Shown piece by piece: positions 1-64,000 of a DNA stretch of 64,000 nt. Source of the DNA: an uncultured Ruminococcus sp. (lineage in GTDB: Bacteria > Bacillota > Clostridia > Oscillospirales > Acutalibacteraceae); assembly GCA_902794395.1 (NCBI GenBank), contig CADBHB010000010.1, positions 1 to 64,000 on the forward strand. The letters run 5' to 3'. The notes beneath the pieces were generated by a model that was not told the origin of the DNA, did not search any database, and saw only the letters and a program-made list of their open reading frames with translations. The position numbers were made by a program, and so were the translations under genes. Position 1 is the stretch's first letter; each line of letters begins with the position of its first letter.

Positions 1-144
1 GTTCGAAAACAACGAACTACAATCGCACACTTTGTTTTTGTTTATATTTTCGCACATTTGCCGAGCGGAAGGCAATACGGTGGTTAATTTGACGGTTACC
101 CGATAACGACGATTTCGGCATACGTTGTGACTCATTAAAAAAGA

Positions 145-176
145 AGGGAGCCGGCGCAGCGCTGCGTCAGCTCCCT
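145..176 (-). terminator. Rho-independent terminator of glyS
   Basis: The inverted repeat agggagc / gctccct encloses an inner palindrome (cgcagcgctgcg). On the minus strand the stem is followed by a T-rich tract (the A-run at 137-145 on plus). It lies 24 bases past the glyS stop. I see no gene or other signal in bases 1-136. Confidence 0.8.
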
Positions 177-199
177 GATTTTATGCGGTTTTTAAACGA

Positions 200-1576
200 T
201 CAAAACTTTACTTTTTCCGCGATGTAGGCGTTCAGCTCGTCTATCTTTACGCGCTCCTGCTGCATGGTGTCGCGGTCGCGTACGGTCACGCAGCCGTCCT
301 CCACGGAATCAAAGTCGTAGGTGACGCAGAAGGGCGTGCCTATCTCGTCCTGACGGCGATAGCGCTTGCCTATAGAGCCGGCGTCGTCAAAGTCGGTCAT
401 AAAGTCCTTGCTGAGCATATCGGCTACCTCGCCCGCCTTGTCGCTGAGCTTTTTGCTCAGGGGCAGCACCGCCGCCTTGAAGGGCGCCAGCGCGGGATGC
501 AGGTGCATGACAACGCGGGTGTCCTTTTCGTCTATCTGCTCCTCGTCGTAGGCTTCCACGACGATGGCGAGGAACAGACGCTCCACGCCCAGCGAAGGCT
601 CGATGACATAGGGCACATAGCGCTCGCCGGTGGTCTGGTCAAAGTACTCGAGCGACTTGCCGCTGGTGTTGATGTGCTGAGTGAGGTCGTAGTCGGTGCG
701 GTCGGCAACGCCCCACAGCTCGCCCCAGCCGAAGGGGAAGAGGTACTCGAAGTCGGTGGTCGCCTTTGAGTAGAAGCACAGCTCCTCTTTGTCGTGGTCG
801 CGCAGGCGGAGATTCTCGGGCTTGATGTTCAGCGAATAGAGGAAGTCGCGGCAGAAGCTGCGCCAGTAGTCGAACCACTCAAGGTCGGTGCCGGGCTTGC
901 AGAAGAACTCAAGCTCCATCTGTTCAAACTCACGCACGCGGAAGATGAAGTTGCCGGGGGTTATCTCGTTACGGAAGGACTTGCCCACCTGAGCCACGCC
1001 GAAGGGGACCTTTTTGCGGGTGGTGCGCTGGATGTTGGCAAAGTTGACAAAGATGCCCTGCGCGGTCTCGGGGCGCAGATACAGCTCGTTTTTGGTGTCT
1101 TCGGTAACGCCCTGGAAGGTCTTGAACATCAGGTTGAACTGGCGTATATCGGTGAAATTGTGCTTGCCGCAGTTGGGGCAGGGAATCTCTTTTTCCTTGA
1201 TATACTCGGTCATCTGCTCGTTGCTCCAACCGGCTACATTGGTGCCGTCAAAGTCCTCAATGAGGTTGTCGGCACGGTGGCGGGTCTTGCACTCCTTGCA
1301 GTCCATCAGCGGGTCTGAGAAGCCGCCGAGGTGACCCGATGCCACCCAGGTCTGGGGGTTCATAAGAATAGCGGAGTCTAGGCCTACGTTGTACTTGTTT
1401 TCCTGTACGAATTTTTTCAGCCAAGCCTGCTTGATGTTGTTTTTCAGCGCCATGCCCAGAGGACCGTAGTCCCAGGTGTTGGCAAGGCCGCCGTAGATCT
1501 CACTGCCGGGGTAAACAAAGCCTCTGCCTTTACAGAGGGCAACGATTTTTTCCATGGTTTTTTTGGAGTTTTCCAT
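200..1576 (-). CDS. glyS: Glycyl-tRNA synthetase (homodimeric class II type)
   Basis: Charges tRNA-Gly with glycine in the cytoplasm. At 458 residues it has the length of the single-chain alpha2 enzyme and not the split GlyQ/GlyS form. Visible landmarks are the N-terminal block with [10 protein letters not shown] (about 21-30), two Cys pairs CKEC (93-96) and CPNC (133-136) that may bind zinc, the family block RPETAQGIF (168-176), the class II motif 2 region [10 protein letters not shown] (201-210), and a C-terminal anticodon-binding domain from about residue 360. The start at 1576 has gaggg five bases upstream on the minus strand. A sigma-A-like promoter lies 33-61 bases upstream, so the leader is far too short for a T-box. 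The gene is single and divergent from the dockerin protein gene. Family assignment is secure. Confidence 0.97.
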
Positions 1577-1608
1577 AAAATCCCTCGCTTTTCATAATTA
1601 TCGAATAA

Positions 1609-1637
1609 ATTTTACTATTTCACGCGCCTGTTGTCAA
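1609..1637 (-). promoter_or_regulatory. Promoter of glyS
   Basis: On the minus strand TTGACA (complement of 1632-1637) and TAAAAT (complement of 1609-1614) are separated by 17 bases. This fits a housekeeping promoter. Confidence 0.75.
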
Positions 1638-1774
1638 GTCCTTTGTAGCGGCAGGTAACATCGAAAACAGCGCGGCAAAGGCATTTAACGGCGATTTTTG
1701 TATAAGGTGACGAGGTGAATAAGAAGTGCCCAAAAAAATGATGAAAATTTCGTTACATATTTTCTAAAAAAGTA

Positions 1775-1803
1775 TTGTAAAAAATCCTATTTTAATATAT
1801 AAT
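1775..1803 (+). promoter_or_regulatory. Promoter of the dockerin protein gene
   Basis: TTGTAA (1775-1780), 17-base spacer, TATAAT (1798-1803), about 47 bases before the start codon. No clear operator is visible in the A/T-rich region around it. Confidence 0.7.
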
Positions 1804-1849
1804 GTAATTACTCAAAATATGAGTTACTATCAAAAAGGAGGAATTTACG

Positions 1850-4768
1850 ATGAGAAAATCATCAAAGGCCATGAGCCTGTTGCTTTCAGGTTTAATGGCA
1901 ACTTCGTGCTTTGGCATGGCTCTCTCGTCAGTTTCCGCCGCTTCGGTCGAGTCCGAGTCGGTTGGCGTAGATACTGCCGAACAGAGAATCGCTAAAGGCC
2001 ATCAGCTGGTTTACTTCCAGTTCCCTGCATCTGTATGGGGCAACGCTTCGTCAGTTAAGTGGAACACCAAGAAGCACACCGCAAACGTTTTCTGTAACTA
2101 CTATGCTATCTACGGAAACCAGAACGAAGTTAAGACCAGATCGTGGGAGGCTCCTTCCACTTCGATGTTCAAAGACGTTAAGGCCAGTTCGCTTTATTAC
2201 TTCGACATCACCGAGTCCGGTCAGGGTGAAGTAGAAGAAGGCGCCGAGTACGGCATCCTGTTCTCCACCAAGGCAAATGCGGGCCAGGCAGATCTTCTCC
2301 AGCCCAACACCGACGGTTATCAGACCTGTGACCTGTACTTCAACAGCACACTGATCGGTCACACCTATTCTGTAGATGAGCCTGCAGTGACTCGTGAGAA
2401 CACTGCGAACTCTCAGAAGATCGACTACAAAGCTCATTCCGATAACGGCGTGGCCGGCCCCCTGAGAAAGGTTTCTACCCTTTGCGCTTACATTGACGGT
2501 ATGAACCCCGGCAACGCTCCCGCTTCTCTGGAGATGGCAAACGCTCTTAAGACCTATCTTCCCAACCCTGTTAACGAGCCTTCCTTCGTTTGGGCGAAGA
2601 TTCAGCCTGTGCTGACCAGCTTCAACACCACAGCTCAGGATGTATACGACATGTATGTTGAGAAGTACGCCGGTAAGGTAGCTGAGGGTGTTCCCTACGA
2701 GCCCGTCGGCGACGGTTCCGACCTCAAGTCTGACGGTACCCTGAAGGATGTGTACAGATACACCTCCATCACCACCACCACCATTGAGGATGGCGTTGAG
2801 CAGACCAAGGTTGAAAAGTACCCGACTCTCGACCTCGTAAGAGAGAGACTGAACCTCGGCGAGCTTCCCACCGTTCAGGATGTTACCGCTGTTGAGGCTA
2901 CCATGACCGGTACTGTTGAGGGCGGCAAGGCTCTGCCCACCATCACCGGCAACTCCAACGAGTACACTGTATCGGCTTCCTGGGCTCCCCAGGCTAACAC
3001 CGCCGCTTACAACACCACTTACACCGCGACTGTTACCTTCACTCCCGCTGACGGTTATCAGTTCACCAACGATACCACCGCTGCTCTTAGCGGCGCTGCG
3101 TTTGACAACGTATCTTTTGCCGACGGCAAAATCGTTGCTACCAAGGCGTTCACCACCGGCGCTGAGCCTGTTCACGCTATCACTACTGCGGCTGCTACCA
3201 TGACCGGCACTGTTGCGGCTAACTCCGCACTGCCCACCGTTACCGCTAACACCGTTCAGTATTCTTCTGTTTACAGCTGGACTCCCTCTGCGACTTCCGC
3301 AGCTTATGACACCACTTACACTCTGACCGTTACCTTCACCGCGAAGGACGGCTATGAGTTCAACAATGCTTCCACTGCTACTCTCAACGGCGCTGCGTTT
3401 GACAACGTTGCTCTCCAGGGCGGCAAGCTGGTTGCTACCAAGGCGTTTACCACAGGCTCAAAGCCCGTGACCAACATTGACGAAGTAAACGTTTCCACCG
3501 ACGCTGTCATCGCTCCCGGTCAAACGGTTCCCGCCGGCCAGCAGTTCACCACACCCACCACTGCTCCTTACGCCATCCAGAACGTGACTTGGAGCCCTGC
3601 TGATGCGACCTTCGCGTATGACACCACCTACACCCTGAGCTTCCAGGTTGTAGCTACCAACAATGATTATGCCCTCACCGATGCTACCGCTGTTCAGCTT
3701 GGTTACAGCGCAGATTCCGTTTCTGCCAGCTCTTTTGATACCAGCTTCAACAACGGCGTTGTAACTGCGACCTTCACCTTCGTGATGCCCGCAGAGGATG
3801 TTCCCGCTGACAACTATCTGGCAGCAGGTAATGAGGCTGAGCTCTTCGGCACCGCTTGGGATGCTACCAACCATGCTAATGACATGACCAGAAACGCGGA
3901 CGGCACCTACTCCATCACCTTACAGGCTGATAAGGCTTACTCCGACATTCAGGTCAAGACCGTTAAGAACGAGAGCGTTTGGATCGGCGACGAGACCGGC
4001 AACAACGTTACCTTCGATATCACCGGCCCCGGCAAATTCACCGTAACCTGGACTCCCAACGCCGAGTACAATGATGGCGAGGGTGTCACCTCCGTAACCG
4101 GTTCCATCGTTACTTTCAAGGATGGCATCGACATCGAGGGCATATACGCTGCAGGTAACGGCGAAGGCAACTGGCTCAACGGCGCATCTTGGGATCCCGG
4201 TTATGTTGGCAACGAGATGACCATGGTTGCTGAAAACATCTGGGAAATCGAGTTCACCGATGTTCCCGATGGCTTTGAGCGTCAGGTTAAGTTCTCCATC
4301 AACGGCACATGGACCCACAACTTCGGCGGCGAGTTCGTTGAAAACGGCGAAGTTACTGCTGCTGATTACAATGGCGGCAACATCACCTTTGATACTGACG
4401 ACATCTGCACTGTTAAGCTGCAGCTCGACCTCAGAGAATTTGACATGAAGTCCAAGACCGGCGCTTACTTCACCATCACTATCACCTACGAGGGTGAAGA
4501 CGATGATTATGTAGGCATGATCGGCGATGTAAACGGTGACGGCAACATCACCATCGAAGACGCTACCCTGATCCAGCGCAGAGGCGTTGAGCTCGAGGCG
4601 TTCGACGATGCTCAGGAGAAGCTTGCTGACGTTAACGGCGACGGCAGAGTTTCCATCCTCGACGTTACCTGCATCCAGAAGTATCTGGCTGAGAAGACCG
4701 AGGGTATCGGCGACACCGGCAAAATGCTTACCGCTGACGGCCAGCGTGTTTCCGTAAACCTTGCCTGA
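1850..4768 (+). CDS. Secreted multi-modular protein with Ig-like repeats, two starch-binding-like (X25-like) modules and a C-terminal type I dockerin
   Basis: 972 residues, start behind a strong aaaggagg. Residues 1-31 are a signal peptide ending near VSAAS. An N-terminal region (about 40-340) has no domain I can name. Two related modules follow (about 345-437 and 441-538), both opening with ATMTGTV and sharing the pattern W-x-P-x(7)-AAY-x-TTYT-x-TVTF; a diverged third covers about 541-647. Two modules beginning YLAAGN (about 654) and YAAGNG (about 764) look like the X25/pullulanase-associated fold, with N-x-W-type openings and 'DGTYSITL'. A dockerin fills about 890-955, with paired calcium loops GDVNGDGNITIEDA and ADVNGDGRVSILDV. 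No catalytic domain was recognised. Inference: a carbohydrate-binding component that docks onto a cohesin scaffold outside the cell. It is monocistronic, with its own promoter and terminator. Dockerin call is firm; X25-like call is tentative. Confidence 0.85.
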   Translation: MRKSSKAMSLLLSGLMATSCFGMALSSVSAASVESESVGVDTAEQRIAKGHQLVYFQFPASVWGNASSVKWNTKKHTANVFCNYYAIYGNQNEVKTRSWEAPSTSMFKDVKASSLYYFDITESGQGEVEEGAEYGILFSTKANAGQADLLQPNTDGYQTCDLYFNSTLIGHTYSVDEPAVTRENTANSQKIDYKAHSDNGVAGPLRKVSTLCAYIDGMNPGNAPASLEMANALKTYLPNPVNEPSFVWAKIQPVLTSFNTTAQDVYDMYVEKYAGKVAEGVPYEPVGDGSDLKSDGTLKDVYRYTSITTTTIEDGVEQTKVEKYPTLDLVRERLNLGELPTVQDVTAVEATMTGTVEGGKALPTITGNSNEYTVSASWAPQANTAAYNTTYTATVTFTPADGYQFTNDTTAALSGAAFDNVSFADGKIVATKAFTTGAEPVHAITTAAATMTGTVAANSALPTVTANTVQYSSVYSWTPSATSAAYDTTYTLTVTFTAKDGYEFNNASTATLNGAAFDNVALQGGKLVATKAFTTGSKPVTNIDEVNVSTDAVIAPGQTVPAGQQFTTPTTAPYAIQNVTWSPADATFAYDTTYTLSFQVVATNNDYALTDATAVQLGYSADSVSASSFDTSFNNGVVTATFTFVMPAEDVPADNYLAAGNEAELFGTAWDATNHANDMTRNADGTYSITLQADKAYSDIQVKTVKNESVWIGDETGNNVTFDITGPGKFTVTWTPNAEYNDGEGVTSVTGSIVTFKDGIDIEGIYAAGNGEGNWLNGASWDPGYVGNEMTMVAENIWEIEFTDVPDGFERQVKFSINGTWTHNFGGEFVENGEVTAADYNGGNITFDTDDICTVKLQLDLREFDMKSKTGAYFTITITYEGEDDDYVGMIGDVNGDGNITIEDATLIQRRGVELEAFDDAQEKLADVNGDGRVSILDVTCIQKYLAEKTEGIGDTGKMLTADGQRVSVNLA

Positions 4769-4808
4769 TACTGATATTTCTGTCAAAGCACAAGTAAACG
4801 AACTTTTT

Positions 4809-4838
4809 GAGGGCGCTCCTTCGGGGGCGCTCTTTTTT
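4809..4838 (+). terminator. Terminator of the dockerin protein gene
   Basis: An 11-bp stem (4809-4819 with 4824-4834, some G-T pairs) closed by a TTCG tetraloop and followed by a run of T to 4838. Confidence 0.9.
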
Positions 4839-4955
4839 GCGGCTTCGGATATTTTAAGCGCTTATCCGAAAGCCGTTTCAAAGGCGGACGGAGTGATTAG
4901 CGGTACTTGCAAATGAGGATAGGCTGTGATACAATAGCACTGGGGAGGGATGGAG

Positions 4956-5546
4956 ATGATAATCCATGATATTTCGCGGGACACATTGACCTGTCCCGTT
5001 TACGAGGGCGACCCCGATACCGAGGTCACCATCCTAAAGGATATTGCCGAAGACGAGTGCAACCTGTCGTCGATTTCCATGAGCGTTCACGCGGGCACAC
5101 ACATCGACGCGCCTCTGCACTTTTCCGAGGACGGCAGCCCTATCGACCGCCTGCGGCTCAACACCTTTTACGGCAAATGCTCTGTCATAACCGTTGAGGG
5201 CATACTGACCGGCGACGATATGGAGCGCCTGCTGCCCTACTGCAAGCGCCGCGTTTTGTTCCGCGGCTTGGGCAACACCTACCTTTCGCACTCGGCGGCT
5301 ATCGTGCTGGCAGAGAGCAAGGTGGTGCTGGTCGGCACCGACGCCGACTCCATCGCGCCGCCCTTTGATGAGGCGCGGCCTCACCGCGAGCTGGCGCGCG
5401 CCGGTATCGCGGTGCTCGAAAACCTTAATCTGGAAAATATCGACGACGGCGAGTACGACCTCTGCGCCTTTCCCGTCAAGCTCAGCGGGCTTGAGGCGGC
5501 GCCTTGCCGTGCGATCCTTTTTGAAATGGAAAAGGGGCTTAACTGA
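4956..5546 (+). CDS. Cyclase family protein (kynurenine formamidase-like metal hydrolase)
   Basis: About 196 residues. The metal-binding signature of the cyclase/KynB family is present near the N terminus as HAGTHIDAPLHF, matching HxGTHxDxPxH. Family members are metal-dependent amidases, of which kynurenine formamidase is the best known; the substrate here cannot be told from sequence and no tryptophan catabolism genes are nearby. An ATG at 4950 sits directly against the ggggaggg ribosome binding site, so the in-frame ATG at 4956, with normal spacing, is preferred. The gene is first in a tight operon: its stop overlaps the next start (TGATG at 5544-5548). Low risk as to family, open as to function. 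Confidence 0.85.
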   Translation: MIIHDISRDTLTCPVYEGDPDTEVTILKDIAEDECNLSSISMSVHAGTHIDAPLHFSEDGSPIDRLRLNTFYGKCSVITVEGILTGDDMERLLPYCKRRVLFRGLGNTYLSHSAAIVLAESKVVLVGTDADSIAPPFDEARPHRELARAGIAVLENLNLENIDDGEYDLCAFPVKLSGLEAAPCRAILFEMEKGLN

Positions 5547-6199
5547 TGTATAAAATGGTTGTTTTTGACCTCGACGGCACCTTGGCGGACTCACTTACAG
5601 ACCTTGCGCTGAGTGTCAACAAGGGGCTGCGCGCGGCGGGTCTGCCCGAGCATCCGATAGACAGCTATCGGACCTTTGTCGGCAACGGCAGGGCGATGCT
5701 GGTGCGACGCGCCATGGGCGGCTGCGCGGACGAGGAGAAGCTTCGCCTTGTCACCGACACCTTCAACGAGGAATACAAGCTCCACTGCAACGACAACACC
5801 ACAGCCTACGACGGCTGCGGCGCTCTGCTTGAAGGTCTGAGCGCGCGCGGCGTGCTCACCGCGGTGCTTTCCAATAAGCCCGACGAATTTGTTGAGCGCA
5901 TCCTGCGCAAGCTCTATCCGGAGCATAGCTTCACCGAGGCGTGGGGACAAAAGCCTCAGTATAAAACTAAGCCCGACGGCGAGGCTCTGCACGCTATAAT
6001 GGCGCTGCACGGCGTATTGCCGCAGGACTGCATTTATATCGGAGACAGCGATGTTGACGTCTACACCGCCCAAAACGCGGGTATAGCGATGGCGGGCGTC
6101 AGCTGGGGCTTTCGCGGCAAGCGGGAGCTGACGGAAGCGGGCGCTCCCTTTGTTGCGGACACCGCCGCCGAGCTGCTCGAGTATTTGGTGAAAGCATGA
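5546..6199 (+). CDS. HAD-superfamily hydrolase, phosphoglycolate phosphatase-like
   Basis: 217 residues. HAD motif I is FDLDGTLADS (about 7-16), with the nucleophile and acid/base Asp pair; motif II/III elements SNKPDE and the motif IV segment IGDSDVDV follow in the expected order. A helical cap insert lies between motifs I and II, as in Gph and related phosphatases. Such enzymes dephosphorylate 2-phosphoglycolate or other small phosphoesters; the true substrate is uncertain. Translationally coupled to both neighbours: it shares TGATG with the cyclase gene and ATGA with queH. Confidence 0.85.
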   Translation: MYKMVVFDLDGTLADSLTDLALSVNKGLRAAGLPEHPIDSYRTFVGNGRAMLVRRAMGGCADEEKLRLVTDTFNEEYKLHCNDNTTAYDGCGALLEGLSARGVLTAVLSNKPDEFVERILRKLYPEHSFTEAWGQKPQYKTKPDGEALHAIMALHGVLPQDCIYIGDSDVDVYTAQNAGIAMAGVSWGFRGKRELTEAGAPFVADTAAELLEYLVKA

Positions 6200-6816
6200 A
6201 CAAGATAAACTATCAAAAGGAGCTTGACCGTGTGATCGAGCGCCACCTGGCATCAGGAGAAGTCCCGAAGCTGTTGCTGCACGTCTGCTGCGCGCCGTGT
6301 TCAAGCTACTGCCTGGAATACCTGTCGCAGTATTTTGAGATCACGGTATATTATTACAACCCGAATATTTCTAAAAAAGAAGAATACGAATACCGTCTGA
6401 GCGAGGAGAAACGCTTTATTTCGCTTAAAGAATTTAAATATCCGGTAAAGCTGACCGAAAGCGAATACCGCCCCGAGGATTTCTTTGCGGCGGTGCGCGG
6501 CTTGGAAAAGGAGCCGGAGGGCGGCTTGCGCTGCGCCGAGTGCTTCAGACTGCGCCTTGAAGCCAGCGCGAAAAAGGCGAGGGACGGCGGCTTTGACTAC
6601 TTTACGACCACGCTGACCATCAGCCCCCTCAAGAACGCCGCGCTGCTCAATGAGATCGGCGCCGAGCTGGGCGCCAAATACGGCGTGAAATGGCTTTACA
6701 GCGACTTCAAGAAAAAAGAGGGGTATAAACGCTCGATCGAATTGTCGCGCGAGTACGACCTCTACCGACAAAACTACTGCGGCTGTGTCTTTTCCCGAAC
6801 TGCCGGAGAAGACTGA
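6196..6816 (+). CDS. queH: Epoxyqueuosine reductase QueH
   Basis: 206 residues of the former DUF208 family, which carries out the last step of queuosine biosynthesis (epoxyqueuosine to queuosine in tRNA) without cobalamin, as a non-homologous substitute for QueG. The cysteine signatures are visible: HVCCAPCSSYC (Cys31, 32, 35, 39), CAEC in the middle of the protein and YCGC near the C terminus, which are the expected iron-sulfur and metal ligands. It overlaps the HAD gene by four bases (ATGA), so it is translated from the same operon. No other queuosine genes are in the window. Assignment is firm. Confidence 0.93.
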   Translation: MNKINYQKELDRVIERHLASGEVPKLLLHVCCAPCSSYCLEYLSQYFEITVYYYNPNISKKEEYEYRLSEEKRFISLKEFKYPVKLTESEYRPEDFFAAVRGLEKEPEGGLRCAECFRLRLEASAKKARDGGFDYFTTTLTISPLKNAALLNEIGAELGAKYGVKWLYSDFKKKEGYKRSIELSREYDLYRQNYCGCVFSRTAGED

Positions 6817-6856
6817 GAGCCGGAAAGCCGAATATTGATCGGTGCGCGCTCAGCTG

Positions 6857-6903
6857 CCACTATATATAGTTCCAATATTGTCACCTGACACAATATATCT
6901 GTA
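6857..6903. promoter_or_regulatory. Upstream pair of NrdR-box-like sites
   Basis: Compared with the NrdR-box consensus acaCwAtATaTwGtgt, 6857-6872 matches at 13 of 16 positions and 6888-6903 matches the whole left half but not the right. The two begin 31 bases apart, the normal tandem NrdR-box spacing. They lie just after queH and 154 bases upstream of a better pair. Confidence 0.5.
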
Positions 6904-6941
6904 ACAAATATTTTTCCTAAAGTGAATAATAATGAAATCCT

Positions 6942-6981
6942 ACACCCCGAAAACCGCATGGGAAAGCGGTTTTCGGGGTGT
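6942..6981. other. Perfect 16-bp hairpin between queH and nrdD
   Basis: acaccccgaaaaccgc (6942-6957) pairs without mismatch with 6966-6981 around an 8-base loop. The downstream flank is gttaaactt and not a T-run, so it may terminate queH transcription weakly, stabilise the queH 3' end, or act otherwise. Confidence 0.7.
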
Positions 6982-7010
6982 GTTAAACTTGTGTCAAGTG
7001 TTTACAAGGC

Positions 7011-7058
7011 GCCCTATATCCTGTGTTTAATTCTTTAACAGAATACTATATATTGTGT
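7011..7058. promoter_or_regulatory. NrdR-box pair directly upstream of the nrdD promoter
   Basis: The site at 7043-7058 matches the NrdR consensus at 15 of 16 positions; its partner at 7011-7026 matches at 12 of 16. The starts are 32 bases apart. The pair ends 18 bases before the -35 element. NrdR is the known (d)ATP-sensing repressor of ribonucleotide reductase genes; the nrdR gene itself is not in this window. Confidence 0.75.
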
Positions 7059-7076
7059 TTTTCTTTCAAAAACCTC

Positions 7077-7105
7077 TTGCATTTTTCAAAAACGTGATGT
7101 ATAAT
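7077..7105 (+). promoter_or_regulatory. Promoter of nrdDG
   Basis: TTGCAT (7077-7082), 17-base spacer, TATAAT (7100-7105). Transcription from here leaves a leader of about 115 bases that contains a small hairpin (gcacgg...gccgtgc). Confidence 0.8.
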
Positions 7106-7227
7106 AGATTTTGCACGGTTGAACAGCCGTGCGGAGCTTTACAGCAAGATATTATTGTATTTATAAGAAGTTATCGGCGGATCCGCTTCCGCCGCAGTTT
7201 GAAATTAACAAAGAGGAAGGATAGATT

Positions 7228-9423
7228 ATGAAAATCATCAAGCGTAACGGCTCGGAAGAGATCTTTAATGTTGACAAGATCATAAACGCGGTTCGCAAGG
7301 CGAACAATTCCTCCGACACGCCGTTTTTGACCGACGAACAGATCATTGACATCGCAGACTACGTGGAATACCGCTGCAACAAAATGAAGCGCGCGGTTTC
7401 CGTTGAAGAGATCCAGGATATGGTTGAGGATCAGCTGATGGCGAAGGGCGCCTTTGAGCTTGCCCGCCGCTATGTGCGCTACCGCTACAACCGTTCGCTT
7501 ATCCGCAAGGCGAACACCACCGACAACCGCATCCTCTCGCTCATCGAGTGCAACAACGAGGAAGTCAAGCAGGAAAACTCAAACAAGAACCCCACCGTCA
7601 ACAGCGTACAGCGCGACTATATGGCGGGCGAGGTCAGCCGCGACCTGACCCGCAGGATGCTGCTTTCTCCCGATATAGTCGAGGCGGATAAGCAGGGCTT
7701 AATCCACTTCCACGATTCCGACTATTTTGCCCAGCATATGCACAACTGCGACCTCGTAAACCTCGAGGATATGCTGCAAAACGGCACTGTCATCAGCGAC
7801 ACTCTGATCGAAAAGCCCCACAGCTTTTCCACCGCCTGCAACATCGCCACCCAGATCATAGCTCAGGTCGCGTCCAACCAGTACGGCGGACAGAGCATCA
7901 GCCTTACCCACCTTGCGCCCTTTGTTCAGATCTCCCGCGAGAAGATCCGCAAGGAGACCCTGCACGAGATCGAGGAGATGGGCGTTGAGGTCTGCGAGGA
8001 AAAGCTCAATGAGATCGTCGAGGAGCGCCTTCGCAAGGAGGTCAACCGCGGCGTGCAGACCATTCAGTACCAGGTAGTCACCCTGCTGACCACCAACGGT
8101 CAGGCGCCCTTTGTCACCGTTTATATGTACCTCAACGAGGCTGAAAACGAGCAGCAGAAGGCGGACCTCGCCATGATAATCGAGGAGACCCTCAAGCAGC
8201 GCTACATCGGCGTTAAGAACGAAAAGGGCGTTTGGATCACCCCCGCGTTCCCCAAGCTGATCTACGTGCTGGAGGAGGACAATATCCACGAGGACAGCAA
8301 ATACTGGTACCTCACCGAGCTGGCGGCTAAGTGCACCGCCAAGCGCATGGTGCCCGACTATATCTCCGAAAAGGTAATGCTCGAGCTCAAGGGCGACGTT
8401 TACACCTGCATGGGCTGCCGCAGCTTTTTGACTCCCGACCGCTTCACCGACGCGGGCGTGGGCAACATAGCCAACGCGGGCAACTATGTGCCCGGAAAGC
8501 ATAAGTATTACGGTCGCTTCAACCAGGGCGTCGTCACCGTCAACCTGGTGGACATCGGACTTTCCGCCAACCGCGACATGAACAAGTTCTGGCAGATCTT
8601 CGACGAGCGCATGGAGCTCTGTCACCGCGCGCTGCAGGCGCGTCACGAGCGACTCAAGGGCACGCTTTCCGACGCCGCGCCCATCCTCTGGCAGTACGGA
8701 GCGCTCGCTCGCCTCAAAAAAGGCGAGACCATCGACAAGCTCCTCTACGGCGGCTATTCCACTATCTCGCTGGGCTATGCGGGACTGTGGGAGTGCGTCT
8801 ACAGCCTCAACGGCAAAAAGCTTACCGAGGACGAGGGCAAGGAGCTCGGACTTGAGATAATGAAGAAGCTCAACGCCTACTGCATGAAGTGGAAAAAGGC
8901 GGAGAACATCGACTACAGCATCTACGGCACACCGCTGGAGAGCACTACCTATAAATTCGCCAAGTGCCTGCAAAAGCGCTTCGGCATCATCAAGGGCGTT
9001 ACCGACCGCAACTATATCACCAACAGCTACCACGTTCACGTCACCGAGGACATCTCGGCGTTCGAGAAGCTCAAGCTTGAAAGCGAGTTCCAGGCGCTTT
9101 CTCCGGGCGGCGCAATCAGCTATGTAGAGGTGCCCAATATGCAGCAGAACCTACCGGCTGTGCTGCAGGTGATGAAGTTCATCTACAACAACATCATGTA
9201 TGCCGAGCTTAACACCAAAAGCGATTACTGCCAGGTGTGCGGCTATGACGGCGAGATACAGATAGTTGAGGAGGACGGCAAGCTGTTTTGGGAGTGCCCC
9301 AACTGCGGCAACCGCGATCAGGACAAGATGAACGTAGCGCGCAGGACCTGCGGCTACATCGGCACCCAGTTCTGGAACCAGGGCAGGACACAGGAAATCA
9401 GGGAGCGCGTACTGCACCTGTAA
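7228..9423 (+). CDS. nrdD: Anaerobic (class III) ribonucleoside-triphosphate reductase
   Basis: 731 residues. Makes deoxyribonucleotides from ribonucleoside triphosphates by glycyl-radical chemistry without oxygen. An N-terminal ATP-cone (about 1-90, starting KIIKRNGSEE) gives allosteric control. Four zinc-site cysteines are visible at 668, 671, 690 and 693 (CQVC and CPNC). The glycyl radical motif RRTCGYIG lies at 705-712, with Gly709 as the likely radical residue. The start has gaggaagg upstream. It is followed by its activase gene nrdG. Paired NrdR-box-like sites precede the promoter. Its presence implies anaerobic growth; no class I or II reductase is seen nearby. Confidence 0.97.
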   Translation: MKIIKRNGSEEIFNVDKIINAVRKANNSSDTPFLTDEQIIDIADYVEYRCNKMKRAVSVEEIQDMVEDQLMAKGAFELARRYVRYRYNRSLIRKANTTDNRILSLIECNNEEVKQENSNKNPTVNSVQRDYMAGEVSRDLTRRMLLSPDIVEADKQGLIHFHDSDYFAQHMHNCDLVNLEDMLQNGTVISDTLIEKPHSFSTACNIATQIIAQVASNQYGGQSISLTHLAPFVQISREKIRKETLHEIEEMGVEVCEEKLNEIVEERLRKEVNRGVQTIQYQVVTLLTTNGQAPFVTVYMYLNEAENEQQKADLAMIIEETLKQRYIGVKNEKGVWITPAFPKLIYVLEEDNIHEDSKYWYLTELAAKCTAKRMVPDYISEKVMLELKGDVYTCMGCRSFLTPDRFTDAGVGNIANAGNYVPGKHKYYGRFNQGVVTVNLVDIGLSANRDMNKFWQIFDERMELCHRALQARHERLKGTLSDAAPILWQYGALARLKKGETIDKLLYGGYSTISLGYAGLWECVYSLNGKKLTEDEGKELGLEIMKKLNAYCMKWKKAENIDYSIYGTPLESTTYKFAKCLQKRFGIIKGVTDRNYITNSYHVHVTEDISAFEKLKLESEFQALSPGGAISYVEVPNMQQNLPAVLQVMKFIYNNIMYAELNTKSDYCQVCGYDGEIQIVEEDGKLFWECPNCGNRDQDKMNVARRTCGYIGTQFWNQGRTQEIRERVLHL

Positions 9424-9445
9424 TATTAATCGGAATGATAACAGC

Positions 9446-9476
9446 GAAAAGGCTTCTTGGAACGAGAAGCCTTTTC
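9446..9476 (+). other. Intergenic hairpin between nrdD and nrdG
   Basis: A perfect 12-bp stem (gaaaaggcttct with agaagccttttc) around a 7-base loop, not followed by a T-run. It lies inside the nrdDG transcript and could be a processing or mRNA-stability element, or an attenuator that sets the NrdD to NrdG ratio. Confidence 0.65.
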
Positions 9477-9499
9477 AGCGCAATAACGGACTGTTGATA

Positions 9500-10042
9500 A
9501 TGAACTACGGAGAAATAAAAAACTTTGACATAGCCAACGGCGAAGGGGTGCGTGTGTCGCTCTTTGTTTCGGGTTGTACCCACCACTGCAAAAACTGCTT
9601 CAACCCCGAGACCTGGAGCTTCGACTACGGACTGCCCTTCACCGAGGAAACCGAGGAATCGCTTTTAAAGGAGCTGTCGCCCGACTACATCAACGGGCTG
9701 TCGCTTTTGGGCGGCGAGCCTTTTGAACCGCAAAACCAGGCGGCGCTGCTGCCGTTTTTGCGCCGCGTAAAACAGCGCTATCCAGAAAAAAACATCTGGT
9801 GCTATACGGGCTACCTCTTTGACAAAGAGCTGCTCTCCGACAGCCGCGCGCGGTGCGAGCACACCGACGAAATGCTCGCGCTTATAGACGTGCTGGTCGA
9901 CGGCGAATTTGTGCAGGAGCTTTACAACATCAGCCTGCAGTTCCGCGGCTCAAGCAACCAGCGCATCATCGACGTACAAAAGTCGCTGCAAAGCGGCACA
10001 GTCGTCGAGTATGTGCCTAAAAGCGGAAAAATAGATCAGTAA
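9500..10042 (+). CDS. nrdG: Anaerobic ribonucleotide reductase activating protein
   Basis: A radical SAM enzyme of about 180 residues that installs the glycyl radical in NrdD. The [4Fe-4S] motif CTHHCKNCFN has the CxxxCxxC spacing, followed by the glycine-rich LLGGEPF SAM-binding segment. An in-frame TTG two codons upstream (9494) is possible, but the ATG at 9500 is the simpler choice; the Shine-Dalgarno sequence is weak (acgga). It follows nrdD by 76 bases and has a strong terminator behind it. Role is firm because of motif and position. Confidence 0.95.
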   Translation: MNYGEIKNFDIANGEGVRVSLFVSGCTHHCKNCFNPETWSFDYGLPFTEETEESLLKELSPDYINGLSLLGGEPFEPQNQAALLPFLRRVKQRYPEKNIWCYTGYLFDKELLSDSRARCEHTDEMLALIDVLVDGEFVQELYNISLQFRGSSNQRIIDVQKSLQSGTVVEYVPKSGKIDQ

Positions 10043-10095
10043 TGACCCGCGCGGCATCCGGCGGGATATATCCGGAAAATTTGATTTGCACGGGA

Positions 10096-10126
10096 AAGGG
10101 CAGGCGATCGCCTGCCCTTGTTGTTT
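10096..10126 (+). terminator. Terminator of nrdDG, between convergent genes
   Basis: A 10-bp perfect stem (aagggcaggc with gcctgccctt) around gatc, followed by gttgtttt. The convergent HAD gene ends only a few bases away, so the stem may serve both strands. Confidence 0.85.
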
Positions 10127-10128
10127 TA

Positions 10129-10782
10129 TTATGTTTCAAGCAGCGCCCGTACATCGCCGAGGCTTTGGGCGACGGTAAACGAAACTCCGCGCAATTGGTC
10201 GGAGGGGTCGTCCAAATCGGGGATGAGTACGGTTTTGCAGCCCGCCGCGGCGGCGGAACGCACGCCGTTTTGCGAGTCCTCAAGCGCCATACAGACAGCG
10301 GGGGAAAGCCCCAGCCGCTCGGCGGCGTAGAGGTAGATGTCGGGAGCGGGCTTGCCGTGAGCTACCTGACGGGCGCTGCATATCTCATCAAAGTATGGCA
10401 GCAGCCCGGTCTGTTTCAAATAGTCGGTCGCCCTGGGCACCGGCGTCGCCGTTGCCAGCGCTACACGGTAACCGGCGGCGTTTAGCCACTTAAGCAGAGC
10501 TTCAGCGCCCGGCTTAGCCTCGACCCCGTGTTCGGCGACATAGGCGTCCATCAGCTCCACGCGCCTGTTGCGCACCGCGTCGTAGTCGAAATCGGCGCCG
10601 AACCAGCCCTGAAGCTTTTCCGCGGCAAAGGGTCTGCCCAGCGAGCGTATGCCCAGCGCGTGTTTTTCTTCCATCGGAAAGCCAAACGATCGCGCTGCCT
10701 CGCACCAAAAGCGCACATAAAGCTTTTCGGTGTCTAGCATCACGCCGTCCATATCCGATATGACCGCCTTTATCTTATTCAT
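10129..10782 (-). CDS. HAD-family phosphatase, beta-phosphoglucomutase-like subgroup
   Basis: About 217 residues. HAD motif I reads ISDMDGVMLDTEKLY, motif II region ATATP, and motif IV LEDSQNGVRSA; the MDGVxxDTE opening is typical of the beta-phosphoglucomutase/YcjU-like phosphatases acting on sugar phosphates. The exact substrate cannot be inferred. The longest frame begins at 10812, but the ATG at 10782 overlaps the stop of the upstream transporter gene (ATGAATAA), which signals translational coupling and is the better start. It forms a two-gene minus-strand operon with the EamA transporter. Confidence 0.85.
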   Translation of the reverse strand: MNKIKAVISDMDGVMLDTEKLYVRFWCEAARSFGFPMEEKHALGIRSLGRPFAAEKLQGWFGADFDYDAVRNRRVELMDAYVAEHGVEAKPGAEALLKWLNAAGYRVALATATPVPRATDYLKQTGLLPYFDEICSARQVAHGKPAPDIYLYAAERLGLSPAVCMALEDSQNGVRSAAAAGCKTVLIPDLDDPSDQLRGVSFTVAQSLGDVRALLET

Positions 10783-11701
10783 TTTTTTCACCGACCTTTG
10801 AAAGATTGACAAAGATTATGCCAGCCGCTATCAGCGCCAGCGACAGCAATATCTCCGCGCGGAACACGTTTTCGCCCAGCAGTACCCCCGAAAGCAGTGT
10901 GCCTACTATGGGCACCAGAAGATTGAAAACGGCGATCTTGCCTGCGGGGTGGTATTTAAGCAGGGCTGTCCAGACCGAGAACGCCGCTGCGGAAACCAGC
11001 GCAAGCCAAAGCAGTATCAGCACGCCCCGCCACAGGCGCAGGTCCGCTCTGCCGCCGCACAGCAGACCTATCAAGGTCAGTCCCGCGCCGCCCAGCAGCA
11101 GCTGATAAGCGGTCAGGCGCGCAGGGTCGCGCTCCCGTGTCACTCGCTTTGCGATAAGGTTGCCGCTCGCCGCAAATACGGTGGAGCCGAAGATAAGCGC
11201 GTCGCCCGGCAGAGTCTGCAAGCCAAAGCCGCCTCCGCCGTTCATCACCAGCACGCCGCCGAAGCCCAGCACGCAGCCGAAAAGCTTTTGCGGGGTCAGG
11301 CGGTCACTTTTGAAAAACAGCGGCGCGAAAAGCACCGTCAAAAACGAGGCGCAGGCGGTGATGATGGAGGTGTTAGCGCCGGTGGTCATCCCGATGCCTA
11401 TGTATGTAAAAAGGTATTGCCCAAACGTCTGTACACTGCCCAGCAGCGCGACAGGGGCAAGCTCATTTTTCTTTATACGAACAAAGCGCCGCTCCTTAAG
11501 ACAGAGGAATAGCAGCACCATAAAGCCTGCCAGGGTGAAACGCAGTCCGGCGAACAGCAGCTTTGCGCCCACATCGCCCTCCTCTATACGGAAAGCGGAA
11601 TAGCCCAGCTTGATAAACGGGAACGCCGTGCCCCACAGCAGAGTGCAAAAAACCGCAAGTGCGCAGGCGACCGCGCGGTTTTGCATGTATGTGTGTTTCA
11701 T
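10775..11701 (-). CDS. EamA/DMT-superfamily transporter
   Basis: About 308 residues and almost entirely hydrophobic, with around ten membrane segments in two halves as in EamA (RhaT-type) permeases; glycine-rich helices such as FGGVLVMNGGGGFG and the closing GENVFRAEILLS helix region fit the fold. Members export amino acids, nucleosides or sugars; the cargo is unknown. The frame is open from 11731, but GGAAGG lies properly before the ATG at 11701. It has its own promoter (11722-11750 on minus) and is coupled to the HAD phosphatase gene. Confidence 0.88.
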   Translation of the reverse strand: MKHTYMQNRAVACALAVFCTLLWGTAFPFIKLGYSAFRIEEGDVGAKLLFAGLRFTLAGFMVLLFLCLKERRFVRIKKNELAPVALLGSVQTFGQYLFTYIGIGMTTGANTSIITACASFLTVLFAPLFFKSDRLTPQKLFGCVLGFGGVLVMNGGGGFGLQTLPGDALIFGSTVFAASGNLIAKRVTRERDPARLTAYQLLLGGAGLTLIGLLCGGRADLRLWRGVLILLWLALVSAAAFSVWTALLKYHPAGKIAVFNLLVPIVGTLLSGVLLGENVFRAEILLSLALIAAGIIFVNLSKVGEKNE

Positions 11702-11721
11702 GTCATCATCCTTCCGCCCTA

Positions 11722-11750
11722 AGTATATCACATTTTTTTGTGCGGTTCAA
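11722..11750 (-). promoter_or_regulatory. Promoter of the EamA-HAD operon
   Basis: Minus strand TTGAAC (complement of 11745-11750), 17 bases, TATACT (complement of 11722-11727). It is back to back with the next promoter. Confidence 0.7.
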
Positions 11751-11761
11751 CGGTAACACCC

Positions 11762-11790
11762 TTGTCTTTTTGATGATATAGTGCTATACT
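11762..11790 (+). promoter_or_regulatory. Promoter of the DUF3298-like lipoprotein gene
   Basis: TTGTCT (11762-11767), 17 bases, TATACT (11785-11790), divergent from the EamA promoter with 11 bases between the two -35 elements. Confidence 0.7.
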
Positions 11791-11828
11791 TAAATTGACC
11801 CTGATATTATCTGAAAAGAGGTTTTGTT

Positions 11829-12707
11829 ATGAAAAAGAAATTATCTGTTTTGTTTTTGATTTCACTTTTGGCGTTTTCGCTTGCTGCCTGTGACACAGGC
11901 GGCGGCACTTCCAAGTCCGATTCCTCCGCGGTACAGACCACCGCACCTCAGGAAGCTTCGGCAGAGACTTCCTCTACTCAGGAAGCTTCGGCGGACGACA
12001 CCGCTGCGCCCACGGAAGAGGCGACGGAAACGACAGCGGAGCCGACTACCGAGGCGTCCTACGGCACCGTCGGCGACTATGTGTTCACCAAGGTGGAAAA
12101 GAACCTGCCCTCCAACGGCAGCTTTTTGCTGACCGGAGAGACCGGCACCTACGGCACTACGGTGCCAAACCGTTTGCCGCAGCTAAAGCTTGACAGCGCC
12201 GACGCGGCAAGCGTCAACAGCGAAATCATGTCGAATCACAGCGAGCAGATAGAGAGCAACGCGGCATCGGCATACGAACACATTCAGGGAAGGATCGACT
12301 ATGTCGCCTTTCTCAACGGCGGAGTGCTGAGCCTGGTTATAGAGTCACGCAGCACGGACACTCCCAACAGCTATTTTGATGTGTACAACTTTGACGTAAC
12401 CACGGGCAACTTGCTGAGCAAGGAAGAGGTCATCGCCCTTTCGACCTCCTCACAGGACGAGGTCAGGGCGGAACTGACGGCGGAGATAAACGCCATCTAT
12501 GACGGAATGCTCGAAAACGCGCAGACTGACGCCAATATACAGGCGGTAGAAAATTGCAGAACGGGTTCGCTCACCGAAGAGAATCTCTCCGCTGCGCAGT
12601 ATTATTTCAACGGCGAGGGACAGATGGTCGCGGCATATCGCTACAAGGGGGTCGCGGGCGCCGAAAGCTACGGCGGACTGGGTATTCTCAACACTTCCAT
12701 CCGATAA
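11829..12707 (+). CDS. Lipoprotein with a DUF3298/DUF4163-like (RsiV/PdaC-type) domain
   Basis: 292 residues. The signal peptide ends in a lipobox (FSLAAC, Cys21), so the mature protein should be tethered to the outer face of the membrane. A linker of Ser, Thr, Ala and Glu (about 25-75) precedes the folded part. The C-terminal part has the pattern VAFLNGGVLSLVIESRS ... YNFDVTTGNLLSKEEV, which resembles the DUF3298/DUF4163 module found in the anti-sigma factor RsiV and in the deacetylase PdaC. No catalytic domain is seen, so a binding or sensory role is more likely. Monocistronic, with a terminator at 12759-12787. Confidence 0.75.
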   Translation: MKKKLSVLFLISLLAFSLAACDTGGGTSKSDSSAVQTTAPQEASAETSSTQEASADDTAAPTEEATETTAEPTTEASYGTVGDYVFTKVEKNLPSNGSFLLTGETGTYGTTVPNRLPQLKLDSADAASVNSEIMSNHSEQIESNAASAYEHIQGRIDYVAFLNGGVLSLVIESRSTDTPNSYFDVYNFDVTTGNLLSKEEVIALSTSSQDEVRAELTAEINAIYDGMLENAQTDANIQAVENCRTGSLTEENLSAAQYYFNGEGQMVAAYRYKGVAGAESYGGLGILNTSIR

Positions 12708-12758
12708 AAAGCTCCAAAAGCGGAAGAAAAAAGCGAGATACACTATTCTCAATAAAAC

Positions 12759-12787
12759 AAAAAGCGCGGGATCATCCTGCGCTTTTT
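12759..12787 (+). terminator. Terminator of the DUF3298-like lipoprotein gene
   Basis: A 12-bp stem from 12759-12770 with 12776-12787 (one G-T pair), 5-base loop, closing in TTTTT. It sits just left of the inverted-repeat element. Confidence 0.85.
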
Positions 12788-12795
12788 GCTTGTTT

Positions 12796-12926
12796 ATACT
12801 AATCTCAGATAAAAAGCGGACAAAGATTTGCGAGGATATTTTTCGCAAGACGAGGCGAAGGACGACAACGAAGTATTGCGGAAAATAGACCGCAAAGATT
12901 GTCTATTTTTTATTTGAGTTTAGTAT
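12796..12926. repeat. Short element with terminal inverted repeats, copy 1
   Basis: 131 bp. The left end ATACTAATCTCAGATAAAAA is an 18-of-20 inverted match to the right end, and the complementarity continues inward through gacaa and tttgcg, so the whole element can fold into a long hairpin. It has no coding frame of note. A second copy lies at 55991-56185. It sits between two convergent lipoprotein genes. Resembles a MITE or REP-like element. Confidence 0.85.
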
Positions 12927-12955
12927 TAGATAAATGAGTTTTTCTTATTGTAATA

Positions 12956-14026
12956 TCAAAGGTTGACTCTTTCGACCTTGCAGCCCCTGTTTTTCAGCAG
13001 CTGCACCACGCCCTCGTCGCTGACCATATGGCCCGCTCCTACGGCGAAGAACACGTTTTTGCCGCTCGCTAAGTATTCCTCTGCCTTATCGGCCATGCCG
13101 ACGTTGCGATCGGTGAGCATGGTTTTTTGATAATCCGCGTAAAGCTCCTTTTCCTCGTCGGTCAGCTTTGCGTACTCATCCTCGTCAACTTCATATTCCA
13201 TCTCGGTCAGAGCAGCCTCGTCGCCGCTCAGCCATGCCACGTACATCTCGGTGAGGTCGTTTTCATAGTTGTCGCTTTCCTCAAAGAAGGATCTTATTTG
13301 CAGTTCTGCGAGGTCGTCGGAGAAGTTTGCCTCCATATCAAACTGAAATTCCGCGCTCTCTACCTCCAGTATCTCCTTGCTTTTGTCTCCGGCGTATTGT
13401 ATCAGCTTGGAGTCCATAGCGTTGTCCAGCGAGTAGGAGGTGTTTTTTACCGCGGTTTGCTGCAGCAGGGTAGTCCAATAGCCTGCGATAAAGTAGTCGT
13501 AAAACTGGTTATAATTGTCATTTTCGGTGAGATATGACACGCTCTGCTCGTACAGGTCGGAGCTTATGTGATCCTTGACCGTGGTGCCGTCGGTGTACAT
13601 CAGCTTCATCGCCAGCTGAGTCTGCTTTGCCGTGTCCTCTTCAAATGCCTCCACGTTAAATTCCACCGCCAGCGCGTCACAGTTGTCCAGGGTGCCGCTG
13701 ACAAGCTGCAGCACCGTGTCGTTGCGTTCGTCGCCCATGTGGATGGTGCCGAAAAGATATAGGCTGTTGCCCTTTTCTCCCGTGACCTTCCACATCATAG
13801 GTGATATGCTGCCGCTCTTGCCCGAGGAGCTCTCTGTCGTCGGCGCTTCGGTGACTGCTTGAGTGGTCGAGGCGGTAGCTTGCGTGTCGGCTTCGGTCGC
13901 GGTGGCAGAAGTCTCCGCCGACGATTCAACGGTTGATTTTTGTTTCGTTGTGCCGTATAATTGACAGCCCGACAGCAGCAGCGCTGCCGCGAGCACCGGC
14001 GCAGTAAGTTTTTTCCAAAGTTTCAT
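12956..14026 (-). CDS. TraB/GumN (TIKI-like) family lipoprotein
   Basis: 356 residues. A signal peptide with lipobox LLLSGC (Cys21) and a Thr/Ser/Ala-rich linker to about residue 75 place the folded domain outside the membrane. The two family hallmarks are present: LFGTIHMGD near residues 91-98, whose GTIH is one of the paired metal-site motifs, and VGAGHMVSDEG near the C terminus with the second GxxH-type motif. An acidic conserved segment ALAVEFN follows the first. The family includes TIKI metalloproteases and plasmid pheromone-shutdown TraB; the bacterial role is not settled. The start has ggagg at the proper distance. Single gene, convergent with the preceding lipoprotein. Confidence 0.88.
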   Translation of the reverse strand: MKLWKKLTAPVLAAALLLSGCQLYGTTKQKSTVESSAETSATATEADTQATASTTQAVTEAPTTESSSGKSGSISPMMWKVTGEKGNSLYLFGTIHMGDERNDTVLQLVSGTLDNCDALAVEFNVEAFEEDTAKQTQLAMKLMYTDGTTVKDHISSDLYEQSVSYLTENDNYNQFYDYFIAGYWTTLLQQTAVKNTSYSLDNAMDSKLIQYAGDKSKEILEVESAEFQFDMEANFSDDLAELQIRSFFEESDNYENDLTEMYVAWLSGDEAALTEMEYEVDEDEYAKLTDEEKELYADYQKTMLTDRNVGMADKAEEYLASGKNVFFAVGAGHMVSDEGVVQLLKNRGCKVERVNL

Positions 14027-14120
14027 TCTTTCGCCTCCGGATGTGGTATGTTACTATTGTACTTGAGTGCCGAAAAAAAATCAAGGCGAAACCGCGTAAT
14101 CGGGTTGGTGTATGGAAAAA

Positions 14121-14156
14121 AAGAGCGCCCTGCGTGTTGTACGCGGGGACGCTCTT
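14121..14156 (-). terminator. Terminator of the split transketolase operon
   Basis: Inverted repeat aagagcgccctgcgt / acgcggggacgctctt (one or two mismatches) with the A-run at 14115-14120 giving a T-tract on the minus strand. It ends 10 bases past the transketolase gene. Confidence 0.8.
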
Positions 14157-14166
14157 GGAAGCTCTG

Positions 14167-15111
14167 TTAGTTGCCGACTACTCTGCGGATGACATTGGCT
14201 ATGTGGGGCTGGGTCAGACCGAAGTTGTCCAGCAGCTCCCACGCGGGGCCGCTGTAGCCGAAGCGATCCTGCACGCCGATACGGGTGATCTTGACGGGGC
14301 AGGTCGCGGTGACGACCTCGCTGACAGCGTCTGCCAAACCGCCGATCACATTGTGCTCCTCCACAGTGATTATCCTGCCGGTCTCGCGCGCCGCCTTGAT
14401 GATGATGTCGCGGTCGATCGGCTTGATGGTGTGGATGTTTATAAGACGGGCGTTTATGCCCTCTGTTTCAAGCTCGCGCACTGCCTTCAGCGCCTCGTTT
14501 ACCACAAGACCTGTGGCGATAACGGCAACGTCGTCGCCCTCGTGCAGAGTGATGCCCTTGCCCAGCTCAAATTCGTAGGTGTCGGGGTCGTTGAAGCTCG
14601 GGATCGCCAGTCTGCCCAGGCGGATATAAACGGGACCGTCGTAGGCTATCGCCGCTTTGGTAGCCGCCTTCATTTCCCAGTGGTCGGCAGGGTTTAGCAC
14701 CATCATATTGGGGATGGCGCGCATGATGGCGATGTCCTCGATGCACTGGTGGGTGGCGCCGTCCTCGCCGGTGGAAATGCCGGCGTGGCTGCCCGCGATC
14801 TTGACATTCAGCTCGGGATATGCGACGGAGTTGCGGATCTGTTCAAAGGCTCTGCCTGTGGCGAACATGGCGAAGGAAGCGGCTACGGGTATCTTGCCCG
14901 CCGCAGCCATACCCGCCGCTACGCCGATCATATTGCCCTCGGCGATGCCGCAGTCGAAGAAGCGCTCGGGATATTTCTTCTGAAAAATGCTTGTTTTGGT
15001 GGCGGCGGCAAGGTCCGCGTCAAACACCACTATATCTTTATTGGTTTCGGCAAGCTCACAAAGCGCCTCGCCGAAGCTCTCTCTTGTCGCTTTCAATACA
15101 GTTTCAGCCAT
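14167..15111 (-). CDS. Transketolase, C-terminal subunit
   Basis: 314 residues covering the pyrimidine-binding and C-terminal domains of transketolase, as in the two-gene form common in Clostridia and archaea. It works with the N-terminal subunit as a thiamine-diphosphate enzyme of the non-oxidative pentose phosphate pathway, moving two-carbon units between sugar phosphates. Visible blocks include VVFDADLAAATK near the start, SHAGISTGEDGATHQ and TVEEHNVIGGLADAV. The start codon overlaps the stop of the upstream gene (TGATG), so the two subunits are made in step. Confidence 0.95.
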   Translation of the reverse strand: MAETVLKATRESFGEALCELAETNKDIVVFDADLAAATKTSIFQKKYPERFFDCGIAEGNMIGVAAGMAAAGKIPVAASFAMFATGRAFEQIRNSVAYPELNVKIAGSHAGISTGEDGATHQCIEDIAIMRAIPNMMVLNPADHWEMKAATKAAIAYDGPVYIRLGRLAIPSFNDPDTYEFELGKGITLHEGDDVAVIATGLVVNEALKAVRELETEGINARLINIHTIKPIDRDIIIKAARETGRIITVEEHNVIGGLADAVSEVVTATCPVKITRIGVQDRFGYSGPAWELLDNFGLTQPHIANVIRRVVGN

Positions 15112-15962
15112 CAGTCCAAACCTCCCTTGATTTCCAGGGCCTGCTTTTTCAGCTCAAAAACAGCCTGCGCGTACTGCTCCTTGTTGGGAGCTACGCCGTG
15201 CCAGCCTACCTGGTTCTCCATGAAGGAAACGCCCTTGCCTTTTACGGTTTTGGCGAGGATCGCGGTGGGCATGCCCTTTACGGTCCTTGCTGTGTCCAGC
15301 GCGTCCTTGATTTGTTCAAAGTCATGGCCGTCGATCTTCAGTACCTTAAAGCCGAAGGCTTCAAATTTCTTGTCAAGCGGCTCGATGCCCGCTACCTCGG
15401 TAACGGGACCGTCGATCTGCAGTCCGTTTTGGTCTACGAATACCACAAGGTTGTCCAGCTTGTGGTGAGAAGCGAACATAGCCGCCTCCCAAACCTGTCC
15501 TTCCTCGACCTCGCCGTCGCCGAGGACAGTATATACACGATAGTCCTTGTTGTCAAGCTTTGCGGCAAGCGCCATTCCGCAGGCGGCGGAAACGCCCTGA
15601 CCCAGCGAGCCGGTGCTCATATCGATGCCGGGGGTGCCTTTCATGTCGGGGTGACCCTGCAGCATAGCGCCCACATGGCGGAGCGACAGCAGCTCGTCCC
15701 AGTCAAAAAAGCCCTTCAGCGAAAGCACCGCGTAAAGGCTGGGGCAGCAGTGACCCTTAGACAGCACAAAGCGGTCGCGATCCTCCCAAGCCGGGTTTTC
15801 GGGGTCTACACGCATTTCCTTAAAGTAGAGGTAGGTGAAAATATCCGCCGCGGACAAAGAGCCGCCCGGATGACCCGATTTAGCGTGATAGGTACCGATA
15901 ATAGCGCCGGTTCTGGCTTTGTTGGCAAGAAGCTTCAGCTGCTTGATTTCTGAACTATCCAT
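15111..15962 (-). CDS. Transketolase, N-terminal subunit
   Basis: 283 residues holding the diphosphate-binding domain. Typical motifs are AKSGHPGGSLSAADIF near residues 27-42, STGSLGQG, and the thiamine-diphosphate/Mg motif GDGEVEEGQVWEA. With the neighbouring C-terminal subunit it forms one complete transketolase. The ribosome binding site aggaaagg lies ahead of the ATG. A sigma-A-like promoter is found 63-90 bases upstream. Split organisation is normal for this lineage and not a frameshift artefact: both frames have their own start and coupled stop. Confidence 0.95.
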   Translation of the reverse strand: MDSSEIKQLKLLANKARTGAIIGTYHAKSGHPGGSLSAADIFTYLYFKEMRVDPENPAWEDRDRFVLSKGHCCPSLYAVLSLKGFFDWDELLSLRHVGAMLQGHPDMKGTPGIDMSTGSLGQGVSAACGMALAAKLDNKDYRVYTVLGDGEVEEGQVWEAAMFASHHKLDNLVVFVDQNGLQIDGPVTEVAGIEPLDKKFEAFGFKVLKIDGHDFEQIKDALDTARTVKGMPTAILAKTVKGKGVSFMENQVGWHGVAPNKEQYAQAVFELKKQALEIKGGLD

Positions 15963-16024
15963 AATCTAACCATTCCTTTCCTCAGCGCGCCTTATCCTTA
16001 AGGGCGCACTTCGCACCTATACAT

Positions 16025-16052
16025 ATTATACACGATCCTGCTTAAATTTCAA
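16025..16052 (-). promoter_or_regulatory. Promoter of the split transketolase operon
   Basis: Minus strand TTGAAA (complement of 16047-16052), 16 bases, TATAAT (complement of 16025-16030). Confidence 0.7.
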
Positions 16053-16102
16053 CAATCTTTGCGCGATAAAATATTTTTCTTTGAAAATATCTAATAACGG
16101 TC

Positions 16103-16130
16103 TTGAAACAAAAAAGAATTGTGTTATAAT
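16103..16130 (+). promoter_or_regulatory. Promoter of coaX
   Basis: TTGAAA (16103-16108), 16-base spacer, TATAAT (16125-16130), 45 bases ahead of the chosen start. Confidence 0.75.
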
Positions 16131-16175
16131 GAATAAAGTAAATTTTTCCAAAGGAATTTTGGAGTGTGGATAAAT

Positions 16176-16943
16176 ATGTTGTTAACAGCCGACGTCGGCA
16201 ACACCAATATAAAGCTCGGTATTTTTGACGGAGAGAAGCTCGCATACAAGCTGCGCTTCGCTACCGACGACAAGATGACCAGCGATGAATTCGCGGTGGA
16301 GCTGTATACATTTTTTCAGATATACCGCATCGACTTCAAGAAGATCGACGGCTCGATAATCAGCTCGGTCGTGCCCAAGGTGACCCAGCCTTTGCAGGAG
16401 GCTATCGAGATCGTTACCGGCGTGCGCTCCTTTGTTATCGGCCCCGGGCTTAAAACGGGGATGGACCTTAAGATCGACCGACCCGAGACCCTCGGAGGCG
16501 ACATTGTCTGCGGCTGTGTGGGCGCCTATGAAAAATACGGCGGTCCGGTAATAATGGTGTTTATGGGCACCGCCACGGTAATAGCCTATGTCGACGAGCA
16601 CTGCGCGTATCACGGCGGCGTCATCGTCCCGGGCGTGGGAATTTCGCTCGACGCGCTTACAAGCCGCGGCGCTTTGCTGCCCGCGGTGGATTTGCAGCCG
16701 CCCAAAAAGGCTATCTGCACCAACACCGTCGACTGTATCCGCTCGGGCGTGGTCAACGGCTCTGCGTGTATGCTTGACGGAATGATCGACCGCTTTGTGC
16801 GCGAGACCGGCAAGGACTGTAAGATCATCGCCACCGGCGGACTGGCGCCCAAGATAATCTGCTGCTGCACCCATCAAATTTCTTTTGAAGAAAATATAAT
16901 TTTGGATGGGCTGAGGAGCATCTACTCCAAAAACCGTAAATGA
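16176..16943 (+). CDS. coaX: Type III pantothenate kinase
   Basis: About 255 residues. Phosphorylates pantothenate in the first step of coenzyme A synthesis. The N terminus MLLTADVGNTNIKLG has the ASKHA phosphate-binding Asp of the CoaX family; GTATVIAYVD and GGVIVPGVGISLDAL are further family blocks. The open frame extends upstream to a GTG at 16164, but the ATG at 16176 puts the catalytic Asp where it belongs and has ggag upstream. The genes that follow encode an ECF vitamin-uptake component and BirA, with coaBC facing them, so this is a vitamin-cofactor neighbourhood. Confidence 0.95.
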   Translation: MLLTADVGNTNIKLGIFDGEKLAYKLRFATDDKMTSDEFAVELYTFFQIYRIDFKKIDGSIISSVVPKVTQPLQEAIEIVTGVRSFVIGPGLKTGMDLKIDRPETLGGDIVCGCVGAYEKYGGPVIMVFMGTATVIAYVDEHCAYHGGVIVPGVGISLDALTSRGALLPAVDLQPPKKAICTNTVDCIRSGVVNGSACMLDGMIDRFVRETGKDCKIIATGGLAPKIICCCTHQISFEENIILDGLRSIYSKNRK

Positions 16944-17029
16944 TTATCAGTTTGTATCAATCGCTTCGGCGTTTGAAATAAATATTGCGTTTCACCCGAA
17001 GAGTCGGGGAAACAGCAGGAGGTAATTTT

Positions 17030-17638
17030 ATGACAAAATCTAAAAAGAACGCGACCCCACAATTCTTCAAGCCCGTATTTACGGCGCTGCTGGCGGCATT
17101 GATTATCTTGCTGACCTTTTTTGTTCGCATCCCCTTGGGGCCGCTGACGATCACGCTCAACTGTCTGCCCGTTGCGATCGGCTCGGTGCTGCTCGGACCG
17201 CTTTACGGCGCGGTTTTGGGTGCGGTGTTTGGTCTGTCCAGCTTTATTATGACCCTCACGGGCGGCGGCGGACCGCTTATGACCATGCTGTTGGGCGTTA
17301 ATCCCTTCTTCACTTTTGTAATGTGCTTTGCGCCGCGTGTTATTTGCGGTTGGCTGCCCGGACTGCTGTTTAAGGCGCTTCCCAAGAACAGCAAAACCAA
17401 GTGGCTGGCAAGCTCCGCGATTTGCTGCGGTTTGACCACCTTGCTCAATACCGTAGGCTTTTTGGGGCTGATGTGGATCTTCTTCAGAGGTTCGCTGACT
17501 AACATGCCCACTGCTAATATTTTTGTTTTTATCTTCGCGTTAGCGGGTCTTAACGCATTGGTGGAATTTGCTATCAATCTGGTGTTCGGTACCGCCATTT
17601 GCCGTGCGATGTACGTGGTGACCAAAAACAAACTCTAA
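17030..17638 (+). CDS. ECF transporter S component, probably for pantothenate
   Basis: About 202 residues with five or six membrane helices. The pattern AVLGAVFGLSSFI and a conserved short helix rich in Gly and Ala fit the substrate-binding (S) subunits of energy-coupling-factor vitamin transporters, which work with a shared EcfAA'T module encoded elsewhere. Substrate is inferred from context: immediately downstream of coaX (pantothenate kinase) suggests a PanT-like role, whereas the following birA would suggest biotin (BioY); sequence alone does not decide. The ATG at 17030 is preceded by aggagg, so the longer frame from 16985 is rejected. Confidence 0.8.
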   Translation: MTKSKKNATPQFFKPVFTALLAALIILLTFFVRIPLGPLTITLNCLPVAIGSVLLGPLYGAVLGAVFGLSSFIMTLTGGGGPLMTMLLGVNPFFTFVMCFAPRVICGWLPGLLFKALPKNSKTKWLASSAICCGLTTLLNTVGFLGLMWIFFRGSLTNMPTANIFVFIFALAGLNALVEFAINLVFGTAICRAMYVVTKNKL

Positions 17639-17656
17639 AAGATATTAGGTGACAGC

Positions 17657-18628
17657 TTGAACGATCAAATATTGAAAATTCTTTCACAACAGGCGGGCGA
17701 CTACCTTTCGGGGCAGTCGCTTGCCGCGCAGTTAGGCGTGTCGCGTCAGGCGGTGTGGAAAGAGATTAAGGCGCTGCGCGACAGCGGATATGAGATAGAG
17801 TCGGTAACCAACCGCGGTTACCGGCTGGTGTCGCTGCCGCCGTTTCTCAACGCGCCCGCCGTCAACGCTCAGCTGCGCACGAACATCCTCGGCAAAGAGC
17901 TGGTTGTGCTGGACTCGATCGGTTCTACCAACGAATACCTCAAAAAGCTCGGCAGCGAGGGCTGCAAGAGCGGCACGGTCGTCGCCGCGCGCGAGCAGCT
18001 GAGTGGAAAAGGCAGGCTGGGCAGGGGATGGGTGAGTTCCCGCGACGAAAGCCTGATGTTCTCGCTGCTGCTGCGTCCCAAAATGGCGCCCTCGGAGGTC
18101 GCCTGCGTCACGCCGCTGACAGGTTTGGCGGTGTGCAAGGCGCTGCGGGAGGAAACGGGCTTGGACTGCCGCATCAAGTGGCCGAACGACATAATCGTCG
18201 GCAGCAAAAAGCTTGTCGGCATCCTAACGGAGATGAGCGCCGAGTTTGACGCGGTGGAGTTCATCGTTATCGGTGTCGGTATAAATGTCGATCGAGCGGA
18301 GTTTCCAGCTGAAATCGCCGCAAAGGCGACCTCGCTGTTTTTGGAAACAGGGGTGCGTTACGAAAAAAACCGTCTTCTTGCCCGCGTGCTGGGACAAATG
18401 GAAACGGAGTTTTTGGCGCATGATCTGGAGCTTTCGCCGCAGGCGCTGGCGGAGTATGCGGAGCTGTGCGCGACGCTGGGCAGAACCGTCGGATTTACGC
18501 GTAACGGCAGACCTGCTGAAGGACTGGCAACGGGGATCGATCCGAGCGGCGCGCTGCTGGTAAAGCAAGGCGACGGCACCGTGTGCAAGGTCAACGCAGG
18601 TGAAGTCACCGCACAAGGAATTTATTGA
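17657..18628 (+). CDS. birA: Biotin operon repressor / biotin-protein ligase
   Basis: 323 residues, a bifunctional BirA. An N-terminal winged helix-turn-helix (about 1-60, with LAAQLGVSRQAVWKEI) should bind DNA. The ligase domain shows the adenylate loop GKGRLGRGWVS and KWPNDI, and a C-terminal SH3-like domain ends the protein. It attaches biotin to carboxylase carrier proteins and represses biotin genes when biotinyl-AMP accumulates. The start is a TTG at 17657 (aggtg upstream); no ATG or GTG gives a complete helix-turn-helix in this frame. It lies 18 bases after the ECF gene, probably in one operon with coaX. Confidence 0.94.
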   Translation: MNDQILKILSQQAGDYLSGQSLAAQLGVSRQAVWKEIKALRDSGYEIESVTNRGYRLVSLPPFLNAPAVNAQLRTNILGKELVVLDSIGSTNEYLKKLGSEGCKSGTVVAAREQLSGKGRLGRGWVSSRDESLMFSLLLRPKMAPSEVACVTPLTGLAVCKALREETGLDCRIKWPNDIIVGSKKLVGILTEMSAEFDAVEFIVIGVGINVDRAEFPAEIAAKATSLFLETGVRYEKNRLLARVLGQMETEFLAHDLELSPQALAEYAELCATLGRTVGFTRNGRPAEGLATGIDPSGALLVKQGDGTVCKVNAGEVTAQGIY

Positions 18629-18638
18629 ACCATAGTGA

Positions 18639-18668
18639 AAGGGCAGGCTCGCATATGAGTCTGCCCTT
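18639..18668 (+). terminator. Terminator between convergent birA and coaBC
   Basis: Stem aagggcag / ctgccctt with partial inner pairing (gctc / gagt), followed by gttgttt. It likely ends the coaX-birA operon and may act on both strands. Confidence 0.8.
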
Positions 18669-18673
18669 GTTGT

Positions 18674-19867
18674 TTACAGCTCCAAAAGGGAATCCAGCAG
18701 TCTGTCCGCCGCGTCCTCCTTAGAGAGCAGCGGCAGGTCGATGATGCTGTCTTTTTTTATCAAAACCAAGTGATTGGTGTCGGTTCCGAAGCCGGAGCCT
18801 GCGTCTTTCAGCGAATTTGCCGCGATCATGTCGGCGTTTTTCTTTTGCAGCTTTGCCCGTGAGTTTTCCAGCACATTTTCGGTTTCCATCGAGAATCCGC
18901 AGACAAGCTGTCCCTTCTGTTTGCGGGTGCCCAGCCATTGAAGAATATCGGTCGTTCGTTTCAGGGATAGGGACAAATCGGCGCCGTCGGCGGATTTTTT
19001 GATTTTTTCGGTTTTGGTCTCCGCCGGCGTATAGTCCGCCACGGCGGCGGTCATGATGATAATGTCCTGTTCGGCGTAAAGGGACTGCACCGTATTAAAC
19101 AGCTCCTGCGCGCTTTGAATGTTGATATCTTTGACAAAAGGCGGCGGTGATATGCTGACGGGACCGCTGATAAGGGTGACGTCGGCGCCGCGCAGCATAG
19201 CTTGCCGCGCCACCGCGTAGCCCATCTTGCCTGTGGAGTGATTGGTGATGAAGCGGACAGGATCCAGACTTTCGCGCGTCGGACCTGCCGTTACCAACAC
19301 TTTTTTGCCGGTCAGGTCCTTTTCCTTGGCGATTTCGCGGAGGATATAGTTTAATAGGGTTTGTTCTGAGGGCAGCTTTCCCGCGCCGTCGGCGCCGCAC
19401 GCCAGATGACCTTCATCGGGCGGGATGACCGTTACGCCGCGACTTTTCAGTATGCTCAGATTATCCTGAACCGCAGGATGTCGGAACATCTGCGTGTTCA
19501 TCGCCGGAGAAACCTGTACGGGACAGGTGGCGGCAAGCAGGGTCGTGCTAAGCATATCGTCAGCGATACCGTGCGCCATTTTGGCGATGAAATCGGCTGA
19601 CGCGGGTGCGATGAGTATGACGTCGGCGCGCTGCGCCACGGCAATATGCTTGACCTCGCTGACGTCGCTGCGGTCAAAGGTATCGGTCAGACAGCGGTTT
19701 TTCGTCAGGGTCTCAAAGGTGACGGGGGTGATGAACTGCGTGGCGTTGCGCGTCATAATGACATCCACATTTGCGCGGAGCTTGACTAAAGCGCTTGCCA
19801 CATTAGCGATCTTGTATGCCGCGATGCTGCCGGTGACGCCCAAAACGATGTTTTTTCCTGCTAACAT
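18674..19867 (-). CDS. coaBC: Bifunctional phosphopantothenoylcysteine decarboxylase / phosphopantothenate-cysteine ligase
   Basis: About 397 residues carrying steps two and three of coenzyme A synthesis from phosphopantothenate. The N-terminal CoaC flavoprotein half begins GKNIVLGVTGSIAAYK, has the VKHIAVAQRAD block with the catalytic His, and PAMNTQMF. The C-terminal CoaB ligase half shows TAGPTRESLDPVRFITN and HSTGKMG. The frame is open from 19891, but gaggtgg before the ATG at 19867 decides the start. It faces the coaX-birA operon; coaD lies 13 kb away at 32934, so three CoA genes are within the window. Confidence 0.96.
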   Translation of the reverse strand: MLAGKNIVLGVTGSIAAYKIANVASALVKLRANVDVIMTRNATQFITPVTFETLTKNRCLTDTFDRSDVSEVKHIAVAQRADVILIAPASADFIAKMAHGIADDMLSTTLLAATCPVQVSPAMNTQMFRHPAVQDNLSILKSRGVTVIPPDEGHLACGADGAGKLPSEQTLLNYILREIAKEKDLTGKKVLVTAGPTRESLDPVRFITNHSTGKMGYAVARQAMLRGADVTLISGPVSISPPPFVKDINIQSAQELFNTVQSLYAEQDIIIMTAAVADYTPAETKTEKIKKSADGADLSLSLKRTTDILQWLGTRKQKGQLVCGFSMETENVLENSRAKLQKKNADMIAANSLKDAGSGFGTDTNHLVLIKKDSIIDLPLLSKEDAADRLLDSLLEL

Positions 19868-19935
19868 AATTGCCACCTCGTTTGTAATCATGATAATTCA
19901 TTATAGCATGTTTTGATTTGTATTGCAATAACGCA

Positions 19936-19970
19936 AAAAGCAGAGCCATCCTGTGAATAGCTCTGCTTTT
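19936..19970 (-). terminator. Terminator of the ylxM-ffh-rpsP-khpA operon
   Basis: Stem aaaagcagagc (19936-19946) with gctctgctttt (19960-19970). On the minus strand the stem runs into TTTTT. Confidence 0.85.
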
Positions 19971-20051
19971 ATCCGTGTTTTGATCCGACTTTGCAGAAGA
20001 TTTCGGAATATGAAAGCTCCTAAAAGACTGGCTCATGCAACAGCTCGTTGC

Positions 20052-20285
20052 TCAGTCGATTTCCACCATGACCTTTTCGTTGCTGCGGATGGCAGCGGTG
20101 CGGGCGATGGTGCGGATAGCCTTGGCAATCCTGCCTTGCTTTCCGATTATCCTGCCCATGTCCGGCTCGGCAACGTGGATGTGATATACCACGGTGCCGT
20201 CCTCGGCGGGCTCGTCCCTGTCAACGACGACCGCGTCGGGCTCGTCAACAAGACCTCTTGCGATGATCGCGAGTAATTCCTGCAT
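20052..20285 (-). CDS. khpA: KH-domain RNA-binding protein KhpA
   Basis: 77 residues, a single KH domain with the GxxG loop inside GRIIGKQGRIAKAI. In Firmicutes KhpA binds many RNAs, often with KhpB/Jag, and affects division and cell length. The open frame begins earlier (20375), but ggagg precedes the ATG at 20285, which gives the standard KhpA length. It follows rpsP by 17 bases, the usual ffh-rpsP-khpA order. Confidence 0.93.
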   Translation of the reverse strand: MQELLAIIARGLVDEPDAVVVDRDEPAEDGTVVYHIHVAEPDMGRIIGKQGRIAKAIRTIARTAAIRSNEKVMVEID

Positions 20286-20302
20286 ATGTTTTTCCTCCGC
20301 GA

Positions 20303-20548
20303 TCAGTCGATTACGCCGTTCTTCTTGAGCAGCGCCTTCACGGTGTCGGTGGGCTGAGCGCCGTTGGCGATCCACTTCTTGACCGCTTCCGCGTCAACCT
20401 TGAACTCGCTGGGGTTCTTAAGGATGTCGTAGGTACCTACTTCCTCGATGAAACGTCCGTTTCTGGGGTATCTGGAATCCGCTACGATAACTCTGTAGTA
20501 AGGAGCCTTCTTGGAGCCCATTCTTCTAAGTCTGATTTTTACTGCCAT
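20303..20548 (-). CDS. rpsP: 30S ribosomal protein S16
   Basis: 81 residues beginning [19 protein letters not shown], the unmistakable S16 N terminus, followed by [18 protein letters not shown] structural protein of the small ribosomal subunit. It lies between ffh and khpA. In most Firmicutes rimM, trmD and rplS follow; here rimM-trmD are 8 kb away on the other strand. Confidence 0.98.
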
Positions 20549-20631
20549 AATTACACCTCATATAAAATTTTTTGTTTTTATATTCACCAAAGTTTTTGGA
20601 GAATTAACAGGTTTTGAAAATTTCCGATTGG

Positions 20632-22044
20632 CTAAAACGGCATTCCGTTTCCGCCCATGCCGCCCATGCCGTTGCCGCCCATGCCGTCCATCGGCATGCC
20701 GCCCAGACCCGGGAGCATCATCTTTTTGCGCTTGCCTTTTTTGCCCTTTTTGCCGCCGCGGTTCATCTGCTTTATCATTTTCTGCATCTGTTCAAGCTGC
20801 TTGATAAGGCGGTTTACCTCCTCGACGGTCCTGCCGGAGCCTGCGGCTATCCTGCGCTTGCGCGAGGGGTTGAGGACCGAGGGGTTCTCGCGCTCCTCGG
20901 GAGTCATCGAGAGGATGATCGCCTGCAGCCAGTCGATCTGCCTGTCGTTGATGTCCACGTCGTCAAGCTGCTTGCCCACGCCGGGCAGCTTTGACAGGAT
21001 GCCCTTTAGGGGACCCATCTTTTTTATTTGCTCAAACTGACCGAGAAGATCATTGAAGTCGAAGCGGTTTGCCATTATCTTTTCCGCCATTTTTTCGGCT
21101 TCCTTCTGGTCCAGCTTGTTCTGTGCGTCCTCAATCAGCGTCAGCACGTCGCCCATGCCCAAAATACGGCTTGCCATACGGTCGGGGTGGAACACCTCGA
21201 GGTCGTCGAGCTTTTCGCCGGTACCCGCAAACTTTATCGGCTTGCCGGTGACCGCCTTTACGCTCAGCGCGGCGCCGCCGCGGGTGTCGCCGTCGAGCTT
21301 GGTGAGGATGACGCCGGTTATCTCCAGCAGCTCGTTGAAGCTTTTGGCGACGTTTACCGCGTCCTGACCTGTCATGGAGTCAATGACCAGCAGGATCTCG
21401 TCGGGATCGACCTCCGCCTTGACTTCCTTCAGCTCGTCCATCAGCACCTCGTCTATGTGCAGACGGCCTGCGGTGTCGAGGATGACGATGTCGTTGCCGT
21501 AGTCCTTGGCGTGGCGCACCGCTTCTCGGGCGATCTTTACGGGGTTTTGGGTGCCCATTTCAAACACGGGCACGCCCGCTTTTTCGCCCACGACCTTCAA
21601 CTGGTCGATAGCCGCGGGACGGTAGATGTCACAGGCTACCAGCAGAGGACGGCGGTTTTGCTGTTCCTTGAGCATTTTAGCCAGCTTGGCGGAGTGGGTG
21701 GTTTTACCCGAGCCCTGCAAGCCGCACATCATAATGACGGTCGGCGGCTTGGAGGCAAATTCCAAACGGGCATTTTCCCCGCCCATCAGGGCGGTCAGCT
21801 CCTCGTTTACTATTTTGATGACCATTTGCGCGGGAGTCAGGCTTTCCATAACGTCCTGACCAACTGCGCGCTCGGTCACAGTGTTGGTAAAGTCCTTGGC
21901 GACCTTGTAGTTTACGTCCGCCTCCAGAAGCGCCAGGCGCACCTCGCGCATCGCTTCCTTGACGTCCGCCTCGCTGAGCTTGCCCTTGTTTTTCAGCTTT
22001 TTAAAGGCGCGGCTGAGCTTTTCGGAAAGTCCTTCAAATGCCAT
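20632..22044 (-). CDS. ffh: Signal recognition particle protein Ffh
   Basis: 470 residues. Binds signal peptides of nascent membrane proteins and, with 4.5S RNA and FtsY, brings ribosomes to the membrane. The N and G domains hold the P-loop GLQGSGKTTHSAKLA (about 107), DTAGRLHID and TKLDGDTRGGAAL. The methionine-rich M domain follows, with basic RNA-binding helices (SRKRRIAAGSGRTVEEV). The last 25 residues are an unusual Gly-Met tail (GMGGNGMGGMGGNGM), which is common as a low-complexity extension in this family. ylxM lies immediately upstream. Confidence 0.97.
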   Translation of the reverse strand: MAFEGLSEKLSRAFKKLKNKGKLSEADVKEAMREVRLALLEADVNYKVAKDFTNTVTERAVGQDVMESLTPAQMVIKIVNEELTALMGGENARLEFASKPPTVIMMCGLQGSGKTTHSAKLAKMLKEQQNRRPLLVACDIYRPAAIDQLKVVGEKAGVPVFEMGTQNPVKIAREAVRHAKDYGNDIVILDTAGRLHIDEVLMDELKEVKAEVDPDEILLVIDSMTGQDAVNVAKSFNELLEITGVILTKLDGDTRGGAALSVKAVTGKPIKFAGTGEKLDDLEVFHPDRMASRILGMGDVLTLIEDAQNKLDQKEAEKMAEKIMANRFDFNDLLGQFEQIKKMGPLKGILSKLPGVGKQLDDVDINDRQIDWLQAIILSMTPEERENPSVLNPSRKRRIAAGSGRTVEEVNRLIKQLEQMQKMIKQMNRGGKKGKKGKRKKMMLPGLGGMPMDGMGGNGMGGMGGNGMPF

Positions 22045-22054
22045 AGCGTACCCT

Positions 22055-22405
22055 CTATTCTTTCAGCGCTCCCGCCCGCTGCGCTATCGCCAGGGCGAGG
22101 GCTTTGGTTGTGTCGTCGTCTGAGTGCGCGGCTATCTTCCGCGCGACCGACTCAATGTCGCTTAGCCCTTCTTCAAGCTCGCGGAACCGCTTCCACAGCC
22201 CGAGCTTTTCCTCAAAGGCATACAGCTGAGCTTCGCCGCGCTTTACGCTGTCACGCACCCCCTGACGGGTGATGCCGCACTGCGCCGCTACCTCGGCGAG
22301 CGACAAATCGTCGTTGTAGTAAAGGTCAATGGTTTCGCGCACGCCGGGCTTTAGCAGTTCGCCGTAGAAGTCCAGCAGCAGGGAAACCTCGATATTTTTT
22401 TCCAT
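22055..22405 (-). CDS. ylxM: YlxM-family SRP-associated DNA/RNA-binding protein
   Basis: 116 residues. A helix-turn-helix of the sigma-70 region 4 type is visible in TIDLYYNDDLSLAEVAAQCGITRQGVRDSVKR. YlxM is encoded before ffh in Firmicutes and has been reported to modulate SRP function. The frame is open for 68 further codons upstream, but that stretch contains the promoter, and aaaggagc sits before the ATG at 22405. First gene of the ylxM-ffh-rpsP-khpA operon. Confidence 0.92.
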   Translation of the reverse strand: MEKNIEVSLLLDFYGELLKPGVRETIDLYYNDDLSLAEVAAQCGITRQGVRDSVKRGEAQLYAFEEKLGLWKRFRELEEGLSDIESVARKIAAHSDDDTTKALALAIAQRAGALKE

Positions 22406-22451
22406 TGATACAGCTCCTTTGGTGTAAAGAAAAAAGCTGTACACCTCGGCT

Positions 22452-22480
22452 ATTATAATACGGATGACAAAAAAAGTCAA
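22452..22480 (-). promoter_or_regulatory. Promoter of the ylxM-ffh-rpsP-khpA operon
   Basis: Minus strand TTGACT (complement of 22475-22480), 17 bases, TATAAT (complement of 22452-22457). Confidence 0.8.
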
Positions 22481-22680
22481 GTGTTTTTCTTTGCGCAAAC
22501 AGACCAAATTTGTTTGATGTATTGCTGTTTTTTGATTTTTACACACAAAATGCCAAAAGTGTGTATTTTTGGCTTTTTTCATTATTATTGCAAAATGCAA
22601 CAAGCACAAAGAAACCTAAAATCTTAAGCTTTAGATTGTCAGATTTAACAAAAATGTAAAAATCTAACAGTTTTTAAATA

Positions 22681-22692
22681 TTTCACGTGAAA
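22681..22692. promoter_or_regulatory. Palindrome TTTCACGTGAAA ahead of phoH
   Basis: A perfect 12-bp palindrome that ends 17 bases before a -10-like TATAAT (22710-22715), so it overlaps the -35 position. It equals the core of the ParB-binding site parS (TGTTTCACGTGAAACA), but the outer bases differ (TA...AT), giving 13 of 16. It may be an operator for phoH or a degenerate parS. Confidence 0.45.
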
Positions 22693-22776
22693 ATATGGTT
22701 GAAATATGCTATAATTATAACCGATAATAAATAATGGGAGATAAGCGTTACGGAACAAGTTATCAATATAGACAGA

Positions 22777-23715
22777 ATGGAAAACGCTGTCGCGCTGTTC
22801 GGCAGCTTTGACAGCAATATCAAATTGATCGAGCGCGAGTTCGGCGTAAAGATCACCTGCCGCGGCAGCGAGCTTAAGGTGGAGGGCGACGCGGAGCAGA
22901 CCTCCAAGGCGACCACCGTTATTGAGAGCCTGCTGCAGTTTTTGAGCCGCGGCGAGGTGCTGAGCGAGCAGAATGTGCGCTACTGCATCTCGCTGGTAGA
23001 AGCGGGCAGCGAGGAAAAGATCGAGGAGCTTGCGGGCGACTGCATCTGCATCACCTCAAAGGGCAAGCCCATCAAGCCAAAAACCATCGGTCAAAAGCGC
23101 TACTGCGATCTTATCGCCAAAAACACCATCACCATAGGTGTAGGCCCCGCAGGAACGGGCAAGACCTATCTGGCGGTGGCGATGGCTGTGACAGCCTTCC
23201 GCAGCAAGCAGGTCAATCGCATCATCCTCACGCGCCCCGCTGTTGAGGCGGGCGAAAAGCTGGGCTTCCTGCCGGGCGACCTGCAAAGCAAGGTCGACCC
23301 CTATCTGCGGCCGCTGTACGACGCGCTGTTTGATATGCTGGGCGCCGAGACCTACCAAAAGTACGTGGAGCGCGGTAACATAGAGGTGGCGCCGCTGGCG
23401 TATATGCGCGGACGCACCCTCGACGACAGCTTCATCATTTTGGACGAGGCACAAAACACTACCCGTGAGCAGATGAAAATGTTCCTCACCCGCTTAGGCT
23501 TCAATTCAAAAATGGTCATCACGGGCGACATCACACAAATCGACCTGCCCAACGGCGCGAAAAGCGGCTTAAAAGACTGCATGAGGATCTTGCGCAATAT
23601 CGAGGGCATAGGTCAATGCACCTTTGACGAGAAGGATGTTGTGCGCCACAGGCTGGTGCAGGACATCATCAAGGCATACGCAAAACTGGATGCTAACCAA
23701 AACGGCAAGAGATAA
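22777..23715 (+). CDS. phoH: PhoH family ATPase/RNA helicase-like protein
   Basis: 313 residues from the first ATG. The C-terminal domain has the Walker A motif GPAGTGKTYLAVAMAV and Walker B FIILDEAQNTT of the PhoH family, with a KH-like N-terminal region (SNIKLIEREFGVKITCRG). PhoH proteins are linked to phosphate stress and, beside ybeY, to RNA processing. The start is uncertain: the ATG at 22777 has no Shine-Dalgarno sequence, while gggag at 22736-22740 serves an open stretch in the same frame encoding VTEQVINIDR ahead of it, with a GTT at 22747 where a start codon would be expected. It is followed directly by ybeY and era. Confidence 0.93.
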   Translation: MENAVALFGSFDSNIKLIEREFGVKITCRGSELKVEGDAEQTSKATTVIESLLQFLSRGEVLSEQNVRYCISLVEAGSEEKIEELAGDCICITSKGKPIKPKTIGQKRYCDLIAKNTITIGVGPAGTGKTYLAVAMAVTAFRSKQVNRIILTRPAVEAGEKLGFLPGDLQSKVDPYLRPLYDALFDMLGAETYQKYVERGNIEVAPLAYMRGRTLDDSFIILDEAQNTTREQMKMFLTRLGFNSKMVITGDITQIDLPNGAKSGLKDCMRILRNIEGIGQCTFDEKDVVRHRLVQDIIKAYAKLDANQNGKR

Positions 23716-23745
23716 ATCAATAAATCAAAAAAGAAGGGTGGTACC

Positions 23746-24249
23746 ATGGCAGACAAAATCAGAGTCGTCATCACAAACAAGCAGAAAACTGTAAAAATCC
23801 CAACGGGTATCCGCATGCTGGTGCGCCGCTGCTGCAACGCGGTGCTGCAGCTTGAAAAATTTGAGGGACCCGCCGAGATCAGCGTGACCTTCACCGACAA
23901 TGAGGGCATTCGCGAGCTCAACAAGCAGTATCGCGACAAGGACATCGAGACCGACGTGCTCTCTTTCCCGATGGGAGAAAACGGCGTGTACGACGTCGAC
24001 ATGGAAACAGGCGCGAAGATCCTCGGCGACGTGGTTATCTCCGTGGAAAAGGCGCGCGACCAGGCGGAGCTGTACGGACACAGCTTCCAGCGCGAGATCG
24101 GCTATCTCACCGCGCACAGCGTGCTGCACCTGCTGGGCTACGACCATATGGAAAAGCTTGAAAAGGTCAGAATGAGAGAAAAAGAGGAGCTTGTAATGGA
24201 GCAGCTCGGATTGCCCGCATCCTCCAGTTACATCGTAGACAAAGTTTAG
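23746..24249 (+). CDS. ybeY: Endoribonuclease YbeY (rRNA maturation factor)
   Basis: 167 residues. The zinc-binding signature HSVLHLLGYDH is present (H-x3-H-x5-H), as is the upstream ETDVLSFPMGE block. YbeY takes part in 16S rRNA 3' maturation and ribosome quality control. It lies 30 bases after phoH and upstream of era, the conserved order. The ribosome binding site agaagggtgg precedes the ATG. Confidence 0.96.
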   Translation: MADKIRVVITNKQKTVKIPTGIRMLVRRCCNAVLQLEKFEGPAEISVTFTDNEGIRELNKQYRDKDIETDVLSFPMGENGVYDVDMETGAKILGDVVISVEKARDQAELYGHSFQREIGYLTAHSVLHLLGYDHMEKLEKVRMREKEELVMEQLGLPASSSYIVDKV

Positions 24250-24314
24250 ACGACACCGCACGACTCGATCACGCGGTATTGCATACAAGATATATCGAGA
24301 TCCGAAATGATTTG

Positions 24315-24341
24315 AAAGGGGCGCGCAAACGTCCCTTTTTT
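24315..24341 (+). terminator. Terminator after ybeY
   Basis: A 9-bp stem (24315-24323 with 24330-24338, one G-T pair), 6-base loop, and a T-run to 24341. era begins 53 bases later, so it may have reduced read-through or its own promoter. Confidence 0.75.
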
Positions 24342-24393
24342 ATCGAATGACGCGCCGTCGGCGCGGACCCCTTGAACAGGAGAAACAGTATTT

Positions 24394-25299
24394 ATGAATA
24401 AAAACGACAAATCCGCTTTTATCGCCATCGTGGGCAGACCCAACGTGGGCAAAAGCTCCATCCTCAACCGCCTGCTCGGGCAAAAAATCGCCATAGTGTC
24501 CTCAAAGCCCCAGACCACGCGCAACCGCATTACGGGCGTGCTGACCGAGGGTGAATACCAGCTTGTGTTCTTTGACACGCCCGGTATGCACAAGCCGAAA
24601 AATACCCTGGGCAAGTACATGGTGCGCTCCGTCAACGAGAGCGTCGGCGGCGTTGACTGCTGCCTGCTGGTAGTGGAGGCGGACCGAGAGCCGTCGCAGA
24701 CCGAGCTTGACCTTATCGACAAGTTCAAGTCGCTGCAGATGCCCGCCATACTCGCCATCAACAAGATAGATACGCTAAAGGAAAAGGATGTGCTTATGAA
24801 GCAGATCCTCGCCTACACCAAGCTCTACGACTTCGAGGCCGTGGTGCCTGTCAGCGCTCAGGACGGCAGCGGACTGAGCGAGCTGCTTGAGGAATTGAAG
24901 GGGCAGGCGTCCGAGGGCGGTCACTTTTTTGACGACGACACCCTCACCGACCAGCCCGAGCGCGTTATCGTGGCGGAGATAATCCGCGAAAAGATACTTC
25001 GCCTTACCGACAAGGAGATACCCCACGGCACGGCGGTGCTTATCGAAAAGATGAAGACCCGCGACAACGGCATCCTCGACATCGACGCCACCATCTTTTG
25101 CGAGCGCGAGACCCACAAGCGCATCATCATAGGCAAAAACGGGGCGATGCTCAAAAAGATCAGCAGCTACGCCCGTCAGGATATAGAGCGCTTTTTCGAC
25201 TGCAAGGTCTTTTTGCAAACCTGGGTCAAGGTAAAGGAGGACTGGCGCAACCGCGCCCAGCTCGTCCAAAACTTCGGCTACAACGAAAACGATTTTTAG
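24394..25299 (+). CDS. era: GTPase Era
   Basis: 301 residues. The G domain shows G1 GRPNVGKSSIL, the G2/switch I segment QTTRNRITG, G3 DTPG and G4 NKID; a C-terminal KH domain contains IIGKNGAMLKKI. Era binds 16S rRNA near its 3' end and takes part in 30S assembly. Positioned after ybeY and before yqzL-recO, as in Bacillus. Start has aacaggag upstream. Confidence 0.97.
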   Translation: MNKNDKSAFIAIVGRPNVGKSSILNRLLGQKIAIVSSKPQTTRNRITGVLTEGEYQLVFFDTPGMHKPKNTLGKYMVRSVNESVGGVDCCLLVVEADREPSQTELDLIDKFKSLQMPAILAINKIDTLKEKDVLMKQILAYTKLYDFEAVVPVSAQDGSGLSELLEELKGQASEGGHFFDDDTLTDQPERVIVAEIIREKILRLTDKEIPHGTAVLIEKMKTRDNGILDIDATIFCERETHKRIIIGKNGAMLKKISSYARQDIERFFDCKVFLQTWVKVKEDWRNRAQLVQNFGYNENDF

Positions 25300-25411
25300 G
25301 GCAGCACCGCACAGTTCACGGCGCGCCTCTGCCTGCCGATGACCTACTGCTAAAAACTACCTGTCATAATGCCGCCGCGTTCCGCGATAATATCCCGTGG
25401 AGGTGTTATGG

Positions 25412-25585
25412 ATGGACGAACTCAACCACTGGCGGTTCTTTTTGAACTCGGGCAGTGTGCTCGACTATCTTGCCTACAAGCGGGCGAAGGAGATGGAGGA
25501 CACGGGCGCCGACACCGTCACACGGGAGGAAACCGATGAAATTCCGGACAGAGGGCTTGATTATCAGGGAGCAGAATATTCGTGA
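25412..25585 (+). CDS. YqzL-like small protein
   Basis: 57 residues. Only the first half looks like a family: HWRFFLNSGSVLDYLAYKR has the W-x-x-F-x-x-[ST]-G-x-x-x-x-YL-x-[YF]-K pattern of Bacillus YqzL, which is likewise encoded between era and recO. Its function is unknown. The ATG at 25412 has ggagg at 25399-25403. The acidic C-terminal half overlaps the start of recO by 50 bases, so translation of the two is probably coupled. A real gene is likely because of the ribosome binding site and conserved position. Confidence 0.75.
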   Translation: MDELNHWRFFLNSGSVLDYLAYKRAKEMEDTGADTVTREETDEIPDRGLDYQGAEYS

Positions 25586-26288
25586 GCAGGACAAGCTGAT
25601 TTATGTGCTCACCAAATCCAACGGGGTGGTAAAGGCGTTTGCGCGCGGGGCAAAGAACCTCAAAAACGGCAAAAGCGCCGCCACCTCGTTACTTAGCTAC
25701 GCGCAGCTCACCTTTCATCCCGGTAATGACAGCTACACGGTCAGCGACGCGCGCACGCTCCGCGTTTTTTCAGGGCTGCGCGGCGACGTAATAAAAATGT
25801 GTCTGGCGCAGTATTTTTGCGAGCTGGCGCTCACCGTCTGCCCGCGCGAGCGTTCGGCGGACAAGTATCTAAGCCTTATGCTCAACTCGCTTTGGCTGCT
25901 CGACGGGGACAGGCGCCCCGCAAAGCTGGTCAAGCCCTGTCTTGAGATGCGGCTTGCGGCTATGTCGGGCTATATGCCCGATCTTATCATGTGCAAAACC
26001 TGCGGCGTCTATGCCGCGCCCGCCATGTATTTCTATCCGCAGACAGGCACCCTGGAGTGCTGTGACTGCCGCAAAGTACCGCCTGCCGGCGCCGTTGCGC
26101 TCAGCGAGGCGGCGCTCACCGCCCTGCGCCATACGGTTTATGCCGACGACGACAAGCTGTTTGCCTTCTCCCTCTCGGACGAGGGGCTGAAACAGCTCAA
26201 TCAGGCAAGCGAGGCATATCTGAAATACCGATTTGAAAAGGACTTCAAGACCCTCGGCTTCTATCACGCGATGACAGCCGAAAACTAA
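25536..26288 (+). CDS. recO: DNA repair protein RecO
   Basis: About 250 residues. Acts in the RecFOR pathway by loading RecA on SSB-covered single strands. The N-terminal OB fold begins MKFRTEGLIIREQNIREQDK, and a C-terminal zinc finger is visible as CKTCG ... CCDC. The frame is open to 25455, but gaggaaacc before the ATG at 25536 sets the start. The following 46 bases to mutS2 contain only A, C and T apart from one G. Confidence 0.93.
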   Translation: MKFRTEGLIIREQNIREQDKLIYVLTKSNGVVKAFARGAKNLKNGKSAATSLLSYAQLTFHPGNDSYTVSDARTLRVFSGLRGDVIKMCLAQYFCELALTVCPRERSADKYLSLMLNSLWLLDGDRRPAKLVKPCLEMRLAAMSGYMPDLIMCKTCGVYAAPAMYFYPQTGTLECCDCRKVPPAGAVALSEAALTALRHTVYADDDKLFAFSLSDEGLKQLNQASEAYLKYRFEKDFKTLGFYHAMTAEN

Positions 26289-26334
26289 TAACAGAAAACC
26301 AAAAACCAACAATCAACAACTAAAAACCACAACT

Positions 26335-28698
26335 ATGAACAGACATTACAAAACACTGGAACTGGATAAAATACTGGAACGGCTGGCGCAAAAGACCTCG
26401 CTGCCGGACGCCGGAGAAGCGGCGCTGGCGCTGGAGCCGCAGACCGACATAAAAAAGGCGGAGCTGTTGCTGCGCCAAACCGACGACGCGGTCGCTTTAA
26501 GCGGTCGGTTCGGCGCGCCGTCCTTCGGGGGCGCCGTAAATTGCGCGGGCAACCTGCGCCGCGCCGAAGCGGGAGGCTGCCTGACAGCGGGCGAGCTGCT
26601 GCGCATAGCCGACACCCTGCGAATAATACGCACGGTCAAGGAGTGGCAGTCGCGCTGCGCCTCGGTGGAAACTACCCTAGACCCCTATTTCAGCGGGTTG
26701 ATCTCAAATAAATACCTCGAGGAGCGCATAACCTCAGCCATCATCAGCGAGGAGGAAATATCGGACAAGGCGAGTCCCGCGCTCTCGGACATCCGCCGCA
26801 AAATGCGCACTGCCTCGTCCAAGGCGCGTGAGGTGCTGGACAAGATCATCCACAGCAGCAAGTATATCAAATATTTGCAGGACACCATAATCACCCAGCG
26901 CGACGGCAGATATGTGGTGCCGGTGCGCGCCGAGTGCCGCAACAATGTCCCCGGACTGGTGCACGACACCTCGTCCAGCGGACAGACGGTGTTTATCGAG
27001 CCGATGGGCGTGGTGCAGGCTAACAACGACATCCGCGTGCTGAAAAACAAAGAGGAGGAGGAGATAGAGCGCATCCTCTTCGAGCTATCCGCCAACGCGG
27101 GCGACTTTGCCGACGCTGTCATCCGCAGCTACAAAAACCTCGTGCAGCTAAACCTCATTTTCGCCAAGGCTGACCTGGCGTATGAGATGCGCGCGTCTAA
27201 GCCCAAGCTCAACGACAGGGGCATCATCGACCTCAAGCAGGCGCGCCACCCGCTTATCCCCAAGGAAAAGGCGGTGCCTATCGATATACACCTCGGTAAA
27301 GACTTCGACACCCTAGTCATCACAGGCCCCAACACGGGCGGCAAAACCGTTACGCTAAAAACTCTGGGACTGCTGACGCTTATGGCGATGTGCGGTCTGC
27401 TGACGCCCTGCGCCGACAACAGCGAGCTCAGCGTTTTCAGCCGCGTGCTGGTGGACATCGGCGACGAGCAGAGCATTGAGCAGAGCCTTTCGACCTTCTC
27501 GGCGCACATGACTAACATCATAAGGATATTAAAGCTCGCCAACTCAGGCTCGCTCTGTCTGATAGACGAGCTGGGCGCGGGCACCGACCCCGTGGAGGGC
27601 GCAGCGCTGGCTATGGCGATACTTGAAAAGCTGCGCGAAAAGCACGCTAAGATCGCCTCAACCACCCACTACGCGGAGCTCAAGGAATTTGCCCTGCGCA
27701 CCGAGGGCGTGGAAAACGGCAGCTGTGAGTTTGATGTAGCTACGCTCAAGCCCACCTACCGCCTGCTCATCGGCGTGCCCGGCAAGAGCAACGCCTTCGC
27801 CATCTCCAAGCGGCTGGGTATGCAGCCCGAGGTGGTCGAGCGCGCGCAGGAGCTGGTGTCGGGCGAGTCGCGGCAGTTCGAGGACGTGGTAGAAAAGCTG
27901 GAAAAGCAGCGTCAGAGCCTTGAAAAGCAGGTTGAAAACGCCAACCGTCTGACCGCCAAGGCGAACACCGAAAAGCAGAAGGCGGAAAACGAGCTGCGCC
28001 GCGCCAAGGCGGACGCCGAGCGCGAGATAGAGCGCGCCAGACAGGAGGCTCAGCGCATAGTTTCGCGCACCCGCGCGCAGGCTGACGCGCTGATAGAGGA
28101 GCTTGACAAAGCCCGCCGCGAAAAGGAGATGTCCGCCGAGGATCGCGCCAAGCTGCGTCGTGACATCAATCAAATGGAGGCGCACGCCGACCCGATCAAG
28201 CTCAAAAATACTCCCGATGAGGAATACAAGCTGCCCCGTCCGCTCAAGGTAGGCGACGAGGTGCTGATTTACGACATAGACAAAAACGCCACCGTGCTGG
28301 CGCCGCCAAACAAGGACGGACAGGTGCTGGTGCAGGCTGGCATAATAAAGACGCGGGTCGACATCAAAAACCTGCGCCTGCTAAAATCCAAGCTCAAACC
28401 CAATGTGCCTAAGTTCGCTTCCTCGCGCAGCATGCCCGGCCGAATGGACGTGCGACCCGAAACCGAGGTCGACGTGCGCGGACAAACGGCTATTGAAGCC
28501 GTCGCCATAGTGGACAAGGCTATCGACAACGCGGTGCTCTCGGGCGTAAGCAAGCTGACCATAATCCACGGCAAGGGCACAGGCGTGCTGCGCCGCGAGA
28601 TAAACCTGCACCTCCGTCACCACAAGGCGGTCAAATCGCAGCGCCTGGGCACCTTCGGCGAGGGCGAGGACGGAGTGACTATCGTGGAGCTGAAATGA
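26335..28698 (+). CDS. mutS2: Endonuclease MutS2
   Basis: 787 residues. Core and clamp helices (about 1-320) precede a MutS-type ATPase with Walker A GPNTGGKTVTLK (about 332-343) and Walker B SLCLIDELGAGTDP. A long charged coiled coil (about 515-620) and a KOW-like segment follow, and an Smr nuclease domain ends the protein (about 712-787, with DVRGQTAIEA and IIHGKGTG). MutS2 suppresses homologous recombination and acts on stalled, collided ribosomes in Bacillus; it is not a mismatch repair protein. No Shine-Dalgarno sequence is visible before the ATG: the leader is an A/C-rich stretch. Confidence 0.95.
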   Translation: MNRHYKTLELDKILERLAQKTSLPDAGEAALALEPQTDIKKAELLLRQTDDAVALSGRFGAPSFGGAVNCAGNLRRAEAGGCLTAGELLRIADTLRIIRTVKEWQSRCASVETTLDPYFSGLISNKYLEERITSAIISEEEISDKASPALSDIRRKMRTASSKAREVLDKIIHSSKYIKYLQDTIITQRDGRYVVPVRAECRNNVPGLVHDTSSSGQTVFIEPMGVVQANNDIRVLKNKEEEEIERILFELSANAGDFADAVIRSYKNLVQLNLIFAKADLAYEMRASKPKLNDRGIIDLKQARHPLIPKEKAVPIDIHLGKDFDTLVITGPNTGGKTVTLKTLGLLTLMAMCGLLTPCADNSELSVFSRVLVDIGDEQSIEQSLSTFSAHMTNIIRILKLANSGSLCLIDELGAGTDPVEGAALAMAILEKLREKHAKIASTTHYAELKEFALRTEGVENGSCEFDVATLKPTYRLLIGVPGKSNAFAISKRLGMQPEVVERAQELVSGESRQFEDVVEKLEKQRQSLEKQVENANRLTAKANTEKQKAENELRRAKADAEREIERARQEAQRIVSRTRAQADALIEELDKARREKEMSAEDRAKLRRDINQMEAHADPIKLKNTPDEEYKLPRPLKVGDEVLIYDIDKNATVLAPPNKDGQVLVQAGIIKTRVDIKNLRLLKSKLKPNVPKFASSRSMPGRMDVRPETEVDVRGQTAIEAVAIVDKAIDNAVLSGVSKLTIIHGKGTGVLRREINLHLRHHKAVKSQRLGTFGEGEDGVTIVELK

Positions 28699-28728
28699 TA
28701 ATACGGATTCTACGGAAGGGATGACCAT

Positions 28729-29241
28729 ATGAAAAAACAATACTTAGACAGCGGCAGGATCGTGGGCACCCACGGCATCAAGGGTGAGGTGCGCATCGAG
28801 CCGTGGGCGGACTCGCCCGCTTTTTTGGCGGCGTTTAAAACCCTCTACCTCGACGAGCGCGGCGAAACCAAGCTCAAGGTCAGGTCCCGCCCGCACAAGA
28901 ACATCACTCTCTGCAAGATCGAGGGCGTCGATACCGTCGAGGACGCCGAGCGGCTGCGCGGCAGGATAGTCTACATCGACCGAAACGACGTCCGCCTTGA
29001 AGAGGGCGTGCATTTTGTGCAGGATCTTCTCGGGCTGGAGGCTCGCGACCTTGACACGGGAGAGGTCTACGGCAAGCTCACCGACGTGCTGCGCACCGGT
29101 GCTAACGATGTGTATGAGATCACCCGAGACGGCAAAAAATATCTGGTGCCCGTCATCGACGAGGTGGTGCGCGAGATCAACACCGAGGAGGGCTATGTAC
29201 TGCTCACTCCGATGAAAGGAATATTTGACGATGCGGATTGA
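28729..29241 (+). CDS. rimM: Ribosome maturation factor RimM
   Basis: 170 residues. Helps 30S head assembly and binds S19. The N-terminal RimM domain starts SGRIVGTHGIKGEVRIEPW, and the PRC-barrel follows (DLLGLEARDLDTGEVYGKL ... YLVPVIDEVV). The ribosome binding site is gaagggatg. It overlaps the trmD start by 11 bases, the usual rimM-trmD coupling, but here it is separated from rpsP. Confidence 0.96.
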   Translation: MKKQYLDSGRIVGTHGIKGEVRIEPWADSPAFLAAFKTLYLDERGETKLKVRSRPHKNITLCKIEGVDTVEDAERLRGRIVYIDRNDVRLEEGVHFVQDLLGLEARDLDTGEVYGKLTDVLRTGANDVYEITRDGKKYLVPVIDEVVREINTEEGYVLLTPMKGIFDDAD

Positions 29242-29908
29242 CATTATAACCCTGTTTCCCGAAATGTTCGCGCCCGTGCTCAACGAGAGCATCATCGGCA
29301 GGGCGCAGAAAAGCGGTGTCGTGGAAATACATACCCACCAGCTGCGCGACTTCGCCTTTGACAAGCACCGCCGCGTGGACGACACGCCCTACGGCGGCGG
29401 GATGGGTATGCTGATGATGGCAGAGCCCATCGCCCTCTGCTTTGAGGCGATCTGCCGCGAGGTGGGCAAGCGCCCGCATTTTGTGTATATGTCGCCTCAG
29501 GGCAAGACCCTCAGCCAGGGGAGGCTGCGCGAGCTGGCGGATACGGAAAACATCTGCATCCTCTGCGGCCACTACGAGGGCGTAGACCAGCGCCTGCTCG
29601 ACAGCTTTATCGACGAGGAAATATCCATCGGCGACTATGTGCTGACCGGCGGCGAAATCCCCGCCATGGTCTTTGCCGACGCGCTGTGCCGCATGGTGCC
29701 GGGGGTGCTTACCAACAACGAGTGCTTTACCGAGGAGAGCCACTACAACGGCTTGCTTGAGTACCCGCAGTACACCAAGCCCGCCGAATGGCGCGGCATG
29801 GCGGTGCCCGAGGTTTTGCTCAGCGGACACCACCTTAATATCGAAAAATGGCGCCGCGAGCAGGCGCTTGAGGCGACCCGCGCCAAGCGTCCCGATTTGC
29901 TTGAGTGA
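29231..29908 (+). CDS. trmD: tRNA (guanine-N1)-methyltransferase TrmD
   Basis: About 225 residues. Methylates G37 next to the anticodon to prevent frameshifting. Begins MRIDIITLFPEMF; the SPOUT trefoil-knot motifs are visible in YMSPQGKTL, CGHYEGVDQRL and SIGDYVLTGGEIP, with PEVLLSGHH after. The open frame starts with a TTG at 29225, but the ATG at 29231, ten bases after aaagga, is preferred. No rplS follows. Confidence 0.97.
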   Translation: MRIDIITLFPEMFAPVLNESIIGRAQKSGVVEIHTHQLRDFAFDKHRRVDDTPYGGGMGMLMMAEPIALCFEAICREVGKRPHFVYMSPQGKTLSQGRLRELADTENICILCGHYEGVDQRLLDSFIDEEISIGDYVLTGGEIPAMVFADALCRMVPGVLTNNECFTEESHYNGLLEYPQYTKPAEWRGMAVPEVLLSGHHLNIEKWRREQALEATRAKRPDLLE

Positions 29909-30043
29909 GTCATAGTGCAGTAAAATGTTGCTATATAGTGGATTTATTGCAGATAAAACGACAGATTTCTTTGTAAATTTGCACAATAAACCGCTCTGAA
30001 ATTCTACGTCGGGTGAGTATTCAAACGAAATTTTTTTACTGTA

Positions 30044-30072
30044 TTGACCTCGGCTGAAAAAATGATTATAAT
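30044..30072 (+). promoter_or_regulatory. Promoter of ptsH
   Basis: TTGACC (30044-30049), 17-base spacer, TATAAT (30067-30072). The preceding stretch from 29909 holds a TATATAGTG motif that recurs elsewhere (see findings) and no gene. Confidence 0.8.
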
Positions 30073-30128
30073 GTTATCGAGGTTAAGCCATAACAATTCA
30101 TTGATGATTAGAGAAGAGGGTAATTCAA

Positions 30129-30392
30129 ATGTATGTTAAGGAAGTATTAGTTCAAAACAAAGCAGGTTTGCACGCTCGTCCCGCTACATTCTTCATTCAG
30201 AAGGCGAACGAGTACAAGGCGACTATCTGGGTAGAAAAGGAAGAGCGCCGTGTAAACGCCAAGAGCCTGTTGGGTGTATTGTCCCTCGGCATCATCGGCG
30301 GCACCACCATCAAGATCATCGCTGACGGCGCTGACGAGACCGACGCGGTGGAGGGTCTTACCGAGCTGGTAGAATCCGGTTTCGCTGAATAA
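30129..30392 (+). CDS. ptsH: Phosphocarrier protein HPr
   Basis: 87 residues. The active-site block GLHARPATFF contains the phosphorylated His, and NAKSLLGVLSLGI contains the regulatory Ser46 region seen in Gram-positive HPr. It transfers phosphate from enzyme I to sugar-specific EII proteins, and Ser-phosphorylated HPr acts with CcpA in carbon repression. Because the His is present this is HPr and not Crh. It stands alone, without ptsI, between its own promoter and terminator. Confidence 0.95.
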   Translation: MYVKEVLVQNKAGLHARPATFFIQKANEYKATIWVEKEERRVNAKSLLGVLSLGIIGGTTIKIIADGADETDAVEGLTELVESGFAE

Positions 30393-30413
30393 TCTATTCA
30401 TTTGCTGAAAAAA

Positions 30414-30438
30414 GGGCGGAGCGATCCGCCCGCTTTTT
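30414..30438 (+). terminator. Terminator of ptsH
   Basis: gggcgga (30414-30420) pairs with tccgccc (30425-30431) around gcga, followed by cgcTTTTT. Confidence 0.85.
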
Positions 30439-30486
30439 GCTTTATGGGGATCATCTTTGCCCTTGCGGGCAACAGGAGGTGAGCGC

Positions 30487-32307
30487 TTGAATCCCAAAAT
30501 GAGCGAGCTTCGCAAAAAAGCGATGGCGCTGCCGCTGCTGCCGGGTGTCTATATCATGCACGGCAAGGACGGCGGCATAATATACATCGGCAAGGCGAAG
30601 GCGCTGAAAAACCGTGTCAGCCAGTACTTCGGCTCTCAGAATAATCATCCCGAAAAGGTGCGGCGCATGGTGGACAACGTCGATGATTTCGAGTATATCA
30701 TCACCGACAGCGAGTTCGAGGCGCTCATCCTCGAGTGCAGCCTCATCAAGCAGCACTCCCCTAAATACAACATCCTGCTCAAGGACGACAAGGGCTACAG
30801 CTACATCCGCGTAGGCGCGGGCGACTGGGGCAAGCTCAGCTACGTGCTGCAAAAGGCGGACGACGGCGCCTTGTACATCGGTCCGTACAAAAGCAGCTAC
30901 TACGTCAAAAGCGCGGTAGAGGAGGCTAACAGGATATTCATGCTTCCCACCTGCAGCCGGCAGTTCCCGCGCGATTTCCGCAAGGCGCGGCCTTGCCTCA
31001 ACTACCACATCCACCGCTGCATGGCTCCCTGCACGGGCAGGGTAAAGCTTTCCGACTACCGCGAAAGCCTGGATCAGGCGCTCGATTTTCTCAAGGGCGG
31101 CTCGTCAAACTCCATCCGTCAGCTTACCGCGCAGATGGAGGAAGCGGCAGAAAACCTGGAGTTCGAGCGCGCGGCGCGCATCCGTGACAAGATCGCCGCG
31201 GTTAAGAAGATGGGCGACAGGCAAAAGGTGGTGGCTAACAAGGTGCTCGACGAGGACGTGATAGCCTCCTTTCAAAACGGCGGCAAAACCTGTTTTCAGG
31301 TGTTCCGCTTTGAGGGCGGACGGCTGTTTGACCGCGAGAGCTTCATCTTTGACAGCGGAGAGGGCGACACCGAGGAATTTTTGCTCAGATACTACACCCT
31401 GCGCGGCGACATCCCCAAAAACATCGCCCTCGACGGCAGCTTTGAGGGGCTGGAGGAGGTCGGGCGCTGGCTGAGTGAACGCCGCGGCAGCAAGGTGAAT
31501 CTCACCGTGCCTCAGCGCGGCGAACAGGCGCAGCTTGTCGCCATGTGCCGCTCCAACGCGGCTGAGGCTCTCGCCCAGCAAAAGGGCGCCACCGTGCGCG
31601 AATACAGCGTGCTTGAGGAGCTGAAGGAAACCCTGGGACTGGAAAAGCTGCCCGAATATATCGAGTGTTACGACATCTCCAATTTGGCTGGCACCGAAAA
31701 CGTGGCGGGAATGGTGGTCTGCAAAAACGGCAGACCGCTTAGGTCCGCCTACCGCAAATTCAAGATAAAGGGTTTTGAGGGGCAGGACGATTACGCCTCC
31801 ATGGCTGAGGTGCTCACACGCCGCTTTGAGGAGTACAAAAAGGCGGAAAAAGCCGACGAGGGCTTTGGCAGGCTGCCCGACCTGATCTTGCTGGACGGCG
31901 GCAGGGGACAGGTGGCAGCGGTTAGCGCGGTGCTTGAAAAAATGGACATCCGCGTTCCGCTCTTCGGCTTGGTCAAGGACGACAGGCACCGCACCCGCGC
32001 CGTGACCGGAGAGGGCGGAGAGATCGCCGTCAGCTCAAGGCGCGCGCTGTTCGCCTTCCTCAGCAAGCTGCAGGACGAGGTGCACCGCTACGCCATCGGT
32101 TATCACCATACCCGCCGCAAAAACGCGACCCTCCGCAGCTCGCTGACCGACATAGAGGGCATAGGCGAGGTGAGGGCAAAGGCTCTGCTAAAGCATTTCC
32201 GCACGATAGACAATATTTCAAAAGCCGATCTGCAGGAGCTTCAGGAGGCGCCTAAAATGACCCGCGAAGCCGCGCTTGCGGTCTATCGCCGGTTCCATCC
32301 GCAGTAA
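30487..32307 (+). CDS. uvrC: UvrABC system protein C
   Basis: About 606 residues. Makes both incisions in nucleotide excision repair. The GIY-YIG nuclease is at the start (GVYIMHG ... IIYIGKA), the UVR domain near the middle (AENLEFERAARIRDKI), the RNase H-like endonuclease after it (ECYDISNLAGTENVAGM ... DLILLDGGRGQV), and helix-hairpin-helix motifs at the end (IEGIGEVRAKALLKHF). aggaggtgag at 30473-30482 points to a TTG start at 30487 (seven-base gap); the next ATG at 30499 is too far from it. Confidence 0.95.
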   Translation: MNPKMSELRKKAMALPLLPGVYIMHGKDGGIIYIGKAKALKNRVSQYFGSQNNHPEKVRRMVDNVDDFEYIITDSEFEALILECSLIKQHSPKYNILLKDDKGYSYIRVGAGDWGKLSYVLQKADDGALYIGPYKSSYYVKSAVEEANRIFMLPTCSRQFPRDFRKARPCLNYHIHRCMAPCTGRVKLSDYRESLDQALDFLKGGSSNSIRQLTAQMEEAAENLEFERAARIRDKIAAVKKMGDRQKVVANKVLDEDVIASFQNGGKTCFQVFRFEGGRLFDRESFIFDSGEGDTEEFLLRYYTLRGDIPKNIALDGSFEGLEEVGRWLSERRGSKVNLTVPQRGEQAQLVAMCRSNAAEALAQQKGATVREYSVLEELKETLGLEKLPEYIECYDISNLAGTENVAGMVVCKNGRPLRSAYRKFKIKGFEGQDDYASMAEVLTRRFEEYKKAEKADEGFGRLPDLILLDGGRGQVAAVSAVLEKMDIRVPLFGLVKDDRHRTRAVTGEGGEIAVSSRRALFAFLSKLQDEVHRYAIGYHHTRRKNATLRSSLTDIEGIGEVRAKALLKHFRTIDNISKADLQELQEAPKMTREAALAVYRRFHPQ

Positions 32308-32388
32308 ATTTTATTGAAATTAACGAATAAATACACCTTGTAAAATAATGCGTTCTATGATATACTGATTCTAATAGTGAGGTTTTTT

Positions 32389-32937
32389 ATGAGAGTCATC
32401 ACAGGAACAGCGCGCGGCAGACGGCTGGAGACCCTTGAGGGAGAGGACGTTCGCCCCACTGCCGACAGAATTAAAGAAGCGGTTTTTTCCATCATCCAGT
32501 TCCGAGTCGAGGGCAGGGTCTTTCTCGACCTGTTCGCGGGCTCGGGTCAAATGGGCATTGAGGCGCTTAGCCGCGGCGCCAAACAGGCGATCTTTATCGA
32601 CAGCGCCAAGCGCTCTGTTGAGGTCGTTCTGCGCAACCTCAAAACCACCCGCCTTGAGCAGAACGCCAAGGTGGTACGGGCGGACTTTCGCAGCTGGCTG
32701 CAAATGAACTCTGCGCCTGTCGACATCGCTTTTCTCGACCCGCCGTACCGCACGGGAGCTTTGCAGGAGGCTTTGCCCCTGACCGCGCGGGTAATGCGCG
32801 ATACGGGTATAATTATCGTCGAAAACCCGCTTGACGAGGAAATTTTGTCGGAATACGGCGATTTTGTACTTGACAGACAGTATCGCTATGGTAAAATAAA
32901 AATAACAACATTCAGGCATAAGGACTTTGAGTCATGA
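32389..32937 (+). CDS. rsmD: 16S rRNA (guanine966-N2)-methyltransferase RsmD
   Basis: About 182 residues. A Rossmann-fold methyltransferase with the start RVITGTARGRRL, the SAM-binding segment FLDLFAGSGQMGIEAL and the catalytic FLDPPY motif. It methylates G966 of 16S rRNA. The ATG at 32389 is chosen over the GTG at 32377. It overlaps coaD by four bases (ATGA), the widespread rsmD-coaD pair. Confidence 0.95.
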   Translation: MRVITGTARGRRLETLEGEDVRPTADRIKEAVFSIIQFRVEGRVFLDLFAGSGQMGIEALSRGAKQAIFIDSAKRSVEVVLRNLKTTRLEQNAKVVRADFRSWLQMNSAPVDIAFLDPPYRTGALQEALPLTARVMRDTGIIIVENPLDEEILSEYGDFVLDRQYRYGKIKITTFRHKDFES

Positions 32938-33416
32938 AAAAAACGGTTATCTGTCCGGGCAGCTTCGACCCCGTGACGCTCGGACATCTCGATATTATCA
33001 CCCGCGCGGCAAAAATGTTTGACCGCGTGGTGGTGGCGGTGCTGGTCAACTCCTCCAAAACCCCCACCTTTTCCACCGAGGAGCGCATCGAGCTGCTTCG
33101 CGAGGCGGTAAAAGGGCTGGACAATGTGGAGATAGTCAGCTTTGAGGGCTTGCTCGCCGAATACTGCAAAAACAGCGGCATACGCACCATCGTCAAGGGA
33201 CTGCGCGCGGTGTCCGACTTTGAATACGAGTTTCAGATGGCGCTCGCCAACAAAAAGCTCAACCCCGAGCTTGAAACTATGTTCCTCACAGCCGACGCCG
33301 ACTCCACCTTCCTCAGCTCGAGCATGGTGCGCGAGATCGGCTCTATGGGCGGCGATATAAGCAATTTTGTACCCGCCTGCGTGCACGACCGCATCGTTGC
33401 GAAACTAAGTAAATAA
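32934..33416 (+). CDS. coaD: Phosphopantetheine adenylyltransferase
   Basis: 160 residues. Fourth step of coenzyme A synthesis. The nucleotidyltransferase signature GSFDPVTLGHLDII has the TxGH-type motif, and STFLSSSMVREI near the C terminus completes the active site. Joins coaX and coaBC elsewhere in the window. It overlaps rsmD, and a coiled-coil protein gene follows. Confidence 0.97.
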   Translation: MKKTVICPGSFDPVTLGHLDIITRAAKMFDRVVVAVLVNSSKTPTFSTEERIELLREAVKGLDNVEIVSFEGLLAEYCKNSGIRTIVKGLRAVSDFEYEFQMALANKKLNPELETMFLTADADSTFLSSSMVREIGSMGGDISNFVPACVHDRIVAKLSK

Positions 33417-33473
33417 CACCTCAAGCGAGGAAATATACATATCAAATTAAGGAAATGGAACAGGAGAATAACA

Positions 33474-33935
33474 ATGAAAGTTGACGATTTGATTTTACAG
33501 CTTCAGGATCTGGTAAACGACGCTAAATCTATGCCTTTTTCGGGCGGCAAGGTGCTGGTGAACAGCGAGGAGGTCTATGACATCATCGACCAGATCCAGG
33601 ACGCCATGCCCGCAGAGGTAAGACAGGCAAAAAATATAGTTGCCGACAGAAAGCAGATCATCACCGAGGCTAACCGCGAGAGCGAGAACATCATCCGCGC
33701 CGCCGAGGAGCGCAGAAAGGTCATGCTCAACCAGAGTGAGATCGTGCGCGAGGCGCAGGCTAAGGCGAGAGAGATCATCGAGGACGCCAAGCAGAAGTCG
33801 CTCGAGATCCGCAAGGCGGCCAACGTCTATGTCGACAGCATAATGAAGCGTACCGAGGAGAGCCTCACCGGACAGCTCAGCGAGGTCAAAAAGACCCGCG
33901 CAAACTTTGTCAGCTCCCAAAAGGGCAGCAAATAA
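33474..33935 (+). CDS. Coiled-coil protein of unknown function, downstream of coaD
   Basis: 153 residues, soluble, no signal peptide or membrane segment. The first 45 residues ([16 protein letters not shown] ... [14 protein letters not shown]) form a folded head; residues about 48-135 are a charged heptad-rich helix ([20 protein letters not shown] ... [17 protein letters not shown]), which recalls the b subunit of F-type ATPase and DivIVA-like proteins without their membrane or curvature-binding elements. Similar short genes beside coaD are frequent in Clostridia, and they are often named only 'ATPase'. I do not recognise a function. A good ribosome binding site (aacaggag) and terminator bound it. 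Confidence 0.75.
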
Positions 33936-33955
33936 TCTGATCCAATATCGAAAGC

Positions 33956-33988
33956 AAAGCGCTTTGCCGTTACGACAGGGCGCTTTTT
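33956..33988 (+). terminator. Terminator after the coiled-coil gene
   Basis: Stem 33956-33966 with 33976-33986 (two G-T pairs), 9-base loop, six T after it. It ends the uvrC-to-coaD region before proS. Confidence 0.8.
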
Positions 33989-34019
33989 TGCGCGTTTGTA
34001 TATGCGCACAAAATCCCTC

Positions 34020-34047
34020 TTGCAATATTTTTAAAATACTGTATAAT
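34020..34047 (+). promoter_or_regulatory. Promoter of proS
   Basis: TTGCAA (34020-34025), 16 bases, TATAAT (34042-34047). The leader would be under 40 bases, so no T-box can fit. Confidence 0.7.
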
Positions 34048-34089
34048 AGAAATGTTATACAATCAATTATCCATAACGGAGGAGAGCTT

Positions 34090-35529
34090 ATGGCAGAGAA
34101 TAAAAAAATGGTCGAGGCTATTACCGGCCGCGACGAGGATTTTGCTAAATGGTATACCGACATAGTCAAAAAGGCTGAGCTGGTCGACTATTCGGGAGTA
34201 AAGGGCTGCATGGTCATCCGTCCCTACGGCTACGCTATCTGGGAGCTGATCCAGAAGGATATGGACAGGCGCTTCAAGGAGACGGGTCACGAAAACGTCT
34301 ACATGCCCATGTTCATCCCCGAAAGCCTTTTGCAGAAGGAAAAAGACCACGTGGCGGGCTTTGCGCCCGAGTGCGCGTGGGTGACCATCGGCGGTCAGGA
34401 AAAGCTTACGGAGCGTCTGGCGGTGCGTCCCACCTCCGAGACCCTGTTCTGCGAGCACTACAAAAAGGTTATCAACACCTACCGCGACCTGCCCAAGCTC
34501 TACAATCAGTGGTGCAGCGTCGTGCGCTGGGAAAAGACCACACGTCCCTTCCTGCGCACCTCCGAGTTCCTCTGGCAGGAGGGCCACACCATGCACGCCA
34601 CCGCCGAGGAGGCGCAGGAGGAGACCCTGCGTATGCTCCATGTTTACAATGATTTCTATAAAGAGACCCTGGCGATCCCCGCGGTCATCGGTCAAAAGAC
34701 CGAAAAGGAAAAGTTCGCGGGAGCCGAGGCTACCTATACCATTGAACCTATGATGCACAACGGCGTTGCCCTGCAGGGAGGCACCTCCCACTACTTCGGC
34801 GACGGCTTCGCGAAGAGCTTCGGCATCACCTACGCGGGCAAGGACAACAAGCTCCACTTCCCGCACCAGACCTCATGGGGTACCTCTACCCGCATGATCG
34901 GCGCGCTTATCATGGTGCACAGCGACGACGACGGCCTTGTGCTGCCCCCGAAGATCGCGCCCATCCAGGTAGCCGTCATCCCCGTGGCACAGCATAAGGA
35001 GGGTGTGCTCGACAAGGCTTATGAGCTCAAGGCTGAGCTTGAAAAGAGCTTCCGCGTCAAGCTGGACGACTCCGACCACGCGCCCGGCTGGAAGTTCGCC
35101 GAGTATGAGATGAAGGGCGTGCCCGTGCGTGTCGAGATCGGACCCAAGGACATCGAAAAGGGTCAGTGCGTAGTTGTGCGCCGCGATACCCGCGAAAAGG
35201 CGTTCGTGCCGCTGGAGAACCTCGGTGCCTTCGTTGCGGAGCTTATGGTGAAGATCCACGACGATATGTATGACCGCGCGCTCGAGAACACCCGCAAAAA
35301 GACCTTCACCGCCACCACTCACGAGGAATTTCTCGACATCGCCGCCAACAAGCCCGGTTTCATCAAGGCGATGTGGTGCGGAGACTCCGCCTGCGAGGAT
35401 CAGCTCAAGGACGAGACCGGCGGCGTAAAGAGCCGCTGCATCCCCTTTGAGGAGGAGAAGCTCAGCGACGTGTGCGTATGCTGCGGCAAGCCCGCCAAGC
35501 ACATGGTATTCTGGGGCAAGCAGTATTAA
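34090..35529 (+). CDS. proS: Prolyl-tRNA synthetase (archaeal/eukaryotic-like, ProS type 3)
   Basis: 479 residues, lacking the editing insertion of the longer bacterial type. Class II motifs: motif 2 region with [21 protein letters not shown] and motif 3-like [16 protein letters not shown]-terminal zinc-binding-like extension has [10 protein letters not shown] near the end, typical of this subtype. Start at the ATG after ggaggagagctt; the longer frame reads through the upstream terminator and is rejected. Confidence 0.96.
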
Positions 35530-35629
35530 AGCGTTCATCCAAACCCGAGGCAAGATAAATCGGGTGCGGGTGTCCCACCGTAAACTGTAGATAATTAATC
35601 AGAAATCGTATATAAAAAGAGGTGAGAAA

Positions 35630-36589
35630 ATGCCTATCAAAGTCCAGAGCAATTTGCCCGCGATACAGGTGCTGGAGAGTGAGAATATCTTTGTCATGCC
35701 CGACGAGGTGGCGCTTAAGCAGGACATACGTCCGCTGAAAATACTGATACTCAATCTCATGCCCACCAAGATCACCACCGAAACGCAGCTGCTGCGTTTG
35801 CTGGGCAACAGTCCGCTTCAGGTGGACATCGAGCTGCTGCAGATGGCGACTCACACCTCAAAGAACACCTCGCCTCACCACCTCACCACCTTCTACAAGA
35901 CCTTTGACCAGGTCAAAAACGACAACTTCGACGGCTTGATAATCACGGGCGCGCCCGTGGAGCAGATCCCCTTCGAGGAGGTCGACTACTGGGATGAGCT
36001 GTGCGAGATAATGGAGTGGGCCGACGAAAATGTGTATTCCACCTTCCATATCTGCTGGGGAGCGCAGGCAGGACTGTATTACCACTACGGCATAGAGAAA
36101 TATCAGTTTGAGAAAAAGCTAAGCGGCATCTACACCCACAAGGTGCTCAAGCCCAACCATCCGCTTATGCGCGGCTTTGACGACACCTTCAAAATTCCTC
36201 ATTCGCGCTACACCGGTGTGCGCAAGGAGGACATACGCAAGCATATGGGGCTTGAGATTCTCGCGGATTCCGACGAGGCGGGTCCTTCCGTCATCTGCAA
36301 CCGCACGGGTCGGCACGTGTTCATCACGGGTCATGCCGAATATGACCGCGAGACCCTCGCTAACGAGTATTTCCGCGACATCAGCAGGGGACTGGAGATC
36401 GACGTGCCCTGCAACTATTTCCCCAACGATGACGCGTCGCTCACACCGCCTATGATCTGGCGCAGCAACGCCACGCTGCTCTACACCAACTGGCTCAACT
36501 ACTTCGTCTATCAGGCGACCCCGTATGACCTGAGCACCCTCAAAAAGATGTACAGCAAGACCAACAGGATATTTCAGGATTGTTTGTAA
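35630..36589 (+). CDS. metA: Homoserine O-acyltransferase MetA, probably O-acetyltransferase
   Basis: 319 residues. First committed step of methionine synthesis. The nucleophile Cys lies in [16 protein letters not shown], and the catalytic His/Glu block [10 protein letters not shown] is present. In this family the residue after TGAPV decides the acyl donor: Glu gives acetyl-CoA and Gly gives succinyl-CoA, as shown for Bacillus cereus and E. coli MetA. Here TGAPVEQ has Glu, so acetyl-CoA is predicted. The 100-base leader has a small cccga/tcggg stem but does not look like a SAM riboswitch. Its start has agaggtgag. Confidence 0.94.
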
Positions 36590-36594
36590 AGCAG

Positions 36595-36620
36595 AGAGCT
36601 TCCTTCGGGGAGCTCTTTTT
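36595..36620 (+). terminator. Terminator of metA
   Basis: agagcttcc (36595-36603) pairs with gggagctct (36608-36616) around TTCG, followed by TTTT. Same tetraloop design as the terminators at 4809 and 39941. Confidence 0.88.
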
Positions 36621-36760
36621 GCGTGTATAAAATCTCTCAATTGCGCCGTGGAAGAAAGATCCTGCCGCGTGATGTGCTTGTTGTTATCGGCAGTCAACTC
36701 AAATTCACACAAAATTCACACAATTTTCAGCTTGTTTTCCGTCTTTTCGACAAAAGTCTA

Positions 36761-36789
36761 TTGACTTTTATGGCAAAATATTCTAATAT
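36761..36789 (+). promoter_or_regulatory. Promoter of the beta-helix/Ig secreted protein gene
   Basis: TTGACT (36761-36766), 17-base spacer, TAATAT (36784-36789), 30 bases before the start. Confidence 0.65.
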
Positions 36790-36819
36790 AGAAAAAGACA
36801 AGTATCAGGAGGTCAAGCG

Positions 36820-39444
36820 ATGAAAGCTCGATTTCTGAAAATCACATCCTTTATTATCACCGCCGCGCTGCTGCTGACAGCGACGGCGTTTTCAGCCTTG
36901 GTTTCGGGCGCCGAGCAAGCCGCGCCGAGCTTTACCGTTATCACCGTTTCCGCCAATGAGATTCAGACCCGCGGCGCGTTCAAGGCGATACAGGCGGCGC
37001 TCAATTCCGCGCGCTACTGCGCCACCAAGGATAATATTTACAAGGTAGTTGTAGAGCCGGGCAGCTATGATCTGCGCGCGGCGCTTCACGTTTACAGTAA
37101 CACCACGCTGTCTCTGCAGAACGTCACCCTGGTGCGCAACAGCCTGGCGGTGTGCAACATCATCCGCACCGGCGATGACACAGCCTGCGACAAGGGCGGC
37201 ACGGGCTACGGCACCAATACAAATATAACAATAGAGGGCGGAGCGCTCGACGGCGGCGGCACCTCCAACACCATGGTAAAGGTCACCCACGCTACTAATT
37301 TTTCAATGGTGGGTACAGAGCTGCGCAACACCAACAATGCGCACATCATGGAGGTAGCCGCGGTGGACGGCTTCAGCGTGCGCAGCTGCGTCTTTAAAGA
37401 CCAGATGCTCGACGTGGACGGCATAGGCGCCGAGGCGATCCAATTCGACATCCCGAAGGAGGGCACCATAGTCGGCTGCCGCTCCGAGGCGCTCAGCGAC
37501 CGCAACATAACCATCACGGGCTGCACCTTCTCAAACTGCCCCCGAGCCATAGGCAGCCACACGCTTATCCTCAACGTGCCCCACGAGAACATCGTCATCA
37601 GCGACAACACCTTCAGCGACATCAAAAGCGTTGCGATCCAGGCGGAGTACTGGAAAAATGTAAAGATCATAAACAACACCATCGAAAACACGCCCCGCGC
37701 CATCGCGTTTTATTCGGTGTACGGAAACGGCTCGGGCTGCTTCAGACCCAGCGTGCTCGCCAAGGAGGGAAAAACCGAAACCTCTGCGTCCGATAAATTC
37801 TACACGCCCTTCAACGCCAATATCCTTATAGAAAACAACACCATCAGCGGCTGCGGCACCTTTAAGGACGTTTACGGCAGCGACGAGCCGGCGGCTATCT
37901 CGATGTACGGCAACAAGTTTGACAAAACCGGCAAGGTATATCCCGAGGGAGGCGGCGGCATACCCAAGGGAGATTACTACATAACGGGAGTAACCATTAA
38001 AAACAACGGCATCAGCGCCGCCTGCAACGGCATCTACCTCAATAACGTGCGCAACATCCGCGTTTCAAAAAACAAGGTCGCCTGCAGCAACGGCGGCAAC
38101 ACCAAGCGTGCCGTAAATCCGCTCACCTCGCTGACGGTCAATTTCAACGCCATCAGCGACAACGATTTCAGCGCGTCGCCTTCGCACGGCATGGAGCTGG
38201 CGCTTTCCGCCATAGGTGAGATCAGCGGCAACAGCGTCACCGACGCGGCTCAGGACGGCATCCTGCTCGAGGCTAATTCCAAGGTCACGGGCAGCATAAC
38301 CAAAAACTACATCGGCAAGGTCGGGCGCTACGGAGTCAACATCCGCCCCGGCAGCGCCGGCGGAACTATAACCGACAACATCATCAGCAATTGCGGCAAG
38401 GGCGCCGTGCAAAAGGAAAAGAACGCCTCGGGCAGCGTGGGCGAGAATTATTACGAGGTCGTCAAAATGACCTCTCTGTCGCTTAACATGAAGAGCGTCA
38501 CCCTGGGCGACGGCGAAAAATGCACGCTCACGCCCTCATACGCACCGGTAAATGTGGTGGCTAAGTTCACCTGGAGCAGCGCGAATACGCTTGTTGCAAG
38601 CGTCAACGAAAACGGCGTCGTAACCGCCTGCGGCGTAGGCGAGACCGACATTACCGTTACCTCGGCGGACGGCAATACCGCGACCTGCCATGTCAAGGTG
38701 CTGCCTGAGCCCGAATCCATCCGCCTCAACGAGACCATGCTTACCATCGGGCGAGGCGAATCCGTAAAGCTTTCCGGTCAGCTCAGCGAGGGCACTATGT
38801 CGCGCCGCATCAGCTTTGTTTCAAATAATCCCAACGCGGTCACCGTCAGCGCCGACGGCACCGTTACGGGCATTTCGCTCGGCACGGCGACCGTTGTAGC
38901 CAAGACCTACAACGGCAAGCACGCCTGCTGCAACGTCATCGTCAAGGACGCGCCCTATGACATCTGGTTCGATAACAGCGAGATATGCACGGGCGTCGGA
39001 GAGTTCACCTCGCTCAGTCTTATCCTGCCCGACGGCGCGGCGTCTCACAGTGTGAAATACGCCGCCGAAAACGAAAACATAGTCAGCGTCGGGCAAAACG
39101 GCGAGCTGCAGGCAAAGACAGTGGGCGAAACTACGGTTACCGCCACCGCCTACAACGGCGCGACGGCTATCTGCCGCGTCACGGTCAAACACAAGCCCGA
39201 CGAGGTCGGCTTCGCTCAAAGTGAATATGATGTTATTGTGGGCGAGGTCGCTCAACCCGAGGTCGTGTTCGGCGAAAACAGCGCCTCTCACGCGCTCAGC
39301 TTCCAGTCAAGTGATCCCGACATCTGTCACATAAACAGAACAACGGGAGAGATAACCGCGAAAAAGGCGGGCACAGTGACTCTGACAGTCAAAACCTATA
39401 ATCATGTTTCCGGAACGTGCCGGGTAACCGTGCATGAAAATTAA
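36820..39444 (+). CDS. Secreted protein with a right-handed beta-helix and four BIG2-type Ig-like domains
   Basis: 874 residues. Signal peptide about 1-34 (LLLTATAFSALVSGA). Residues about 60-540 contain many short N-x-[IV]-x-x-N turns (for example NITIEGGALDGGG, NNTISGCG), the pattern of parallel beta-helix proteins such as pectate lyases and polysaccharide-modifying enzymes. Four BIG2-like domains follow (about 549-632, 633-712, 715-795, 797-874), each with the G-x-V-T-A-x-x-x-G-x-[TA]-x-[IV]-T-V type core. There is no LPxTG, S-layer or dockerin anchor, so it is probably released or held by its Ig domains. Substrate is unknown. Preceded by aggagg. A small membrane protein gene follows 14 bases after its stop. 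Confidence 0.82.
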   Translation: MKARFLKITSFIITAALLLTATAFSALVSGAEQAAPSFTVITVSANEIQTRGAFKAIQAALNSARYCATKDNIYKVVVEPGSYDLRAALHVYSNTTLSLQNVTLVRNSLAVCNIIRTGDDTACDKGGTGYGTNTNITIEGGALDGGGTSNTMVKVTHATNFSMVGTELRNTNNAHIMEVAAVDGFSVRSCVFKDQMLDVDGIGAEAIQFDIPKEGTIVGCRSEALSDRNITITGCTFSNCPRAIGSHTLILNVPHENIVISDNTFSDIKSVAIQAEYWKNVKIINNTIENTPRAIAFYSVYGNGSGCFRPSVLAKEGKTETSASDKFYTPFNANILIENNTISGCGTFKDVYGSDEPAAISMYGNKFDKTGKVYPEGGGGIPKGDYYITGVTIKNNGISAACNGIYLNNVRNIRVSKNKVACSNGGNTKRAVNPLTSLTVNFNAISDNDFSASPSHGMELALSAIGEISGNSVTDAAQDGILLEANSKVTGSITKNYIGKVGRYGVNIRPGSAGGTITDNIISNCGKGAVQKEKNASGSVGENYYEVVKMTSLSLNMKSVTLGDGEKCTLTPSYAPVNVVAKFTWSSANTLVASVNENGVVTACGVGETDITVTSADGNTATCHVKVLPEPESIRLNETMLTIGRGESVKLSGQLSEGTMSRRISFVSNNPNAVTVSADGTVTGISLGTATVVAKTYNGKHACCNVIVKDAPYDIWFDNSEICTGVGEFTSLSLILPDGAASHSVKYAAENENIVSVGQNGELQAKTVGETTVTATAYNGATAICRVTVKHKPDEVGFAQSEYDVIVGEVAQPEVVFGENSASHALSFQSSDPDICHINRTTGEITAKKAGTVTLTVKTYNHVSGTCRVTVHEN

Positions 39445-39458
39445 TCGGGAGATAAACT

Positions 39459-39905
39459 ATGAACAGAAAAGAAAAAGAGCAAAGAGAGGGGATCGCAAAG
39501 GTTATCCAAATAATCTTGTATATTTGGTTTCCGGCAGTGTTGATACCGATTCATGTGGTAAAAAAGAGCCTCCTTCCGCCCCTCGGATGTGTATTGCTGT
39601 TTGTTATCTGGGCGGCAGGGATCCCGACTTTGATGTTTATTCATAACCGTATGATGGAATCCCCCGGCAAAAACAAACAACAAATGAATTTAAATAAAGT
39701 TTTGCACAAAACCATGGCAGGTCTGTTTTGCGGCAGTATCCTGGCGCTCATTATTGTCGTATTTCTGATAAAAGAGCTGCCGTGGTATATCATTTTGATC
39801 ATTGTTGTTGCGGCTATCGCGGTGGGCGCTGTGTCTTTTATCGTCGGACTAAAGCTGCAGAATAAAATCGAAGCCGAAGAAAAAGATAAAACTAACAACG
39901 GTTGA
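39459..39905 (+). CDS. Small four-helix membrane protein of unknown function
   Basis: 148 residues with about four membrane helices (14-34, 40-62, 85-105, 109-132) and charged ends (KEKEQREG at the N terminus, EAEEKDKTNNG at the C terminus). I do not recognise the family. It follows the beta-helix protein by 14 bases with gggagat before the ATG and shares its terminator, so the two are probably co-transcribed; a link in export or function is only a guess. Confidence 0.7.
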   Translation: MNRKEKEQREGIAKVIQIILYIWFPAVLIPIHVVKKSLLPPLGCVLLFVIWAAGIPTLMFIHNRMMESPGKNKQQMNLNKVLHKTMAGLFCGSILALIIVVFLIKELPWYIILIIVVAAIAVGAVSFIVGLKLQNKIEAEEKDKTNNG

Positions 39906-39940
39906 GTGAAATGACTGCAAAAAAGAATATATCGGTATTA

Positions 39941-39969
39941 AAGGCTCCCTTCGGGGAGCTTTGTTTTTT
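39941..39969 (+). terminator. Terminator after the membrane protein gene
   Basis: aaggctccc pairs with gggagcttt around TTCG, followed by gTTTTTT. Confidence 0.85.
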
Positions 39970-40074
39970 GCAGCCTCCGCTTGCAGTGTTTTATGTGAAA
40001 TCGGCATTATTGATGATTTGTTTATTATTTTTGAAAAAAATGTAGATTATTTTATGAAAATCTGTTTAAAAGCC

Positions 40075-40103
40075 TTGATTTTTTTGATTCTATGAGTTAT
40101 AAT
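40075..40103 (+). promoter_or_regulatory. Promoter of mraZ and the division/wall cluster
   Basis: TTGATT (40075-40080), 17-base spacer, TATAAT (40098-40103), 94 bases before mraZ. Confidence 0.8.
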
Positions 40104-40114
40104 AATTTCAAACG

Positions 40115-40140
40115 GTGTCATTTCGTGTCATTTTGTGTGT
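40115..40140 (+). promoter_or_regulatory. Probable MraZ operator: three GTGT repeats at 10-bp period
   Basis: GTGTCA at 40115 and 40125 and GTGTGT at 40135, each ten bases from the next, with T-rich spacers. They start 12 bases after the -10 box, over the transcription start. MraZ is known to bind three direct repeats with a 10-bp period upstream of its own gene (TGGG-type in E. coli, AAAGTG-type in mycoplasmas), so autoregulation is the natural reading. Confidence 0.7.
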
Positions 40141-40196
40141 TTTATGAACGGAATGGCACCAACTTTACTAAATCAGTGACAAACGGAGGTGGGCAA

Positions 40197-40616
40197 ATGT
40201 TCTCAGGCATGTCAGATCATTCGGTTGACAGCAAGGGCAGGATAGTTTTGCCCGCCAAATTTCGCGAGGAGCTGGGCGAGAGCTTCTATATCGCGCGCGG
40301 TTTCGGCAACGCCTGCATCCAGGCGATGTCCGCCGAGCAGTTCAACAACATCTCCGCCAAGATCCTCGAGCTGCCCGCCGACAAGGCTATGGCGCTTCAG
40401 TACACCTTTACCGCCACGGCGGTCGAGGTTTCGCCCAACGCCTCGGGCAGGGTCATGCTTCCGCAGACGCTCCGCGATTTTGCGGGCATCGAGGGCAGCG
40501 CCCGCGTCATTGGTATGAACAACCGCATCGAGATTTGGAGCGTTAAACGCTTTGAAGAGTTTATTGAGTCACAAAAGGACACTATTGCCGAGGCTTTGAC
40601 GATGCTCAAGCTTTAA
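40197..40616 (+). CDS. mraZ: Transcriptional regulator MraZ
   Basis: 139 residues. Two SpoVT/AbrB-like swapped-hairpin repeats, each with the DxxGRhhhP signature: DSKGRIVLPAKFRE near the N terminus and NASGRVMLPQTLRDF in the second half. MraZ forms rings and controls the dcw cluster from its first promoter. cggaggtggg before the ATG at 40197 sets the start; the longer frame includes the operator and is rejected. rsmH follows 16 bases later. Confidence 0.97.
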   Translation: MFSGMSDHSVDSKGRIVLPAKFREELGESFYIARGFGNACIQAMSAEQFNNISAKILELPADKAMALQYTFTATAVEVSPNASGRVMLPQTLRDFAGIEGSARVIGMNNRIEIWSVKRFEEFIESQKDTIAEALTMLKL

Positions 40617-40632
40617 GGCATAGGGAGGACAA

Positions 40633-41556
40633 ATGGATTTTTCGCACATTCCGGTCCTTCTTGAGGAAACCATAGAGGGACTCAACATAAAAGAAAACGG
40701 TATTTATGTAGACGGTACCGCGGGCGGCGGCGGACACAGCAGCGAGATCCTCAAGCGTCTTACAACAGGCAAGCTGATTTCCATAGATCAGGACCCCGAC
40801 GCCATCCGAACGTTGACCAAAAGATTTGAAAATAACGAAAACGCCATAATCGTCAAGGGCAACTTCGGCGATATGAAGGATCTGCTGGAGCTGCGCGGAG
40901 TAGGCAGAGTGGACGGCGTTTTGCTTGACATCGGAGTTTCGTCCCATCAGCTCGACACCGCCTCGCGCGGGTTCTCCTTCCACGAGGACGCGCCTCTGGA
41001 TATGCGCATGAGCCGCAGCGGCGTCACCGCCGAGGAGCTGGTCAACACCCTCCCCTTTGAGGAGCTGCGCAAGATCATCTTTGAATACGGCGAGGAAAAA
41101 TACGCTTCTTCCATCGCCAAGGGCATCGTAGCCGCGCGCGAGCAGGCGCCGGTTACCACCACCATACAGCTTGCGGAGATAGTAAAGGCAAACGTCCCCC
41201 AAAAGGTGCGCCGCGACGGACACCCGGCGCGAAAGACCTTTCAGGCTATCCGCATAGCCGTCAACGACGAGCTAAACGTTCTCAGCCGCGGGCTGGACGA
41301 CGCCTTTAAGCTACTCGCAAAGGGCGGCAGACTGGCGGTCATCACCTTCCATTCGCTTGAGGACAGGATCGTAAAGCAGAAAATGGCGGGCTGGTGTCAG
41401 GGCTGTACCTGCCCCAAAGATTTCCCCGTTTGTGTCTGCGGAAACAAGCCGAAAGCAAGATTAGTCAATAAAAAACCCGTTTGTGCAAATGAAACAGAAT
41501 TGACTAAAAACCCCCGAGCGAGAAGTGCAAAGTTGAGAATTTGTGAAAAAATTTAA
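40633..41556 (+). CDS. rsmH: 16S rRNA (cytosine1402-N4)-methyltransferase RsmH
   Basis: 307 residues. Opens HIPVLLEETIEGLNIKENG and has the SAM-binding VDGTAGGGGHSSEIL block, DGVLLDIGVSSHQLD and the C-terminal ITFHSLEDRIVKQK, all diagnostic. Methylates C1402 in the ribosomal P site. Usual second gene of the dcw cluster. A 280-base gap follows before the ftsL-like gene, with weak promoter-like elements (tggaca at 41575 and taaaat at 41598, 17 apart). Confidence 0.97.
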   Translation: MDFSHIPVLLEETIEGLNIKENGIYVDGTAGGGGHSSEILKRLTTGKLISIDQDPDAIRTLTKRFENNENAIIVKGNFGDMKDLLELRGVGRVDGVLLDIGVSSHQLDTASRGFSFHEDAPLDMRMSRSGVTAEELVNTLPFEELRKIIFEYGEEKYASSIAKGIVAAREQAPVTTTIQLAEIVKANVPQKVRRDGHPARKTFQAIRIAVNDELNVLSRGLDDAFKLLAKGGRLAVITFHSLEDRIVKQKMAGWCQGCTCPKDFPVCVCGNKPKARLVNKKPVCANETELTKNPRARSAKLRICEKI

Positions 41557-41836
41557 AAATATTCTTTTCAGGGGTGGACAAAGAGCGGGTTTTGTAGTAA
41601 AATTATAACAAAGTTGTAAAGAATATTACAACCACAAGCGATTGTGTTTACAGCGTTTATAATTACTAAATGTTCGATATATAGTGGTTTTCCCCGTAAA
41701 AAGCGATAGAATCTTCGCCCGACGGAGGAAACAAATTGTTAAAATTTTGAAACTTTTTTGCTTTATAGAAATATAAAGCCCCCCAATGTGTGTTTTATGA
41801 AAGTTTTTGATAAAAGAAAGGCGTAAGGTGCGTAGC

Positions 41837-42385
41837 ATGGCATTTACAACCCAAAACGCTGCTTATGATTTGAGCCTTTTTGATGAAGAGCTCAATTTCT
41901 CGACCGCGGCTCCCAAGCGTCACGAGGACGACGAGCCGCAGCGACAGAGCAGAAAAAAACAGCATCGCCGCAGCAAGGTGGTCAAGCTCCCCCAAGAGGA
42001 GCTCAATAAAATAAGACGTCGTAAGCACAATCCCTTCAAGCTGGCGCTCGGAGGTTTGAGCGCGGCGATCGCCACCTTTGTCATAGGCGTCATCATCGTA
42101 GGACAGGTTCAGCTCACCGAACTGAATCAGCAGATCATAACGGCGAAAAAGGATCTCGCCAACTCGGAAAGTGTGTACATCCAAAATCAAATGAAGGTAG
42201 AAAGCAACCTCTCTAACGCGGAAATCGAAAAATACGCGAGCGAGGTGCTGGGAATGACCAAGGCTTCCAACGCGCAGAAGGAATTTGTGGCGCTGGAAAG
42301 CAGCGACAAAGCGGAGGTGTCCGCCGCCAAGGACGGCAACATTTTTACCAGATTCTTTGAATCTTTATTCAACCTTTGGTCATAA
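41837..42385 (+). CDS. FtsL-like septum formation protein
   Basis: About 182 residues. A basic N-terminal cytoplasmic part (KHRRSKVV-type, to about residue 65), one membrane helix (about 68-92, LALGGLSAAIATFVIGVIIVG) and an extracytoplasmic coiled coil (about 93-140, LTELNQQIITAKKDLANSES) give the FtsL/DivIC layout. Sequence identity to FtsL is always low, so the call rests on layout and on its place between rsmH and the division transpeptidase. ATG at 41837 preceded by taaggtg. Its own terminator follows at 42423. Confidence 0.8.
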   Translation: MAFTTQNAAYDLSLFDEELNFSTAAPKRHEDDEPQRQSRKKQHRRSKVVKLPQEELNKIRRRKHNPFKLALGGLSAAIATFVIGVIIVGQVQLTELNQQIITAKKDLANSESVYIQNQMKVESNLSNAEIEKYASEVLGMTKASNAQKEFVALESSDKAEVSAAKDGNIFTRFFESLFNLWS

Positions 42386-42422
42386 CTTTCGTTGCAGTAA
42401 AATAAATATATAGTGAAAAATG

Positions 42423-42454
42423 AGAGTTAAGACAGCGTCTTGACTCTTTTTTTT
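42423..42454 (+). terminator. Terminator after the ftsL-like gene
   Basis: An 11-bp stem (42423-42433 with 42437-42447, one G-T pair), triloop agc, then TTTTTTTT. It divides the cluster into two transcription units. Confidence 0.9.
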
Positions 42455-42581
42455 ACCGATAACGGGACGTCGGAAGCGGGACTTTTCATTTTCGGAAGGC
42501 TTTTTCCTTCCGCGCCGGTGCGGATTGCGCGAAAATGACCCTCAGCCGCCGCAAAAAACCTAAGGTTTTCTCGCAAAACGA

Positions 42582-42610
42582 TTGAAAAACAGATACATTT
42601 CTGGTATAAT
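42582..42610 (+). promoter_or_regulatory. Promoter of the PBP-mraY-ftsW-murG-murA-ftsQ unit
   Basis: TTGAAA (42582-42587), 17-base spacer, TATAAT (42605-42610) with an extended TGG before the -10. Confidence 0.85.
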
Positions 42611-42654
42611 AAATAGATTGAAACAAAATGTAACACGGGAAAGGAGCAGGTCGT

Positions 42655-44943
42655 TTGGAAGAAAAGAAAACGCCTCTTAAAAAACCGTTGCCAAAATCAA
42701 AAAAACACGCCCAAAAGGGTCCCAACCAACGTATGCGGCAGCGCTCGGCTATCCTTATCATACTGATATTGGTGGTCGGCTTTGGCGCGGCGTTGCTGCG
42801 GCTGGCGCTGCTTACCCTCGTTCAGGGCAGTCAGCTCCAGGAGCGCGCGGTCGACCAGCAGCTGGCGGACGTGACCCTCACCGCCAAGCGCGGCACTATC
42901 TATGACTCTAACGGCACGGTGCTGGCAGAAAGCGCCTCTGTGTGGCAGGTAGTCATGGCGCCCGTCAACTTCAAAAACGACGAGCAGCGCGAAGCTGCGG
43001 CGCGAGGACTGTCTGAGATACTGCAGCTCGATTACAATAACGTGCTCGAAAAAACCAAAAGCAAAAGCTTTTACAGCGTGGTCAAGCGCAAAATAGAAGT
43101 GGAGCAGCGCGACGCGGTGCTGGAGCTGATAAACAAGCTTTCGGATGAATACAAATGCGACGGCGTCATCACCCTGCTCGACGACTACAAGCGTTACTAC
43201 CCTCACAACGAGCTTGCCTCCTGCGTCATCGGCTTTGCCGGCGCGGACGAACAGGGCTTGGAGGGTGTTGAGTTCCAGTACGACAAGTACCTTGCCGGCA
43301 CTCCGGGACGCATCGTCACCGCGCAGAACGCACGCGGCACGGATATGCCGTTTTCCTACGAGCAGAATATCGCCTCGAAGGACGGCAACAATATTTATCT
43401 GACTATAGACGAAAACATCCAGTCCATCTGTGAAAAGTACATGGCTCAGGGCGTAGTGGACAACAACGTTCTCAACAAGGGCGTATGCATAGCGATGGAC
43501 GTCAAAACAGGCGCCGTAAAGGCGATGGTCGTTTCTCCGGGCTATGATCTTAACGATCCCTACACCCTCTCTGCCGAGGAGCAGCAAAGGATAGCGGCTC
43601 TGCCCGAAAACCAGCAGGAAAAGGAGCAGGGTCTGGCGCTGTCGGCGATGTGGCGTAACAAGGCGGTCGCCGATACCTACATGCCCGGTTCCGTTTTCAA
43701 GATGTGTACCGCTTCCATGGCGCTGGAGGAGGGCAAGGTCAACGACAACAGCACCTTTGTCTGCGGCGGCGTAATGGTGGTCAACGACCGCCCGCTGCAC
43801 TGTCACGCGCTCGGCGGTCACGGCAACCAGACCTTTGTGCAGGCTATCTGCAACTCCTGCAACCCCGCCTTTATCCAGATTGGACAGCTTGTAGGCATGC
43901 AGAAGTTCCGCGACTACTACAAGGGCTTCGGCTTTGCAGACAAGTCGGGCATCGACCTGCCCGGTGAGTCAGACGATATGTTCTGGTCTGAGGGCGAGAT
44001 GACCGACGTCGACCTCGCGGTCGCCTCCTTCGGTCAGAACTTCGGCATAACGCCTATCCAGATGATAACCGCCTGCGCGGCGGTCGCCAACGGCGGCTAT
44101 GTGCTCCAGCCCTATGTGGTGTCCAAGGTGACCGACTCCAAGGGCAACGTGGTAAAAAGCGTAGAGCGCAAGGTAAAGCGTCAGGTTATCTCCAATGCTA
44201 CCTCAAACAAGATGAACGAGATACTCGGCTACAACACCGAGACCGCCGGCGCCACCGCGGGCTACGTGGCGGGCTATAAGGTCGCGGGCAAAACGGGTAC
44301 GTCTGAAAAGATAGGTGTAACCGAAAAGCAGAGTGTATTTGAGGAGGACTACATCGCCTCCTTCTGCGGCTACGCGCCTGCGGACGACCCGCAAATCGCT
44401 ATGCTGGTATTCTTCGATACCCCCTCGGGCGGCGCCTACTACGGCTCGCAGGTCAGCTCGCCCGTATTCATAAACATAATGACCGAGGTGCTGCCTTACC
44501 TCCAAATCAAGACCAACTATTCCGAGGACGACCTCAAGTACCTCGACACCTCTGCCGGCGACTATACGGGACTTTCCGTCGCGGACGCTACGGCAAAGGC
44601 CGAGCAGGACGGCTTTACCTGCACCGTCAAGGGCGAGGGCGAAAAGGTTGTGATGCAGCTTCCCGCTGTATCGTCAAAGGTATCCGCCGGCGGCAATATC
44701 GTGCTGTTCACCGACGACGCCAGCAAGGCAGAAACCGTTACGGTGCCCGATTTCACGGGCTATACGGCGCTTGAGGCAAACAATGTCGCCGGTCAGTATG
44801 AGCTAAACGTCAGCTTCAAGGGCGCCATCAGCGCGGGCGGCACCTGCGTTGAGCAGAGCGTCAAGGAGGGCGAGAAGGTCGCGCCCGGCACGGTCATAAC
44901 CCTTACCTACAGCGCCGCGTCAGGCTCAGGCTTCAACGACTAG
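42655..44943 (+). CDS. Class B penicillin-binding protein (FtsI/SpoVD type) with two PASTA domains
   Basis: 762 residues. A basic cytoplasmic tail, one membrane helix (about 33-55), a PBP dimerisation domain, then the transpeptidase with SxxK at Ser346-Lys349 (GSVFK), SxN at Ser401-Asn403 and KTGTS at 546-550. Two PASTA domains end the protein (about 640-695 and 697-760). It cross-links septal peptidoglycan together with FtsW. Clostridia often have both FtsI and the sporulation PBP SpoVD here; PASTA domains occur in SpoVD and in some FtsI, so the two cannot be told apart with confidence. The start is TTG at 42655, eight bases after aaggag. Confidence 0.9.
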   Translation: MEEKKTPLKKPLPKSKKHAQKGPNQRMRQRSAILIILILVVGFGAALLRLALLTLVQGSQLQERAVDQQLADVTLTAKRGTIYDSNGTVLAESASVWQVVMAPVNFKNDEQREAAARGLSEILQLDYNNVLEKTKSKSFYSVVKRKIEVEQRDAVLELINKLSDEYKCDGVITLLDDYKRYYPHNELASCVIGFAGADEQGLEGVEFQYDKYLAGTPGRIVTAQNARGTDMPFSYEQNIASKDGNNIYLTIDENIQSICEKYMAQGVVDNNVLNKGVCIAMDVKTGAVKAMVVSPGYDLNDPYTLSAEEQQRIAALPENQQEKEQGLALSAMWRNKAVADTYMPGSVFKMCTASMALEEGKVNDNSTFVCGGVMVVNDRPLHCHALGGHGNQTFVQAICNSCNPAFIQIGQLVGMQKFRDYYKGFGFADKSGIDLPGESDDMFWSEGEMTDVDLAVASFGQNFGITPIQMITACAAVANGGYVLQPYVVSKVTDSKGNVVKSVERKVKRQVISNATSNKMNEILGYNTETAGATAGYVAGYKVAGKTGTSEKIGVTEKQSVFEEDYIASFCGYAPADDPQIAMLVFFDTPSGGAYYGSQVSSPVFINIMTEVLPYLQIKTNYSEDDLKYLDTSAGDYTGLSVADATAKAEQDGFTCTVKGEGEKVVMQLPAVSSKVSAGGNIVLFTDDASKAETVTVPDFTGYTALEANNVAGQYELNVSFKGAISAGGTCVEQSVKEGEKVAPGTVITLTYSAASGSGFND

Positions 44944-45027
44944 CGTCAGAAAATGAGCGCCTTATGGTACGGCGCCCGCTTCAAAACCAACAATCTATCC
45001 CGCAGGGCGGGTGAAAGGACGATAAAA

Positions 45028-46074
45028 ATGATAATTTACGGTGTATGGACTTTCTGCGCGGCGATACTCGCGTTTGTGATCTCTGCGGCGGTGGGAAAGG
45101 TTCTTATCCCCTTTCTGCACAAGCTGCACTTCGGACAGACGATACTTGAGGACGGTCCCGCTTGGCACAAAAGCAAGCAGGGCACTCCCATCATGGGCGG
45201 CATAATGTTCATTGTCGCCATCACGGCGGTCACGCTTATAAGCACGGTGGTCTACATTTTTGCAGGCAACGCGCTTTTCAGCCGCAGATTCCCCCTCAAC
45301 GTCCAGCGTGAGGCTCTGTATATCTTTGCGGGACTCGGTCTGGCGCTCGTAAACGGCTTCATCGGCTTCATCGACGACTACACCAAGGTCGTCAAGAAGC
45401 GCAACCTCGGACTTACGGCGCTGCAAAAGCTGGTGCTCCAGTTTTTGGCGGCGGGCGCTTATCTGGCGGCGCTGGGCATCGCGGGCTGCGGCACCAAAAC
45501 CATCATCCCCTTCGCGGGAGAGGTGGATCTGGGCTTCTTCTACTACATCATTTCCGCGGTAGTTATCGTCGGCATCGTTAACGCGGTCAATCTGACCGAC
45601 GGCGTTGACGGCCTGGACGGTTCCATCACCTTCTTTGTTGCGGTGTTCTTCATGCTTATCTCAAGCTCGCTCTACCGCCTGGGCATCACCGCCTTCAGCG
45701 CGGCTGCCGCAGGTGCGTGCCTGGGCTTTTTGGTGTGGAACTTCCACCCCGCAAAGGTGTTTATGGGCGACACCGGTTCGCTCTTCCTCGGCGGACTGGT
45801 CTGCGCGCTGGCGTTTTCGGTGAGGATGCCGATACTCCTGCTGCCTATGGGCATCGTATATCTCTGCGAGATGTTCTCGGTCATCCTGCAGGTGGGCTAC
45901 TTCAAGCTCACCCACGGCAAGCGCCTGTTTAAAATGAGCCCCATCCACCATCATTTTGAAATGTGCGGCTGGAGCGAAGTTAAGATCGTGGCGGTGTTCA
46001 GCGCTGTCACCGCTCTGTTCGGCGTTATTTCCTTTTTGCTCGTCAGCTTCGGCGCAAGGAATATAATCTACTGA
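45028..46074 (+). CDS. mraY: Phospho-N-acetylmuramoyl-pentapeptide-transferase
   Basis: About 348 residues and ten membrane helices. Makes lipid I from UDP-MurNAc-pentapeptide and undecaprenyl phosphate. Landmarks: GTPIMGGIMF, GFIDDYTKVVKKRN with the Asp pair, NLTDGVDGLDG, MGDTGSLFLGG and HHHFEMCGWSE. The frame is open to 44953; the ATG at 45028 after gaaaggac is chosen. No murE, murF or murD is found on either side. Confidence 0.97.
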   Translation: MIIYGVWTFCAAILAFVISAAVGKVLIPFLHKLHFGQTILEDGPAWHKSKQGTPIMGGIMFIVAITAVTLISTVVYIFAGNALFSRRFPLNVQREALYIFAGLGLALVNGFIGFIDDYTKVVKKRNLGLTALQKLVLQFLAAGAYLAALGIAGCGTKTIIPFAGEVDLGFFYYIISAVVIVGIVNAVNLTDGVDGLDGSITFFVAVFFMLISSSLYRLGITAFSAAAAGACLGFLVWNFHPAKVFMGDTGSLFLGGLVCALAFSVRMPILLLPMGIVYLCEMFSVILQVGYFKLTHGKRLFKMSPIHHHFEMCGWSEVKIVAVFSAVTALFGVISFLLVSFGARNIIY

Positions 46075-46132
46075 TCGCCGGGGCGCAGTTCGCTCCGCAA
46101 ACCAAACCGACAACTGACCAAGGGGTGTTCAA

Positions 46133-47395
46133 ATGGCTCCAAACAAAAAAATGCTGCTGCGCGGTGACGTCAACCGTATTTACGACGAGGACTACCGCAG
46201 ACGGCAAAAGGCAAAAAAAGAAAAGCTCTTTGTGCGTCCGACAAGGCAGCGCAAGCTGAAAAACGCCAAGTGGTTTTCAATTGGCATGGGCATCGACCTG
46301 CCGTTTTGCCTTATCATTTTCATATTGCTTACGGTGGGCACCATAATGATGTTCTCGGCAAGCTACGCCTTTGCCTACTACACCGTCGGCGACAGCTACT
46401 TTTATTTGAAGCGACAGCTCATATTTATCGGACTGGGCGTCGCGGCGATGATCGTGATGTCATTCCTCAACTACAACAAGCTGCATAAGGTAGCGCCCTT
46501 TGTATTGGGCTTTGCCTATTTCTGTTTGCTGCTGGTACTGATTTTGCCCTCGGGCGAGGGCGGCGTAAAGCGCTGGATACCGCTGGGAATGTTCAACGTC
46601 CAGCCTTCGGAGATCGCGAAATTCGCCATCATCCTGTTTTTCTCGCACTGGGCGAGCAAGTATTACAATAAAATGCATCTGGCTAAGTACAGCGTGCTGC
46701 CCGGTGTTATAGTCTTCGGCTCCGTGGCGGGTCTGCTTATTTTGGAACCGCACTACTCGGGCATAGTTATCATCGGTGTACTTACGGTCATAATGCTTTA
46801 CATCGGCGGCATGAAGACGCGCTATCTGGCCATCGGCGCCATAGCCCTGTTCGGCGTAATCCTGCTGCTGGCTATCACGGGCGGTCTGTCCTACGCCATG
46901 AGCCGTATGGACGGCTGGGGTCAGGCGCTCACCGCCTCCCGCGACAGCGAGCTGTGGGACTCCACCTGGCAGACTCGCAACTCGCTCTACGCCATCGGCT
47001 CGGGCGGTCTGTGGGGACTGGGACTGGGCCAGTCGCGTCAAAAGTTCCTCTATTTGCCTGAGCCGCAAAACGACTTCATCTTCGCCATTGTGGTGGAGGA
47101 GATGGGACTCATCGGCGCGGCGATCATCCTTCTCATATTCGCGCTGCTGGTGTGGCGCGGAATCACGCTCTCTCTGCGCGCTAAGGATAAGTTCGGCAAG
47201 CTGCTGGGCATAGGTCTGACCTCGCAGATCGGCGTTCAGGTGGTGCTAAATATCCTGGTAATCACCGACTGGCTTCCCAATACGGGTATTTCGCTGCCGT
47301 TTTTCAGCTACGGCGGCTCCTCGCTGATAATGCTGCTGGCGCAGATGGGCATAGTGCTTTCCGTTTCCCGCACGGCGAATATCGAGAAGCAGTAA
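46133..47395 (+). CDS. ftsW: Lipid II-polymerising glycosyltransferase FtsW
   Basis: 420 residues of the SEDS family. A basic cytoplasmic N terminus of about 55 residues precedes ten membrane helices. Family features include FNVQPSEIAKFAII, the large loop with DSTWQTRNSLYAIGSGGLWG, LPEPQNDFIFAIVVEEMG and the closing SYGGSSLIMLLAQMGI. Position between mraY and murG marks it as the division enzyme FtsW and not RodA. murD, usual before ftsW, is missing. Confidence 0.95.
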   Translation: MAPNKKMLLRGDVNRIYDEDYRRRQKAKKEKLFVRPTRQRKLKNAKWFSIGMGIDLPFCLIIFILLTVGTIMMFSASYAFAYYTVGDSYFYLKRQLIFIGLGVAAMIVMSFLNYNKLHKVAPFVLGFAYFCLLLVLILPSGEGGVKRWIPLGMFNVQPSEIAKFAIILFFSHWASKYYNKMHLAKYSVLPGVIVFGSVAGLLILEPHYSGIVIIGVLTVIMLYIGGMKTRYLAIGAIALFGVILLLAITGGLSYAMSRMDGWGQALTASRDSELWDSTWQTRNSLYAIGSGGLWGLGLGQSRQKFLYLPEPQNDFIFAIVVEEMGLIGAAIILLIFALLVWRGITLSLRAKDKFGKLLGIGLTSQIGVQVVLNILVITDWLPNTGISLPFFSYGGSSLIMLLAQMGIVLSVSRTANIEKQ

Positions 47396-47452
47396 GCGGC
47401 GCAAGGGGTATTTTCGGCTATCATTTTTCAACTCTCAAAAAAGGGTGTTACT

Positions 47453-48571
47453 ATGAAAATTCTATTGGCAGGCGGCGGTACCGCCGGACATATCAATCCC
47501 GCCCTGGCTATCGCGGGATATATTCGGGAAAAACGACCCGACACACAATTTCTCTTTATCGGTAACAAGGACGGTATGGAGCAGCGGCTGGTGCCTCAGG
47601 CGGGCTTTGAGATAAAGTCCATCACCATCAGCGGCTTTCAGCGCAGTCTGTCGCCCAAGAGCGTCGCGGCAAATGTAAGGACCATGCGGCGCACCTTCAC
47701 CTCCTCGGTTGAGGCAAAGAAGATCATCAAAAACTTCGCGCCCGACCTGTGCATCGGCACCGGAGGCTATGTTTCGGGCCCTGTGGTGCGCGAGGCGGCA
47801 AAGCTGGGTGTCCCCTGCATCATCCACGAGCAAAATGCATATCCGGGCATTACCAATAAAATGCTGGCAAAGCGCGTCAAAAAGGTTATGCTGGCTGTAG
47901 AGGCGGCAAAGCCGTACTTCAAGGACGCCGACATCGCCGTAACGGGCAATCCGGTGCGCGGCGAGATACTCACCGCCGACAAGGAGGAGTCCCGCAGAGA
48001 GCTGGAGCTGGACCAACGTCCCGTGATCCTCTCGTTCGGCGGCAGTCTGGGTGCGCAGAAAATCAACGAATCGGTAGCCGACCTTATCGCGCGCAGCGGC
48101 AGGGACGGCAGGTATCAGCACATCCACGCCTACGGCAAATACGGCGGCTGGTTCCCCGATCTGCTCAGGGAAAAGGGCGTCGATCCCGACGCCTGCAAAA
48201 ACCTCGACATCCGCCCGTATATTGACAATATGCCCACCTGCATGGCGGCGGCAGACCTGGTTATCTGCCGTGCCGGAGCTATCACGCTCAGCGAGATCCA
48301 GGCTATGGGCAAGCCCGCTATCCTTATTCCCTCGCCGAACGTCGCTGAGAACCACCAGTTCCACAACGCGATGGCGCTGGTAAACGCGGGCGCGGCTGAG
48401 ATTATCGAGGAATCGGATCTCAGCGGCGAGGCGGTTATCGAAAAGGCGGACGAAATGCTTAAAAACGAGGAGACCCTCGCAAAATTCAGCGAAAATTCCC
48501 GCAAAATGGCTATCACCAATGCTAACGAGCGCATCTGGTCGATCATCAAGCAGGTTTTGCAGATCGTCTGA
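47453..48571 (+). CDS. murG: UDP-GlcNAc:lipid I N-acetylglucosaminyltransferase
   Basis: 372 residues, GT-B fold. The N-terminal LLAGGGTAGHINPALAIA loop, GTGGYVSGPV, IIHEQNAYPGITN, FGGSLGAQKIN and the C-terminal RAGAITLSEIQAMGKPAILIP with PNVAENHQ are all standard. Converts lipid I to lipid II at the inner face of the membrane. Good ribosome binding site is not evident (aaaagggtg). murA follows after 117 bases without a terminator. Confidence 0.97.
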   Translation: MKILLAGGGTAGHINPALAIAGYIREKRPDTQFLFIGNKDGMEQRLVPQAGFEIKSITISGFQRSLSPKSVAANVRTMRRTFTSSVEAKKIIKNFAPDLCIGTGGYVSGPVVREAAKLGVPCIIHEQNAYPGITNKMLAKRVKKVMLAVEAAKPYFKDADIAVTGNPVRGEILTADKEESRRELELDQRPVILSFGGSLGAQKINESVADLIARSGRDGRYQHIHAYGKYGGWFPDLLREKGVDPDACKNLDIRPYIDNMPTCMAAADLVICRAGAITLSEIQAMGKPAILIPSPNVAENHQFHNAMALVNAGAAEIIEESDLSGEAVIEKADEMLKNEETLAKFSENSRKMAITNANERIWSIIKQVLQIV

Positions 48572-48688
48572 TAGAATAATACGCAAGCGGGGCGTGCGCC
48601 GCGGATCGCGGTGTTGCCCTGATAACGGCGCCTCACATTCTCGGGCAGCGGTCATAGAATAAACTATGACTGAAAAGAGGGTGTTTGT

Positions 48689-49942
48689 GTGTCAAAACTG
48701 TTCATCACGGGACAAAAGCGACTCAGCGGGTGCGTGGAGGTCCAGGGGGCGAAAAACAGCGCGCTGCCGATATTGGCGGCAACGGTACTTACCAGGGGCG
48801 AAAGCGTTATCTACCGCTGCCCCGACATTTCCGATGTTGAGGCTTCCCAGCGAATGTTGCGCTGGCTGGGCTTGAAGGCGAGCCGCAGCGGCGAGGCGGT
48901 GCTGGTGCAGTCCGACGGGCTGTGCCGCCACGACATCCCAGACGAGCTTATGCGCCAAACCCGCGGCTCCATCGTGTTTTTGGGAGCAGTGCTGGCGGCG
49001 GCAGGCAGGGCGAGGCTCAGCCTGCCCGGAGGATGCGAGATAGGTCTGCGTCCCATCGACCTGCACCTCAAGGCGCTGCGCAGGATGGGCGCGGTTATAA
49101 AGGAGCGCCACGGCTGGCTTGACTGCCGAGCGCCGCACGGGCTGAAGGGCGCTGAAATAGCTTTGCCATTCCCCAGTGTGGGCGCCACCGAAAACATCAT
49201 GCTCGCCGCCTGTACCGCCTGCGGTACCACGGTGATAGGCAACGCCGCGCGAGAGCCCGAGATAACCGATCTCGCGGAATATCTCAACCGCTGCGGCGCC
49301 TGTATCGAGGGCGCCGGCGAGAGCGAGATCGTAATAGACGGGGTAAAGGAGCTTCACGGCTGCGACCACGCGCTGATACCCGACCGCATAGCGGCGGCTA
49401 CGCTGCTGTGCTGCGCCGCGGCTACCGGCTCCGAAATAACCCTGCGCGGAGTCATCCATCCCCACCTCGGCGCGGTGCTTCCTCTGCTGGAGGACGCCGG
49501 ATGTCAGTTTTCGGCGTCGGGCAACGAGCTGCGCGTGCGCTGTCCCGAGCGGCTCCGCTCAATGAAAATGATACGTACCATGCCGTATCCCGGCTTTCCG
49601 ACCGACGCGCAGGCGCCTTTGCTTGCCGCCGCGGCGACAGCCGACGGGACCACGGTGTTTGTTGAAAATATTTTTGAAAACCGCTACCGTCACACAGCCG
49701 AGCTGGCGCGGATGGGAGCGGACATAAAAACCGAAGGAAAATTCGCGGTGGTGGAAGGCGTGCGCAGCTTGTACGGCGCGGCTGTTGAAGCCACCGACCT
49801 GCGCGGCGGCGCGGCGCTGATGGTTGCCGCGTTGGGCGCCGAGGGAAAGACCGAGCTTAGCGGCGTACACTATCTTGAGCGCGGCTACGATCATCCCGAG
49901 CTTACCCTGAGCGCGCTGGGCGCGGAAATACTAAGGACTTGA
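48689..49942 (+). CDS. murA: UDP-N-acetylglucosamine 1-carboxyvinyltransferase
   Basis: 417 residues. First committed step of peptidoglycan synthesis, transferring enolpyruvate from PEP to UDP-GlcNAc. Shows VQGAKNSALPILAA near the N terminus, the catalytic Cys (about residue 116) in GGCEIGLRPIDLHLKAL, and PGFPTDAQAP late in the sequence. Having Cys there is the fosfomycin-sensitive form. The start is GTG at 48689. murA inside the dcw cluster, where murB or murC is commoner, is a lineage feature. Confidence 0.95.
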   Translation: MSKLFITGQKRLSGCVEVQGAKNSALPILAATVLTRGESVIYRCPDISDVEASQRMLRWLGLKASRSGEAVLVQSDGLCRHDIPDELMRQTRGSIVFLGAVLAAAGRARLSLPGGCEIGLRPIDLHLKALRRMGAVIKERHGWLDCRAPHGLKGAEIALPFPSVGATENIMLAACTACGTTVIGNAAREPEITDLAEYLNRCGACIEGAGESEIVIDGVKELHGCDHALIPDRIAAATLLCCAAATGSEITLRGVIHPHLGAVLPLLEDAGCQFSASGNELRVRCPERLRSMKMIRTMPYPGFPTDAQAPLLAAAATADGTTVFVENIFENRYRHTAELARMGADIKTEGKFAVVEGVRSLYGAAVEATDLRGGAALMVAALGAEGKTELSGVHYLERGYDHPELTLSALGAEILRT

Positions 49943-49970
49943 AAAACGACGACCAAATGGAGGCACATCT

Positions 49971-51314
49971 GTGAATTCCGACGACAAAAAACAAATAGCG
50001 AGGCAGCGCAAGGAAAGAGCGCGGCAGGCGCAAAAGTTCCACAGAGAACAGGGAAAACAGAAGAAGCAGTCCTCTGAAAAGCCCCGCAAGCGGAGCTCCG
50101 ACAGCAAGATCAAGGAGGCTGTCAACTCGGGCAAAGCGGCGAATTACCGCAACATCAGCCGCGAGGAAAAGTATCTGCGCGAGAGCGAGGAAAAGCTACG
50201 CAATTTGCAGCCTCACGACTTTGAGGACGGATATTACATCGATGAATACAGCGTAAAGCAGCGCCAAAAAAAGCGCGCCAAGGAGATACGCAAGCAGGAA
50301 AACGAGGTCATTCGCCGCAACAAGAAGCCCATGACCTCAAAGCAGATACGCAACAAACACATACTGATCTCCGCGGGCATAATCGCGGTGGTCATTGTCA
50401 TCGGCGTCATCCTCAGCCTGACGGTGCTGTTCAAGACCGAAAAAATAGAGATCGTGGGCGACAGTTACTACACCCGCGAGCAGATCGAGGCGTTTTCCAA
50501 CGTAAATTTGCAGCAGAATATCTTTATAGGCACCATGAACAGCACCCCCGAGGAGATAGTCAAAAACCTGCCCTATGTAGAGGGCGCCAGCATCAGCTTT
50601 TCGGTGCCCGACACCATAACCATCAGCATCACCAATGCGGTGCCCGCCTATGCCGTCAAAGACGGCAACGGCTGGCTGATAGTGAGCTCCAGAGGGCGTA
50701 TTTTGGATACCGCCGCCGAAAAACCCGACGGGCTTGTTGAGCTGACCTGCGGCGAGATCAAGGATACCTCCAAGGGCAAGTACATCGACTTCGGCGACGA
50801 CAGCGTGCCGCAGATACTCGACAGCGTGTCCGCGAGCTTTGCCGCCAACGGTGTGGACAAAATCACGGGCTTTGATATTAGCAACCTGACTCAGATCACC
50901 ATAAACTACGACAACCGCATAGATATAAATATCGGACTTCCCGAGGACATCGATTACAAAATAAAGACCGCCTTTACCATCATCGACGAAAAGCTGGATC
51001 CCAACGGTATGGGCACTATCACGGGAACGCTGGACGTTTCCACCTGCAACAAGAACAAGATATCACACTATAAGCCCGCGCCGACCACCGAGGCGCCTTC
51101 GGTGCCTGCTACTTCGCCCACCGACGCGCAGACCTATGACAGCGGCGGTTACGACTGGAACACATACGACAGCGGCGGCTATGACTGGAATACGTATGAC
51201 AGCGGCGGCTATGACTGGAACACGTATGACAACGGCGGCTATGACTGGAATACGTATGACAACGGCGGCTACGACTGGAATACGTACGATAACGGCGGCT
51301 ACAGCGAGTGGTAG
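49971..51314 (+). CDS. ftsQ: Cell division protein FtsQ/DivIB with a C-terminal repeat tail
   Basis: 447 residues. A long charged cytoplasmic N terminus (about 1-125, rich in Lys, Arg, Glu and Gln), one membrane helix (about 130-153), a POTRA domain (FKTEKIEIVGDSYYTREQIE ...) and a FtsQ/DivIB beta domain to about residue 365. A Pro/Thr/Ala linker then leads into six 10-residue repeats of T-Y-D-[SN]-G-G-Y-D-W-N ending at the stop. FtsQ/DivIB scaffolds FtsL and FtsB/DivIC at the septum, outside the membrane, so the tail would be exposed at the cell wall. The start is GTG at 49971, seven bases after ggagg. Confidence 0.9.
   Translation: MNSDDKKQIARQRKERARQAQKFHREQGKQKKQSSEKPRKRSSDSKIKEAVNSGKAANYRNISREEKYLRESEEKLRNLQPHDFEDGYYIDEYSVKQRQKKRAKEIRKQENEVIRRNKKPMTSKQIRNKHILISAGIIAVVIVIGVILSLTVLFKTEKIEIVGDSYYTREQIEAFSNVNLQQNIFIGTMNSTPEEIVKNLPYVEGASISFSVPDTITISITNAVPAYAVKDGNGWLIVSSRGRILDTAAEKPDGLVELTCGEIKDTSKGKYIDFGDDSVPQILDSVSASFAANGVDKITGFDISNLTQITINYDNRIDINIGLPEDIDYKIKTAFTIIDEKLDPNGMGTITGTLDVSTCNKNKISHYKPAPTTEAPSVPATSPTDAQTYDSGGYDWNTYDSGGYDWNTYDSGGYDWNTYDNGGYDWNTYDNGGYDWNTYDNGGYSEW
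51132..51311 (+). repeat. Six tandem 30-bp repeats at the 3' end of ftsQ
   Basis: Six units of exactly 30 bp (51132, 51162, 51192, 51222, 51252, 51282), the last followed at once by the stop TAG. Units encode TYDSGGYDWN (three) then TYDNGGYDWN (two), and the last ends GGYSEW. Copies differ mainly by synonymous changes and by Ser to Asn, which suggests stepwise duplication. Confidence 0.95.
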
Positions 51315-51389
51315 GGTGAGCTGTCGGTAGGCAGCAGGGAACTGCCTGTGCGGCGCTGTTTTGAGATGTAAAAAAAATTGTCAAAACCG

Positions 51390-51418
51390 TTGCTATTTTT
51401 AAAAAAGTGTGGTACTAT
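51390..51418 (+). promoter_or_regulatory. Promoter of ftsZ
   Basis: TTGCTA (51390-51395), 17-base spacer, extended TGG-TACTAT with -10 at 51413-51418. It would let ftsZ be transcribed apart from ftsQ. Confidence 0.65.
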
Positions 51419-51494
51419 ATTAGCAAAGTATGTTTTAATGCAGAATAACGCGCTTTCTATACAGGAATCTCGTAACAACAAGGAGGAAGTTAAA

Positions 51495-52607
51495 ATGGCT
51501 TTTGAACTGGAACTGGAAAATGAATATATGCCGAAGATCAAGGTGATCGGCGTCGGCGGCGGCGGCGGCAACGCGGTCAACCGCATGGTGGCAATGGAAG
51601 TAAAGAATGTGGAGTTTATCGCCATCAACACCGATGAGCACGTATTGAGACTTTCCAAGGCTTCTCAGAAGATTCAGATAGGCGAAAAGCTGACCCGCGG
51701 CAAGGGCGCAGGCTCTATGCCCTCTATCGGTCAGAGCGCCGCAGAGGAGAGCCGTGATGAGATCGCGGCGCTGCTCAAGGACACCGACATGGTATTCGTG
51801 ACTGCCGGCATGGGCGGCGGCACCGGTACCGGCGCGGCTCCTGTTGTGGCAAAGATCGCCAAGGACATGGGTATCCTCACCGTCGGCGTAGTTACCAAGC
51901 CCTTTGCTTTTGAAGGCAAGAGAAGAATGACTCAGGCAGAGCAGGGCATCGCTGAGCTGTCCGCTTGCGTAGATTCGCTTATCATCGTTCCCAACGAGCG
52001 TTTGAAATATGTTTCCGACACCTCTATCACCCTCCAGAACGCCTTCGCTATCGCGGACGACGTGCTCCGTCAGGGTGTGCAGAGCATCTCCGACCTCATC
52101 CTTCTGCCCGGTCTGGTAAACCTCGACTTCGCGGACGTCACCTCTGTTATGAAGGACGCCGGCTACGCGCATATGGGCATGGGCTCGGCTTCCGGTAAGG
52201 ACAAGGCTACCGTAGCTGCGGACAAGGCTGTTTCCAGCCCCCTGCTCGAGACCTCTATCGACGGCGCCAAGGGTCTGATTATCAATATCACCGCTTCCTC
52301 TGACGTTTCCCTCGATGACATCGACGCGGCTTCCACCATGATCAAGGACAAGGTCAGCGAGGACGCCAACATCATCTGGGGTGCGGTAATCGACGATAAG
52401 ATGGAAGACACCATGAATGTCACCGTTATCGCCACAGGCTTCGGCACTGCGGACACTCTGCCGCTCGTGCAGCAGTCTCCCATCGACAACGTTATCGTTG
52501 ACACGCCCGAGCCCGTTGCTCCCAAAAAGCCTTCCCGCGCGGTTAAGGACACCACAGACGATGATGACGATACCTTCTACGACATCATGTCCATCTTCAA
52601 TAAGTAA
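51495..52607 (+). CDS. ftsZ: Cell division protein FtsZ
   Basis: 370 residues. Tubulin-like GTPase that forms the Z ring. [18 protein letters not shown], the signature [19 protein letters not shown], and the T7-loop region are present. The linker is short and acidic (TDDDDD), and the last residues [10 protein letters not shown] differ from the usual conserved tail (DIPxFLR-like). Start at the ATG after aaggaggaagtt; the longer frame from 51378 is rejected. ftsA is absent, as in many Clostridia that use SepF. Confidence 0.97.
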
Positions 52608-52627
52608 GATAATCAAGCTAATGATTC

Positions 52628-52660
52628 AGCGCTCTGCCAATTCGGCAGAGCGCTTTTTTT
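52628..52660 (+). terminator. Terminator of ftsZ
   Basis: An 11-bp stem (52628-52638 with 52644-52654) followed by TTTTTTT. Convergent spoVT ends 31 bases further on. Confidence 0.9.
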
Positions 52661-52690
52661 GAGAGGTTATACTATTGTCAAAAGAGCAGC

Positions 52691-53230
52691 CTATTCCATC
52701 TGTTTTCCGAGGAACGCCGCCGCGGACTGCGCCAGCTTGGTTTCCGCAACAGAGGGCAGCTTTACGTTTTCGCCGCTGAGCAGCACCACAGCGCCCATCA
52801 CATCACCCGAGGCGATGATGGGGAAGATGACGCCGGCGTTGTGCTCCATCCCCTCGATAGGCTGGACATTCTCGAGCGTTTGCTCGGTCGCGGTGTAGCT
52901 TCGGCGGTTTTCCATCAGATTTTCCAGCACCGGACTGTTGCGCCGCTCCAAAAATTCGCGCTTTGACACCCCTGCCGCCGCGATAACATGGTCGGTGTCG
53001 CATATCAGCGTCGGCATGCCGCTTATGCGCGCAATAACATCCGCGTACTGAGCCGCAAATGCGCTCAGTTCGCCCACAGGCGAATACTTCTTAAAAATGA
53101 CCTCGCCGTCCGTAGCGGTGTATATCTCCAGCGGGTCGCCCTCGCGTATACGCAGGGTTCTTCTGATCTCTTTGGGAATCACGACCCTGCCCAGGTCGTC
53201 TATCCTCCTGACTATGCCTGTCGCTTTCAT
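52691..53230 (-). CDS. spoVT: Stage V sporulation protein T (AbrB-family regulator)
   Basis: 179 residues. An N-terminal swapped-hairpin AbrB domain (MKATGIVRRIDDLGRVVIPK ... LRIREGDPLEIY) and a C-terminal GAF-like domain (about 60-179) are the SpoVT layout. In Bacillus it acts in the forespore under sigma G. The frame opens at 53254, but gggag precedes the ATG at 53230. It supports an endospore-forming host. I cannot find a convincing sigma-G promoter by eye. Confidence 0.93.
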   Translation of the reverse strand: MKATGIVRRIDDLGRVVIPKEIRRTLRIREGDPLEIYTATDGEVIFKKYSPVGELSAFAAQYADVIARISGMPTLICDTDHVIAAAGVSKREFLERRNSPVLENLMENRRSYTATEQTLENVQPIEGMEHNAGVIFPIIASGDVMGAVVLLSGENVKLPSVAETKLAQSAAAFLGKQME

Positions 53231-53679
53231 ATCCAAATCTCCCTTGTATTTCATTTTTTAGCAAATGCTTGCAAGGATATTGTTTGATACATTATCGCGG
53301 TTATTCGCAGATTATGGTATTTGCAGAATTTGGAACAGAGCAGAGGTTAGCTCAGTTTTGTTCAGCGGGCAAATAGGATCATTTATTGAATCATAGTTTC
53401 AATGCCATTCCTTTGATAATGTTTTACAATAGAGCCGAAAAACCAAAGGAGAGACAGATATGGATTTAGCGCAATACCGCATAATTCAGGTATGTGGATT
53501 ACATAGTAAGCTTTTTCTTCAGAGCGTACAAACAAATCGAGATAAGGCTGACGCCTCTCCCCGTGTCGTCTATCCTACCGACAATAAAAAGTCTATAAAA
53601 AATTCGGTATTTTACTTGTTTTTTTGTCGTAAAATATGGTATGATGAAGTACACTGTAAAAAAGGCAGGAGGCGTATCA
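53231..53679. other. Non-coding stretch between spoVT and the AGCS symporter
   Basis: Contains promoter regions for both neighbours, a short open frame (53460-53705) with a strong ribosome binding site, and the AGCS promoter. I looked on both strands for a glycine riboswitch, which often controls AGCS genes, and did not see its core. Confidence 0.6.
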
Positions 53680-53705
53680 ATGGATACCGTATTGAAATTC
53701 TTTGA
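53460..53705 (+). CDS. Short open frame of doubtful status upstream of the AGCS symporter
   Basis: Up to 81 codons. Its ATG has a very good Shine-Dalgarno sequence (aaaggagagacag), which is the only support. The peptide (MDLAQYRIIQVCGLHSK ...) is not recognised, and its 3' third overlaps the promoter and start of the symporter gene. It could be a leader peptide, a decayed gene remnant, or chance. Low confidence. Confidence 0.3.
   Translation: MDLAQYRIIQVCGLHSKLFLQSVQTNRDKADASPRVVYPTDNKKSIKNSVFYLFFCRKIWYDEVHCKKGRRRINGYRIEIL
53616..53645 (+). promoter_or_regulatory. Promoter of the AGCS symporter gene
   Basis: TTGTTT (53616-53621), 18 bases, TATGAT (53640-53645) with an extended TGG before it, 34 bases ahead of the start. 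Confidence 0.6.
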
Positions 53706-55095
53706 AAACGTCGACAATGCGATGTACTTTCCTTGTTTGGTCATCGTATTGGCGGCGGCAGGCATATTCTTTACCCTTCGTACCCGGGGTGTGCAGGTCA
53801 GGCTGTTTGGCACTGCCTGCAAGCTCATTATGGAAAAGCCCGCCTCGGCGCAGAAGGTCTCGTCCTTCCAAGCGCTGATGGTCTCTACCGCCTCGCGTGT
53901 AGGCACCGGCAACATCGTCGGCGTGTCCACCGCTATCTGTCTGGGAGGCCCGGGCGCGTGCTTCTGGATGTGGCTGATGTGTATTATCGGCGCGTCCTCG
54001 GCATTCATCGAAAGTACGCTTGCGCAGATCTACAAGCAAAGGGACAGTGAGGGACACAGTTTCGGCGGCCCCGCATACTACATCGAAAAGGCGCTCAAGC
54101 TGCCTGTGCTCTCGGGTATTTTCTGCATTTGCCTCATACTCACTTACGCCGTGGGCTTTAATCTGCTGGCGTCCTTTAACGTGCAGGATACCTTTAAAAC
54201 CTACGAATTCTATGACAGCACCTGGACTCCGCTTATCGTCGGCGCGGTGCTGGCGGCGGCTGTCGGCTTCTGTCTGCTGGGCGGAGGCAAGCGCATAGTC
54301 AAGCTGACCGAAAAGGTTGTGCCCGTAATGGGCGTCGCCTATGTTCTGGTTTCCCTGATAATCATTTTCGCGAATGTCACAAACATCCCGAATACCTTTG
54401 TGGTGATCTTCCGTGACGCCTTTGATTTCCGCGCTATCTTCGGCGGCATCACGGGTTCATGCATGGTTTACGGCATCAAGCGCGGCCTGTTCTCCAACGA
54501 GGCGGGCGTAGGCTCAGCGCCGAACGCTTCGGCATCTGCGGACGTCACCCATCCCGTAAAGCAGGGACTGGTGCAGACGATCTCCGTCTACATCGACACC
54601 ATGCTGCTGTGCACCGCTACGGCTCTGATGTGCCTGACCTCGGGCGTGGCGCGCGGCGCCGACGTCTCAGGTGCCGCCTATGTGCAAAGCGCGGTTTCGT
54701 CTGTGTTCGGCAGCTTCGGCCCCGCCTTTATCACGGTGGCTATGGTGCTGTTTGCCTTCACCACCCTGATAGGCAACCTCTATTACGTCGACAACGCGCT
54801 GGCGTACCTCAACAAGAAGAAAAAGCCCTCTAAGCGGTTCATGTCCTTCTTTTATCTCGGCTGCGTCGCGGTGATATTTGTCGGCGCGCTTATCGAGATG
54901 GATCTGGCGTGGGCGCTGGCGGACATCACTATGGGCTGTCTGACGCTGATAAACATCCCCTGCTGTGTGATTTTGTCCGGCACCGCGATAAAGGCGCTGC
55001 GCGACTTTGAGGCGCAGAAGAAGAAAAGGCTCAACCCGACCTTCCGCGCCGGGGACATCGGTTTGGATGAATCCAAGCTGCACTTCTGGAAATAG
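53680..55095 (+). CDS. Sodium:alanine (glycine) symporter, AGCS family
   Basis: 471 residues with about ten to eleven membrane helices. Family blocks are visible: ALMVSTASRVGTGNIVGVSTAI, GGPGACFWMWLMCIIGASSAFIE in separate stretches, FGGPAYYIEKAL, and GLFSNEAGVGSAPNASA. AGCS (AlsT/GlyP) proteins import alanine or glycine with sodium. The ATG at 53680 is preceded by aggagg; the earlier ATG pair at 53641 lies in the -10 box. Followed by a strong terminator. Confidence 0.94.
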   Translation: MDTVLKFFENVDNAMYFPCLVIVLAAAGIFFTLRTRGVQVRLFGTACKLIMEKPASAQKVSSFQALMVSTASRVGTGNIVGVSTAICLGGPGACFWMWLMCIIGASSAFIESTLAQIYKQRDSEGHSFGGPAYYIEKALKLPVLSGIFCICLILTYAVGFNLLASFNVQDTFKTYEFYDSTWTPLIVGAVLAAAVGFCLLGGGKRIVKLTEKVVPVMGVAYVLVSLIIIFANVTNIPNTFVVIFRDAFDFRAIFGGITGSCMVYGIKRGLFSNEAGVGSAPNASASADVTHPVKQGLVQTISVYIDTMLLCTATALMCLTSGVARGADVSGAAYVQSAVSSVFGSFGPAFITVAMVLFAFTTLIGNLYYVDNALAYLNKKKKPSKRFMSFFYLGCVAVIFVGALIEMDLAWALADITMGCLTLINIPCCVILSGTAIKALRDFEAQKKKRLNPTFRAGDIGLDESKLHFWK

Positions 55096-55110
55096 AAACA
55101 TTTTCGACCC

Positions 55111-55153
55111 AAAAAACCTTGTGTTCTCAAAAAGATACAAGGTTTTTTGTTTT
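55111..55153 (+). terminator. Terminator of the AGCS symporter gene
   Basis: A perfect 12-bp stem (aaaaaaccttgt with acaaggtttttt, 55111-55122 and 55137-55148) followed by gTTTTT. Confidence 0.88.
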
Positions 55154-55158
55154 TCCTC

Positions 55159-55185
55159 TTGCTATATTCTGCATTTAGGTATAAT
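55159..55185 (+). promoter_or_regulatory. Possible promoter of the exonuclease gene
   Basis: TTGCTA (55159-55164) and TATAAT (55180-55185) with a short 15-base spacer; the -10 is good and the spacing is poor. Confidence 0.45.
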
Positions 55186-55218
55186 ATATAAGGTAGTATA
55201 TTGCGAAAAGGGTTATTT

Positions 55219-56007
55219 ATGAAATACTTTATTGACTTTGAGGCTACGCAGTTTTCGGGAGAGATAATATCTATCGGCTGTGTGGATGAAACGGGACGGC
55301 AGTTTTACACCCTGCTAAAGCCCGCCAAAATGAGAAATATCACCGAATTCATCCTTGAGCTGACGCACATCGGCGAGGAGGAGATAGCGGCGGCGCCGAC
55401 AGCCGACGAGGCGTTCTGCGCTTTTTTGGATTGGCTTGATGATACCAAGACCGCGGACTTCTACTGCTACGGCGACAGCGACGCGCTGTTTTTGTCGCGC
55501 ACGCGCCGTCATTTGAAAAGCTTCCGCGCGCAGCTGGGGCTGAGCATGATCTACGGCGGTCTGCACGACTACTCGGTGGATGTAAAAAAACACTTTTTGC
55601 TCAAGACTTCCATCGCGCTGAAAAAGGTCGTCGCCTACTACCGCGGCGCGCCCGTGGATCAGACGCACAATTCGCTGGACGACGCTCTTTTCCTCAAGGA
55701 GGTCTACGACAGATCCCACGGCAAAGAGCCCGAGGAATGTCCCTTCCCGGAATACCAAACGGGCGCGAACCTGCCCAAGATCAAAAAGCTCATCAAGGCG
55801 GTCAAGGGCAACGTGAGGCTGGAATTCACCTCGTACGGCAAGGCTGCCGACTGGGTAATGAGCGAGCAGTTCAGCGTGGGCGACACGGTCAACGACAAAA
55901 CCAAGTCAAAGGTGTGCAGCCGCATCGTCAACGCGGCGGAAAAGGAGCGCCCCTACTGCGGCTTTGAGTGGAGCGTGGAAAACCCGCCTAATACTATTCT
56001 CAGATAA
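55219..56007 (+). CDS. DEDDh-type 3'-5' exonuclease-like protein
   Basis: About 262 residues. The exonuclease fold opens YFIDFEAT (Asp and Glu of motif I), has a motif II region near FYCYGDSDALF, and motif III HNSLDDALFL, where His and Asp complete the DEDDh set. The C-terminal 90 residues (LPKIKKLIKAVKGNVRLEF ...) are an additional small domain I do not recognise. The final codons (about N-T-I-L-R) and the stop TAA lie inside the left terminal repeat of the 55991-56185 element, so the natural C terminus may have been replaced or extended. Likely acts on DNA or RNA ends; substrate unknown. ATG at 55219 preferred over TTG at 55201. Confidence 0.8.
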   Translation: MKYFIDFEATQFSGEIISIGCVDETGRQFYTLLKPAKMRNITEFILELTHIGEEEIAAAPTADEAFCAFLDWLDDTKTADFYCYGDSDALFLSRTRRHLKSFRAQLGLSMIYGGLHDYSVDVKKHFLLKTSIALKKVVAYYRGAPVDQTHNSLDDALFLKEVYDRSHGKEPEECPFPEYQTGANLPKIKKLIKAVKGNVRLEFTSYGKAADWVMSEQFSVGDTVNDKTKSKVCSRIVNAAEKERPYCGFEWSVENPPNTILR

Positions 56008-56185
56008 AAAGTGGACAAAGATTTGCGAGGATAATTTTCTCAAGACGAGGCGAAGGACGCCGCAAGGCTGGCGCCTTGCAAGGACGACAACGAAGTATTG
56101 CGGAAAATAGACCGCAAAGATTGTCTATTTTTTATTTGAGAAAATAGACCGCAAAGATTGTCTATTTTTTATTTGAGTTTAGTAT
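55991..56185. repeat. Short element with terminal inverted repeats, copy 2 (enlarged)
   Basis: 195 bp. Same ends and core as copy 1 (12796-12926), in the same orientation. It differs by a 27-bp insertion containing gcaaggc...gccttgc in the centre and by a tandem duplication of 37 bp at the right end (aaaatagaccgcaaag ... atttgag twice). It sits between the exonuclease gene and a convergent AlkD-like gene, overlapping the last 17 bases of the former. Confidence 0.85.
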
Positions 56186-56207
56186 AAGGAAGCAGAAAAA
56201 TAATTAT

Positions 56208-56239
56208 CCCCGATAAGCGCTTTTTGCAGCTTATCGGGG
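56208..56239. terminator. Terminator between the repeat element and the AlkD-like gene
   Basis: A perfect 11-bp stem (ccccgataagc with gcttatcgggg). T-rich on plus (ctttgtttttt) and fair on minus (attatttttc), so it may serve both convergent genes. Confidence 0.8.
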
Positions 56240-56255
56240 CTTTGTTTTTTGGGTT

Positions 56256-56945
56256 TTATGCACGAAGCTTAAGCGCTTTCAGAGCCTCTTTTTGCTCGGG
56301 GGCTACGCGGCGGCTTTCCACCGCCTTTTGTATCGCCTTGTTGTGTGTCCACGGGTCGAGTACGCGGCGCTCCATAAGCGGCAGCACCGTGTCGTACTGC
56401 TTGGCGAGCGCGGTGGCGAAGTACCAGGCGATCATCATGTTCACATAGTATTCATCCGAGCGCAGGCGGCTGACCGTCATAGGGTACTCGGGGCTGTAGT
56501 CGTCGTCGAGAAAATGCTGCATCAGCATACCTATGCCGAAGCGGACTGTGTAGGTCCTGCCGCTGCGCAGCCAGCCGTCGATCTCCGAAAGCAGCTGCTG
56601 CCTGTGTTTTTTGAAAACCTTAGGGGAGAGCTGGTCACAGGTCGCCCAGTTGTCTATATAGGGCAAAAACGTGTTTGTTCTCTCGATACAAAGGTCATAG
56701 TCCTTTATCAATGAGATCAAAAAGGCGTGAAGCTGGTTCTCGTCAAAGAAGCGGTGCGGCAGAGTATCTAGGAATCCTCCGATGTCGCCGCATCGTGACA
56801 GCTCCTTTGCCAGCGCGCGCAGATCGGGTGTGCGTACTCCTATAAAAGCCGACCTGTCTATCGTGGGTATCAGCTTGCTCTGGAAATCTCCGTAGCTTTC
56901 GTCCTTGAGCGCCGTAAGACGCGCGATTATCTCGTCGCGGATCAT
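56256..56945 (-). CDS. DNA alkylation repair protein (AlkD-like)
   Basis: 229 residues, all helical and matching the HEAT-like repeat family of AlkC/AlkD glycosylases, which remove N3- and N7-alkylated purines. Typical pieces are DFQSKLIPTIDRSAFIGVRTPDLR near the N terminus (in separate stretches), DNWATCDQLSPKVFK with the Trp-Asp context of the active face, and a closing KAVESRRVAPEQKEAL. Start preceded by ggaggtgg. Single gene, convergent with the exonuclease gene across the repeat element. Confidence 0.88.
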   Translation of the reverse strand: MIRDEIIARLTALKDESYGDFQSKLIPTIDRSAFIGVRTPDLRALAKELSRCGDIGGFLDTLPHRFFDENQLHAFLISLIKDYDLCIERTNTFLPYIDNWATCDQLSPKVFKKHRQQLLSEIDGWLRSGRTYTVRFGIGMLMQHFLDDDYSPEYPMTVSRLRSDEYYVNMMIAWYFATALAKQYDTVLPLMERRVLDPWTHNKAIQKAVESRRVAPEQKEALKALKLRA

Positions 56946-57118
56946 AAGTCCACCTCCGCCTAAGTTTATTATGCCTTTATCATAGCACAGCGCGCGTCAA
57001 AATGCAATCCGCCCATTTATCGGAATGGCAAAAGCCTTTTGCGTGAGAGAACTGCCGACTTTTTTCGGCGGTGAAAAAATCTTTTCGGATTGTTGTTCTT
57101 TTGTTGCAGTCTGTCTGA

Positions 57119-57124
57119 TATAAT
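57119..57124 (+). promoter_or_regulatory. Probable -10 element of the PepSY-like lipoprotein gene
   Basis: A perfect TATAAT, but the nearest -35-like TTGTTC (57093-57098) is 20 bases away. The rest of 56946-57243 holds no gene that I can support. Confidence 0.45.
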
Positions 57125-57243
57125 ACAGTCAACACCTCGGGAGTTAAAGAGATCACCGATAATGACCTTTTCGGACAATTGAAGTTTCCGAGGCTCGATA
57201 AAGATAAACAAACTATAAGATAATTGTAAAAGGAGCAATCATT

Positions 57244-57990
57244 ATGAACAAGAAAGTTAAAAATCTTATCGCGGCTATCCTTGCGGTGGCTACAGTGACA
57301 ACTGCCGGAGTATTGATGACAGGCTGCAGCAAGAGCAGCAAGAGCACCGGCGGCAGCAGCTCTTCCGTTTCTTCAAAGACCACGACCACAGCTCCCGCAT
57401 CCGCGACCGAAAAGAACGGCAAAACAACTTCTCAAAGCAGCAACACTCAGGCATCGGCTGATCCGCAGACTCAGAACAGCGTTGCCGATACTCAGGCTCA
57501 GCAGAGCGACACCACGACGCAGACAAACACTGTCGATCAAAGTGCTGCTTTATCCGACGGCTATCTCAGCGAGAACGAGGCGATGATTATTCTTCGCGGT
57601 CAGCTTGGAACTGCCGCACAGGTAACTAATTACTACAAGGGATATGCGCCCGATGGTCTCCCCGCATGGGTTTGCACGGTACTTCCCGTGACCAACGGCA
57701 CAAGCGCCGACACTGTTACATACTATGTCGGTTATGGCTTCTGCTATCCCGAAACTACCAATGACGTGGAGTCCTATGACGACGACGCGACCTACGCCGG
57801 CGTTACCGAAAGCTACGCCAAGACTACCGCGCTGAACACCATGGGCAACCCCTACACCTTTGACAGCATATGGCAGGGTCAGGACCCCACCGGTCAGGCC
57901 GCATGGGTCGTCGTTCTTCGCAAGGATGTAGGACCCGCTCAAGACACCATCAATTTTTATGTCAGCGACAGCTTTGCCTACGCGGGCTGA
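57244..57990 (+). CDS. Lipoprotein with two tandem repeats of a small domain
   Basis: 248 residues. Lipobox LMTGC (Cys28) after a clear signal peptide; a Ser/Thr/Gln-rich linker to about residue 100. The folded part is two related halves of about 65 residues: both have G-x-x-P-x-G-x-x-AWV-x-x-L, then D-T-[VI]-x-[YF]-YV-x-x-x-F-x-Y. The first half has two extra cysteines (CTVLP and GFCYPE) that could form a disulfide. The fold may be PepSY-like, but I cannot name a family. Strong start (aaaggagcaatcatt). Lies just upstream of a two-component system but has its own terminator. Confidence 0.7.
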   Translation: MNKKVKNLIAAILAVATVTTAGVLMTGCSKSSKSTGGSSSSVSSKTTTTAPASATEKNGKTTSQSSNTQASADPQTQNSVADTQAQQSDTTTQTNTVDQSAALSDGYLSENEAMIILRGQLGTAAQVTNYYKGYAPDGLPAWVCTVLPVTNGTSADTVTYYVGYGFCYPETTNDVESYDDDATYAGVTESYAKTTALNTMGNPYTFDSIWQGQDPTGQAAWVVVLRKDVGPAQDTINFYVSDSFAYAG

Positions 57991-58035
57991 TACACTGTTG
58001 ACGCCGTGATCTGTCACGATACCACGCACAAAAAC

Positions 58036-58070
58036 CGCCTCGTAAAGCGCCGAGCTTTGCGGGGCGTTTT
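58036..58070 (+). terminator. Terminator after the tandem-domain lipoprotein gene
   Basis: A 13-bp stem (58036-58048 with 58054-58066, three G-T pairs), five-base loop, then TTTT. Confidence 0.8.
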
Positions 58071-58133
58071 GCAGCGTAACGCCGCACCGACCCGCGAGAG
58101 CGCGTCCGTCGGCGCTTTATTTGTTTTTGGGGA

Positions 58134-58162
58134 ATGACAAACGCGGCAAAGTGTGATATAAT
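58134..58162 (+). promoter_or_regulatory. Promoter of the two-component system
   Basis: ATGACA (58134-58139), 17-base spacer, TATAAT (58157-58162) with a TGTG extension before it. Confidence 0.65.
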
Positions 58163-58197
58163 CGTATCAACGAAAACGGGAGACGCGGGGTGAAAAG

Positions 58198-60117
58198 ATG
58201 AAAAAAGTGCTTAGGAGCAAAACATGGACGGCGATTGCGCTGGCGCTTGTGTTCGCCATGCTTGCCGGACTGGTGGCACTGTGCGTGCCGTTTTGCTTCA
58301 GATTTGACTTTCTGGATAAAAAAACCGTGTTTTTGGAGGGCGAGTACTCCGTTGACGGCGGCGAATGGAAAACGATAAACAACAATAAGCCCATCACTCA
58401 GCAGTTTCGCAGGGCGGTGTTCAAGGGGACGCTTGTGCCCGAGACGTTTGATTACCTGGAGGATATAAACATTTCCTCCAAAAACGTATGGTATACTCTG
58501 AAAACTGCCGACGGCAAGCTTATCGGACGATACGCAGCACCCTCGGGGCAGGAGGGGTCCGATACGTCAAACAGTTCCGCGAAGACAAACGGCGAAAGAG
58601 AGTATTTTGATGAGCGCTCCCGTCCGGACTATTCCTTTGAGAGCAGCCTGCCTAACACCCCGGGCTACGCAAACAACATCATCCACCGTGAAAAACTGCA
58701 GGATGCGGGCGTAACAAAGGACACCGTGTTGGTTTTGGAGGTGGAAAACCCCTACCGCTTTGCCGAAACGGCGTTTTCTGACGCCTTTGAGGTGACGCTG
58801 AGCAGAGAAAACGGCGCTTACCTGCAATTCTTCTTTGAGGCGCTGCCTACCGTTTTGTTCTTCGTTTTGGTCTGCTTCTTCGGGCTTTTCCTTTTCCCTG
58901 TGGCGGGCTTCATCCTCGGCAGGGTCAACTACAAATGTTTCGCCTTCGGCGCGCTCTGTTTCTTCTGGGGTCTGTCGATGATTTCGCAGAAGGTCAGCGG
59001 GTATCTCAATTTGTGGATCATCGACTCAACGGTCTGCATGGCGGTAAACATCCTGCTCGGCTACTTCTTCGTCATCACCACGCTGTTTTATCTCAAGTCA
59101 AATCTTGAGCGCAGCGTCACGCGCGCGGTCGCCAACGCCACAGCGTCGGTGTATATCCTCATGGTCATAGCCGCGATTGTGTTACACTTCACCGGTATCA
59201 TCGACCTCTACGCCAGCACGCCGAATATATTTATCTACACGGCGCTGTGCAATATCATTCTGACCGTCCTGCTGGTCGTTGAGGCCTTGCACGACACCCG
59301 AACGGCAATTCTGCTGGTGTCGTGGACGCCGCTGACTATCTCGATCATCATCGACGCCGTCAACCACTACCTGCGCTTTACCGACGTCCACTTCTATTAC
59401 TTCGGTTTGGGAGTAACTATGCTGTATCAGGTCGCGCGCCTGGTGATGGATCTGAAAAAGCAGTATAAAGAAGCCATACGCTACCAGCAGATGCAGAGAG
59501 AGCTGTATGAGGCTAAGGTCAGCGTAATGGTGTCGCAAATACAACCGCACTTTATGTACAACGCCCTGACGTCTATCGCCATGATGTGCACCATCGACCC
59601 CGAAACTGCTCAGGAGGCTACCGTCACCTTTGCGAAGTATCTGCGCGGCAACATGGATTCGCTCAAGCAGACAAAGCCCATACCCTTTGAGCAGGAGCTG
59701 GAGCATCTTAAAAAGTACCTTTACATTGAAAAGCTCCGCTTTGGCAAAAAACTCAACATAGAGTATGACATCAATGCGACGGACTTCGTGCTGCCCCAGC
59801 TCAGCATACAGCCTATTGTGGAGAACGCGGTAAAGCACGGCGTCGGCATGAAAAAGCAGGGCGGCACAGTGACTATAGCCACCCGCGAAACCGACGACGC
59901 CTTTGAGGTGGTCATCTCGGACGACGGCGTGGGCTTTGACACCTCAGCCGAAAGGAAGGACGACGGGCGCTCGCACGTCGGCATGGAGAACACGCAGCGC
60001 CGCCTCAGAGATATGTGCGGCGGTGAGGTCAGAATAGAAAGTACAGTCGGCGAGGGCACCGTGGCAACGGTAATCCTGCCGAAGAAAGGACAACAAAATG
60101 AGAATACTTTGCCTTGA
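58198..60117 (+). CDS. Membrane sensor histidine kinase (7TM-type sensor, LytS-like kinase core)
   Basis: 639 residues. One N-terminal membrane helix (about 10-38) is followed by an extracytoplasmic domain (about 40-215) that recalls 7TMR-DISM sensor domains (VWYTLKTADGKLIGRY), then about seven helices (218-410). The kinase core has the His box QPHFMYNALTS with His451, an N box QPIVENAVKHG, and G boxes DDGVGFD and EGTVATV. Such His-kinase domains without a HisKA helix pair belong to the LytS/YpdA group. The ligand is unknown. It overlaps the response regulator gene by 20 bases. Confidence 0.9.
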   Translation: MKKVLRSKTWTAIALALVFAMLAGLVALCVPFCFRFDFLDKKTVFLEGEYSVDGGEWKTINNNKPITQQFRRAVFKGTLVPETFDYLEDINISSKNVWYTLKTADGKLIGRYAAPSGQEGSDTSNSSAKTNGEREYFDERSRPDYSFESSLPNTPGYANNIIHREKLQDAGVTKDTVLVLEVENPYRFAETAFSDAFEVTLSRENGAYLQFFFEALPTVLFFVLVCFFGLFLFPVAGFILGRVNYKCFAFGALCFFWGLSMISQKVSGYLNLWIIDSTVCMAVNILLGYFFVITTLFYLKSNLERSVTRAVANATASVYILMVIAAIVLHFTGIIDLYASTPNIFIYTALCNIILTVLLVVEALHDTRTAILLVSWTPLTISIIIDAVNHYLRFTDVHFYYFGLGVTMLYQVARLVMDLKKQYKEAIRYQQMQRELYEAKVSVMVSQIQPHFMYNALTSIAMMCTIDPETAQEATVTFAKYLRGNMDSLKQTKPIPFEQELEHLKKYLYIEKLRFGKKLNIEYDINATDFVLPQLSIQPIVENAVKHGVGMKKQGGTVTIATRETDDAFEVVISDDGVGFDTSAERKDDGRSHVGMENTQRRLRDMCGGEVRIESTVGEGTVATVILPKKGQQNENTLP

Positions 60118-60880
60118 TGATGAACAGCTTGCGCTGCAAATGCTGCAAATGTGCGTTGAGAAGGTGAAGCCCGACGCGGACGTCGCCGCCTTTGACGACC
60201 AGGACGAGCTGCTGGAGGACGCCGCGCAAAACGGCTGTGACGTCGCCTTTTTGGACATCCATATGCGCGGCATGAACGGCGTTGAGGTGGCAAAGCGCCT
60301 AAAGGACATCAACCCCAAAATGAATATAATCTTCGTAACGGGCTTTTCCGAGTACAAGGCGGACGCCATGGATATGCGCGCCAGCGGCTACATAATGAAG
60401 CCCGTCACCAAGGAGGAGGTCGCCCGCGAGCTGGAGGAGCTGCGCTTTCCTATAGTGCCGAAAAACGACGCGCTGCTAAAGGTGCAGTGCTTTGGCAACT
60501 TCGACGTGTTCACACCTGACGGCACCCCGGTGCACTTTGAACGCAGCCGCGCCAAGGAGATCTTTGCCTATCTGGTGCACCGCCACGGCAGCTCCTGCTC
60601 GATCAGAGAGATAGCGGCGGCGCTGTTTGAGGACGAGCCATACGACAAAAAGCAGCAGAGCTATCTGCAAACGCTGATGTCGGCTATGATGAAAAGCCTG
60701 AAAAAGGTCGGCGCCGAAAAAACGGTAAACAAAAGCTACAACGCTCTGTCGGTAAATCCCGCCCTTCTCGACTGCGACTACTACCGCTTTAAGGAGCTGG
60801 ACGCGGGCGCCGTGAACGCCTACGAGTGCGAGTACATGAATCAGTACTACTGGGCGGATTTCTTATACAATGATTTTTGA
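60098..60880 (+). CDS. Response regulator with a C-terminal SARP/BTAD-like winged helix
   Basis: 260 residues. The receiver domain has acidic Asp7-Asp8, phosphoacceptor Asp53 (AFLDIHMRG) and the YIMKPV Lys motif. The output half (about 128-225) begins VQCFGNFDVFTPDG and has the winged-helix pattern SRAKEIFAYLVHRHG ... CSIREIAAALF, as in OmpR-like DNA-binding domains of SARP regulators, followed by the start of a BTAD-like part and no more. Most LytS-type kinases are paired with LytTR or AraC outputs, so the SARP-type output is less common. Operon partner of the kinase. Confidence 0.85.
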   Translation: MRILCLDDEQLALQMLQMCVEKVKPDADVAAFDDQDELLEDAAQNGCDVAFLDIHMRGMNGVEVAKRLKDINPKMNIIFVTGFSEYKADAMDMRASGYIMKPVTKEEVARELEELRFPIVPKNDALLKVQCFGNFDVFTPDGTPVHFERSRAKEIFAYLVHRHGSSCSIREIAAALFEDEPYDKKQQSYLQTLMSAMMKSLKKVGAEKTVNKSYNALSVNPALLDCDYYRFKELDAGAVNAYECEYMNQYYWADFLYNDF

Positions 60881-60933
60881 TATAAAGCTATACCGCATCA
60901 TCCTTGTGCGGCTCGGCTTTTGAAACGCAAAGA

Positions 60934-60966
60934 AGAACCACCGCGGTGTACAAACGCGGTGGTTCT
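60934..60966. terminator. Bidirectional terminator between the response regulator and the orphan secreted protein
   Basis: A perfect 12-bp stem (agaaccaccgcg with cgcggtggttct). Both sides are T-rich on the exiting strand (ctcttt on plus, tcttcttt on minus). Confidence 0.75.
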
Positions 60967-60982
60967 CTTTAAGAGGTATTTA

Positions 60983-61414
60983 TCAGCCGGTATAGCGGTC
61001 GTTGGTAATGTACTCTCTGCCGGTCATCTTTCCGGTGACGTTGAGTCTGCTGTCTGTGGTGAAGCGGATGGGAACATTGTGCCACTTGCCGTCGGGGGTA
61101 GCGTATTTCAGCACCGTGTCGGTGACGCCCGCGAAGCGGCCGGTCGCCTTGAAGGTGTATTTGCGGGTGGTAAAGTTGTAGGTGCAGCTTATCTTAGCCG
61201 CGGTGTTGTTGGCTCTGTAATCCCAGTCGTAGCCGTATGAGGTGCCGCCGCTGAAGCTCGCCACGCACGCTCTGCCTGTATTTGCCGCTGTGGAAGCGGT
61301 GGTTATCTGAGCCGCTGAGGCGCTGACCGCCGAAATAGCTGCTCCGGCGGAGAATACGCAGAGCGCCGCCATTACCGAACCGATGACCTTTGTTTTGATG
61401 TTGTTTCTTCTCAT
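60983..61414 (-). CDS. Small secreted protein of unknown function
   Basis: 143 residues. A signal peptide (about 1-36, IGSVMAALCVFSAGAAISAVSASA) is followed by a mature domain of about 105 residues with two cysteines (GRACVAS and KISCTYN) and many beta-prone stretches. I do not recognise the family. ATG at 61414 is preceded by aaaggag; the longer frame to 61504 is rejected. It faces the two-component operon and might be controlled by it, but nothing in the sequence proves this. Confidence 0.75.
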   Translation of the reverse strand: MRRNNIKTKVIGSVMAALCVFSAGAAISAVSASAAQITTASTAANTGRACVASFSGGTSYGYDWDYRANNTAAKISCTYNFTTRKYTFKATGRFAGVTDTVLKYATPDGKWHNVPIRFTTDSRLNVTGKMTGREYITNDRYTG

Positions 61415-61771
61415 GTTGATTATCTCCTTTTTGTTATAAGCTATATTTATCTTTGGGTTGTTTCCCTTGACTGTGACACAAGTATAGCAGACCGAGTATG
61501 ACAAGACTATGACAGAATCCGAATTCTTTTAAAAAATTTTTGTATCTTTGTGATTCGGGCTAACCGTGCGCCTCGCCGTTGCACGAGGTCATATACAGAA
61601 AAAACTGATTTGTTGCGCTGTTTTGGTCAATGCATGTCTGCAAGCTTGCGAAAAAAAGCAAGCCAACATCAATTGCGCGAATTGTATTGACACAGAAAAC
61701 AACAGGTTGTAAAATAGAATAGAAATTGTAAAGTGAGCTTTGCGCATATCGCGGAGCAGCGGAGGAAAACT
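61415..61771. other. Intergenic stretch between divergent genes
   Basis: Carries the promoter of the sugar operon (61687-61715) and a -10-like TATACT for the minus-strand gene (complement of 61484-61489) with no clear -35. No further gene is seen in it. Confidence 0.5.
61687..61715 (+). promoter_or_regulatory. Promoter of the surface-sugar operon
   Basis: TTGACA (61687-61692), 17-base spacer, TAAAAT (61710-61715), 57 bases ahead of the first gene. Confidence 0.8.
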
Positions 61772-62815
61772 ATGTCATCATTCAACGGAGCAACATTAAT
61801 GATAACCGGCGGTACGGGATCGTTCGGAAATACCGTACTTAAGCATTTTTTGACCGGCGATATTGGAGAGATACGCATATTCTCGCGTGACGAGAAGAAG
61901 CAGGACGATATGCGTCATGATCTGCAGGCGCGGTTCCCCGATTACGCCAATAAGGTGAAATTCCACATCGGCGATGTGCGCAACGCGCAGTCTATAAAGG
62001 ACGCCATGTGGGGCGTTGACTACGTTTTCCACGCGGCGGCGCTCAAGCAGGTTCCAAGCTGTGAATTTTTCCCGATGGAGGCGGTGCGAACCAACGTAGA
62101 GGGTACCGACAATATGCTTCACGCGGCGATAGACTGCGATGTAAAGCGCGTTGTCTGCCTCTCGACCGACAAGGCGGCGTATCCTATCAATGCTATGGGC
62201 ATTTCCAAAGCTATGATGGAGCACGTCATCTACGCCAACGCCCGAATTGCCGCTGAGCGCGGCGGCACGGTTATTTCGTGCACACGCTACGGCAACGTGA
62301 TGTGCAGCCGTGGCTCGGTCATCCCGCTTTTCATAGAACAAATCAAGTCAGGAAACCCTATCACGATCACCAATCCCGAAATGACCCGCTTTTTGATGAA
62401 TCTCGATGAGGCGGTCGACCTTGTGAAATTTGCCTTTGAACACGCGGATCCCGGTGATCTGTTCATCCAGAAGGCAGACGCTTCCACAATCGGTGTTTTG
62501 GCAAAGGCTGTTCAGCGGCTTTTCGGCGATACCGGCACAAAGATTATCGGTACACGCCACGGTGAAAAGCTTTGCGAAACCCTGATGACCCGCGAGGAAC
62601 GCCTGCGCAGCGAGGATATGGGAGATTATTACCGCGTTGTCGCCGATAACCGCGATCTGAATTACGATAAATTCTTCGTCAAGGGCGAGGTGCATACCGA
62701 GGCAGATGAGTCCTATACCAGCCACAACACTAATTTACTTGACGTTGAAGGCACGGTCAAGAAGATTATGACGACTGATTATGTGCGGGAGCAGTTAGAA
62801 TCATGGAACAGGTAA
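61772..62815 (+). CDS. UDP-N-acetylglucosamine 4,6-dehydratase/5-epimerase (CapE-like)
   Basis: About 347 residues, an extended short-chain dehydrogenase. NAD-binding loop TGGTGSFG is near the start. The usual Tyr of the YxxxK catalytic pair is Met here (Met142-x3-Lys146), the mark of the FlaA1/CapE/PseB type of UDP-sugar dehydratase. CapE makes the first intermediate of UDP-L-FucNAc and PseB that of pseudaminic acid; the next two genes favour the former. ATG at 61772 follows ggaggaaaac. It overlaps the next gene by 13 bases. Confidence 0.9.
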   Translation: MSSFNGATLMITGGTGSFGNTVLKHFLTGDIGEIRIFSRDEKKQDDMRHDLQARFPDYANKVKFHIGDVRNAQSIKDAMWGVDYVFHAAALKQVPSCEFFPMEAVRTNVEGTDNMLHAAIDCDVKRVVCLSTDKAAYPINAMGISKAMMEHVIYANARIAAERGGTVISCTRYGNVMCSRGSVIPLFIEQIKSGNPITITNPEMTRFLMNLDEAVDLVKFAFEHADPGDLFIQKADASTIGVLAKAVQRLFGDTGTKIIGTRHGEKLCETLMTREERLRSEDMGDYYRVVADNRDLNYDKFFVKGEVHTEADESYTSHNTNLLDVEGTVKKIMTTDYVREQLESWNR

Positions 62816-63972
62816 AATTCAAAAATAACGGAAAATTAAAGCTTTTGATAATCGTCGGCACGCGCCCTGAAATCATCAGACTGGCGGCGGTTATCAATAA
62901 GGCGCGAAAATATTTTGATACGATATTAGCGCATACCGGACAGAACTACGACTATAACCTAAACGGTGTGTTCTTTAAGGATTTGCAGCTCGATGACCCG
63001 GATGTGTACATGAACGCGGTCGGCGCGGATCTTGGCGAAACGATGGGCAATATCATCGCCGCAAGTTACAAGCTGATGGTCGAGATACAGCCCGACGCGG
63101 TGCTTGTTTTGGGCGATACCAACTCTTGCCTTAGCGTTATCGGCGCAAAGCGCTTGCACATTCCGATTTTCCATATGGAAGCCGGCAACCGCTGTAAGGA
63201 CGAGTGTTTGCCCGAGGAAACGAACAGAAGGATAGTCGACATCATTTCCGATGTCAATATGGCTTACTCCGAGCACGCGCGCAGATACCTCGCCGACACG
63301 GGGCTGCCGAAGGAGCGCACCTATGTCACCGGCTCGCCGATGGCGGAGGTTTTACACGCGAATCTTGAAAAAATCGAAGCTTCCGACATTCATCGGAAAA
63401 TAGGCTTGGAAAAGGGCAGATACATCCTGCTTTCCGCTCATAGAGAAGAGAATATCGACACTGAGCGCAACTTCACCTCGCTGTTCACAGCGATAAACAA
63501 AATGGCGGAGAAGTATGATATGTCTATTTTGTACTCCTGTCATCCGCGCTCAAAAAAGCGCTTGGAACAGAGCGGATTTGCCCTCGACAAGCGCGTTATT
63601 CAGCACGAACCGCTGGGATTTCACGACTATAACTGTTTGCAGATGAACGCCTTCGCGGTGGTGTCCGACAGCGGCACTCTGCCTGAGGAGAGCAGCTTCT
63701 TTACAAGTATAGGTAAGCCGTTCCCTGCTGTTTGCATACGCACTTCGACCGAACGCCCCGAGGCGCTTGATAAAGCGTGCTTCATCCTCGCAGGCATCGA
63801 CGAAAAGAGCCTCCTGCAAGCCGTTGATACAGCCGTAGAAATGAACAAAAACGGCGACTTGGGAATACCTGTGCCCGATTACATGGACGAGAACGTGAGC
63901 GACAAGGTCATCAAGATCATCCAGTCCTACACGGGCGTGGTGAACAAGATGGTATGGAGAAAAGAAGTATGA
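62803..63972 (+). CDS. UDP-N-acetylglucosamine 2-epimerase family protein (WecB/CapG-like)
   Basis: 389 residues, GT-B fold. Family landmarks: VGTRPEIIRLAAVI, AHTGQNYDYNL, VLGDTNSCLSVIGAKRL, HMEAGNRC, LPEETNRRIVD, LLSAHREENID and the C-terminal SDSGTLPEESSFF. It inverts C2 of a UDP-HexNAc. In the CapE-CapF-CapG route CapG performs the last step to UDP-L-FucNAc. Its stop overlaps the next start (ATGA). The order here is E-G-F instead of the E-F-G of Staphylococcus aureus. Confidence 0.9.
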   Translation: MEQVKFKNNGKLKLLIIVGTRPEIIRLAAVINKARKYFDTILAHTGQNYDYNLNGVFFKDLQLDDPDVYMNAVGADLGETMGNIIAASYKLMVEIQPDAVLVLGDTNSCLSVIGAKRLHIPIFHMEAGNRCKDECLPEETNRRIVDIISDVNMAYSEHARRYLADTGLPKERTYVTGSPMAEVLHANLEKIEASDIHRKIGLEKGRYILLSAHREENIDTERNFTSLFTAINKMAEKYDMSILYSCHPRSKKRLEQSGFALDKRVIQHEPLGFHDYNCLQMNAFAVVSDSGTLPEESSFFTSIGKPFPAVCIRTSTERPEALDKACFILAGIDEKSLLQAVDTAVEMNKNGDLGIPVPDYMDENVSDKVIKIIQSYTGVVNKMVWRKEV

Positions 63973-64000
63973 ACATATTAGTCACCGGCGCGAAGGGCAT
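63969..64000 (+). CDS. Partial gene, probable CapF-like NAD-dependent reductase (cut by window end)
   Basis: Only MNILVTGAKG and the next residue are visible. This is a Rossmann NAD-binding start, and MNI-x-VTGAKG is how CapF/WbjC proteins begin. Together with the two genes before it this suggests the UDP-L-FucNAc pathway. Call is based on ten residues and context. Confidence 0.55.
   Translation, partial: MNILVTGAKG

Follow-up and report, generated by a model that had tools for sequence, protein, structure and literature searches.

The window analyzed here, i.e. the whole stretch of 64,000 nucleotides from an uncultured Ruminococcus sp. assembly, contains two copies of a short structured element, each lying between a plus-strand gene and a convergent minus-strand gene. 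An earlier note, made from the letters of the window alone, had placed the two copies at these positions and in this setting, and both are indeed present there. The features are as follows, with the borders of the copies (12797-12925 and 55992-56184) given without the target duplication:

12758-12788, plus strand: intrinsic-terminator-like hairpin of the upstream plus-strand gene, 8 bp from the insertion site of copy 1 and outside the element
12794-12796, no strand assigned: left target duplication of copy 1, TTA
12797-12925, plus strand (the top strand of the fold is the plus strand): element copy 1, 129 bp, a 27-bp deletion form of the 156-bp element
12797-12815, plus strand: left terminal inverted repeat of copy 1, TACTAATCTCAGATAAAAA
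12858-12864, plus strand: AAGGACG in copy 1, where 27 bp (the central hairpin) are absent relative to full-length copies in the cmsearch alignment
12907-12925, minus strand: right terminal inverted repeat of copy 1, TACTAAACTCAAATAAAAA as read on the minus strand
12926-12928, no strand assigned: right target duplication of copy 1, TTA
55219-56007, plus strand: ORF ending in copy 2, with its last codons and stop codon within the copy
55989-55991, no strand assigned: left target duplication of copy 2, TAA
55992-56184, plus strand (top strand plus): element copy 2, 193 bp, scoring 154 bits on the plus and 34 bits on the minus strand
56104-56177, plus strand: tandem pair of a 37-bp right-end segment in copy 2, from the sequence
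56185-56187, no strand assigned: right target duplication of copy 2, TAA

The full-length element is 156 bp, runs from TACTAA to TTAGTA, and carries the terminal inverted repeats TACTAAWCTCARATAAAAA at both of its ends; both window copies are altered forms of it. Copy 1, for which our covariance model R1 gives 133.9 bits on the plus and 51.7 bits on the minus strand, lacks 27 bp that fall between AAGGACG direct repeats. Its ends match at 18 of the first 20 bases, the flanking A/T being counted, in agreement with the earlier note, as does the inner complementarity from which a long hairpin had been proposed: copy 1 folds at -51.4 kcal/mol (z -9.5), a value equalled by none of 200 shuffles. Neither form holds a gene, the longest complete ORF being 29 amino acids in copy 1 and 42 in a full copy, again as had been noted. 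A coding reading, considered because the core has a three-base rhythm, was rejected since the frames of relatives are broken by stops (judged by eye). Copy 2 (55989-56187 with its duplications) is inserted into the end of the ORF at 55219-56007, which we take to be exonuclease-like, and now provides its last codons and stop codon.

The element is not confined to the window, nor are its copies explained by paralogous genes having an end in common. BLAST against the own genome (2,207,472 bases in 51 contigs) gave 40 matches at about 30 loci. Thirty loci are listed; the matches also include a pair of short derivatives, a diverged copy and two lone ends, with some matches at contig ends possibly being two halves of one copy. 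Among 18 own copies, deletion forms included, the mean identity over aligned bases is 97.1% (range 90.5-100%), implying that the family spread recently. End-like sites with at most three mismatches number 60 in the own genome versus 1 for the reversed control.

Pairing of these ends reveals a target duplication of fixed length. In a first pass, which took TACT[AG]/[TC]AGTA ends with at least 14/24 complementary positions in the loci fetched by then, 105 end pairs had distinct flanks, a total that includes chance pairs. The two sides agreed in the flanking 3-mer in 77 of them but in a 4-mer in only 2; the middle base of the flank agreed in 86 of the 105 pairs, and the outer bases were mostly T and A. 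In a second pass the core was present in 96 of 103 pairs, 80 of the 96 having a common 3-mer, and once sites fetched twice were merged, a 3-bp TNA duplication was found at 76 of 91 core-bearing sites. The duplication was likewise present in 23 of the 28 listed copies of G210, a genome of another family in which the arms of the element are different and in which end pairs were sought up to 340 bp.

A systematic search with the flanks returned 20 rows, several of which represent one site fetched twice or insertions in common, and among them one clean 3-bp junction. This empty site lies between loci L086, where the element at 3418-3574 has TTA on each side, and L101, where a single TCA is present, with flanks of 91% identity on one side (75 bases) and 94% on the other (33 bases). 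Near-empty candidates (L020/L151, L067/L157, L078/L014 and L080/L191) have offsets of -16 to +7 bp, those displayed being too diverged to read. The sequence interrupted in L086 (approximately 3326-3417 and 3575-3660; 1-220 in L101) is itself a second small structured repeat, the target of a nested insertion, with ends similar to those of the element and a different core.

Loci L041 and L052 have one insertion site in common, with a full-length copy in one and an internally deleted copy in the other, indicating that some short copies arose after insertion. Short copies lacking the hairpin or the core exist with intact duplications; thus, the whole core may not be needed. The core-less short forms of 75-83 bp (L169, L170, L052 and L195 1256-1336) look by eye like independent deletions between short direct repeats, e.g. 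TTGCG.

The element is of the MITE type, i.e. a mobile element that is non-autonomous and gene-less: it is short, has no transposase gene, is bounded by terminal inverted repeats, and comes with a target duplication of fixed length and with an empty site. The proposal of a MITE in the earlier note is thus well supported, i.e. by many near-identical copies, inverted ends, the 3-bp TNA duplication and the empty site, whereas its alternative of a REP-like family is not supported, REPs not being known to have a fixed target duplication such as this element shows.

The element differs from a simple deletion MITE in that one defined strand folds into a long rod with conserved internal loops. The fold of a full copy has a predicted energy of -72.4 kcal/mol on the top strand versus -54.2 kcal/mol on the other strand, and the top strand gives the better fold in every one of the 57 unique copies from the genus that measure 140-165 nt. 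In an alignment of 18 genus copies, which being related are non-independent events with respect to both cells and copies, 97% of cells pair and compensatory double changes are present in 25 of 55 pairs. The covariation score was 0.312 versus 0.136 for shuffled alignments, with none of 500 shuffles as high, and at most 0.054 with the partner slid; the weakest covariation measure, further pair types, was reached by 3 of 500 shuffles, the shuffles leaving the relatedness of the copies in place.

Mismatches in the arms are strongly biased with respect to strand. In 74 unique related copies, with both strands scored alike, there are 214 G.U-type versus 19 A.C-type mismatches, G.U being in excess in 68 copies and A.C in 2, with 4 ties; the excess sits mostly at a few inherited positions and so does not represent 214 events. 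Outside the genus, 55 of 66 hits were long enough for this analysis, and the requirement of 20 or more matched arm positions left 54; these 54 gave 115 G.U-type versus 43 A.C-type mismatches (34 hits with more G.U, 12 with more A.C and 8 ties), to which their selection by a model that scores G.U and loop letters may add bias. The unpaired regions are also conserved: for 64 of the 66 non-genus hits, the fit to 30 conserved unpaired columns exceeds that of the same hit with its loop letters shuffled (p<0.05), compared with none of 14 opposite-strand hits; the model by which the hits had been selected scores these columns as well.

The distribution of the element is wider than nucleotide similarity indicates. 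BLAST (E<=0.001) detects a match in 33 of 59 other genomes of the genus, some of the matches being weak, and in none of 38 genomes of other genera, whereas the covariance model found members in other genera that BLAST missed. At E<=1e-4, R1 matches occur in 39 of 197 genomes of a sample of the order, the own genome included (38 of 196 others), and cover 27 of its 111 genera; at E<=1e-5 they occur in 12 of 299 genomes of a sample of the phylum, two of which are the own genome and one other of the order, with ten lying outside the class. R1 E-values are approximate. Because the family's own copies reach as much as 64 bits when read on the opposite strand, a weak hit of less than about 50 bits may reflect a generic hairpin. 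Among the 80 of 103 matches that were listed, the named carriers are rumen Ruminococcus/Clostridia assemblies and Ruminococcaceae bacterium P7.

Comparison between families reveals that the arms differ while core motifs of the AAGGCGRAGGA and GACRACAACGMAGT types persist. The ends and duplications also change. Of 10 loci recovered in the phylum sample, 7 combine, by eye, TAC/TGC/TAT-type ends with CTAG at one side or, in 3 of the 7, at both, the other 3 being misfits. Also by eye, duplications of 4 bp, TTAA and TTTA, accompany GGCAATACCGC ends in two members, and L208, whose ends are akin to GGCAATACCGC, has no visible duplication. Searched with the covariance models of Rfam 15, the window has no match at gathering scores, and none falls on the element in any of 20 divergent loci (E<=0.5). 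For 10 genus loci (E<=1) the matches were limited to rimP, at chance level (28.7 bits) and partly over the copy in L001, and a T-box in L042. Two distant members adjoin other matches to structured RNAs, i.e. 6S RNA for L196 (1722-1924) and the TPP riboswitch for L212 (1400-1497).

Template switching in quasi-palindromes can give matching changes and so mimic compensatory change, and a plain MITE with a palindrome self-corrected in this manner is the strongest ordinary rival to a fold kept by selection. The element would then be a deletion derivative of an insertion sequence, its fold being a by-product of inverted ends and template-switch repair, with no role of its own. The size, ends, duplication and intergenic placement are all typical of bacterial MITEs, core-less short copies exist, and folded transcripts are described as usual for bacterial MITEs in PMC10969869. 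However, neither the conserved unpaired loops in 64 of the 66 non-genus hits nor strand-biased G.U pairs are expected from symmetric matching of ends, and the core persists while both arms and target duplication change; we therefore regard this explanation as unlikely. Selection on the folded top strand of a MITE-type element better accommodates these observations.

With respect to how the element moves, a 3-bp TNA duplication is characteristic of subgroups of the IS5 family. Of the features of the IS5 family (IS1031/IS427-type), the element has the 3-bp TNA duplication, and an IS5-type DDE transposase was not found in the host, with PF01609, PF13359 and PF13586 giving no match in the own genome. 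PF01609 is present in 18 of 60 genus genomes and PF13586 is over the cut-off in 3 of 15; none of the PF01609/PF13586 transposases fetched has convincing TACT-type end pairs, those at L181, L184 and L186 being weak (13-14/24) and lacking a duplication. By eye, no inward pair among the 60 end-like sites of the own genome and the 97 of G210 frames a transposase gene. Neighbouring ends in these two genomes pair at up to 321 bp, wider pairs joining neighbouring complete copies, and the widest pair of the own genome (on C6, about 4 kb, with an imperfect left end) holds genes that look like housekeeping genes.

An autonomous partner was also not seen among the pairs listed in 12 relatives, and no transposase is framed by the element's ends in G060 or in the fetched loci. 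The latter yielded six pairs of more than 250 bp, mostly chance pairs or two neighbouring copies, with L093 holding a real 322-bp element that has a second element inside it. The interior of a 371-bp end pair in L307 (G038:C23:7300-8100) is a run of N. No autonomous element with matching ends was seen in viral contigs, which gave no hit to the core pattern, and neither plasmids (queried with a genus copy) nor phages (queried with the L277 copy) gave a match. A viral origin was considered and rejected, the three end patterns having given 14, 6 and 0 hits in viral contigs, all 20 of which read as chance with no element around them. Since repeats collapse in draft assemblies, the missing autonomous partner is weak evidence.

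No linked autonomous copy having been seen in the own genome or G210, the element could be of the REP/RAYT kind, its hairpin being moved as single-stranded DNA by a chromosomal HUH (Y1) transposase whose gene lacks the element's ends on its flanks. A strand-specific hairpin with mismatched loops would be well suited to such a system. The precise 3-bp duplication argues against this mechanism, because Y1 systems are not known to make one, and we consider it quite improbable. Mobilization of a MITE-type element by an enzyme of another type appears the better reading.

The placement of the element with respect to genes is non-random in the own genome and its relatives. The convergent setting that the earlier note emphasized applies to both window copies but does not extend to the genome as a whole, where 5 of 17 own copies with both neighbours assigned are so placed; a cruder count that includes partial copies (n=27) gave 7 convergent, 18 codirectional and 2 divergent. 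Convergent placement is nevertheless more frequent than at nearby control TNA sites, both in the own genome (5/17 versus 4/287) and in genus relatives (23/41 versus 18/468), whereas in G210 there is no enrichment (10/23 versus 149/285). Divergent placement was found once in the own genome, three times in relatives and not in G210. All these placement counts, except the cruder one, refer to elements with both neighbours assigned by a simple gene finder, and the control sites leave out 150 bp around the insertion.

Of 19 own insertions, 12 have a hairpin resembling an intrinsic terminator no more than 60 bp away, versus 22 of 287 control sites (p 1.5e-8), as do 33 of 53 insertions in genus relatives versus 48 of 468 (p 7.6e-17); the terminator-side placement in G210 (10/23 versus 78/285) is not significant (p 0.15). 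With the window as control, the own-genome values are 13/20 versus 85/549. Thus, in the own genome and genus relatives copies gather by terminators and convergent genes, which may reflect a preference for such sites or their being the least harmful ones, and the placement at gene ends would be a product of selection or targeting. In pneumococcal repeats, over-representation between convergent genes is taken as a sign of parasitic mobile elements in PMC3049150.

The earlier note had also suggested that the element doubles as a bidirectional terminator. Against this, a simple consensus scan called no terminator inside either window copy, and a normal intrinsic terminator (12758-12788) is present just before copy 1. 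In codirectional settings the top strand is sense in 20 cases and antisense in 19 (6/5 in the own genome, 10/5 in relatives and 4/9 in G210). Sense copies have 0.08 A.C mismatches per copy and antisense copies 0.31, with top-strand energies of -65.0 versus -60.5 kcal/mol (13 copies of each among 61). The nominally slightly weaker fold of antisense copies is in the direction that a role for the host would predict. The presence of the strand bias in both contexts, however, argues against upkeep by a neighbouring host transcript alone.

That the element is a host-useful regulatory RNA or bidirectional terminator, spread and kept for its effect on neighbouring genes, is highly improbable: the very stable hairpins on both strands, the enrichment that the own genome and its relatives show near terminators and between convergent genes, and the nominally slightly better fold of sense copies would suit such a role, but the orientation to genes is balanced, the strand bias holds in sense and antisense contexts alike, the scan called no terminator in the element, and a terminator often already adjoins the insertion. 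In L042 the element (1502-1657) sits within a T-box leader, and the leader match (1302-1706) accordingly covers it; for pneumococcus, PMC3049150 reports a BOX element with a T box on either side.

The explanation that we favour overall, and consider probable, is that of a MITE-type element whose folded top strand has been kept by selection on the element lineage. In many genera, and also outside the class, compensatory changes and G.U pairs specific to one strand maintain the fold, despite differences in the arms and in some of the duplications. Insertion would proceed by a 3-bp staggered cut at TNA, and thus by a transposase acting in trans on the TAC...GTA ends; we infer that this enzyme is of the DDE type. 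On the best reading, the family is therefore a MITE superfamily moved in trans by a putative transposase. The folded top strand, either as RNA or as single-stranded DNA, may be needed for copying or moving the element, giving the fold a likely role in its spread. Were this so, selection would act on the element lineage rather than on adjoining host genes.

The same rod and loops may have been carried between elements with different ends and duplications, i.e. TNA, CTAG and, in two cases, 4-bp TTNA. We tentatively raise the possibility, doubtful as it is at present, that what is conserved at the centre of a mobile superfamily of the Clostridia and their neighbours is a portable structured RNA or folded DNA strand, which recruits or licenses a shared system of mobilization in trans. 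Movement would in that case depend on the fold and not on the terminal sequence alone.

Comparison with known systems reveals partial similarities. According to PMC3049150, RUP, BOX and SPRITE of Streptococcus pneumoniae are likewise short non-coding repeats with folded transcripts that are over-represented between convergent genes; mobilization in trans is proposed there for BOX and RUP, and no matching insertion-sequence ends are given for SPRITE. The same source describes these three repeats chiefly from S. pneumoniae, with fewer in S. mitis and rare occurrences in other streptococci, whereas the fold of the present element is found in many genera. Going by the descriptions, the strand-biased compensatory fold and the TNA duplication set the element apart from them. 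For ERIC and Correia, effects on transcript cleavage are reported in PMC3049150.

The element resembles IS5-subgroup MITEs in its TNA duplication and differs in the TAC with which its ends start and in that none of the three IS5-type domains is matched in the own genome. ERIC, Correia, and other enterobacterial and neisserial MITEs are, like the element, short imperfect palindromes with internal deletion forms. Their duplication is TA rather than TNA, which by their descriptions distinguishes them from the element. IStrons, which reportedly combine a group I intron ribozyme with an insertion sequence, are similar in joining mobile DNA to a structured RNA (one that is predicted for the element), but the element is only 156 bp and has no gene. 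QMITE of Coxiella burnetii is also a MITE with a stable transcript hairpin, from which small RNAs derive, but has 7-9 bp duplications and belongs to another lineage, as described in PMC10969869.

As a mobile element it is a MITE, i.e. of a known kind; a fold that is conserved within the order and also outside it, with changing ends and duplications, was found in no description within open-licence PubMed Central. We located no account of the element in open-licence PubMed Central full text, a search that covered main texts as distinct from the supplementary motif lists of PMC2864571, PMC8040213, PMC10969869 and PMC3049150, and the element thus apparently represents a wide, undescribed family of conserved-fold mobile hairpins. 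The usual view of bacterial MITEs is that they are debris left by insertion sequences and specific to a lineage. That the fold is recognizable across genera and classes despite changing ends and target duplications suggests that a non-coding mobile element can have a long independent history in which its structure is the conserved part, and makes it testable whether the folded strand is required for transposition in trans. The covariance model allows the family to be annotated. Several contigs of the own genome end inside a copy, so such repeats may explain some contig breaks in rumen assemblies.

Composite and enlarged forms of the element also occur. In L093 (5528-5849) an element of the genus type encloses another hairpin element with GGCAATACCGCA-type ends and, by eye, a 4-bp TTTA duplication. 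The longer copies of G210, either 318-321 bp (L254, L255, L262, L265, L266, L269 and L272) or 259-280 bp (L268, L270 and L263), are enlarged by a GC-rich, hairpin-like insert that separates the core from the right arm, with a TNA duplication in 9 of 12. In L207 (1474-1749) and L210 (1376-1653), from another family, two related hairpins lie side by side as a two-rod composite bounded by inverted repeats with AGTGGAGAGCCGA-type ends.
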